Assembly: GCA_900197615.1 (NCBI GenBank)
Contig: FZLR01000030.1
Span: forward strand, 1 to 32,406
Direction: 5' to 3'
Origin: Rhodospirillaceae bacterium Spongia-Bin9
GTDB taxonomy: Bacteria; Pseudomonadota; Alphaproteobacteria; Bin65
DNA: 32,406 nt
The notes below the pieces were generated by a model. That model did no database searches and was not told where the DNA came from. It worked only from the letters and a program-made list of their open reading frames with translations. Numbering within the stretch: the stretch's first letter is position 1; each line of letters begins with the position of its first letter. Below are positions 1 to 32,406 of the stretch, in pieces. Position numbers and translations under genes: made by a program.

Positions 1-1
1 C

Positions 2-961
2 CGGCGCCCGGCCCCCGCGGCGGGGCCGGAGCCCGGCCTTCCTGCCGCAGCCGGAATCGGCTACCGCGAGACGCCGGCGCCGGCCGGCGCTTCTTCCAGG
101 CCGCCGCGCGGCCCGATCCAGCGGTTCCTGCGCAGCCTGCGCCGGCCGCGCAACGGCGAACAGATCCGCGACACGATCGGCGAACTGCTCGACGGCGCCG
201 GCGGCCCCCAGGCCCCGATGGCGGCCGACGAACGCCGGCTGATCCACAATATCCTGCAACTGCACGACCTGACGGTGCGCGACGTCATGGTGCCACGGGC
301 GGATATCACGGCCATCGACCTGTCGACCGGCCTGCCAGCGCTGATCGAGCTGGTGAGCAGCGAGACCCATTCCCGCCTGCCGGTCTACCGCGGCACGCTC
401 GATGAGATCGTCGGCATGGTGCACATCAAGGATGTGCTGCCCTTCTGGAGCAAACGGCGCGACTTCAAGCTGGAGAAGATCGTTCGCGAGGCGCTGTTCG
501 CGGCGCCGTCGATGAGCGTTCTCGATCTGCTCGCCGAAATGCGCGACACGCGCATCCATCTGGCGCTGGTCGTGGACGAATTCGGCGGGATCGACGGGCT
601 GGTCACCATCGAAGACCTGGTCGAGGAGATCGTCGGCGAAATCGAAGACGAGCACGATGACGCCGAGAGCCCGAAGATCGAGGAAATCCGGCCCGGGATC
701 GCCGAAGCCGACGCCCGGGCCCGCCTCGAAGACCTGGAAGCGCTCTATGGCGCGCTCCTGACCGACGAGGAACGCGACGATATCGACACGATCGGCGGAC
801 TGGTCTTTTTCCTCGCCAACCGGGTGCCGACCCGCGGCCAGTTGATCCCCCACGCGAGCGGGATCGAACTGGAGGTGCTGGATGCCGATCCGCGGCGCAT
901 CCACCGGGTGCGGCTGCGGAAACTGCCGGCGCGGCGGGCGGAAGACCCCAACCCGCATTGA
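2..961 (+). CDS. CorC/TlyC-like CBS-domain protein (HlyC/CorC family), 5' end cut by window
   Basis: The reading frame is open from base 2, so the ATG at 218 is internal and the true start lies left of the window. About 319 residues are visible. An arginine-rich segment and an IRDTIGELLDG stretch are followed by the motif DVMVPRADI, which opens the first CBS domain (visible residues about 90-150). A second CBS domain contains VVDEFGGIDGLVTIEDLVEEI. The last ~80 residues match the CorC_HlyC transporter-associated domain (DTIGGLVFFLANRVP). Such proteins bind adenine nucleotides and are linked to magnesium/cobalt efflux or envelope stress; 'hemolysin' in older names is not well founded. No membrane segment is visible in this part, so it is the short soluble CorC type. 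It sits 36 bp before lnt, the usual alphaproteobacterial pairing (ybeY-corC-lnt), and is probably co-transcribed with it. Confidence 0.9.
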   Translation, partial: RRPAPAAGPEPGLPAAAGIGYRETPAPAGASSRPPRGPIQRFLRSLRRPRNGEQIRDTIGELLDGAGGPQAPMAADERRLIHNILQLHDLTVRDVMVPRADITAIDLSTGLPALIELVSSETHSRLPVYRGTLDEIVGMVHIKDVLPFWSKRRDFKLEKIVREALFAAPSMSVLDLLAEMRDTRIHLALVVDEFGGIDGLVTIEDLVEEIVGEIEDEHDDAESPKIEEIRPGIAEADARARLEDLEALYGALLTDEERDDIDTIGGLVFFLANRVPTRGQLIPHASGIELEVLDADPRRIHRVRLRKLPARRAEDPNPH

Positions 962-997
962 CGGCCTCGTTGCCCGCCGCCGCAGAGCGCCCGAACC

Positions 998-2818
998 GTG
1001 CCGCCGGATCCTTTCATCCCGGCTGAACCGGCCACCCCGGCCGATGGCCGGCCCGGCCCGCAGACCGGCCTGCAAACCGGCTGGCAGACCGGCTGGCGGG
1101 CGGCGGTCGTGGCGGTTGCCGCGGGCGCCCTTTGCGCGCTCGCCCAGCCGCCGCTGCATCTCCTGCCGCTGCTGTTCGTCGGGTTCGGGCTGCTGTTTCG
1201 CCGTCTCGAGGCGATAGACCGGCTCGGCCCGGCGCTCGCCGCGGGGTGGCTGTTCGGCATCGGCTATTTTTCGGCGGGTCTGTACTGGCTCGGCCTGCCG
1301 GTGGTGATCGACGTCCCCGGCGATATGAACAGGGACCTGTTGCTTGTCGCCGGGCTTGTCGGATTTCCGCTGGCGGCGCTTGCGGCCGGTATCTTCGGCG
1401 TCCGGCTGACCGGCCGCCGCTGGACCGGTTTTGCCGCCGGCGCGGGGTTCGTTCTGGCGGTCTGGATAGCGGTTGCGGTCGCCGTGCTGCCCGGCCGGTT
1501 CACCTGGATGATCCCGTTCAACGTGTTCGGCCTCGGTGCGGTGCTCGCGGCGACGACCGCGGTGGCGACCGGCATCGCGTGGCGGGCTGCGCCGGGCGGC
1601 ATCCGGCGCGTGCTGGTCCTGGCCGCCGCCTGGGCGGCGCTGGAATGGGTGCGCGGCGTCATCCTCACGGGATTTCCCTGGAATCTCGCAGCCGCGGTCT
1701 GGGCCGAGTTTCCCGGCGCGGCGCAGTCGCTGGCCTGGTGGGGACCGTTCGGGTTGAGCCTGGTCACGGTCGCGCTGGCCGCGTTGCCCGCCGCCCTCAT
1801 CGGCCGGAGCGCGCGGACCCGGCGCGCCGCCGCCTGGTCGGGCGGCCTTGCGGCCGTGTCCATCGCCGTGCTGGCCGCCGGCTTCTTTACCATGCCGGCG
1901 AGCGTCGAGGCGGTGCCCGGCGTCCGGCTGCGCATCGTGCAGGGCGCCGTCGCCCAGAGCCTGAAATGGCGCCCCGGCGCGCGCCGGCCCATCCTGCTGC
2001 GCTATGCCGCGCTCACCCGGTCGGAAGGTTTCGACGGGATTACCCACGTTCTCTGGCCGGAAACCGCCCTGCCCTACCGCCTGCAAACCCGGCACACCGT
2101 CGTGGCCGTTGAGGGCGGCATCCGGAAACTCCTTCTCGCCGCCATTCCCCGGAACGGTGTGCTGATTGCCGGCGCAAATCGCGATGTCGGACCCGACACC
2201 TGGAACAGCATCCATGTCGTCGACAGGTCGGGAAAGCCGGTCAGCACCTACGACAAGCATCGACTGGTGCCGTTCGGCGAATATGTGCCGGCGCGCGCCT
2301 TCCTCGGGCGCATCGGGGTCGCAAAGATCGCCCACGGGCGGGCCGACTACGCCTTCGGTCCGGGGCCGCGCAGCATCGCCGTGCCGGGCGCGCCCGACGC
2401 CAGCCCGCTGATCTGCTACGAAGCGATCTTCCCGGCCGAAGCCGTGGGCGAAAGCCGCCCCGGCTGGCTCCTGAACCTGACCAACGACGCCTGGTTCGGC
2501 AACAGCGCCGGGCCGTATCAGCATCTGGCCGCCGCCCGCCTGCGCACGATCGAACAGGGCCTGCCGATGGTCCGCGCCGCCAACACCGGCATATCGGCGG
2601 TGGTCGATCCCTACGGCCGGGTGACCGGGCTGCTGCCGCTCGGCGCCCGCGGCGTGCTCGATGCCAACCTGCCCAAAGCCCGTCCCGCGACGCTCTACGC
2701 CCGCTACGGCGACCTGACCTTTCTCGCCCTGCTGCTGGCAGTCGCTGTACTCGCCGGCATCGCGCCGGGCCGTACCCGGGAACGCGGATCGTTCGCCCGA
2801 CCCAGGGGAGAGCCGTAA
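998..2818 (+). CDS. lnt: Apolipoprotein N-acyltransferase Lnt
   Basis: Lnt is an inner-membrane enzyme that moves an acyl chain from a phospholipid to the amino group of the lipid-modified cysteine of lipoproteins, the last maturation step before Lol export. The 606-residue product begins with several hydrophobic helices (about residues 35-300), then carries a nitrilase-like periplasmic domain and a closing C-terminal helix (about 570-592). The family's Glu-Lys-Cys triad is visible: E355 in WPETALP, K420 in YDKHRLVPFGEYVP and C473 in LICYEAIF. The start is GTG at 998, the first start after the upstream stop; the Shine-Dalgarno site is poor. The protein is longer than E. coli Lnt (512), partly from a low-complexity N-terminus with three 12-bp repeats coding QTGL/QTGW. 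It follows corC as in many alphaproteobacteria, but metK and its regulator, often next, are absent here. Confidence 0.95.
   Translation: MPPDPFIPAEPATPADGRPGPQTGLQTGWQTGWRAAVVAVAAGALCALAQPPLHLLPLLFVGFGLLFRRLEAIDRLGPALAAGWLFGIGYFSAGLYWLGLPVVIDVPGDMNRDLLLVAGLVGFPLAALAAGIFGVRLTGRRWTGFAAGAGFVLAVWIAVAVAVLPGRFTWMIPFNVFGLGAVLAATTAVATGIAWRAAPGGIRRVLVLAAAWAALEWVRGVILTGFPWNLAAAVWAEFPGAAQSLAWWGPFGLSLVTVALAALPAALIGRSARTRRAAAWSGGLAAVSIAVLAAGFFTMPASVEAVPGVRLRIVQGAVAQSLKWRPGARRPILLRYAALTRSEGFDGITHVLWPETALPYRLQTRHTVVAVEGGIRKLLLAAIPRNGVLIAGANRDVGPDTWNSIHVVDRSGKPVSTYDKHRLVPFGEYVPARAFLGRIGVAKIAHGRADYAFGPGPRSIAVPGAPDASPLICYEAIFPAEAVGESRPGWLLNLTNDAWFGNSAGPYQHLAAARLRTIEQGLPMVRAANTGISAVVDPYGRVTGLLPLGARGVLDANLPKARPATLYARYGDLTFLALLLAVAVLAGIAPGRTRERGSFARPRGEP
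1061..1096 (+). repeat. Three 12-bp in-frame tandem repeats in lnt
   Basis: Units start at 1061, 1073 and 1085 and differ at three positions (caga/caaa, cctg/ctgg). They code QTGL, QTGW, QTGW just before the first membrane helix of Lnt. This region is not part of the catalytic domain, so copy number may vary freely. Confidence 0.7.
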
Positions 2819-2885
2819 GCGGGCGCTGCGGGGGACACCGGACAGTAGGGGAAGGTTCTATATCCCTCCCCAACGCCGGAACATC

Positions 2886-2902
2886 GAGCCCGGATTGGGC
2901 TC
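2886..2902. terminator. Hairpin between convergent lnt and oxidoreductase genes
   Basis: A perfect 6-bp inverted repeat (gagccc, loop ggatt, gggctc) lies in the 133-bp gap where lnt and the leftward oxidoreductase gene end facing each other. A second, weaker dyad (ggggaagg against ccctcccc, around 2848-2872) lies beside it. Neither is followed by a T tract on either strand, so this is at best a bidirectional pause or Rho-assisted end. Confidence 0.35.
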
Positions 2903-2951
2903 CATACCCGAACCGAAAATCCCTACCCGTGGCTCTCTACGGCCCGGCGCC

Positions 2952-4391
2952 TTACGGCAACCGCATCAGCAGGCGCACGATGCGGCGGGTCCGTTCGCTG
3001 AACAGCTTCGGCGTGTAATAGCTCGACGCCGTGCGCTTGCCGATCTCGCCCAGGGTCGGATAGGGCGCGATATAGCCGGACATCTTGGCCAGGCTGAGGT
3101 CGTTCTGGATCGCCAGCACCCAGGGATGGATCAGTTCGCCGGCATGGGCGCCGACGATGGTGGCGCCGAGGATCTTGCCCTTGGGCGTGGCGACGACCTT
3201 CATGTGCCCGTCGGTCCGGCGCTCGGCCTGGGCGCGGTCGTTCTCGGCGAAGCTCCAGCGCAGCACGGAGAGCCGGCCGTGGCGCTCGGTGGCCTGGGCC
3301 TCGGTCAGGCCGGCCTGGGCGAGTTCCGGCTCGGTATAGGTCACCCAGGGCAGCGCCTTGTAATCGACCTTGGCCCAGCCCATGCGGAACAGCAGGCGGC
3401 GCACCAGCACGCCGGCGTGATAGCCCGCGATGTGGGTGAACTGCGGCCCGCCGGCGACGTCGCCGGCCGCGAAGATGCGCTTGTTCGACGTGCGCAGCCC
3501 GGCATCGACTTCGACCCCCGCGCGGCCGACCGTCACCCCGGCCTTCTCCAGGTCCAGCCCGTCGACCACGGGCGCCCGCCCGGCAGCGACCAGCAGATGC
3601 GAGCCGTTCAGCACGGTCTCTTCGCCGTCGCGGCTCACCGTAAGCGCGATCCCGCCGTTCCGCGCTTCGACCCGCTCGGCCCGCGCGCCTTCCAGAATCC
3701 CGATGCCTTCCGCCTTCAACTGGCGGCGCACGACATCGGCCGCTTCGGGATCGTCCCGGCCCAGAATGCTCATCATTTCGACGATGGTGACCCGGGCGCC
3801 GAGCCGGCGATGGGCCTGGGCCAGTTCGCAGCCGATCGGCCCGCCGCCCATGACCAGCAGATGCTCGGGACATTCGGTGAGATCGAAGACGGTTTCGTTG
3901 GTCAGATAGGGCACGTCGGCCAGGCCCGGCACCGGCGGCGCGACGGCCTTCGATCCGGTGGCGACGACGAAACGCTTCGCCGTTATCCGCCGGCCGTCGA
4001 CCTCGAGCGCATCCGGTCCGGTGAAACGGGCCGAGCCCTGGATGACGTTGACGCCCAGCGCCCGGAAGCGCTCGACCGAATCGATCGGTGCGATGGCGGC
4101 GATGACGCCGTGGACATGGCGGTGGACCGCCGCGAAATCGATTTCCGGCGCTGATGCCGTGACGCCGAAGTGCCCGGCGGTGCGCACGATCTCCGCCGCG
4201 TGGCCGGCCGCCAGCATCGCCTTGGAGGGAACGCAGCCGGTATTGAGGCAGTCGCCGCCCATCGTGCCGCGCTCGATCAGGACGGTGCGGGCGCCGAGCT
4301 GGGCGCAGCCGGCGGCGACCGACAGGCCGGCGGCGCCGGCGCCGATCACGCAGATATCGACTTTCAAAGGCGCAGCGGCGGAGTCTGTCAT
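2952..4391 (-). CDS. FAD-dependent pyridine nucleotide-disulfide oxidoreductase (MerA/Lpd-like)
   Basis: The 479-residue protein has the class I flavin disulfide reductase layout: an FAD-binding GAGAAG at residues 17-22, the redox-active pair C48/C53 in GGDCLNTGCVPSK, an NAD(P)-binding Rossmann repeat (GGGPIGCELA), an FAD-contact motif IFAAGDVAGG and a C-terminal dimerisation domain. In lipoamide dehydrogenase the dimer domain carries a catalytic HxHPT; here the matching place reads APYPTLGE, so the proton-donating His is missing, and the C-terminal Cys pair of mercuric reductase is also absent. It therefore belongs to the uncharacterised 'mercuric reductase-like' group, and its disulfide substrate is unknown. 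The ATG at 4391 overlaps the stop of the upstream dehydrogenase as ATGA, implying translational coupling. A much longer open frame extends upstream but runs through that gene and has no family similarity. Confidence 0.85.
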   Translation of the reverse strand: MTDSAAAPLKVDICVIGAGAAGLSVAAGCAQLGARTVLIERGTMGGDCLNTGCVPSKAMLAAGHAAEIVRTAGHFGVTASAPEIDFAAVHRHVHGVIAAIAPIDSVERFRALGVNVIQGSARFTGPDALEVDGRRITAKRFVVATGSKAVAPPVPGLADVPYLTNETVFDLTECPEHLLVMGGGPIGCELAQAHRRLGARVTIVEMMSILGRDDPEAADVVRRQLKAEGIGILEGARAERVEARNGGIALTVSRDGEETVLNGSHLLVAAGRAPVVDGLDLEKAGVTVGRAGVEVDAGLRTSNKRIFAAGDVAGGPQFTHIAGYHAGVLVRRLLFRMGWAKVDYKALPWVTYTEPELAQAGLTEAQATERHGRLSVLRWSFAENDRAQAERRTDGHMKVVATPKGKILGATIVGAHAGELIHPWVLAIQNDLSLAKMSGYIAPYPTLGEIGKRTASSYYTPKLFSERTRRIVRLLMRLP

Positions 4392-5284
4392 GTACGTTTC
4401 CTGAGGCTGTCGATCGCGTCCGAGACGGCGGCGACGGTCTGCTCCGGGGTGCGGTTCCTGTCCCAGTCCTGGCGCGATTCGGCGGCGAACGGCGTGCGGT
4501 CGAGCAGGCGGAACATGTCTGCGGCGGCGCGGTGGAATCCGTCGGGCAGGCCGGCCGCGTCGAGGGTGGCGGCGATTTCCTCCATCTCGCCGATCCAGCG
4601 CCCGGCGTCCAGCGGCAATCGCGGCAGCATGGTGTGCTGGCGTTCGCGCACGGCGGCCTGACTCTCGCTGAATTCCCGGTCGAGCGCGTCGGCGACGCCG
4701 AGGCGGTGGGCGGCGGTCGTCAGCGCGGCGAACAGGGTCCAGCTGCCCTTGGTCAGCGCGGCGTAGCACATCTTGATCGCCGAGGCCCGGCCCGGCTCCG
4801 GCCCCAGGTCGCGCACCGTCAGCCGTTCGTCCTCCAGGAAGGCGAGGCGCCCGGCTTCCGGCCCGCTGACATAGAGGCGCGTCGCAGGCGGGGAAACCGG
4901 CGGCCGGCCGACAATTCCGCCGTCCACGAAGGCAAAGCCGGCATCGCTCACCATCCGGCCGATCGCCAGCGCCGTCGCCGGCGCGACCGCGTTGCAATCG
5001 ACATAGAGGCGATCTTTGGCGGAAAGCGTACAAGCGGCCACAGCGTCGGCCAGTGCCGGCGCCTCGGCCGGCGGCAGGATGGAGAGGACTATGTCCGCGG
5101 CATCGACAACCGCCGCGAGGCCGCCGCCGTCCTCGATTCCGGCGTCCTGCGCAAGCGCGCGAGTGCGGTCGCTCCGTCCGTCCAGGCCGGTCACGACCCT
5201 GCAGCCCCGGTCGCGCGCCACGCGGCCGACGGCATGGCCCATATCGCCGGTGCTGAGCACGGCGACGGTCGGCAGGTCGCTTAT
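4388..5284 (-). CDS. NAD(P)-dependent 6-phosphogluconate-dehydrogenase-like oxidoreductase (DUF1932 type)
   Basis: An N-terminal Rossmann domain (VAVLSTGDMGHAVG) is followed by the beta-hydroxyacid dehydrogenase hinge DGGIVGRPP and a helical domain with the candidate catalytic lysine in ASAIKMCYAALTKG, K163 counted from the GTG at 5260. The C-terminal half looks like DUF1932. The substrate is unknown; relatives oxidise small hydroxy acids. The first standard start is that GTG, but it removes the first beta strand (TVAVL) and has no Shine-Dalgarno site. An ATA at 5284, five bases after GAGG, would give a family-like N-terminus (MSDLPTVAVLSTG), and an in-frame stop at 5321-5323 limits the frame, so I place the start at 5284 with reserve; CTG at 5275 is a further option. 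The stop overlaps the downstream flavin reductase start by 4 bp, so both are probably one operon. Confidence 0.75.
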   Translation of the reverse strand: MSDLPTVAVLSTGDMGHAVGRVARDRGCRVVTGLDGRSDRTRALAQDAGIEDGGGLAAVVDAADIVLSILPPAEAPALADAVAACTLSAKDRLYVDCNAVAPATALAIGRMVSDAGFAFVDGGIVGRPPVSPPATRLYVSGPEAGRLAFLEDERLTVRDLGPEPGRASAIKMCYAALTKGSWTLFAALTTAAHRLGVADALDREFSESQAAVRERQHTMLPRLPLDAGRWIGEMEEIAATLDAAGLPDGFHRAAADMFRLLDRTPFAAESRQDWDRNRTPEQTVAAVSDAIDSLRKRT

Positions 5285-5335
5285 GGCATCCTCATCGGTC
5301 TGTCGTCGGCGCGTCGGGCGTCACGCCGGGTCCGC

Positions 5336-5800
5336 TTACTTGACCCGGTCCCAGACCCGGCTCTGGCCGAACAGCGAGATGCCCCAATAGCCGCGGATTT
5401 TCAGCTTGTCGTTGCCGGGCAGGACCGTAATGTTGCAGTTCCAGGTCTTGCCCGTGGTCGAGTCGTAGATCCGGCCGGAATCCCAGAAATTCTCGCCGTC
5501 CGGTGTCAGTTCGGTGAGAATGTCCGTGCCGACCACGAGGCGATCGCGCTTCGATTCGTCCGGGTTGTGGATGTCGCGCACCTCCGGGTCGGAACTCCAG
5601 ACCAGCTTGCCGCACAGCTTGTCGCCGCACTCGTAGATTTCGATATGGCCCTTGCCGCCGTCGTCGCCAAGAGCGAGCCAGACCCCGAGCGGCGAAAGTT
5701 TCTCAGCCGCAATCGCTGCCCTCTCGGCCAGGGCGGCCGCAGCCAGAATCGTCGCCGCCACGACCGCAGTGCGAATATTCAACGCTCGTACGGACACCAT
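5336..5800 (-). CDS. Secreted DUF2147 protein
   Basis: The 154-residue product starts with a signal peptide: a short basic N-terminus, a hydrophobic Ala-rich core (about residues 10-28) and a likely cleavage after AIAAE or nearby. The mature part begins SPLGVWLALGDDGG and includes IEIYECGDKLCGKLVW, a Cys pair around the place typical of DUF2147, then WDSGRIYDSTTGKTWNC and RGYWGISLFGQSRVWDRV near the end. This is the usual length and motif order of DUF2147 periplasmic proteins, whose function is not known. The ATG at 5800 lies 48 bp after the tRNA-Gly gene on the same strand. The gene ends 51 bp before the start I prefer for the dehydrogenase, so read-through into that operon is possible. Confidence 0.85.
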   Translation of the reverse strand: MVSVRALNIRTAVVAATILAAAALAERAAIAAEKLSPLGVWLALGDDGGKGHIEIYECGDKLCGKLVWSSDPEVRDIHNPDESKRDRLVVGTDILTELTPDGENFWDSGRIYDSTTGKTWNCNITVLPGNDKLKIRGYWGISLFGQSRVWDRVK

Positions 5801-5810
5801 AACGATCCCG

Positions 5811-5831
5811 CCCGCGATCGCACACCGCGGG
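5811..5831 (-). terminator. Weak hairpin downstream of tRNA-Gly
   Basis: A 6-bp perfect stem (cccgcg / cgcggg) with a 9-base loop lies between the tRNA 3' end and the DUF2147 start. There is no T tract. It may assist termination or 3' processing of the tRNA, or belong to the DUF2147 leader. Confidence 0.25.
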
Positions 5832-5848
5832 CCTCCCGTCTTCTTGTC

Positions 5849-5924
5849 TGGAGCGGGCGACGGGATTCGAACCCGCGACCCCGAGCTTGGGAAGCTCGTG
5901 CTCTACCGACTGAGCTACACCCGC
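5849..5924 (-). tRNA. tRNA-Gly (anticodon CCC)
   Basis: The complement folds into a standard 76-nt cloverleaf: acceptor stem GCGGGTG/CGCCCGC with one T-G pair, D arm GCTC...GAGC, anticodon stem CGAGC/GCTCG with loop TTCCCAA (anticodon CCC, reading GGG), a 5-nt variable loop, T arm GCGGG-TTCGAAT-CCCGT, discriminator T and encoded CCA at 5849-5851. U73 is the expected glycine identity base. The overlapping open frames with 'GIRTRDPELGK' or 'RRDSNPRP' are the familiar antisense translations of a tRNA gene and are not proteins. Confidence 0.97.
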
Positions 5925-5996
5925 GCAAAGAAACCGAACCGCCAGCGGCCGTGCCGCCACGCCGCGCACCGGCCCGGCCCGCACCCGGCCTGTTTA

Positions 5997-6016
5997 CCCG
6001 CGGCACTGCCCGCGGG
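5997..6016. other. 7-bp stem hairpin upstream of tRNA-Gly and radical SAM gene
   Basis: The sequence cccgcgg-cactgc-ccgcggg forms a perfect 7-bp stem in the 199-bp divergent gap between the tRNA and the radical SAM gene. Beyond it lies an AT-rich patch (6038-6066, with seven consecutive T) that stands out in this GC-rich DNA and probably holds promoter elements for one or both sides; I could not assign clear -35/-10 pairs. Confidence 0.35.
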
Positions 6017-6123
6017 CAAGGTGAGGATATGGCGGCGAACACAAAGAAAATGACGGTTTTTTTATCGTGCAACCGTTCCGGCCGGGACTAACACCGGCCG
6101 CCTGGCCACCTATATGGTGCGGT

Positions 6124-7089
6124 ATGACCTCTCCGGCCCTGGCGCTCCGCAAGGAGAGCCCTTCCCTCGACAGCGGCAAATTCAGCGATCCGCACGTCAC
6201 GGCGGACGGGCAGGCGCGCGCGGGCGTCGGGCTGCGGGCGCTGGAGACTTTGTGGTTCAACACCGGCACGCTCTGCAACCTCGCCTGCGGCAGCTGCTAT
6301 ATCGAGTCGAGCCCGGTCAACGACCGGCTGAGCTACCTGACGGCGGAAGAAGTCGGCGAATATCTGGACGAGATCGCGCGCGACGGACTGCCGGTGCGCA
6401 CGATCGGCCTGACCGGCGGCGAGCCTTTCATGAATCCGGAGATCGCCGACATCCTGGAGCGCATTCTCGCTGCGGGCCATGAGGCGCTGGTTCTGACCAA
6501 CGCCATGCGGCCGATGATGCGCCATGCGGAGGCGCTCCTTGGGCTGCGGGAACGCTTCGGTGGGCGACTCGCGCTGCGCGTTTCCATCGACCACTACGCG
6601 GAAGCCCTGCACCAACTTGAGCGCGGCCCGCGCTCGTGGGAACCGATGATCCTGGGCCTCAGGTTCCTGTCGGACAACGGGTTTGCCGTCACGGCGGCGG
6701 GCCGGACGGTGTGGAAGGAGAGCGAGGCGGAGCTACGCGCCGGCTTCGCCCGGCTGTTCGCCAAGGAAGGTATCCGGATCGAAGCCGGCGATCCGGCCGC
6801 GCTGATCCTGTTTCCGGAAATGGACGAAACCCTGGACGTGCCGGAAATCACCACGGCCTGCTGGGACATTCTCGGCGTCGATCCGGGCACGATGATGTGC
6901 GCCTCCTCGCGCATGGTGGTGAAGCGCAAGGGCGAGAGCCGGCCGGTCGTGATGCCCTGCACGCTGCTGCCCTACGACGAACGCTTCGTCATGGGGCATT
7001 CGCTGGTCGAGGCGGCCGGCGCGGTGCCGCTCAACCATCCGCACTGCGCGCGCTTCTGCGTCCTCGGCGGCGGCAGCTGCTCGGGATGA
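6124..7089 (+). CDS. Radical SAM protein with Cys-rich C-terminus, function unknown
   Basis: The 321-residue protein carries the radical SAM cluster motif CNLACGSC (C51, C55, C58), the SAM-binding glycine motif GLTGGEPFMNPEI about 30 residues on, and a strand with VLTNAMRP. The C-terminal quarter holds six more cysteines (C246, C259, C279, C308, C312, C319), the last three in HPHCARFCVLGGGSC, which suggests an auxiliary iron-sulfur cluster in the manner of SPASM or Twitch domains. No peptide substrate gene or maturase partner lies beside it, so I cannot name the reaction. I chose ATG 6124 because the longer frame from 6067 adds 19 residues without family character; the Shine-Dalgarno site (GGTGCGGT) is weak in any case. 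It stands alone between the tRNA and the tsaE operon, 110 bp from the latter. Confidence 0.85.
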   Translation: MTSPALALRKESPSLDSGKFSDPHVTADGQARAGVGLRALETLWFNTGTLCNLACGSCYIESSPVNDRLSYLTAEEVGEYLDEIARDGLPVRTIGLTGGEPFMNPEIADILERILAAGHEALVLTNAMRPMMRHAEALLGLRERFGGRLALRVSIDHYAEALHQLERGPRSWEPMILGLRFLSDNGFAVTAAGRTVWKESEAELRAGFARLFAKEGIRIEAGDPAALILFPEMDETLDVPEITTACWDILGVDPGTMMCASSRMVVKRKGESRPVVMPCTLLPYDERFVMGHSLVEAAGAVPLNHPHCARFCVLGGGSCSG

Positions 7090-7093
7090 TTCC

Positions 7094-7120
7094 CCGGGGC
7101 TGATCCGGGGCTGATCCGGG
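7094..7120 (+). repeat. 11-bp tandem repeat after the radical SAM gene
   Basis: The unit ccggggctgat occurs twice in perfect tandem (7094-7104, 7105-7115) with a third partial copy (ccggg). It begins 4 bases after the stop codon. A dyad gccggt (7128-7133) / accggc (7148-7153) follows, with a 14-base loop; no T tract is present, so termination is uncertain. Confidence 0.6.
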
Positions 7121-7199
7121 CGGACGGGCCGGTACGGCGTACTGCTAACCGGCTCCGCCAACTGGACAGGAAGCGGCGCCTCCAGTAAGCGTCGGAGCC

Positions 7200-8813
7200 G
7201 TGATCGACGACCGGCTTTCCATCCGCTCCGCCAGCGCGGCGCCATCCGGTCCGCTCCCGGACAGCGGCGGCCCGGCCGGCGCGGCGACGGTCTCCGAACG
7301 GGGTCTGGAAGCGCTGGCGCGGACGCTCGCGGCCTGTGCGCAGCGCGGCGACGCGATCGCCCTGCGCGGACCGCTCGGCGCCGGCAAGACGACCTTCGCC
7401 CGCCATTTCATCCGCAGCTACGCGAAACGCAGGGGCGGCACGGTCGAGGAGGCGCCGAGCCCGACCTTCACCCTGGTCCAGCTGTACAGCTTCGGCGACG
7501 AGAATATCTGGCATATCGACCTGTACCGGATCGGATCTCCGGAGGAGCTGTGGGAGATCGGCTTCGAGGAAGCGCTCGCCGACGGCATCTGCCTGATCGA
7601 ATGGCCGGAGCGCGCCGGCCGTCTGCTGCCGTCGCGGCGGCTCGACATCGGCCTGGAGCATACCGGCGATCCGCTGATGCGGCGCATAACGGTGCGAGAC
7701 CGCACCGGCCACAACGGCGATGGCGCGCCGGGCCGGCTCACGCCGCTGTTCGACCGGCTGGCGGGGATCGACGGCGGCAATGCGTCGACCGATGCGCAGG
7801 CAGACTCCGGGGTCGGGGCGCGGGCCCGCCTCGCCTTCCTCGCCGGGACGGAATGGCGGGATGCGCGAATGACGGCGCTCTCCGGCGACGCTTCCTTCCG
7901 GCGCTATTTCCGCCTGACCGGGGGGCCGTCCCCGGCGCTGCTGATGGACGCGCCGCCGCCGCAGGAGGATGTCGCGCCCTTTGTCCGTGTCGCCCGGCAC
8001 CTGCGCGCGCTGGGCTTCAGCGCGCCGGAAATTCATGCCGAAGACCCGGAACGCGGTTACCTGGTCATCGAGGATTTCGGCGACGCGACCTTCACCCGCC
8101 GCCTGGCCGAAGGCGCCGACGAGCACGCGCTCTATACGCTGGCGACCGATACGCTGATTGCGCTGCACCGCCATCCGGATGCCGCGGCAGTCGATGTGCC
8201 GCCCTACGACGCCGACGCCTTGCAGCGCGAGGCCGACCTGCTGATCGACTGGTTCCTGCCGGCCGTCACCGGCGCGCCGACTCCTCCGGCAGTCGCAGCG
8301 GAATACCGGGCGGTCTGGCGCGGCCTCTATCCGCTCGCCGACACAGCGGCGCCGACCCTCGTGCTGCGCGACTATCATGTCGACAACCTCATGGAACTGC
8401 CGGGCCGCGCCGGAATCGCGGCCTGCGGCCTGCTCGATTTTCAGGATGCGCCGATCGGTTCGCCGGCCTACGACCTGGTTTCGCTGGTCGCCGACGCCCG
8501 GCGCGACATAAGCCCGGCATTGCGCGAGGCGATGGTCGGGCGCTATCTGGCGGCCTTCCCGGCCCTCGACCGGGCGGATTTCCTGGCGGCGGCGGCAATG
8601 CTCTCGGCTCAGCGCAACTGCAAGATTATCGGCATCTTCACCCGGCTGATGGCGCGCGACGGCAAGCCGGTCTATCTGCAACACATCCCGCGGGTCTGGC
8701 GCCTGCTCGAGGCCGATCTCGCCCATCCGGCGCTGGCGCCCGTCGAGGCATGGCTGGACGCGGCGGTCCCGCCGGCCCTGCGCATCGTACCGCAATTCGG
8801 CAACCGGCCATGA
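7200..8813 (+). CDS. Fusion of TsaE (t6A37 ATPase) and AmgK-like anomeric MurNAc/GlcNAc kinase
   Basis: The 537-residue protein joins two enzymes. Residues about 30-180 are TsaE: Walker A GPLGAGKTTFARH, then SPTFTLVQLY, HIDLYRI and IEWPERAGRLLP, the family order. TsaE drives the TsaB-TsaD complex that makes N6-threonylcarbamoyl-adenosine in tRNA. Residues about 205-537 are an aminoglycoside-phosphotransferase fold like AmgK: the opening SGDASFRRYFRL, the catalytic loop LRDYHVDNLM and the metal-binding LLDFQDAPIGSPAYDL. AmgK phosphorylates C1 of recycled N-acetylmuramate or N-acetylglucosamine, and the next gene, murU, uses the product. The start is GTG 7200, the first start after the stop at 7146, with GGAG close by. 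TsaE-phosphotransferase fusions are known in alphaproteobacteria. The stop overlaps murU by ATGA, so the two are translationally coupled. Confidence 0.92.
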   Translation: MIDDRLSIRSASAAPSGPLPDSGGPAGAATVSERGLEALARTLAACAQRGDAIALRGPLGAGKTTFARHFIRSYAKRRGGTVEEAPSPTFTLVQLYSFGDENIWHIDLYRIGSPEELWEIGFEEALADGICLIEWPERAGRLLPSRRLDIGLEHTGDPLMRRITVRDRTGHNGDGAPGRLTPLFDRLAGIDGGNASTDAQADSGVGARARLAFLAGTEWRDARMTALSGDASFRRYFRLTGGPSPALLMDAPPPQEDVAPFVRVARHLRALGFSAPEIHAEDPERGYLVIEDFGDATFTRRLAEGADEHALYTLATDTLIALHRHPDAAAVDVPPYDADALQREADLLIDWFLPAVTGAPTPPAVAAEYRAVWRGLYPLADTAAPTLVLRDYHVDNLMELPGRAGIAACGLLDFQDAPIGSPAYDLVSLVADARRDISPALREAMVGRYLAAFPALDRADFLAAAAMLSAQRNCKIIGIFTRLMARDGKPVYLQHIPRVWRLLEADLAHPALAPVEAWLDAAVPPALRIVPQFGNRP

Positions 8814-9652
8814 CTGCGCCGCCCGCCGCCCCGGCCCCCGAAACGGCCGCCGAAACGGCTCCCGATACGGCCCCCGATACCGCGCTGCGGACGGCCCCCG
8901 TTACCGCAATGCTGCTGGCCGCGGGCTTCGGCAAACGCATGCGGCCGTTCACCGGGACGGCACCCAAGCCGCTGCTCGAGGTCGGCGGCCGGACCATGCT
9001 TGACCGGACGCTGGACAAGGCGGCCGAGGCCGGCGTGACCCGGGCCGTCGTCAACACCCACCATCTTGCGGCGCAGATCGAACGGCGGCTCAAGGGCCGC
9101 ACGGCGCCGGAGATCGCGATCAGCCACGAAACCGAGATTCTCGATACCGGCGGCGGCGTGCTCAACGCGCTCGGCCTGCTGGGGCCCGAGCCCTTCTTCG
9201 TGCTGAACGGCGACACGGTGTGGGAGGACGGGCCGACCCCGGCCCTGCGCCGCCTGGCCGAGGCCTGGGATCCTGAGCGAATGGATGCGCTGATGCTGCT
9301 GCATCCGACGACTGCCGCCACGGGATATGCCGGCGACGGCGACTTTTTCATGGATGTCGAAGGACGGCTGGAGCGCCGGAGCGAAGCCCAGATCGCGCCC
9401 TTCGTCTTCACTGGCAGCCAGATCCTCAGTCCCGCCCTGTTCGACGGTCTCGCGCCGGGGGCCTTTTCGCTCAACCGGATCTACGACCGGGCGCTCGACC
9501 GCGAACGCCTGTTCGGCATCCGCCACGACGGCGCCTGGTTCCATGTCGGCACGCCGGACAGCTTCGAGCGCGTCAGCCGGCTCTACGCCCATGTCGCGCG
9601 GCCGGAGGCTGCTGTGCTGCCGACCCAGGCCGACCTGTTCAACGGCGGCTGA
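8810..9652 (+). CDS. murU: N-acetylmuramate 1-phosphate uridylyltransferase MurU
   Basis: This 280-residue sugar-phosphate nucleotidyltransferase has the signature LLAAGFGKRMRPFTGTAPKPLLEVGG, split here only for description: LLAAGFGKRM then PKPLLEVGG. Further family motifs are ETEILDTGGGV, FVLNGDTVW and WFHVGTPDSF. MurU turns MurNAc-1-phosphate and UTP into UDP-MurNAc, closing the cell-wall recycling shortcut that bypasses MurA and so gives intrinsic fosfomycin tolerance in bacteria that have it. It directly follows the AmgK-like kinase with a 4-bp overlap and precedes addB by 7 bp. The first 30 residues are a low-complexity stretch of ETAP/DTAP repeats outside the enzyme fold, so the functional start might be the ATG at 8909; I keep 8810 for the overlap. 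The phosphatase MupP of the pathway is not in the window. Confidence 0.9.
   Translation: MTAPPAAPAPETAAETAPDTAPDTALRTAPVTAMLLAAGFGKRMRPFTGTAPKPLLEVGGRTMLDRTLDKAAEAGVTRAVVNTHHLAAQIERRLKGRTAPEIAISHETEILDTGGGVLNALGLLGPEPFFVLNGDTVWEDGPTPALRRLAEAWDPERMDALMLLHPTTAATGYAGDGDFFMDVEGRLERRSEAQIAPFVFTGSQILSPALFDGLAPGAFSLNRIYDRALDRERLFGIRHDGAWFHVGTPDSFERVSRLYAHVARPEAAVLPTQADLFNGG
8840..8899 (+). repeat. Degenerate 12-bp tandem repeat in murU N-terminus
   Basis: Five 12-bp units starting at 8840, 8852, 8864, 8876 and 8888 code ETAA, ETAP, DTAP, DTAL and RTAP. The units drift from left to right. The stretch precedes the first beta strand of the MurU fold and is unlikely to be catalytic. Confidence 0.65.
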
Positions 9653-9659
9653 CCGCGCC

Positions 9660-12600
9660 ATGACCCGATCCGGCCGACCGGCCGCAGACGTCTACACCAT
9701 TCCGCCTCACCGGGATTTCGTCGCCGCCCTCGCGCGCGGCCTGCTCGACCGCTTCGGCGATACGCCCGAAGGCCTGGCGCCGGTTCTGGTCCTGCTGCCG
9801 ACCCGCCGGGCCTGCCGCACTCTGCGCGAGGCCTTCCTGCGGCAGAGCGGCGGGGCGCCGATGCTGCTGCCGCGCATGCACCCGATCGGCGATGTCGACG
9901 AGGACGATCTCGCCCTTTCGGCCGGGGAGGACCTGCCGCCCGAGGACAAATCGTCGTTCGAGGCGCCGCCCGCGATTGCGGAACTGAAGCGGCAGTTGCT
10001 GCTCGCGCGACTGATCCTCGAGCGGGAGCGGGACGCATCGGCGGAGCAGGCCGTCCTGCTGGCGCAGGCCCTGGCTCGACTGCTCGATCGGGCCCAGACG
10101 GAGCGGTTGTCCTTCGACCGGCTGGCCGAGCTGGCGCCGGCCGAACTGTCTGCCCATTGGCAGCAGACCCTCGATTTCCTGAAGATCGTTACCGAAGCAT
10201 GGCCCGCAATCCTGGACGCGGACGGGCTGATCGATCCGGCGGCCCGGCGCAACCAGCTGCTCGAACGGTTACGGGAGCGGTGGTCGGAAGCGCCGCCGGA
10301 GCACCCCGTGATCGCCGCGGGCTCGACCGGCAGCATCCCGGCAACGGCGGACCTGCTGGCGAGGGTTGCGGCGCTGCCGGACGGCCAGGTCGTCCTGCCC
10401 GGACTGGACCGCCATCTCGATACGCAGAGCTGGTCGGCGGTCGAGGCCGACGAAGGCCATCCGCAGTTCGGCCTGGCGCGGCTGTTGCAGCGGCTCGACA
10501 TCCGGCGGGAAGATGTGCGGGACTGGCCGGAACCGGCGGAGGAGGACGGCACTGCGCGCTGCGAAGCGCCGCCCGCGCGGGTGCGTCTGGTCGCCGAAGC
10601 CCTGCGCCCGGCGGAGACCACCGAAGCCTGGGCCCGCAAGCCGCTCGATGGCGACACGCTGGCGGCGGCGCTGGGCCCGGACTTCGGCCGCGTCGTCTGC
10701 CGCGATCCGGGCGAGGAGGCGCGGGTCATCGCGCTGGCCTTCCGCCGGACCCTCGACACGCCGGGCAAGACCGCCACGCTGGTGACTCCGGACCGCGAAC
10801 TCGGACGCCGGGTCGCCGCCGAAATGCAGCGCTGGGGCGTGCGCGTAGACGATTCTGCCGGCATGCCGCTCGCCGCCACGCCGCCGGCCTCTTTCCTGTT
10901 GTTGCTCGCCCGGACCGTCGAGGACGATCTGGCCCCGAACGGACTGCTCGCACTGCTTAAGCACCCGTTGTGCGCCGCCGGGCAAGCGGTCGCCGAAACA
11001 CGGCGGCAGGCTCGCGCCCTGGAACGGGCGGCGCTCAGGGGACCGCGGCCGCCGGCCGGGATCGAGGGGCTGCAACGCCGGCTCGCCGCGGCCCGGGACG
11101 ATCCGTTCGGGCCGGAGGCCCCGGTCTGCGAGGCAGCCGCGGCGCTGGTCGAACGGCTGGCCGGCCTGCTGGACCCGCTGCTGCCCGGCGATCGGCGCGA
11201 CCGCGGCCTGCCGGACTTTCTCGGCGCCCTGTGTGGCGTCGCCGCAGGGCTGGCAGCGACTCCCGCAGATCCGGCCGGCCGCGGCCTGTGGGCCGGCGAT
11301 GCAGGCGAGGCGCTGGCCCGCTTCATCGCCGAACTGGCCGAAGCGAGCGCCATCGTTGCTCCGGCCTCCCTGTACGACCCCTTGGACAACGGGGCCTCCC
11401 TGCTCGCCACGCTCATGCTCGGCCGGGTCGTCCGTCCGCGCTACGGCGCCCATCCCCGGCTCGCCATCCAGGGTCCGCTCGAAGCCCGGCTGCACCATGC
11501 CGACCTGACGATCCTGGGCGGCATGAACGAGGGTACATGGCCGCCCGAGGCGCCGGTCGATCCGTGGATGAGCCGGCCGATGCGCCAGCAGTTCGGCCTG
11601 CCCTCGCCCGAGCGCCGGACCGGACTGTCGGCACACGATTTCGCCCAGGCCTTCTGCGCGCCGGAAGTCATCGTCACGCGCAGCGAAAAGGTCGAGGGCA
11701 GTCCGACGGTCGCCTCGCGCTGGCTGCAACGGCTCGATACCGTGCTCGAAGGCGCGCTCGATCCGGAAGCCCTGCTGCGTATCCGCAACCGGGACCGTGC
11801 GCTCGTGTCGCTGGCGCGGCTGCTCGATCGGCCGCAACAGGTCCGAAGCTGCGCCCGGCCGATGCCGAGGCCGCCGCTCGCCGCCCGGCCGCGCAGACTG
11901 TCGGTCACGCAGATCGAAAAATGGCTGCGCGATCCCTACACGATCTATGCGCGCTACATCCTGCGCCTCGCGCCGCTGGACGAGATCGACGCCGACCCCG
12001 GCGCGCTCGACCGCGGCATCGTCCTGCACGATGTGTTCGAGGCGTTCGTTCGGGATTTTCCCGCCGGGCCGCTGCCGCCCGACGCGCTTTCGAAACTGAA
12101 GGCGCTGGGGCGGGAGCGGTTCATGAGCCTCGCCCGGTCGCCCGGCGTCGCGGCGCTCTGGTGGCCGCGTTTCGAACGCGCGGCGGAAGCCTTCGTCGCT
12201 GTGGAGGCCGGCCGGCGGGCGGCGATCGGAAACTCCCATGTCGAAGTAACCGGCCGGATCGAAATCCCGGCGCCGGCCGGGCAGTTCACCCTGACCGGCA
12301 AGGCGGACCGTATCGACCTGTTCCGCGACGGCAGCGCCGAAATCCTCGACTACAAGACCGGCAGCCTGCCAAAAAAGGCCGATGTCGATTCCGGCTTCAA
12401 CCCGCAACTGGCGCTCGAAGGACTCATATTGCGGCGCGGCGGATTCGAAGGGGTGCCGCAGGTTGCCGATGTCGAAGCGCTGACTTACTGGCAGATCGGC
12501 GGCGGCCGGAGGCCCCTGGTCGCCCGCGAAGCGGGCAACGAGGCGCCCGCAGACCTGATTGCGGCTGCGGAACGAGGGCTGTCGCGCCTCGTCGCGGCCT

Positions 12601-12719
12601 ATGACGATCCCGGCAAGGCCTATGCTGCCCGGCCTGCCAGCGCCTGGGCCCTGGCCTATAACGACTACGAACATCTGGCGCGCATCCGGGAATGGGCGCT
12701 CGCCGAGGCGGCATCGTGA
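9660..12719 (+). CDS. addB: AddB subunit of the AddAB helicase-nuclease (alphaproteobacterial type)
   Basis: AddB is the inactivated-helicase, active-nuclease partner of AddA in resecting double-strand DNA ends for RecA. The 1019-residue product starts with a degenerate nucleotide-binding region (VLVLLPTRRACRTLREAFL, residues 42-60). A superfamily 1-like motif ILGGMNEGTWPPEAPVDPW lies mid-protein. The C-terminal RecB-type nuclease shows GKADRIDLF with D883 and LDYKTG with D897 and K899. Bacillus AddB surrounds this nuclease with four cysteines that hold an iron-sulfur cluster; the last ~120 residues here contain no cysteine, as expected for the alphaproteobacterial form. The ATG at 9660 comes 7 bp after murU; the much longer open frame upstream overlaps murU and is rejected. 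The stop overlaps the addA start as GTGA. Confidence 0.93.
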   Translation: MTRSGRPAADVYTIPPHRDFVAALARGLLDRFGDTPEGLAPVLVLLPTRRACRTLREAFLRQSGGAPMLLPRMHPIGDVDEDDLALSAGEDLPPEDKSSFEAPPAIAELKRQLLLARLILERERDASAEQAVLLAQALARLLDRAQTERLSFDRLAELAPAELSAHWQQTLDFLKIVTEAWPAILDADGLIDPAARRNQLLERLRERWSEAPPEHPVIAAGSTGSIPATADLLARVAALPDGQVVLPGLDRHLDTQSWSAVEADEGHPQFGLARLLQRLDIRREDVRDWPEPAEEDGTARCEAPPARVRLVAEALRPAETTEAWARKPLDGDTLAAALGPDFGRVVCRDPGEEARVIALAFRRTLDTPGKTATLVTPDRELGRRVAAEMQRWGVRVDDSAGMPLAATPPASFLLLLARTVEDDLAPNGLLALLKHPLCAAGQAVAETRRQARALERAALRGPRPPAGIEGLQRRLAAARDDPFGPEAPVCEAAAALVERLAGLLDPLLPGDRRDRGLPDFLGALCGVAAGLAATPADPAGRGLWAGDAGEALARFIAELAEASAIVAPASLYDPLDNGASLLATLMLGRVVRPRYGAHPRLAIQGPLEARLHHADLTILGGMNEGTWPPEAPVDPWMSRPMRQQFGLPSPERRTGLSAHDFAQAFCAPEVIVTRSEKVEGSPTVASRWLQRLDTVLEGALDPEALLRIRNRDRALVSLARLLDRPQQVRSCARPMPRPPLAARPRRLSVTQIEKWLRDPYTIYARYILRLAPLDEIDADPGALDRGIVLHDVFEAFVRDFPAGPLPPDALSKLKALGRERFMSLARSPGVAALWWPRFERAAEAFVAVEAGRRAAIGNSHVEVTGRIEIPAPAGQFTLTGKADRIDLFRDGSAEILDYKTGSLPKKADVDSGFNPQLALEGLILRRGGFEGVPQVADVEALTYWQIGGGRRPLVAREAGNEAPADLIAAAERGLSRLVAAYDDPGKAYAARPASAWALAYNDYEHLARIREWALAEAAS

Positions 12720-15700
12720 CCGCCGCCCGGCGCCGCAATCCACCCGATCCGGAACGGGTTGCCCGGCTCGCCCAGGACAGGGCCTCGAAACCGCTGGTCT
12801 CCTCCTGGGTCGGCGCCAGCGCAGGGACCGGCAAGACCTATGTGCTGACCCGGCGCGTCCTGCGGCTGCTGCTGAACGGCGCCGCGCCGGCGCGCATCCT
12901 GTGCCTGACCTTCACCAAGGCGGCGGCGGCGGAAATGACCCATCGGATCGCGGCCCGGCTCGGCCAGTGGGCCCTGATGGACAATAAGGCGCTGCGCAAC
13001 GACCTGAAGGACATCGCCGGCCGGCGGCCGGACAAGGCGGAAACGGCGCGCGCGCGCACCCTGTTCGCAACTTGCCTCGACGTGCCCGGCGGCATGCGCA
13101 TCCAGACCATCCACGCCTTCTGCCAGGCCCTGCTCAAACGCTTTCCGCTGGAGGCCGGGGTGCCGCCGCACTTCCAGGTCATCGAAGAGGGCGACCAGCG
13201 GGCGCTGCTGGACCGGGTACGCAACCGGGTTCTGGCCGATGCCGAGCCGGGTCGCGGGCCGTTCGCCGACGAACTCGCGCTGCTCGCGACGCTCGGCGGG
13301 CCGGACGATCTCACCGAACTGCTGGGTGAGTTCCTGCGGCAGCGCGGCCGGCTGCGCGACCTGTTGAAGGACGAGACGGCGGTGTCGGCGGCGGTACGGC
13401 AGCTTTATCGGGACGCCGGTTTCGAGGAAGAAACGACGGAAGCGGCGCTGGATGCTGCCGGTTGCGCCGAAGGGCAGTTCGAGCGTGAAGGACTCACACT
13501 GGCCGCACAGGCGTTGGAGGGTGGCGGCAAGACGGATGCCGGGAAGGCGGCGCAGATTGCCGGATGGCTGGCCGCCGAAGACGCGGCGCGCCCGGCCGGG
13601 CTCGACGCGTATGCCAAGGCGTTTCTCACCGCAAAGCACGAGACTAGGAGTCAAATGGCGACGAAGGGTGTCGCCGGGCAGATGCCGGACATCCTCGACA
13701 TCATGGGCCGGGAAGCGGAGCGGCTCGCCGCCCTGTACGATCGCAAGAAAGGCCTGCGCACCGTCGCGCGCAGCGCGGCGCTGGCCCGGCTCGGCGCGGC
13801 GGTCCATCAGGGTTACGAGGCGGAGAAGCGCGGGCGGGCGGTGCTGGACTTCGACGACCTGATCCTGAAGGCCGAAGACCTGCTGACCCGCACGGCGGCG
13901 ACCGAATGGGTGCTCTACAAGCTGGACGGAGGCATCGACCACATCCTGGTCGACGAGGCGCAGGATACCAGCCCGCAGCAATGGCGCCTGGTCGAGGCGA
14001 TCGCCCAGGAGTTCTTCGCCGGCAAAGGGGTCGAGCGCGCGCCGGCCGACGACGGCCTGCCCCGGCCGCCGCGCACCGTATTCGCCGTCGGCGACGTCAA
14101 GCAGTCGATCTTCAGCTTCCAGGGCGCCGACCCGGTGGTGTTCGGCCGCGTCCGGGAAAATTTCCAGACACAGGTGCAGGACGCGAAGGAAGATTGGTCG
14201 CCGGTCGATCTCGACGTCTCCTTCCGCTCGGTCCAGCAGGTGCTGGACGCCGTGGACAGCTGCTTCGCCGAAGGCGCGGCGCGCGACGGCGTTGTCGCGG
14301 ACGGCGCGGCGCTCCGCCATTCCGCTTGGCGCCGGGGCCAGGGCGGCATGGTCGAACTGTGGCCGGTGATCGCCCCGGCGGACCCGGCTGCGCCCGAACC
14401 GTGGACGCCGCCGGAGATCGACAGCGATACCGCTTCGCCCACCGAAGACCTGGCGCGGCGAATCGCCCGGCAGGTGCGTGTCTGGCTCGACGGCTCGGCC
14501 GGCTTTGTGTGGGATCGCTCCGGCGACGCGCCGGTGCGGCGCGTGCCGCGGGCCGGCGACATCATGATCCTGGTGCGCCGGCGCGACGCGCTGGTCGAGG
14601 CGCTGATCCGGGCGCTGAAGGATGCGGACGTCGAGGTCGCGGGCGCCGACCGCATGGTGCTGATCGAGCAACTGGCGGTCATGGACATGCTCGCGGTTGC
14701 CGATTTTCTTCTGCTGCCGGAGGACGACCTGACCCTGGCGACGGTCCTGAAAGGCCCGCTTTTCGGCTTCGACGACGACCGGCTGTTCGACCTCGCCCAC
14801 GGGCGCGGCAGGGCCAGCCTGTGGTCGCGCTTGCAGGCGGTGGACGATCCTGCGTCGAGGGAGGTTGCCGCTGCGCTCGCCGGCCTGCTCGCGATCGTCG
14901 ACTACACGCCGCCCTACGAACTGTTCAAAGCGATCCTGACCGGGGCCGCGGGACCGACCGGGCGCGAACGCTTCTGGGCCCGTCTCGGACCCGACGCCAT
15001 CGAGCCGCTGGAGGAACTGCTCAACCTTGCACTGGCCTACCAGCACGACCATCCGCCCTCGCTCCAGGAATTCCTGCGCTGGCTGCGCCGGCGCGAGGTG
15101 GAGACCAAGCGGGATATGGAGAGCGTACCCGACGCGGTGCGCATCATGACCGTCCACGGCGCCAAGGGGTTGCAGGCGCCCATCGCGATCCTGCCGGACA
15201 CGATCCGCGTACCGAAGACGGCCGACAGGCTGATATGGCCGGCGGCGTCCGGCGGCGGCGCCGAAGGGACGGGAGGTGGCCTGCCGCTGATCGCACCGTC
15301 GGAGGTGGACGCAGACGCGCGGATCGCGGCATTCAAGGACGACGCCGGGGAAGCCCGGCGGCAGGAATACAACCGGCTGCTCTATGTCGCCATGACCCGC
15401 GCGCAGGACGCCCTGGTCGTCTGCGGCAGCCGAGGGCCGAAAAAGATCGACGACGATTGCTGGCACACGTTGGTCGAGGGCGGTCTGCGCCGGCTCGAAG
15501 GCACGGTCGAAGTCGAGAGGGAGGGGTTCGACGGGCCGGTCCTGTGCTACGGCAGCCTTGCGCCGGCCGGGGAATTGCCGCCGCAGCCGGACGGGTCGCC
15601 GACCGATGGGCCGCCGCCCGATCCGGCGCAATTGGCAACGCTGCTCGCCCCGCCGCCGCCGGAAGCGCAGCCGCCGCGGCCGTTGGCGCCGTCGCGCCCG

Positions 15701-16249
15701 GCGGAGGACGAACCGCCCGTCTTCGGCCCGTTCGATGCCGGCGCGGACCGGTTCCGGCGCGGCGCCCTGATTCACCGGCTACTGCAGTATCTTCCCGACG
15801 TGCCGGAAGACCGACGCGACCGGGCGGCGGCGCGGTATCTCGCGCGCCCGGGCCACGGATTGTCGGAAGACGAACAGCGGGAAATCGCCGGTGAAATCCG
15901 TGCCGTGCTCGACCTGCCGGAGGCCCGGCCGCTGTTCGGCCCCGGCACGATGGCCGAAGCGCCGATTACCGGCACGATCGGCGGAACCGTGATCTCCGGC
16001 CAGATCGACCGGCTCGCTATCGGTACGGAAACCGTATCCATCGTCGATTACAAGACGAACCGGCCACCGCCCGACGAAGCTGCCGCGACGCCGCCGGTCT
16101 ATCTGCGCCAGATGGCCGCCTATCGCGCCCTGTTGCGGCGCCTCTACCCGGCGCGGAAAGTGGACTGTTTCCTGCTCTGGACCGCCGCCCCGCGGCTTAT
16201 GCGGCTGGAGGATTTCCTGCTCGATCCGTATGCGCCGGACGGTGGTTGA
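12716..16249 (+). CDS. addA: AddA subunit: UvrD-type helicase with C-terminal nuclease
   Basis: AddA is the motor of the AddAB end-resection complex. The 1177-residue protein has Walker A GASAGTGKT (33-41), motif Ia CLTFTKAAAAEM, Walker B ILVDEAQDTSPQQW with D413/E414, VGDVKQSIFSFQGADP, TVHGAKGLQAPI and YVAMTRAQDALVV, the full UvrD/RecB helicase set in order. A proline-rich linker (about residues 965-1005) leads to the C-terminal nuclease with GQIDRLAIG and VDYKTN, where D1111 and K1113 match the RecB nuclease site. I chose GTG 12716 because it overlaps the addB stop (GTGA) and gives the usual short basic N-terminus; ATG 12692 would add 8 residues. The gene ends 137 bp before trxA. Confidence 0.93.
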   Translation: MTAARRRNPPDPERVARLAQDRASKPLVSSWVGASAGTGKTYVLTRRVLRLLLNGAAPARILCLTFTKAAAAEMTHRIAARLGQWALMDNKALRNDLKDIAGRRPDKAETARARTLFATCLDVPGGMRIQTIHAFCQALLKRFPLEAGVPPHFQVIEEGDQRALLDRVRNRVLADAEPGRGPFADELALLATLGGPDDLTELLGEFLRQRGRLRDLLKDETAVSAAVRQLYRDAGFEEETTEAALDAAGCAEGQFEREGLTLAAQALEGGGKTDAGKAAQIAGWLAAEDAARPAGLDAYAKAFLTAKHETRSQMATKGVAGQMPDILDIMGREAERLAALYDRKKGLRTVARSAALARLGAAVHQGYEAEKRGRAVLDFDDLILKAEDLLTRTAATEWVLYKLDGGIDHILVDEAQDTSPQQWRLVEAIAQEFFAGKGVERAPADDGLPRPPRTVFAVGDVKQSIFSFQGADPVVFGRVRENFQTQVQDAKEDWSPVDLDVSFRSVQQVLDAVDSCFAEGAARDGVVADGAALRHSAWRRGQGGMVELWPVIAPADPAAPEPWTPPEIDSDTASPTEDLARRIARQVRVWLDGSAGFVWDRSGDAPVRRVPRAGDIMILVRRRDALVEALIRALKDADVEVAGADRMVLIEQLAVMDMLAVADFLLLPEDDLTLATVLKGPLFGFDDDRLFDLAHGRGRASLWSRLQAVDDPASREVAAALAGLLAIVDYTPPYELFKAILTGAAGPTGRERFWARLGPDAIEPLEELLNLALAYQHDHPPSLQEFLRWLRRREVETKRDMESVPDAVRIMTVHGAKGLQAPIAILPDTIRVPKTADRLIWPAASGGGAEGTGGGLPLIAPSEVDADARIAAFKDDAGEARRQEYNRLLYVAMTRAQDALVVCGSRGPKKIDDDCWHTLVEGGLRRLEGTVEVEREGFDGPVLCYGSLAPAGELPPQPDGSPTDGPPPDPAQLATLLAPPPPEAQPPRPLAPSRPAEDEPPVFGPFDAGADRFRRGALIHRLLQYLPDVPEDRRDRAAARYLARPGHGLSEDEQREIAGEIRAVLDLPEARPLFGPGTMAEAPITGTIGGTVISGQIDRLAIGTETVSIVDYKTNRPPPDEAAATPPVYLRQMAAYRALLRRLYPARKVDCFLLWTAAPRLMRLEDFLLDPYAPDGG

Positions 16250-16264
16250 GGGAGATGCTTCCGC

Positions 16265-16293
16265 TTGATTTGTCAGCCGCGCTTTCCTAAATC
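16265..16293 (+). promoter_or_regulatory. Candidate trxA promoter
   Basis: TTGATT (16265-16270), a 17-base spacer and TAAATC (16288-16293) form a plausible sigma-70 promoter about 15 bases after the addA stop. The -10 box overlaps the first of three leader hairpins. Confidence 0.35.
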
Positions 16294-16362
16294 GAAAGCG
16301 GGAACCGGAGCCCGATCCGGGGCCTGCACCGCACCGCGGGACCGGCGCCGCAGCAGCGCCGG
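16280..16362 (+). other. Structured leader with three hairpins before trxA
   Basis: Three dyads follow one another: cgctttc/gaaagcg (16280-16300, 7-bp stem, 7-base loop), ccgga/tccgg (16305-16320, 5-bp stem), and ccggcgc/gcgccgg (16342-16362, 7-bp stem, 7-base loop). The last ends 24 bases before the trxA ATG. They could end addA transcription, protect or attenuate the trxA message, or both. No T tract follows. Confidence 0.45.
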
Positions 16363-16386
16363 CATTCAGGGAAAAACGGGGTAAGC

Positions 16387-16719
16387 ATGGCCTTGAACAA
16401 CGTGACCGATTCGTCTTTCGACGCCGATGTCCTGCAATCGTCCACGCCGGTTCTGGTGGATTTCTGGGCGGAGTGGTGCGGCCCGTGCAAACAGATCGCA
16501 CCGGCGCTGCAGGATATGGCGGCCGACAAGGACGGGCAGCTTGCGATCGCCAAGCTGAATATCGACGAAAATCCGTCGATCCCGCAGCGCTACAACGTTC
16601 GCGGCATTCCCACCCTGATGCTGTTCAGGGGCGGCGAGCTGGCGGCGACCAAGGTCGGCGCCCTGCCGAAGAGCAAGCTGTACGAATGGGTCGACAGCGT
16701 GCTCGCCGACGGCGCATAG
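16387..16719 (+). CDS. trxA: Thioredoxin TrxA
   Basis: A 110-residue cytoplasmic thioredoxin with the active site WCGPC (C31, C34), the buried VDFWAEW strand and the cis-proline P75 in RGIPTLMLF, all canonical. It reduces protein disulfides and would be an electron donor for class I and some class II ribonucleotide reductases, possibly including NrdJ at the right end of this window. The ATG at 16387 is preceded by a G-rich stretch (ACGGGGTAAGC) that can act as Shine-Dalgarno site. Its stop lies 7 bp from the end of folC, with which it is convergent; there is no room for separate terminators. Confidence 0.96.
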
Positions 16720-16726
16720 CCCGCGC

Positions 16727-18025
16727 CTAGTTTTCCGACAGCGCCTGCCCGATCAGGTAGAGCGATCCGCAGATCAGGATAATGTCGCCTTCGGCGGCCC
16801 GCGCCGCCGTCAGGCAAAGGGCGTGTTCGAGATCCTTCGCGGCAACCGCTTCGCCGACGCCGGCGGCGCGCGCCGCCGCGGCGAGTCCGTCCGCCGGGAA
16901 GCAGCGGTGGCCGGGAATCGGCACGGCCGAGAGCGACGCGCAGGCCGGCGCCAGCGCCTCGAGGACGCCCGCCGGATCCTTGGTTTCCAGCAAGCCCAGC
17001 ACGGCATGAACCGGGCGGTCCTGCGCACGCACCCAGCCGGCAAGCGCCCGCGCGGCGGCCGGATTGTGCGCGCCGTCCACCCATAGCTGCTGGCCCGGCT
17101 TCAGCGGGGCTGTGAGGGGACCGGCTTCAAGCCGTTGAAGCCGGCCGGGCCAGACGACCGACTGCATGGCCTGCGCCCAGTGTCCGTTGTCGAGCTGCGC
17201 CAGGCCGGCGGCATCGGCAAGGGTTATGGCGAAAGCGGCGTTCGCCGTCTGGTGCGCGCCGGCCAGCGCCGGAACGGGCAGACGGCACGACCGGTCCGCG
17301 GCGGCATACGACCATCCGGTTTCGCGCGAATCGCAGGCTGCGGGTTCGAAATCCCAATGGGCGCCGCCGATGAGCAGCGGCGCTCCGGCCTCGAGGGCGG
17401 CGCGTTCGACTGCGTTCATGGCCTCCGGCGGCAGCTTGCCGACGACCGCCGGGATGTCCGTTCGCAGGATTCCGGCTTTTTCCGCTGCGATCGCCTCGAT
17501 CGTATCGCCGAGATAGCCCTGGTGGTCCAGGCCGATGGAGACGATGCCCGTCGCCGCGGGCCGTCCGACGACATTGGTGGCGTCGAGCCGCCCGCCGAGG
17601 CCGGTCTCGAGCAGCAGGACATCGGCAGGCGTGTCGGCGAAAGCCTTGAACGCCGCCGCCGTCGTGATCTCGAAGAAGGTGATCGGCGCGCCGTCGTTGG
17701 CGCGGTCGGCCGCTTCGAGGACTTCGACCAGCGCGGCATCGCCGACAGGCCGGCCTCCGAGGACGATCCGTTCGTTGAAACGCACCAGATGGGGCGAGAC
17801 ATACTGGTGGACCGACAGGCCGGCGGCCTCGAAGGCGGCGCGGCAGAAGGCAAGCACGGAGCCCTTGCCGTTCGTGCCCGAGACGTGGAGGACGGGGGGC
17901 AGCCTGTCCTGCGGGCGTCCCAGCTTCGCCAGCAGCGCCTCGATCCGGCCGAGCGACAGGTCGATGACGCGCGGATGAAGGGCCGTGAATCGCTCCAGCA
18001 GCCGATCGACGGTTGCGGCGGACAA
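16727..18025 (-). CDS. folC: Folylpolyglutamate synthase/dihydrofolate synthase FolC
   Basis: FolC adds glutamate to dihydropteroate and then to reduced folates, using ATP. The 432-residue protein has the P-loop HVSGTNGKGS (residues 47-56), the HQYVSPHLVRFNERI substrate loop, LLLETGLGGRLDATNVV, the GLDHQGYLGDTIEAIAAEKAGI motif of the family and a C-terminal Mur-ligase domain with WVDGAHNPAAARAL. Start is TTG 18025, the first possible start after an in-frame stop and only 9 bp after the accD stop, so accD-folC form an operon as in most alphaproteobacteria. The weak start and the lack of a Shine-Dalgarno site suggest coupling to accD translation. Confidence 0.93.
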   Translation of the reverse strand: MSAATVDRLLERFTALHPRVIDLSLGRIEALLAKLGRPQDRLPPVLHVSGTNGKGSVLAFCRAAFEAAGLSVHQYVSPHLVRFNERIVLGGRPVGDAALVEVLEAADRANDGAPITFFEITTAAAFKAFADTPADVLLLETGLGGRLDATNVVGRPAATGIVSIGLDHQGYLGDTIEAIAAEKAGILRTDIPAVVGKLPPEAMNAVERAALEAGAPLLIGGAHWDFEPAACDSRETGWSYAAADRSCRLPVPALAGAHQTANAAFAITLADAAGLAQLDNGHWAQAMQSVVWPGRLQRLEAGPLTAPLKPGQQLWVDGAHNPAAARALAGWVRAQDRPVHAVLGLLETKDPAGVLEALAPACASLSAVPIPGHRCFPADGLAAAARAAGVGEAVAAKDLEHALCLTAARAAEGDIILICGSLYLIGQALSEN

Positions 18026-18034
18026 GGGGTGCGG

Positions 18035-19069
18035 TCAATCCCTGGCGGGCTCGGCCGGCTCTGCCGGCTCCGGCAGGGCAGGCGGATCGGCCGTTTCGCC
18101 CGGCGGTCCCGCATCCTTTGCCTCGGCCAGGACCGGTTCCTTCGGCGCCGTCGCCTTTTCAGGCCTGGCGGCGATCCGCTTTGCCGGGTCCAGCGGCACG
18201 ACATCGGCGGGCGGATTGGGCCGCATCAGATGGCGCAGGGTGCGGATCAGCGTTTCGCGCATCTCCTGGCGCGGCACGACCATGTCCACCATGCCGTGTT
18301 CGTAGAGATATTCCGCGCTCTGGAAGCCGTCCGGCAGCTTTTCGCGGATCGTGTCCTCGATCACCCGCTTGCCGGCGAAGCCGATCGTCGCGCCCGGCTC
18401 GGCGATGGCGATGTCGCCGAGCATGGCGAAGGAGGCCGAGACGCCGCCCGTCGTCGGGTCCGTCATCAGGGAGATGAAGGGCAGGCGCGCCTCGCGCACC
18501 TCCTGCACCGCAACGACGGTGCGCGGCATCTGCATCAGCGAGAGGATGCCTTCCTGCATCCGCGCGCCGCCCGAGGCCGGTATGGCGATGAGCGGCGCCT
18601 GTTGCAGGACGGCGAGGCGGGCGGCGGCAACGAAGGCTTCGCCGACCGCGATGCCCATCGAGCCGCCCATGAAGGAAAAGTCGAAAGCCGCGACCACCAC
18701 CCTCATGCCGCCGATCGTGCCGTGGGCAACGATGGCCGCATCGCCGCCGGTCTCCCTGGCGCCGGTCGCGGTCTGGGCGTCGCGCAGCCGCTCGGTATAA
18801 CGCTTGCGGTCGCGGAATTTCAGCGGATCCACGACCGCCTTCGGCGGTTCGATCTCCTGGAACGCACCCTCGTCGAACAGGGCGGCCAGCCGTTCGCGCA
18901 CCGCGATGCGCATATGATGGCCGCAATGCGGGCAGACCTTCAGGTTGGCGTCCAGCTCGCGATGGAAGATCATCTGATCGCAGGCGGCGCATTTGACCCA
19001 GAGATTTTCCGGCACGTCGCGCGTGACCAGCGCGCGGATCTTAGGGCGAAGGTTTTCCAGCCAGCTCAT
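18035..19069 (-). CDS. accD: Acetyl-CoA carboxylase carboxyltransferase beta subunit AccD
   Basis: AccD joins AccA to transfer the carboxyl group from biotin to acetyl-CoA, giving malonyl-CoA for fatty-acid synthesis. The 344-residue product opens with the four-cysteine zinc ribbon (C27, C30, C46, C49), then the crotonase-like carboxyltransferase core with GGMRVVVAAFDFSFMGGSMG, ASGGARMQEG and DPTTGGVSASFAMLGDI. A disordered Pro/Glu/Ala tail of about 45 residues follows. ATG 19069 is the standard start (MSWLENLRPKI). The gene lies 64 bp downstream of lapA, where trpF, trpB and trpA usually intervene, and 9 bp before folC. Confidence 0.96.
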   Translation of the reverse strand: MSWLENLRPKIRALVTRDVPENLWVKCAACDQMIFHRELDANLKVCPHCGHHMRIAVRERLAALFDEGAFQEIEPPKAVVDPLKFRDRKRYTERLRDAQTATGARETGGDAAIVAHGTIGGMRVVVAAFDFSFMGGSMGIAVGEAFVAAARLAVLQQAPLIAIPASGGARMQEGILSLMQMPRTVVAVQEVREARLPFISLMTDPTTGGVSASFAMLGDIAIAEPGATIGFAGKRVIEDTIREKLPDGFQSAEYLYEHGMVDMVVPRQEMRETLIRTLRHLMRPNPPADVVPLDPAKRIAARPEKATAPKEPVLAEAKDAGPPGETADPPALPEPAEPAEPARD

Positions 19070-19133
19070 GGCCCCTCACTGTCTTGCACACCCGCCGGGT
19101 TCGGCATCGGCCGGCCCGGCATCCAACCCATGT

Positions 19134-19430
19134 TCAACCCGCTCGAACTGCCGGCACGCCGCCGCCCGCCTCGACCTGGCGTTCCAGCTTCCGGGCGGCG
19201 CGCCGGATTTCGCGCGTCTTGCGCCTGCCCTTTCCGCCGCCCATCCAGGCGACCAGTGCGCCGCCGAGAAATCCGAGCACGATGCCGCCGAAGACCAGGC
19301 CGTAGACCGGCAACGACAGGACCAGCGGCGCCGGCCACAGATTCGCCTCGACGAGATGGTAGTTGTGGGTGGCGAAGGCGACGAAAGCGATGCCGACCAG
19401 TCCGATGACGATCCAACCGATGAGTTTCAT
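19134..19430 (-). CDS. LapA-domain (DUF1049) small membrane protein
   Basis: The 98-residue protein has two membrane helices, about residues 3-20 (LIGWIVIGLVGIAFVAF) and 38-62 (VYGLVFGGIVLGFLGGALVAW), a short periplasmic stretch NYHLVEANLWP between them, and a basic C-terminal tail (KGRRKTREIRRAARKLE) facing the cytoplasm. This is the LapA/YciS layout; E. coli LapA works with LapB in controlling LpxC and lipopolysaccharide assembly. The open frame extends upstream, but the ATG at 19430 gives the family N-terminus MKLIGWI. It lies between ihfB and accD, its usual neighbours apart from the missing trp genes. Confidence 0.85.
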   Translation of the reverse strand: MKLIGWIVIGLVGIAFVAFATHNYHLVEANLWPAPLVLSLPVYGLVFGGIVLGFLGGALVAWMGGGKGRRKTREIRRAARKLERQVEAGGGVPAVRAG

Positions 19431-19527
19431 GCCGGTGCTCCTGCGCGGCCGGGCTCCCGAACCCCAAATGCGGCGAGGGCCCGCCGCCGGTACAATTCGG
19501 CCCGGAGCGATGCGCCGGCCGGCCGCT

Positions 19528-19561
19528 GTCCGGTCACCCCGTCCGGTCACCCCGTCCGGTC
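19528..19561 (-). repeat. 13-bp tandem repeat across the ihfB stop codon
   Basis: The unit gtccggtcacccc is present at 19528-19540 and 19541-19553 with a partial third copy to 19561. The ihfB TGA (19547-19549) lies inside the second unit. Because 13 is not a multiple of three, loss or gain of a unit would alter the last residues or the stop. Confidence 0.7.
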
Positions 19562-19837
19562 GGGGTTCAGCCGCTCGCGCAGTTCCTTGCCGGTCTTGAA
19601 ATAGGGCACGCGCTTGCGGTCGACATGGACGGTTGCGCCGGTACGCGGATTGCGCCCGATGCGCGGCGCACGATCCTTGACCGAGAACGCGCCGAAGCCG
19701 CGCAGTTCCACCCGGTCGCCCCGTTCCAGTGCGTCGGAGATTTCGTCGAACACCGTTGTCACGATGCGTTCGAAGATCTTCGCCTTCAGATCCGGATGCC
19801 GTTCGGCCAGCCGTGCGATCAGTTCCGACTTTGTCAT
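19547..19837 (-). CDS. ihfB: Integration host factor beta subunit
   Basis: A 96-residue HU/IHF-family DNA-bending protein. The start [15 protein letters not shown], the [17 protein letters not shown] core and the DNA-contacting arm [35 protein letters not shown] match IHF beta rather than HU (quoted piecewise: GRNPRTG then [14 protein letters not shown]). With IhfA it bends DNA by about 160 degrees at specific sites. ATG 19837 follows a GGGAG at a suitable distance; an upstream TTG would add ten unrelated residues. It is usually co-transcribed after rpsA, but here it heads its own leftward unit, ihfB-lapA-accD-folC, divergent from rpsT. Confidence 0.93.
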
Positions 19838-19933
19838 GGCAGGTGCGGGCGCTCCCAAACGCGACAATTGAATTCCGGAACGGGCGCGGACCAGCCCGAA
19901 TATTGCCTGCGCATTGTCCCCAACCGGACGGGA

Positions 19934-19962
19934 AGACTGCCAAAGAGGTGCGGCAAGGTCAA
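19934..19962 (-). promoter_or_regulatory. Candidate ihfB promoter
   Basis: On the complement, TTGACC (19962-19957), a 17-base spacer and CAGTCT (19939-19934) lie about 100 bases before the ihfB start. The -35 box is good and the -10 box is poor, so this is tentative. Confidence 0.3.
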
Positions 19963-20138
19963 GACTAAGCCTCTAAGAAATAACTGTTTTTGTGGCGTTG
20001 CCGGGAATATGCCCGGTGCGGCCGCTGTTGTGGCGGCGATCGGGCCAGCCCGGACCCGGATGTCTGCGGTCCCGATATCCGGCGCTGCGATCCCTTCGGA
20101 CGGCTGGAATGCGGCCATAAGGAGCGGCGCGACCGCTC

Positions 20139-20168
20139 TTGACGATCCGCCCTCTTGCCCCTTAATTT
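20139..20168 (+). promoter_or_regulatory. Candidate rpsT promoter
   Basis: TTGACG (20139-20144) and TAATTT (20163-20168) are 18 bases apart; TTAATT one base earlier gives 17. This is the best sigma-70 match in the ihfB-rpsT gap and lies about 80 bases before the rpsT ATG. Confidence 0.5.
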
Positions 20169-20246
20169 CCGCTCTACCTGCGCGCCACCGGTCGGTCTGG
20201 CGCGCGATTCGTGTCGACAACCAACAATACCGGACCGAAGAAACAG

Positions 20247-20510
20247 ATGGCCCATCACAATTCGGCCAAGAAGCGCATCCGCCGCAATGGCGCGAAAGCG
20301 CAGGTCAATACTGCCCGGCGCAGCCGGGTGCGCGGTTTCCTGAAAAAGGTGGAGCTTGCGATAGCCGCCGGCGACCGCGAGGCTGCCCGCGACGCGCTGA
20401 AGACGGCCCAGCCGGAGATTATGCGCGGCGTAAACAAAGGTATCCTTCACAGGAATACCGCTTCGCGGCGCATCGGCCGCCTGAACGCCCGTATCAAGGC
20501 GCTGGCTTAA
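20247..20510 (+). CDS. rpsT: Ribosomal protein S20
   Basis: The 87-residue basic protein [14 protein letters not shown]...LNARIKALA is S20 of the small subunit, which binds 16S rRNA and helps early assembly and initiation. The motif [19 protein letters not shown] near the end is diagnostic. The ATG at 20247 gives the conserved start; the frame is open for 12 codons upstream but that part is the leader. A purine-rich GAAGAAA precedes it. In many alphaproteobacteria rpsT stands next to dnaA and the origin; here the next gene is a marR regulator. Confidence 0.96.
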
Positions 20511-20555
20511 CCGCGGCAACGCCGCCGGCACGGCGCAACGGCCCGGAACCGGCCG

Positions 20556-20571
20556 GCTCCCGAAGGGGAGC
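20556..20571 (+). terminator. Hairpin after rpsT
   Basis: The sequence gctccc-gaag-gggagc forms a perfect 6-bp stem with a 4-base loop 45 bases after the rpsT stop. It lacks a T tract, so it is a weak or Rho-helped terminator candidate. Confidence 0.35.
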
Positions 20572-20629
20572 GCACAGGACCGGAACCTGAAAGAGCTTTA
20601 ATCGCCTTTCCGCTGACCTGAAACGGCCC

Positions 20630-20657
20630 TTGCGCCGCCCGGCAGAATGTTTATATT
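20630..20657 (+). promoter_or_regulatory. Candidate marR promoter
   Basis: TTGCGC (20630-20635), a 16-base spacer and TATATT (20652-20657) lie 55 bases before the marR start. The -10 box overlaps the first of the palindromes described next. Confidence 0.45.
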
Positions 20658-20689
20658 GCAATGCAGCATTCTTCTTTTGCAGCGCAAAA
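20655..20689 (+). promoter_or_regulatory. Three stacked palindromes, probable MarR operator
   Basis: Three perfect dyads lie side by side: ATTGCAAT (20655-20662), AATGC-A-GCATT (20660-20670) and TTTTGC-AGC-GCAAAA (20675-20689). All share a TGCA/TTGC core. They cover the stretch from the predicted -10 box to about +25, where a bound repressor would block initiation. Autorepression through such sites is common for MarR proteins; here it is inferred from position and symmetry. Confidence 0.55.
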
Positions 20690-20711
20690 TTTCAACCTAG
20701 AGGAGGCCGTC

Positions 20712-21176
20712 ATGCCCGACGGGTCCATCGATCGGACGGCGCTGGAACTGCTGTCCAGTTGCACCTGCCAGAATCTGCGCCAGGCGACGCGAGTCGTTAC
20801 CCAGCATTACGAACAGGTGCTGGAGCCGACCGGCGTCAAGATTACCCAGCTCCCGGTGCTGGCGGCCGCGGCTTCGATGGGCCCCATTTCGATGAGCCGG
20901 CTGGCCGAGACGCTGGTCATGGACCGTACGACGCTGACCCGCAACCTTCAGCCGCTGGAGCGCGCCGGGCTGGTGCGGGTGGAAGCGGGCAGCGACCGGC
21001 GCGCCCGCCTGGTGAGCGCAACCAGGCAGGGCCTGGAGACGCTCTACGCCGCGCTGCCGCTGTGGAAGCAGGCCCAATCCGCCATGGTCGAGGCGCTGGG
21101 GCGCTTCAAGTGGGGCGTCCTGATGGACAATCTGCGCCTGACCGTGGACTCGACCCGGAAAACGTCTGCCGACTGA
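20712..21176 (+). CDS. MarR-family winged-helix regulator
   Basis: The 154-residue protein has the MarR fold: a dimer helix around residues 12-38, the recognition helix in ISMSRLAETLVMDRTTLTRNLQPLERAGL, the wing VRVEAGSDRRARLVSATRQG, and a C-terminal dimer helix. Residues C17 and C19 (SSCTCQNLR) lie in the first helix, where cysteines serve as oxidation sensors in OhrR-like members; whether they do so here is unknown. The ATG at 20712 has a perfect AGGAGG five bases upstream, so the ATG at 20661 is rejected. Three palindromes just upstream point to autoregulation. No obvious target gene (drug pump, peroxidase) is adjacent; ruvX follows 143 bp later. Confidence 0.9.
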   Translation: MPDGSIDRTALELLSSCTCQNLRQATRVVTQHYEQVLEPTGVKITQLPVLAAAASMGPISMSRLAETLVMDRTTLTRNLQPLERAGLVRVEAGSDRRARLVSATRQGLETLYAALPLWKQAQSAMVEALGRFKWGVLMDNLRLTVDSTRKTSAD

Positions 21177-21319
21177 GACTGCTGCGACAGGCCCGGGATC
21201 GGTAAGCGGCCGGCCGGACAACCGCCGGTCTCCGGCGCAGACCATGACAATAGTGCGGATTCCGGGCTAATGTCCGGTTCGCCGCTGCTTGCCGCCGCCC
21301 GCCGCTGTCCGACTGCCCG

Positions 21320-21820
21320 ATGCCGGAAATCGACCTTTATGCCCTGCCTGAACTCCTGCCGCCCGGTGCGCCGGCGATGGGCCTCGATGTCGGCGCCAGA
21401 ACCGTCGGCCTCGCCATCTCGGACCGCACCCGCACCATCGCCTCGCCGCTGATTACGGTGCACCGCAAGAAGTTCGTCGCCGATGCCGCGGAAATTGCGT
21501 CGCAGATCGCCGGCCGTGGCGCCGCCGCCCTGATTTACGGACTGCCGGTCAACATGTCCGGCGCCGAAGGGCCGCGCTGCCAGTCCGTTCGGCAGTTCGC
21601 ACGCAACATGGACGGCAGGATGGCCTTGCCCTACGCGTTCTGGGACGAGCGGCTGTCGACCGTGGCGGTCGAGCGGCTGCTGATCGGCGAGGCGGACATG
21701 ACCCGCAAGCGCCGGGCAGAGGTGGTGGACAAGGCGGCAGCGGCCTGGATTCTCCAGGGGGCGCTGGATGCGCTGAAGGCCGGGGCGCCGCAGGAACCGC
21801 CGCCGCATTCCACGGCCTGA
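21320..21820 (+). CDS. ruvX: RuvX/YqgF Holliday-junction resolvase-like nuclease
   Basis: The 166-residue protein has the RNase-H-like YqgF fold: MGLDVGARTVGLAISD with the first catalytic Asp (D23), GLPVNMSG, FWDERLSTVAVERLL with the conserved Glu, and DKAAAAWILQGAL with the last Asp. YqgF/RuvX proteins are linked to 16S rRNA 5' maturation and, in some bacteria, to Holliday-junction cutting. A 19-residue extension precedes the first strand, as is common in alphaproteobacteria. The ATG at 21320 has no clear Shine-Dalgarno site. The gene is 22 bp before the AEC transporter on the same strand. Confidence 0.92.
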   Translation: MPEIDLYALPELLPPGAPAMGLDVGARTVGLAISDRTRTIASPLITVHRKKFVADAAEIASQIAGRGAAALIYGLPVNMSGAEGPRCQSVRQFARNMDGRMALPYAFWDERLSTVAVERLLIGEADMTRKRRAEVVDKAAAAWILQGALDALKAGAPQEPPPHSTA

Positions 21821-21842
21821 AGGCACAGCGGCGGAACCCCCC

Positions 21843-22775
21843 TTGTCCGACACCTTCGCAGCCATTGCCCCCGTCGTTGCCCTGATCCTGCTGGGCTGGG
21901 CCCTGCGCCGTGCGGAATTCGCGCCCGAAGCCTTCTGGTCCGGCATCGACCGACTGACCTATTTCATCCTGCTGCCCTGCCTGCTGGTGAACGGGCTGTC
22001 GGGAGCCAACCTGGACGAGCTGCCGGTCGGCGATGCCGTGCTGGCGGTGAGTGCGGGCGTGCTGGCGGCGGTCGTGCTGATGCACGCGGTTCGCCGCGCC
22101 GTCGCCCCCAAGCCGGGTGCCTACGGCGCGCTCGTGCAATGCAGCCTGCGGGGCAACAACTATCCGGTGCTGGCGATCGTCGTGGCCCTGTTCGACGACG
22201 TCGGCCTGTCGGCCTTTGCGCTTTCCCTGATCGCCTTCGTGCCGCTGACCAACCTTATCAGCGTGATCGCTCTGGTCCGCACGAGCAGCGGCAAGGGCGC
22301 GGCGCCGAACGCCCTGGCGCTGATCGTGCGCCAGATCCTGCTCAATCCGATTCTGATCGCGGTTGCCCTGGGCCTCGCGATCAATCTCGCCGATACCGGC
22401 ATTCCCGGCCCGGCCGACGGCATCCTGCAGGTCCTCGGCCGGGCCGCCCTGCCGCTCGGGCTGCTGGCGGTCGGCGCCGGCCTCGCCTTCGACGCCACGG
22501 CCGGCAGCGGGCGCGCCGTGCTGGCCTCCCTGGCCGTGAAGCTGCTTCTGTTGCCCGGCTTCGTGCTGGTCGGCCTGCACAGCCTGGAGATCGAGGTCAC
22601 CTACGCCACGGCCCTGCTGATCCATGCCGCAGTGCCCTGCTCGGTATCGACCTATGCCTTCGCCCGGCAGCTGCGCGGCGACGCCAAGACAACGGCGGCC
22701 ATGATCGCGACGCAGACGGTGGTCAGCATCGTCACCCTGCCGCTCTGGCTGTGGCTCGCAACGGAGATTTTATGA
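21843..22775 (+). CDS. AEC-family (auxin efflux carrier-like) transporter
   Basis: The 310-residue membrane protein has about ten hydrophobic helices in two five-helix halves, with the AEC hallmarks RLTYFILLPCLLVNGL near the start, RGNNYPVLAIVVALF in the middle, LPLGLLAVGAGLAF before the last helices and AVPCSVSTYAFARQL near the end. Family members export or import small organic acids such as malate or malonate; the substrate here is not evident. Start is TTG 21843; no better start is available and the Shine-Dalgarno site is weak. It may be expressed with ruvX. It ends 21 bp from the end of the convergent dctM gene. Confidence 0.9.
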   Translation: MSDTFAAIAPVVALILLGWALRRAEFAPEAFWSGIDRLTYFILLPCLLVNGLSGANLDELPVGDAVLAVSAGVLAAVVLMHAVRRAVAPKPGAYGALVQCSLRGNNYPVLAIVVALFDDVGLSAFALSLIAFVPLTNLISVIALVRTSSGKGAAPNALALIVRQILLNPILIAVALGLAINLADTGIPGPADGILQVLGRAALPLGLLAVGAGLAFDATAGSGRAVLASLAVKLLLLPGFVLVGLHSLEIEVTYATALLIHAAVPCSVSTYAFARQLRGDAKTTAAMIATQTVVSIVTLPLWLWLATEIL

Positions 22776-22796
22776 CCCGGCGCAGCGGTCCCCGGC

Positions 22797-24110
22797 TCAG
22801 TTCATGATCGCTTCCGGCAGCCATAGCGGAATTTCCGGCACGAACATCACGACGAAGGTGACGATCAGGATCACGAAGAAGAAATACTTGCCGTGTTTCC
22901 ACCATTCGAAAACGGTGGTGTCGAGCAGGCGGCACGCGAACAGGGTCTGCACGCCGACCGGCGGCGTCAGGTTGGCCAGCAGGATGATCATGCTGAAACT
23001 CACCCCGTAATGAATCGGGTCGATGCCGAGGCTCCGGGCTGCCGGCAGCATCAGGGGCATGAAGATCAGCATGATCGGCACGGCCTCGATAAAGAAGCCC
23101 ATCACGAAGAAGACCGCGAAATTCAGGAGCAGAAATTCCGTCGGCGTAAAGGCGCCGGCGGTGAAGAACTGCTCGACCGTGTCCGCCAGGTTGAGGCGCA
23201 CGATCAGCACGCCGAATACCGCCGCACCCGCGACCAGGAACAGGTAGCTCATGGAGCTCAGCAGGTTGCGGCTGAAGGAATCGACCAGAGTACCCACCGT
23301 CGTGTTCGCCCGAAATATCGTTACGGCCAGGATAAGCCCCAGAACGATGCCCGCAGCGCCGGCCTCGACCGGGGAGAATACGCCGAAGCGCATGCCGCCC
23401 AGGATGAAGATCGGGATCGCCAGACCCATCAGCGCCGCAGCCGGCGAGCCGCCGCGCCGGCGGCCGATTCCCGAAAAGCCGCCGGTCGCCGCGCGCGCGT
23501 CGGCATTCGCGGCTTCGTACCGCTTCTGCAGGAACGCCGCGACGACCATGAGCCCGATGGCGACCATGAAACCGGGCGCAATACCGGCGATCCACAGGCG
23601 CAGAATCGAGATTTCGCCGGCGAGGCCGAGGATCAGCAGCACGTTGCTCGGCGGGATCAGCGCGCCGATCAGCCCGGCGCAGGAAATCAGCCCGGCCAGA
23701 TAGCCCCTGGCGTATCCCAGCCGTTCCATCTCGTCCCGGAACATGGTGCTGAGCATCCCGGCCTCGGCCAGGGTAGAGCCGGTCATGCCGCCCATGAAAA
23801 GCGAGGAGACGATCAGGACCTGGGACGTGCCGCCCCGGACCCGGCGGCCGATTACCTCGCCGAACCAGACCACGCCCCGGGCCACGCCGATGTCGGAGAG
23901 CAGGCCGCCGAAAATGATGAAGAGCGGCAAAGCCAGCCAGGCGAAGTTGCCGAGCACGCCCATGACGGCGATGGGCGACCCGAGCAATGGGATGCCGGCC
24001 GTCAGCATACCGGCCAGCCCGGCCAGCCCCATGGCCGCCGCCAGCGGAACGCCCAGGATTGCCAGCGAAAACAGGACGCAGAAGGCGATCCCGCCGGCGA
24101 TCAGTTCCAT
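22797..24110 (-). CDS. TRAP transporter large permease (DctM type)
   Basis: The 437-residue protein has about a dozen membrane helices and is the ion-coupled channel subunit of a TRAP transporter. Family motifs visible are LLGSPIAVMGVLGN, PLFIIFGGLLSDIG, SLFMGGMTGSTLAEAGMLS, LIGALIPPSNVLLILG near the middle, and ANLTPPVGVQTLFA near the end. The ATG at 24110 lies inside the end of the dctQ gene (10-bp overlap), so the two are coupled. The 3' end converges with the AEC gene. Sodium-driven TRAP systems take up carboxylates or sulfonates; which one is not shown by this subunit. Confidence 0.92.
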   Translation of the reverse strand: MELIAGGIAFCVLFSLAILGVPLAAAMGLAGLAGMLTAGIPLLGSPIAVMGVLGNFAWLALPLFIIFGGLLSDIGVARGVVWFGEVIGRRVRGGTSQVLIVSSLFMGGMTGSTLAEAGMLSTMFRDEMERLGYARGYLAGLISCAGLIGALIPPSNVLLILGLAGEISILRLWIAGIAPGFMVAIGLMVVAAFLQKRYEAANADARAATGGFSGIGRRRGGSPAAALMGLAIPIFILGGMRFGVFSPVEAGAAGIVLGLILAVTIFRANTTVGTLVDSFSRNLLSSMSYLFLVAGAAVFGVLIVRLNLADTVEQFFTAGAFTPTEFLLLNFAVFFVMGFFIEAVPIMLIFMPLMLPAARSLGIDPIHYGVSFSMIILLANLTPPVGVQTLFACRLLDTTVFEWWKHGKYFFFVILIVTFVVMFVPEIPLWLPEAIMN

Positions 24111-24562
24111 TGGCGCAATCCCCGCAGTGCGTATTTGCCGATCTTGGCGAGGATCGTCACGCAGCCGCCGACCAGAATGGCGTAGTAACCGACCTTTATC
24201 GGCCAGCCGAGCGCGGCGTATATCGAGAACATTCTGGGCAGCAGCGCCCAGGTCGACCAGACCAGAAACCCGACGAACAGGACGATCGCGATATCCTCGA
24301 GAATTTCGCGCACCCTGGGCGGCAGATCGAGAATCTGGACCTTGATGTGGCTGTCGTCCTGATCGAGCGCAAAACCGCTCAGGAAGACGAGCCAGATCAT
24401 GATGATGACGCTGAGTTCCTCGGTCCAGGAAATCCCGAGGGCGCCGTTCAGCACGAAGCGGTCGACGATATTGACCGAGAGCAGCCCGATGACCACGACA
24501 ATCGCCGGCACGAAGACGTACCGGCGGATACGACCGCTCAGGCTCCGTGCGAGACGCCGCAT
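24101..24562 (-). CDS. TRAP transporter small permease (DctQ type)
   Basis: This 153-residue four-helix membrane protein matches DctQ: a basic N-terminus, helix 1 with PAIVVVIGLLSVNI, the conserved ISWTEELSVIIMIWLVFLSG around helix 2, a cytoplasmic loop, and helices 3 and 4. It docks the binding protein to the DctM channel. ATG 24562 has no visible Shine-Dalgarno site and is preceded by overlapping GC-rich hairpins, which may keep permease synthesis below that of the binding protein. It overlaps dctM by 10 bp. Confidence 0.92.
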   Translation of the reverse strand: MRRLARSLSGRIRRYVFVPAIVVVIGLLSVNIVDRFVLNGALGISWTEELSVIIMIWLVFLSGFALDQDDSHIKVQILDLPPRVREILEDIAIVLFVGFLVWSTWALLPRMFSIYAALGWPIKVGYYAILVGGCVTILAKIGKYALRGLRQWN

Positions 24563-24568
24563 GTTACA

Positions 24569-24593
24569 GGCCGTGCCGGCCGCTGCCGGCGGC
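24569..24593 (-). other. GC-rich hairpins in the dctP-dctQ gap
   Basis: Two mutually exclusive dyads, ggcc-gtgcc-ggcc (24569-24581) and gccgc-tgccg-gcggc (24579-24593), lie directly before the dctQ start. In binding-protein transporters such structures in the gap between binding protein and permease often reduce downstream expression or stabilise the upstream message; the same role here is inference. Confidence 0.4.
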
Positions 24594-24675
24594 GGAAAGC
24601 AAACCGCCCGAAGCGGCCGCAGCCGCCCCGGGCGATTTCAATGGCATCGGATCGGCAACGGTCCGGAGGCCGTCG

Positions 24676-25719
24676 CTATTTGAGCATGCCGGCTTTCCGC
24701 AGGCGTGCAAGCAGCGCCGGCGGCGTATATTTCGCCACCGCCTTGCTCTTGTAGACGCTCTCGCTGGCCTTCTGCCACATCGCCATCTGCTCTGGCGTCA
24801 GGTCGATGATCTCGGCCCCGCGTTTCTTGATTGCATCGCGGAAAGCCTGGTGAGCCTCCTGGTCGACCTTCATCTCGTACAGGGCGGCTTCCTGTCCGAC
24901 TTCCAGCATGACCTTGCGAATGTCCGCCGGCAGTTTGTTCCAGAAATCCACCCGGACCCACATCACCTGCGGCAGATACTGGAAATTCACCATGGTGATG
25001 TATTTGGCGATTTCGTCGAAGCCGACATTGTGGATGTGCGGTATGGGGATTTGCACGCCCTCGAACAGGCCCTGGCTGAAGCCGGTGAAAGTGTCCGCCC
25101 ACGGTATCGGAGTCGGGTTGGCGCCCCAGGCCTTGTTGATGATGACATCGAGCGGCGCGAGGCTGACCCGCTGCTTGACGTTCTTGATGTCCGCCGGAAC
25201 GACCAGCCGGACCTTGCGGGTCGCGATCGCCCGGGCGCCGCCGTTGCTCGGCATAATGTAGACCAGCTTGAGGCCGGTCTCCTTTTCGACCTTGGCCTGG
25301 ATTTCCTTGCCGACATCGCTGTTGATCATTTGCAACAGCTGGCGCGGGCCGGTCTTGATATCGCCGCTGACGATGTAGGGCAGGTTGACCCAGTCGTAAT
25401 GGCGGGGGAAGAAGCCGACCCGGGGCGTGCCGGCCGCCGCGAAATCGATCGATCCGGCGAGCAGCGCCTCGAGCGCCTTCTCTTCCTGGTAGAGGCTGCC
25501 GCTGTGGTGAATCTTGAACTTGACCCGGCTGTTGGTCCGCTTCTCGACTTCGGCGGCGAAGAAGTTGACTGCCTTGCCCGACGAAATCTTCGGACTCGGG
25601 TAACCGGCATAGGTGAACTTGAACTCCTGGGCCTGCGGCGCCTGGCTCGCCAGAGCCGTGCCCGCCAACGCCATCGCGGCGAAAACCCCGGATTGTTTTA
25701 TGCTCTTCAAGATAGTCAC
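24676..25719 (-). CDS. TRAP transporter substrate-binding protein (DctP family)
   Basis: The 347-residue periplasmic protein starts with a signal peptide: MTILKSIKQ, a hydrophobic core and a likely cut after ASQAPQA. The mature part shows DctP features: FFAAEVEKRTNSRVKFKIHHSGSL, ALLAGSIDFAAAGT, the ligand-binding zone around ARAIATRKVRLVVPADIKNVKQR with the conserved arginine, and DTFTGFSQGLFEGVQIPIPH. I chose GTG 25719 because GGGAGGAA ends six bases before it; the ATG at 25737 lies upstream of that ribosome-binding site and would add six residues that spoil the signal peptide. A good promoter stands about 50 bases upstream, so dctP can be expressed without the hydrolase and ThDP enzyme. The substrate is unknown; the neighbours suggest an organic acid or sulfonate. 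Confidence 0.92.
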   Translation of the reverse strand: MTILKSIKQSGVFAAMALAGTALASQAPQAQEFKFTYAGYPSPKISSGKAVNFFAAEVEKRTNSRVKFKIHHSGSLYQEEKALEALLAGSIDFAAAGTPRVGFFPRHYDWVNLPYIVSGDIKTGPRQLLQMINSDVGKEIQAKVEKETGLKLVYIMPSNGGARAIATRKVRLVVPADIKNVKQRVSLAPLDVIINKAWGANPTPIPWADTFTGFSQGLFEGVQIPIPHIHNVGFDEIAKYITMVNFQYLPQVMWVRVDFWNKLPADIRKVMLEVGQEAALYEMKVDQEAHQAFRDAIKKRGAEIIDLTPEQMAMWQKASESVYKSKAVAKYTPPALLARLRKAGMLK

Positions 25720-25769
25720 GTTCACTTCCTCCCTCATGAATGAATGGACCGCGGTTGAAGATGCGCGGC

Positions 25770-25798
25770 ATTCTTATAGTGCCCCTACACCCTGTCAA
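25770..25798 (-). promoter_or_regulatory. dctP promoter
   Basis: On the complement a perfect TTGACA (25798-25793) is followed after 17 bases by AAGAAT (25775-25770), within CACTATAAGAATG. The start of transcription would be near 25763, about 44 bases before the dctP start codon. This is the strongest promoter-like sequence in the window. Confidence 0.6.
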
Positions 25799-25802
25799 GC
25801 TG

Positions 25803-25835
25803 GCCCCGGACATAGCGGCGTCCCGGCTCCGGGGC
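25803..25835 (-). promoter_or_regulatory. 8-bp inverted repeat just upstream of the dctP promoter
   Basis: A perfect repeat gccccgga (25803-25810) / tccggggc (25828-25835) with a 17-base spacer begins 4 bases upstream of the -35 box. Its centre is near -56, a usual place for an activator. It could instead be the stem of a terminator for the ThDP gene, but no T tract follows. Confidence 0.4.
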
Positions 25836-25881
25836 AGGGACTCGGCGGACGAGTATCCGCTGTTTGGGAGCAAAACGCACA

Positions 25882-25896
25882 GGCCGAAGCCCGGCC
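25882..25896 (-). terminator. Hairpin after the ThDP enzyme gene
   Basis: On the complement ggccg-ggctt-cggcc forms a 5-bp stem ten bases after the stop, followed after six bases by TTTT. This may partly end transcription before the dctP promoter. Confidence 0.35.
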
Positions 25897-25905
25897 CGGC
25901 ACGGT

Positions 25906-27594
25906 TCACATGCGATGGGCGAAGCTGTCGCGCCGGAAGCTGTACAGGGCGTCCGGATCGACCTTGATGTCGACGACCGCCGGCTTGTCGGCGTCCAGCG
26001 CCGCGGCGATCGCATCTTCCACCTCCGACAGGCGCTCGACCCGGTACCCGACGCCGCCATAGAGGCGGGCCAACTCGTCGAACGGCGGGCTGCTGACGTC
26101 CGCGCCGATATAGCGCTCGCCGAAAAAGTCCCGCTGATAGGCCTTCTCCGCGCCCCAGCAGCCGTTGTTCATCACGACCGTGACGGTGTTGAGTCCGGCA
26201 TCCACCGCCGTGCTCAACTCCGAAATCTGCATGCCGAAGCCGCCGTCTCCGGCGAAGCTGATCACCGGGCGGTCCGGCTGCGCAGCCTTCACGCCGAGGC
26301 CGCAGGCAAAGGAGAAGCCGACCAGCCCGAAATCGAGCGGCGTGAACAGGCAGGGCGGCTCCCAGTATTCGAGCGCGTCGGTGGCCTGCAGCGTCATCGT
26401 GCCGGCGTCGAGCACGATCGCCGCGTTGCGGGGCAGGACGCGGCGGTAGGCCCGGAACAGGCCGGAAGGCTGGATCGGGGTTTCGTCCATGACCGCTTCG
26501 GCGTCGCGCCTGGCGAGGAACGCCTTGCGCTCGGCCTGGAACCGTTCGGTCCACTGCGTTGCCGCGCGGATTGCGGCGGCGTTGCGCACCGCCTCGGCCA
26601 GTTGTTCGGCAACCGTCGGCGCGTCGGCCCAGATGCCCAGCGAGACCGGGAAATGGCGGCCGATTTCCGTCGGCTCGATCTCCACCTGGATTATCGCGGC
26701 GTCCCGGTTGATGTTGTCGTAGGAATAGAAGGTCGAGTTGAAGCCCAGGCGGGTGCCGAGCGCGAGGATGACATCGGCCTCGAGCACAAGGCGGGACGCC
26801 ACCGGGTTGCCGCGCGGGCCCATCTGGCCGGCGTTGAGCGGATGCCCGAAGGGGATGGCGTCGCCGTGCCCCGGCGACATGGCGACCGGCGCGTCCAGAA
26901 GCTCGGCGAGCGCGAGGGCCTGCGCCGCACCGCCGCTGTTCTTGATCCCGCCGCCGGCGACGATGACCGGCCGTTCGGCGTCGAGCAGCATTTGTGCGGC
27001 TTGCTCGACGGCGGCCGCCGGGGCGGCCGGGGCGAACTGGACCCGGTAGGATTCCGGCGCCGGCGGTTCGGGGAATACGGCCTTCGCGGATTGCACGTCG
27101 CGCGGCAGGTTCAGCAATACCGGGCCGCGCCGCGGCGTCAGCGCAGTGCGGAAGCCGGCCTGGAACAATTCCGGGATGCGGCCGACGCTCGGCACGGTCA
27201 CGCTCGACTTGGTGACCGGGGACAGGGTCGCGTGCTGGTCGACCTCCTGGAACGCGTCGCGATAGACATGGGCGGACGACAGCGCGCCCGCGATCGCCAC
27301 GACCGGCGAATAGGCGGCCGAGGCCTGGGCGAGACCGGTCAGCAGGTTGGTAGCCCCCGGCCCGTTCTGTCCCGCGATGATCACGCCCGGCCCGCCGCTC
27401 GCCCGGGCGTAGCCGTCGGCCATATGGGTTCCGGTGCGCTCGTCGTGCACGCCGACGAACTGAATGGAATTCGCCTCGTAGAGCCCGTCGAACACTTCCA
27501 TGGTCGCCGAGCCGATGAGCCCGAAGACATGGCGGACATTCTCGTTCTTGAGGGCTTCGACAACGGCCTGGCCGCCATAGATCGGTTCGGTCAT
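25906..27594 (-). CDS. ThDP-dependent enzyme, acetolactate synthase superfamily, Xsc-like
   Basis: The 562-residue protein has the three domains of the acetolactate synthase superfamily: a pyrimidine-binding domain with the catalytic glutamate E52 (HDERTG), a central Rossmann-like domain (VILALGTRLGFN), and the cofactor domain with GDG at 449-451 and NN at 476-477, the ThDP-Mg motif. Several stretches recall sulfoacetaldehyde acetyltransferase (Xsc): GLIGSATMEV, AFQEVDQ, and NNGCWGAEKAYQRDFFGERYIG, where Xsc has a very similar NN-x2-WGAEK-x2-Q segment. Xsc itself is usually next to pta, which is absent, and E52 lies in a different local context, so the exact reaction (acetyltransfer, decarboxylation or carboligation) is open. 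ATG 27594 follows GGAG at nine bases. It lies downstream of the alpha/beta hydrolase and upstream of the TRAP genes, suggesting breakdown of the imported substrate. Confidence 0.85.
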   Translation of the reverse strand: MTEPIYGGQAVVEALKNENVRHVFGLIGSATMEVFDGLYEANSIQFVGVHDERTGTHMADGYARASGGPGVIIAGQNGPGATNLLTGLAQASAAYSPVVAIAGALSSAHVYRDAFQEVDQHATLSPVTKSSVTVPSVGRIPELFQAGFRTALTPRRGPVLLNLPRDVQSAKAVFPEPPAPESYRVQFAPAAPAAAVEQAAQMLLDAERPVIVAGGGIKNSGGAAQALALAELLDAPVAMSPGHGDAIPFGHPLNAGQMGPRGNPVASRLVLEADVILALGTRLGFNSTFYSYDNINRDAAIIQVEIEPTEIGRHFPVSLGIWADAPTVAEQLAEAVRNAAAIRAATQWTERFQAERKAFLARRDAEAVMDETPIQPSGLFRAYRRVLPRNAAIVLDAGTMTLQATDALEYWEPPCLFTPLDFGLVGFSFACGLGVKAAQPDRPVISFAGDGGFGMQISELSTAVDAGLNTVTVVMNNGCWGAEKAYQRDFFGERYIGADVSSPPFDELARLYGGVGYRVERLSEVEDAIAAALDADKPAVVDIKVDPDALYSFRRDSFAHRM

Positions 27595-27691
27595 TTCTGC
27601 ATTCTCCAAGGCGTCTGGAAGTTTCTTTCGTCAGGCAAATGGCGCCGGTCGCCGCCAGCCGGCCCGGAATGGCCGGTGCTTCGCAGGGCGC

Positions 27692-28585
27692 TCACCAGAC
27701 GACGTCGCCGAAAATGTACGGGTCCTTCGCCGGAAGGCCCATCTGCCGGAGCATGGCGGCGCACAGCTCCGACAGCGGGTTTCCCAGCGACATAAGGATC
27801 GAATAATGCTGGTCGAACTCCGGCTTGAGGTAGACCGCCGGGCTGCCCTGGTCGCGCAAGACGACCATCGTGTCCTCGGTCTGGCGGATCCACTCGCTGG
27901 TTTCCATTCCGCCGACGGCGACGACCAGCGGAATGTGCGGCGCCGGCGGGTTGTAGCGCGGGCTGAGCGCGCGCACTTCGTCGTCCGGCAAAAGCAGCTC
28001 CTCGGCGCCGGGCACCAGCATCACGGGCTCCAGGTCCAGCATCGCGCTCACGATGGTCGCGCCCTTGACCGCATCGTCGGGCAGCCCGAAGTCGCGGTTG
28101 AAATCCCCGGTGCACATCATCGAGGCGAGGTGGCCGCCGGCGGAATGGCCCGAGATGAAAATCTTCTCCCGGTCGCCGTTGGCCTCTTCGGCATGGTCCC
28201 AGACCCATTTCAGGGCGGCGCGGACCTGGCGCACCACTTCGGTCAGCGGCACCCTCGGGCAGAGATCGTAGTTGAGCAGGATGGAGGCGCCGCCGGCGTC
28301 CAGCACCGCCGGGGCGACCAGCGTGTGGTCGAAGCTGTCGAGAAACCGCCAGAAGCCGCCATGGACGAAAATATTGATCGGCGCGCCGGGTTCCTTCGCC
28401 GGGAACAGGTCCAGCGTCTGCCCCGGCGTGGGACCGTAGGGCACGCGCAGCCGGCCTTCGTATTCGCTGCGCGCCAGCGCGCTGGCCAGCGTCCACTGGG
28501 CCTTCCAGACCGGGTGTTCGGGCACCGCGATGCGCGGACTGTACTGACGTATCAGTTCTTCGCGCGGTAAGTCGCGATAGTCCAT
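27692..28585 (-). CDS. Alpha/beta hydrolase, kynurenine-formamidase-like
   Basis: The 297-residue cytoplasmic protein shows the HGGFW oxyanion motif (75-79) and nucleophile elbow GHSAG with S148, a likely acidic partner in VGGMETSEW (about E228) and the catalytic His H260 in FDQHYSIL. This arrangement is found in the carboxylesterase/arylformamidase group to which bacterial kynurenine-formamidase-like proteins belong. The substrate is an ester, lactone or N-formyl/amide bond; there is no other tryptophan-degradation gene nearby, so I do not name it KynB. ATG 28585 has a strong GGAGG at the right distance. It is first in the leftward group hydrolase - ThDP enzyme - TRAP and is divergent from the CurA-like oxidoreductase. 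Confidence 0.87.
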   Translation of the reverse strand: MDYRDLPREELIRQYSPRIAVPEHPVWKAQWTLASALARSEYEGRLRVPYGPTPGQTLDLFPAKEPGAPINIFVHGGFWRFLDSFDHTLVAPAVLDAGGASILLNYDLCPRVPLTEVVRQVRAALKWVWDHAEEANGDREKIFISGHSAGGHLASMMCTGDFNRDFGLPDDAVKGATIVSAMLDLEPVMLVPGAEELLLPDDEVRALSPRYNPPAPHIPLVVAVGGMETSEWIRQTEDTMVVLRDQGSPAVYLKPEFDQHYSILMSLGNPLSELCAAMLRQMGLPAKDPYIFGDVVW

Positions 28586-28735
28586 GTTCGCCTCCTGACG
28601 CCCGCCGCCGCGATGGACGGGCCTGGGCCCGAACTCTCAGGGAATTCGAGGTCGGCCAGCGCTAACACGAACAAGCCGGGGCGCAAAAGTCTCCGGCAGG
28701 TCGCCGCGTCAAGCCGCCGTTCCGGCCGATCGGGG

Positions 28736-28780
28736 GTTCGCCGAACGGGGACGGACGCCGCGCCGGGCAAACGCTTGCCC
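28736..28780. promoter_or_regulatory. Dyads in the divergent hydrolase/oxidoreductase gap
   Basis: Two perfect inverted repeats lie in the 267-bp divergent gap: gttcg-c-cgaac (28736-28746) and gggcaa-acgc-ttgccc (28765-28780). Either could bind a dimeric regulator controlling both sides. A TATACG at 28812-28817 may be a rightward -10 box; no convincing -35 partner was found. Confidence 0.35.
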
Positions 28781-28852
28781 AGGCGCGCTTCACATCCCGG
28801 ACCCCCTTCTATACGGTGCCGGCAATCCCGGCATCGAACGGAGTACCCCGCC

Positions 28853-29878
28853 ATCCCGTCCCGCGAAAACCGCCGCTTCGTGCTGCGCTCCCGCCCGATC
28901 CATCTTGCCGGGCCGGAGAATTTCGAACTGCAGCGTTGCCCGGTTCCCGATCTGGAGGACGGAGAGGCGCTGGTGCGGATCGAAATGGCGGCGCTGTCCG
29001 CCTGGCAGGGCATGCGCACCAAGGATTTCAGGAACTTTATCCGCCCGTTCGACATCGGCGAACTCATCGGCTGCGATACCTTCGCCCGGGTCGTCGAGAG
29101 CCGGTGCGAGGCCCTGCCGGTCGGCGCCGCGGTCGTCGGCCGCCAGGGCTGGCAGGATTATGCCGCCGTCCGGCCGGAGGAGGTGTCGCTCGCGTCCGGC
29201 GACTACACGGCGGAGGAATGGCTCACCGCCCTGTCCTCGCCGGGGCAGACCCCGTATCTCGCCTTTTCGCAGAAGGTGCGGCCGATGCCGGGCGAGACCC
29301 TGGTCGTCACCTCGGCGGCGGGGGCGGTCGGCAGCTACGCGGTGCAGCTCGGCCGGCTGGCCGGCGCGCGGGTCGTCGGGATCGCCGGCGGCCCGGAGAA
29401 GTCCGCGTTCGTGCGCGACCGGCTCGGCGCCGATGCCGCGGTCGACTACCGCTCCGATGCCTTTGCCGACGCGCTGGCGGCGGCGTGTCCCGACGGCGTC
29501 GACCTGTATTTCGATACGGTCGGCGGCCCGGTGGCCGACGCCGTGTCGGAGAACCTCGCCAAGCGGGCGGATATCCTGCTGGTCGGCCGGGTCGCGGCCA
29601 ACAACAGCGTTGAACCGGAGCGGGACATGGCGAACCTGCGCCATGTCTGGTCGCAGGAGGCGACGATCCATGCGTTCAACCGATACGCCTACAAAGACCT
29701 GTATCCCCAGGTCATCGAGCGGCTCGGCGCCCTGCTGCGCGCTGGCAGCCTGACGATGCACAACCAGGTCGTCGACGGCATGGAGCAGACGCCGGCCGCC
29801 CTGCACGATGTGCTCACCGGCAACCATATCGGGAAGATGCTGGTGCGCTATTCGGAGAGCGGCGCGGACCGCCTCTGA
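28853..29878 (+). CDS. Zinc-independent NADP-dependent oxidoreductase, CurA-like (MDR superfamily)
   Basis: The protein (about 341 residues) matches the CurA / 2-alkenal reductase branch of medium-chain dehydrogenases, which reduce conjugated double bonds of enones and enals with NADPH: NRRFVLRSRP and PENFELQRCPVPDLEDGE at the N-terminus, the cofactor loop TSAAGAVGSYAVQLGRLAG, then DLYFDTVGGPVADAV and FNRYAYKDLYPQ. No zinc-binding residues are seen. The start is unusual: an open frame runs back to an ATG at 28613 but its first 80 residues are unrelated to the family. The sequence GGAG, nine bases, then ATC at 28853 gives a family-like N-terminus IPSRENRRFVL, so I suggest an AUC start; the first standard alternative is GTG 28880, which cuts the first strand. 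Its divergent position suggests shared control with the hydrolase-ThDP-TRAP genes. Confidence 0.8.
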   Translation: MPSRENRRFVLRSRPIHLAGPENFELQRCPVPDLEDGEALVRIEMAALSAWQGMRTKDFRNFIRPFDIGELIGCDTFARVVESRCEALPVGAAVVGRQGWQDYAAVRPEEVSLASGDYTAEEWLTALSSPGQTPYLAFSQKVRPMPGETLVVTSAAGAVGSYAVQLGRLAGARVVGIAGGPEKSAFVRDRLGADAAVDYRSDAFADALAAACPDGVDLYFDTVGGPVADAVSENLAKRADILLVGRVAANNSVEPERDMANLRHVWSQEATIHAFNRYAYKDLYPQVIERLGALLRAGSLTMHNQVVDGMEQTPAALHDVLTGNHIGKMLVRYSESGADRL

Positions 29879-29976
29879 GCGCAGTCCGGCAAGGATCTCC
29901 GCGCGCCGGTGCAGCGTCGGTCCGGGACTCGTTCAGCGGTGGGGAAAAACCCGATTTATTCCGGAATTACAGCAGG

Positions 29977-30005
29977 TTGACGGATTTCGGGCTGTGACTT
30001 ACTGT
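29977..30005 (+). promoter_or_regulatory. Candidate nrdJ promoter P1
   Basis: TTGACG (29977-29982), a 17-base spacer and TACTGT (30000-30005) fit a sigma-70 promoter about 100 bases before nrdJ. Confidence 0.4.
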
Positions 30006-30010
30006 GTGGA

Positions 30011-30028
30011 AACAAACAACGAACAAAC
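30011..30028 (+). repeat. Direct heptamer repeat AACAAAC between the nrdJ promoters
   Basis: AACAAAC occurs at 30011-30017 and 30022-30028, an 11-bp period that puts both copies on the same face of the helix. It lies between P1 and the -35 box of P2, a place suited to a regulator. No known consensus (NrdR box, DnaA box) fits. Confidence 0.4.
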
Positions 30029-30030
30029 TA

Positions 30031-30059
30031 TTGTCGAATTGGCCGGGCGGTGCTAGATT
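30031..30059 (+). promoter_or_regulatory. Candidate nrdJ promoter P2
   Basis: TTGTCG (30031-30036), a 17-base spacer and TAGATT (30054-30059) form a second good promoter, giving a short leader of about 40 bases. The leader repeats ggctgcgg twice (30064-30071 and 30078-30085). Confidence 0.45.
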
Positions 30060-30104
30060 AAGAGGCTGCGGCCTTACGGCTGCGGGGCCGGGGACGCCAA
30101 CCGT

Positions 30105-32406
30105 ATGACCAACATCGCCGCCATATCCCACCAGATCTGGGACATGAAGTACCGGCTCAAGGGGCCGGACGGCGCACCGGTCGACCGGACGATCGACGAC
30201 ACCTGGCGGCGGGTCGCGAAGGCGCTGGCGGCGGTCGAGCGCGAGCCGGCGGCGTGGGAGGACCGCTTCCGCGACGCGATGCGCGATTTCCGCTTCATGC
30301 CGGCCGGGCGGATCCTCGCCGGCGCCGGCGCGGATCGCAACGTCACCCTGTTCAACTGCTTCGTCATGGGCGAAATCCCGGACGATATGAGCGGCATCTT
30401 CCGCCAGCTCCAGGAAGCCGCGCTCACCATGCAGCAGGGCGGCGGCATCGGCTACGATTTCTCGACGCTTCGTCCGCGCGGCGCGCCGGTTCGCGGCGTC
30501 GGCGCCGACGCCTCCGGCCCGCTCTCGTTCATGGATGTCTGGGATTCGATGTGCCGGACCATCATGAGCGCCGGCCACCGCCGCGGCGCCATGATGGCGA
30601 CCGTGCGCTGCGACCATCCGGATATCGAAGCCTTCATCGAGGCCAAGCGCGAGCCCGGCCGGCTGCGCATGTTCAACCTCTCGGTGCTGGTCACCGACGC
30701 CTTCATGGCGGCCGTCCGGCAGGACGATCCGTGGGATCTCGTCTTCGGCGGCGCGGTCTACCGCACGGTGCAGGCCCGGGCGCTGTGGGACACGATCGTG
30801 CGCTCGACCTACGCTTTCGCCGAGCCGGGCGTCATCTTCATCGACCGGATCAACCGGCTTAACCCGTTGAATTACTGCGAAAAAATAGCTAGTAGTAATC
30901 CCTGCGGCGAGCAGCCGCTGCCGCCCTATGGCGCCTGCCTGCTCGGCTCGATCAACCTGGCGCGGCTGGTCGAGCGGCCGTTCGAAGCCGATGCGGCGCT
31001 CGACCTCGACGAATTGCAGCGGCTGACCGCCGTCGCCGTGCGCATGATGGACAACGTCACCGACCTCTCGAACTTCCCGCTGCCGGAACAGCGGGCGGAG
31101 GCGCTGGCCAAACGGCGCATCGGGCTCGGCGTGACCGGGCTGGCCGACGCGCTCATCATGTGCCGGTCGCGCTACGGCAGCGCCGACGCCGTGCGGCTGG
31201 CCGAACGATGGCTGGCGACGATTCAGAAGGCGGCGTACCTGGCCTCGGCCGATCTCGCCGCCGAGAAGGGCGCCTTCCCGCTGTTCGACGCCGACAAGTA
31301 TCTGGCGACGCCCGCCATGGCCGAGGCGGATGCGGAAGTGCGCGCAGCGATCCGCGCGAAAGGGCTGCGCAACGCCCTGCTGACCTCGATCGCGCCGACC
31401 GGCACGATCTCGCTGCTCGCCGATAACGTGTCGTCCGGCGTCGAGCCGGTTTTCACCTGGTCCTACACCCGCAACGTCCTGATGCCGGACGGGACGCGGC
31501 GCGAGGAAGAGGTTGCCGACTATGCCTGGCGGCTCTACCGCCGGCTCAAGGGTGCCGACGCCCCGCTGCCGGACTGGTTCGTCGACGCCCGGGGCCTGAG
31601 CCCGCGCGACCATGTCGTCATGCAGGCGGCGGTCCAGAAATATGTCGATAGCTCGATCTCCAAGACCATCAACTGCCCGGAGGATATCGGCTTCGACGCC
31701 TTCAAGGACGTTTATGCGATGGCGTTCGACATGGGCTGCAAGGGCTGCACGACCTACCGGCCGAACGACGTCACCGGCGCGGTCCTGACCGCCGGGAAAG
31801 ACAAGGCGAAGGCCGACAGCGGGCAGCAGGAACTGCCGCTCGTCCCGCCCGAGAAGACGGAGACGGCCAAGCCGGCGGACGATCTGGATGCCGGCGGCGT
31901 GGTCTACATGACCCGGCCGCTCGACCGGCCGGAGGCATTGCCCGGCCGGACCTACAAGATCCGCTGGCCGGAGAGCGACCACGCCATCTACATCACCCTC
32001 AACGACATTATCCAGGACGGCCGGCGCCGGCCCTTCGAGATCTTCATCAACTCGAAGAACATGGAGCATTACGCCTGGACGGTCGGCCTGACCCGGATGA
32101 TCAGCGCCGTATTCCGGCGCGGCGGCGATGTCTCCTTCGTGGTCGAGGAATTGAAAGCGGTGTTCGACCCGCGCGGCGGCCAGTGGGTCGGCCCCCGCTA
32201 TGTGCCCAGCCTGCTCGCCGCGATCGGCGACGTCATCGAACAGCACATGATCGATATCGGCTTCCTGCCCAGCCCGCAGGAGGCGCGGGAGGGCCGGCGC
32301 GAACTCAAGGTCGTCGGCGGCACGGATGCGGCGGCGCCTGGCAGCGGTTCCGGCAGCGATTCCGGCGGGGGGGCTCCGCGCGCCCGCAGTCAGGTCGTCG
32401 CCGGAG
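30105..32406 (+). CDS. nrdJ: Adenosylcobalamin-dependent (class II) ribonucleoside-diphosphate reductase NrdJ, 3' end cut by window
   Basis: NrdJ makes deoxyribonucleotides with a radical formed from coenzyme B12, with no need for oxygen or NrdB. The frame is open from ATG 30105 to the window end (767 codons visible). The active site is clear by analogy with Thermotoga NrdJ: thiyl cysteine C267 and E269 in NPCGEQ, and the reducible pair C85 (LFNCFVMG) and C278 (PPYGACLLGSINL). Further motifs are LTSIAPTGTISLLADNVSSGVEP, split here as TSIAPTGTIS and SSGVEP, and GCKGCTTYRPN (C545, C548). A TSCPD domain covers about residues 620-712, followed by a Gly/Ser-rich linker; the C-terminal shuttle cysteines are probably beyond the edge. 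GGGGA lies ten bases before the ATG. Codons 255-265, just before the active site, are strikingly AT-rich. Confidence 0.95.
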   Translation, partial: MTNIAAISHQIWDMKYRLKGPDGAPVDRTIDDTWRRVAKALAAVEREPAAWEDRFRDAMRDFRFMPAGRILAGAGADRNVTLFNCFVMGEIPDDMSGIFRQLQEAALTMQQGGGIGYDFSTLRPRGAPVRGVGADASGPLSFMDVWDSMCRTIMSAGHRRGAMMATVRCDHPDIEAFIEAKREPGRLRMFNLSVLVTDAFMAAVRQDDPWDLVFGGAVYRTVQARALWDTIVRSTYAFAEPGVIFIDRINRLNPLNYCEKIASSNPCGEQPLPPYGACLLGSINLARLVERPFEADAALDLDELQRLTAVAVRMMDNVTDLSNFPLPEQRAEALAKRRIGLGVTGLADALIMCRSRYGSADAVRLAERWLATIQKAAYLASADLAAEKGAFPLFDADKYLATPAMAEADAEVRAAIRAKGLRNALLTSIAPTGTISLLADNVSSGVEPVFTWSYTRNVLMPDGTRREEEVADYAWRLYRRLKGADAPLPDWFVDARGLSPRDHVVMQAAVQKYVDSSISKTINCPEDIGFDAFKDVYAMAFDMGCKGCTTYRPNDVTGAVLTAGKDKAKADSGQQELPLVPPEKTETAKPADDLDAGGVVYMTRPLDRPEALPGRTYKIRWPESDHAIYITLNDIIQDGRRRPFEIFINSKNMEHYAWTVGLTRMISAVFRRGGDVSFVVEELKAVFDPRGGQWVGPRYVPSLLAAIGDVIEQHMIDIGFLPSPQEAREGRRELKVVGGTDAAAPGSGSGSDSGGGAPRARSQVVAG

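Follow-up and report, generated by a model that had tools for sequence, protein, structure and literature searches.

An AT-rich divergent patch beside an active-site intein insertion point in alphaproteobacterial nrdJ

Background

Inteins occur in ribonucleotide reductases at the active-site motif. The nrdJ gene described here belongs to the same gene family, and in its relatives the insertion is likewise at the catalytic cysteine, but the allele under study is empty.

Three described systems are close to this locus. In the case of the cox1 group I intron of angiosperms, intron loss with full retention of the co-conversion tract was inferred in C. songaricum (PMC3192709). As in that gene, a short and highly divergent coding tract touches the insertion site of an element-free nrdJ. 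The cox1 tract, however, marks carriers and was brought by homing, whereas the nrdJ patch marks empty alleles and the flanks of carriers are ordinary. The homing-cycle model includes altered-target X' alleles with reduced susceptibility to homing, and intein removal in it is a rare precise deletion (PMC3229294). Empty alleles with a changed target are thus predicted; X' alleles arise there by mutation, while the nrdJ changes form a block of up to ~80 bp that includes amino-acid changes. In haloarchaeal mcm, residue differences beside the intein site also separate empty from occupied alleles, and the resistance was explained by a proline at +1, which prevents splicing (PMC10643990). In nrdJ, by contrast, the +1 residue is still Cys and the changes lie 5' of the insertion point or on both sides of it.

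A literature search with access to few subscription journals found no paper on NrdJ, inteins and Alphaproteobacteria together, and none on patches in empty alleles but not in carriers.

Results and discussion

An AT-rich island in nrdJ

The window is the whole 32,406-nt stretch that was analyzed and comprises all of contig FZLR01000030.1 from Rhodospirillaceae bacterium Spongia-Bin9. Its NrdJ scored 582 bits with TIGR02504 against a curated NCBIfam cut-off of 399.95, which places it among the class II enzymes. Three features are needed first:

30105..32405, + strand: nrdJ, adenosylcobalamin-dependent (class II) ribonucleotide reductase, intein-free; 3' end cut by the contig end
30867..30899, + strand: AT-rich island of 11 codons, 27 % G+C, the feature of the initial annotation
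30880..30885, + strand: run of six A; comparison with genomes G005 and G006 shows no conserved slippery site

The island (TTG AAT TAC TGC GAA AAA ATA GCT AGT AGT AAT) covers codons 255-265. Its coordinates, its codons, its 9 G or C in 33 bases, the run of six A and the TAG TAG TAA in the -1 frame (30890-30898) were all verified. Only 3 of the 11 codons end in G or C, and the GC3 of the whole gene is 0.898. When codon usage was scanned along the gene, the island was the 11-codon window with the lowest GC3 (rank 1-2 of 757). With a model fitted per gene and per amino acid to 112 alphaproteobacterial nrdJ genes, its z was -5.8 after amino-acid correction, a value as extreme as that of 0.024 % of all windows in these genes. 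The encoded residues (N, Y, E, K and I) account for part of the low G+C, and the same codons in GC-rich intein-bearing congeners have a G+C of only 0.48-0.61.

The peptide is unusual as well. It reads LNYCEKIASSNPC in the window and, for example, LSYAETIHATNPC in intein carriers, with CEKIASSN in place of approximately AETIHATN. Of the bacterial sites sampled, those of the window, G005 and G006 alone have a lysine before the isoleucine. The initial annotation was therefore wrong in holding that only the nucleotides are strange.

G005 is another metagenome-assembled genome of the Rhodospirillaceae, with a NrdJ 95 % identical to that of the window. It shares both the peptide and the patch; within codons 255-265, two third bases differ. 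When the peptide YCEKIASSNPCGEQP was searched across 85k genomes, the G005 record (MPMX01000048.1) was the only hit. At up to three mismatches, no second copy of the island was found in its own genome and no copy in G006 or G001.

The insertion point is occupied by an intein in congeners

In relatives, a LAGLIDADG intein was found exactly at the site:

30902..30903, + strand: intein insertion point, empty in the window, between Pro (CCC 30900-30902) and the active-site Cys (TGC 30903-30905); relatives read NP-CVTADTW...VHN-CGEQP

The point is occupied in four of the six congeners (G001-G004) and in G007 of the same family, by inserts of 375-380 aa exactly between NP and CGEQ, and also in other families (374-382 aa overall). 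In carriers the in-frame insert splits the NrdJ match at residues 265-268; it reads CVTADTWV...VHN and is followed by CGEQP. A Cys start and an HN end directly before CGEQ were present in the 14 carriers with ends examined, and the G001 protein has the Pfam domains Intein_splicing (PF14890) and LAGLIDADG_3 (PF14528). Judged from these splicing and LAGLIDADG domains, the N-terminal Cys, the C-terminal His-Asn and the +1 Cys, the congener insert is a LAGLIDADG intein with a predicted endonuclease. The window allele has no insert, as its reading frame is contiguous through NPCGEQ, and three bases separate the end of the island from the insertion point.

Intein and extein identities were moderately correlated (r = 0.43, Mantel p = 0.024, one per genus). 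The closest intein outside the genus (g1) is that of G007 in its own family, and the exteins agree, which suits an intein older than the genus and favours old presence followed by loss. However, intein presence is scattered over the extein tree, with 14 changes and no clustering, so that a gain after the split from the window species and G005 may also account for it. In both AddA and extein trees, the window species and G005 lie outside the carriers G001-G004, and G006 is the most distant member of the genus.

In addition, 33 stretches of viral contigs (L373-L405) have HN before CGEQP at the same point. As 26 of them have inserts of 137-372 aa, the site is occupied in viral nrdJ-like genes too.

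Divergence in the window is confined to the site

Comparison with the intein-bearing congeners defined two further features:

30858..30899, + strand: divergent patch, codons 252-265, with 19-22 differences per 14 codons from intein-bearing congeners (codon-difference scan)
30882..30902, + strand: 5' half of the presumed homing-endonuclease target, deduced from the insertion point

In codons 255-269 the window shared 60-66 % of its nucleotides with the intein-bearing congeners, compared with 91-100 % in the two neighbouring bins of 15 codons. The 14-codon window with the most differences was at 0-based codons 250-264 (permutation p ≤ 0.0002 against G001, G002 and G004). Of the 21 bases immediately upstream of the insertion point, 10 are changed in the window relative to the carrier G001, compared with 2-3 in G002-G004; downstream, the first 12 bases of the window are unchanged from G001. 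Codons changed at all three bases and amino-acid changes occur inside alleles that are otherwise 93-95 % identical, and import of a tract would fit these better than point mutation. The clustered blocks of differences between conserved motifs look like short homeologous recombination.

Between the carriers G001 and G003 (L031 and L033; NrdJ 97 % identical), the densest differences are at codons 246-259, immediately upstream of the insertion point (permutation p 0.05). In G008 and G010 (L043 and L044), GC3 is reduced in the middle of nrdJ (approximately codons 280-560) relative to the ends, and this stretch may be a longer recombination block.

Patches recur at the site in empty alleles

A scan of 130 nrdJ genes was performed with the site excluded from the fit. 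Strong patches were taken as z < -4.5, and the z thresholds in these recurrence tests were not set in advance. With this threshold the insertion-site tile had seven genes, whereas the other tiles had 0.76 on average and at most 4 (p = 4e-5; p = 0.0018 without the window and G005). The insertion site is thus a hotspot of AT-rich patches among the 130 genes. All seven strongly patched alleles (the window, G005, G096, G272, G753, G236 and G102) are intein-free. They comprise 5 of the 21 empty alleles with a congeneric carrier and 2 of the 90 without one (7/111 empty alleles overall), and none of the 19 carriers. With the same threshold, not pre-set, the contrast between the two classes of empty alleles gave p = 0.0025 (p = 0.036 without the window and G005). 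At the looser z < -3.5 it gave only p = 0.049, and the comparison with carriers was not significant.

Sixteen of the 21 empty alleles in carrier genera have no strong patch. In genus g178, six empty alleles were followed up and no strong patch was found in them; thus patching is not the rule. When divergence between nearest neighbours was pooled over all pairs, the site did not emerge as a general hotspot, and the signal came from specific lineages.

Genus g43 was sampled further because G272 is patched there and G049 is intein-bearing. A new genome, G753, has the strongest patch (z -12.9), which spans both sides of the insertion point (codons 248-274). Between G753 and the intein-bearing allele of G752, 95 of 2064 bases differ in the first 700 codons, 25 of them within the 81 nt of codons 248-274. 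The patch of G272 lies in the same place as that of G753 and has a different sequence.

The g43 case was considered as proof of direction by nested loss and was dropped, as the G752 genome is not sister to G753 by AddA. The nrdJ on G752 contig C2 (L444) has ~95 % DNA identity to that of G753, and the AddA is only 70 % identical. AddA groups the G752 genome with G049, away from G753 and G272, so the nrdJ contig of G752 was exchanged or mis-binned. This weakens the nested-loss argument, and the g43 case alone is no proof of loss. The addA match of G753 (L465) contains a TGA stop.

Possible loss by replacement, or evasion, of the intein

A divergent tract adjoins the insertion site in the window, as in a classical co-conversion tract, and its best match outside sister alleles is 31 of 39 nt, in the viral contig L219 (IMGVR_UViG_3300048642_000079). 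A co-conversion tract would accompany the element in carriers, whereas at z < -4.5 the patches are restricted to empty alleles. The nrdJ pattern therefore differs from the classical tract, which is not supported in its strict form because the carriers lack the patch. The initial annotation had proposed the scar of a lost element or short recombination from an AT-rich donor, and this is supported in essence, with an intein exactly here and the divergence confined to the site; the strict co-conversion part of it is not. Since carriers have ordinary flanks and the patch is in empty alleles, the patch would come with loss or evasion and not with gain.

That the patches and the intein site are connected, in either direction, we regard as probable. 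For the island itself we prefer a short recombination patch at a now empty LAGLIDADG intein site, with loss by replacement favoured over a scar of evasion or repair, and we hold this full reading with even confidence. A tract of some 42 bp or more, from a divergent and AT-richer nrdJ allele that lacked the intein, would have taken the place of the bases immediately upstream of the insertion point. The resulting nrdJ would be in frame and intein-free, and the 5' half of the presumed endonuclease target would be rewritten, which may block cutting. Where the block spans the insertion point in an intein-bearing allele, the intein would be removed in frame. Most likely, the patch removed the intein from the ancestor of the window species and G005. 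In the window, however, there is no change 3' of the point, so the tract there is not seen to cross it as removal requires.

The strongest competitor is that the site was never occupied: the intein endonuclease would have cut it and the break would have been repaired from a divergent nrdJ, or altered alleles would have been selected, giving a resistant target. The heavily altered 5' half-site of the window, which contrasts with the few differences among the g1 carriers, would be expected from this, and alleles with an altered target and lower susceptibility have been modelled (PMC3229294). The two different patches of G753 and G272 also speak for it. On the other hand, there is far more change than resistance should need, including codons outside a 20-22-bp target of the putative endonuclease. 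We consider evasion possible but rather unlikely, and take the patch to accompany loss rather than to protect an empty site.

Donors and recombination independent of the intein

The source of the patches was searched in bacterial and viral pools. No exact 20-mer match to the island was found in viral contigs. The best codon-aligned matches outside sister alleles reached at most 0.72-0.80 for patches of at least 36 nt. In L219, the site (TTG AAT TAC TGC GAG AAA ATC GCC GCT ACG AAT CCT) is the closest to the window patch outside G005; this nrdJ has a GC3 of 0.93, AT-ending codons at the site and 57 % amino-acid identity to that of the window. The remaining top matches are viral too, but the pool is biased, as the peptide YCEKI was used to choose part of it. 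A viral or other AT-richer donor is, on these sequence matches, a lead and not a result.

The same material bears on the view that the site is a recombination hotspot unrelated to the intein, in which the conserved FIDRIN and PYGACLLGS blocks admit short nrdJ fragments, for instance from alphaproteobacterial phages. Phages of Rhodobacter, Dinoroseobacter, Rhizobium and Roseobacter have nrdJ homologues. Viral contigs often have YCEKI sites (113), and among 398 Pseudomonadota genomes YCEKIA..NPC was found in the window only. However, the concentration of strong patches in genera with carriers argues against it, and elsewhere in nrdJ strong patches do not occur at comparable rates. We judge this explanation improbable.

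Nucleotide signals and assembly error

A regulated frameshift or termination switch and a structural site in the mRNA had also been proposed. The window has the run of six A and the three -1-frame stops, and a 36-nt segment folds at -6.8 kcal/mol (z -3.6). In G005 the run of six A persists with a single stop left, and G006 lacks both the run and the stops; the hairpin is weaker in G005 and absent in G006, and most relatives have ordinary codons at the position. A programmed -1 frameshift site was rejected as the slippery run and the following stop are not conserved in close relatives, and the hairpin failed for the same reason. A functional nucleotide signal is thus largely refuted, and we find it very improbable. 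The hairpin in the window patch (30871-30899) has 8 bp, ATTACTGC...AGTAGTAAT (z -3.6). The patch of G753 also folds (z -2.5), with another sequence.

An assembly artefact might be suspected in a fragmented draft genome of 316 contigs, but it is hardly credible, since the other assembly, G005, has the same patch with two third-base differences.

Conclusions

More tentatively, and with some doubt, we suggest that intein removal and immunisation of the site may occur in one step, repeatedly, through homeologous patches of ~40-80 bp from divergent, perhaps phage-borne, nrdJ genes. If true, this would be a route of intein loss besides rare precise deletion, and one that leaves a recognisable scar. 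A patch that recurs at the empty site would provide the loss step with a physical trace, by which genome data could distinguish losses from sites that were never occupied. It would also tie the exchange of nrdJ alleles to the escape of the host from a selfish element.
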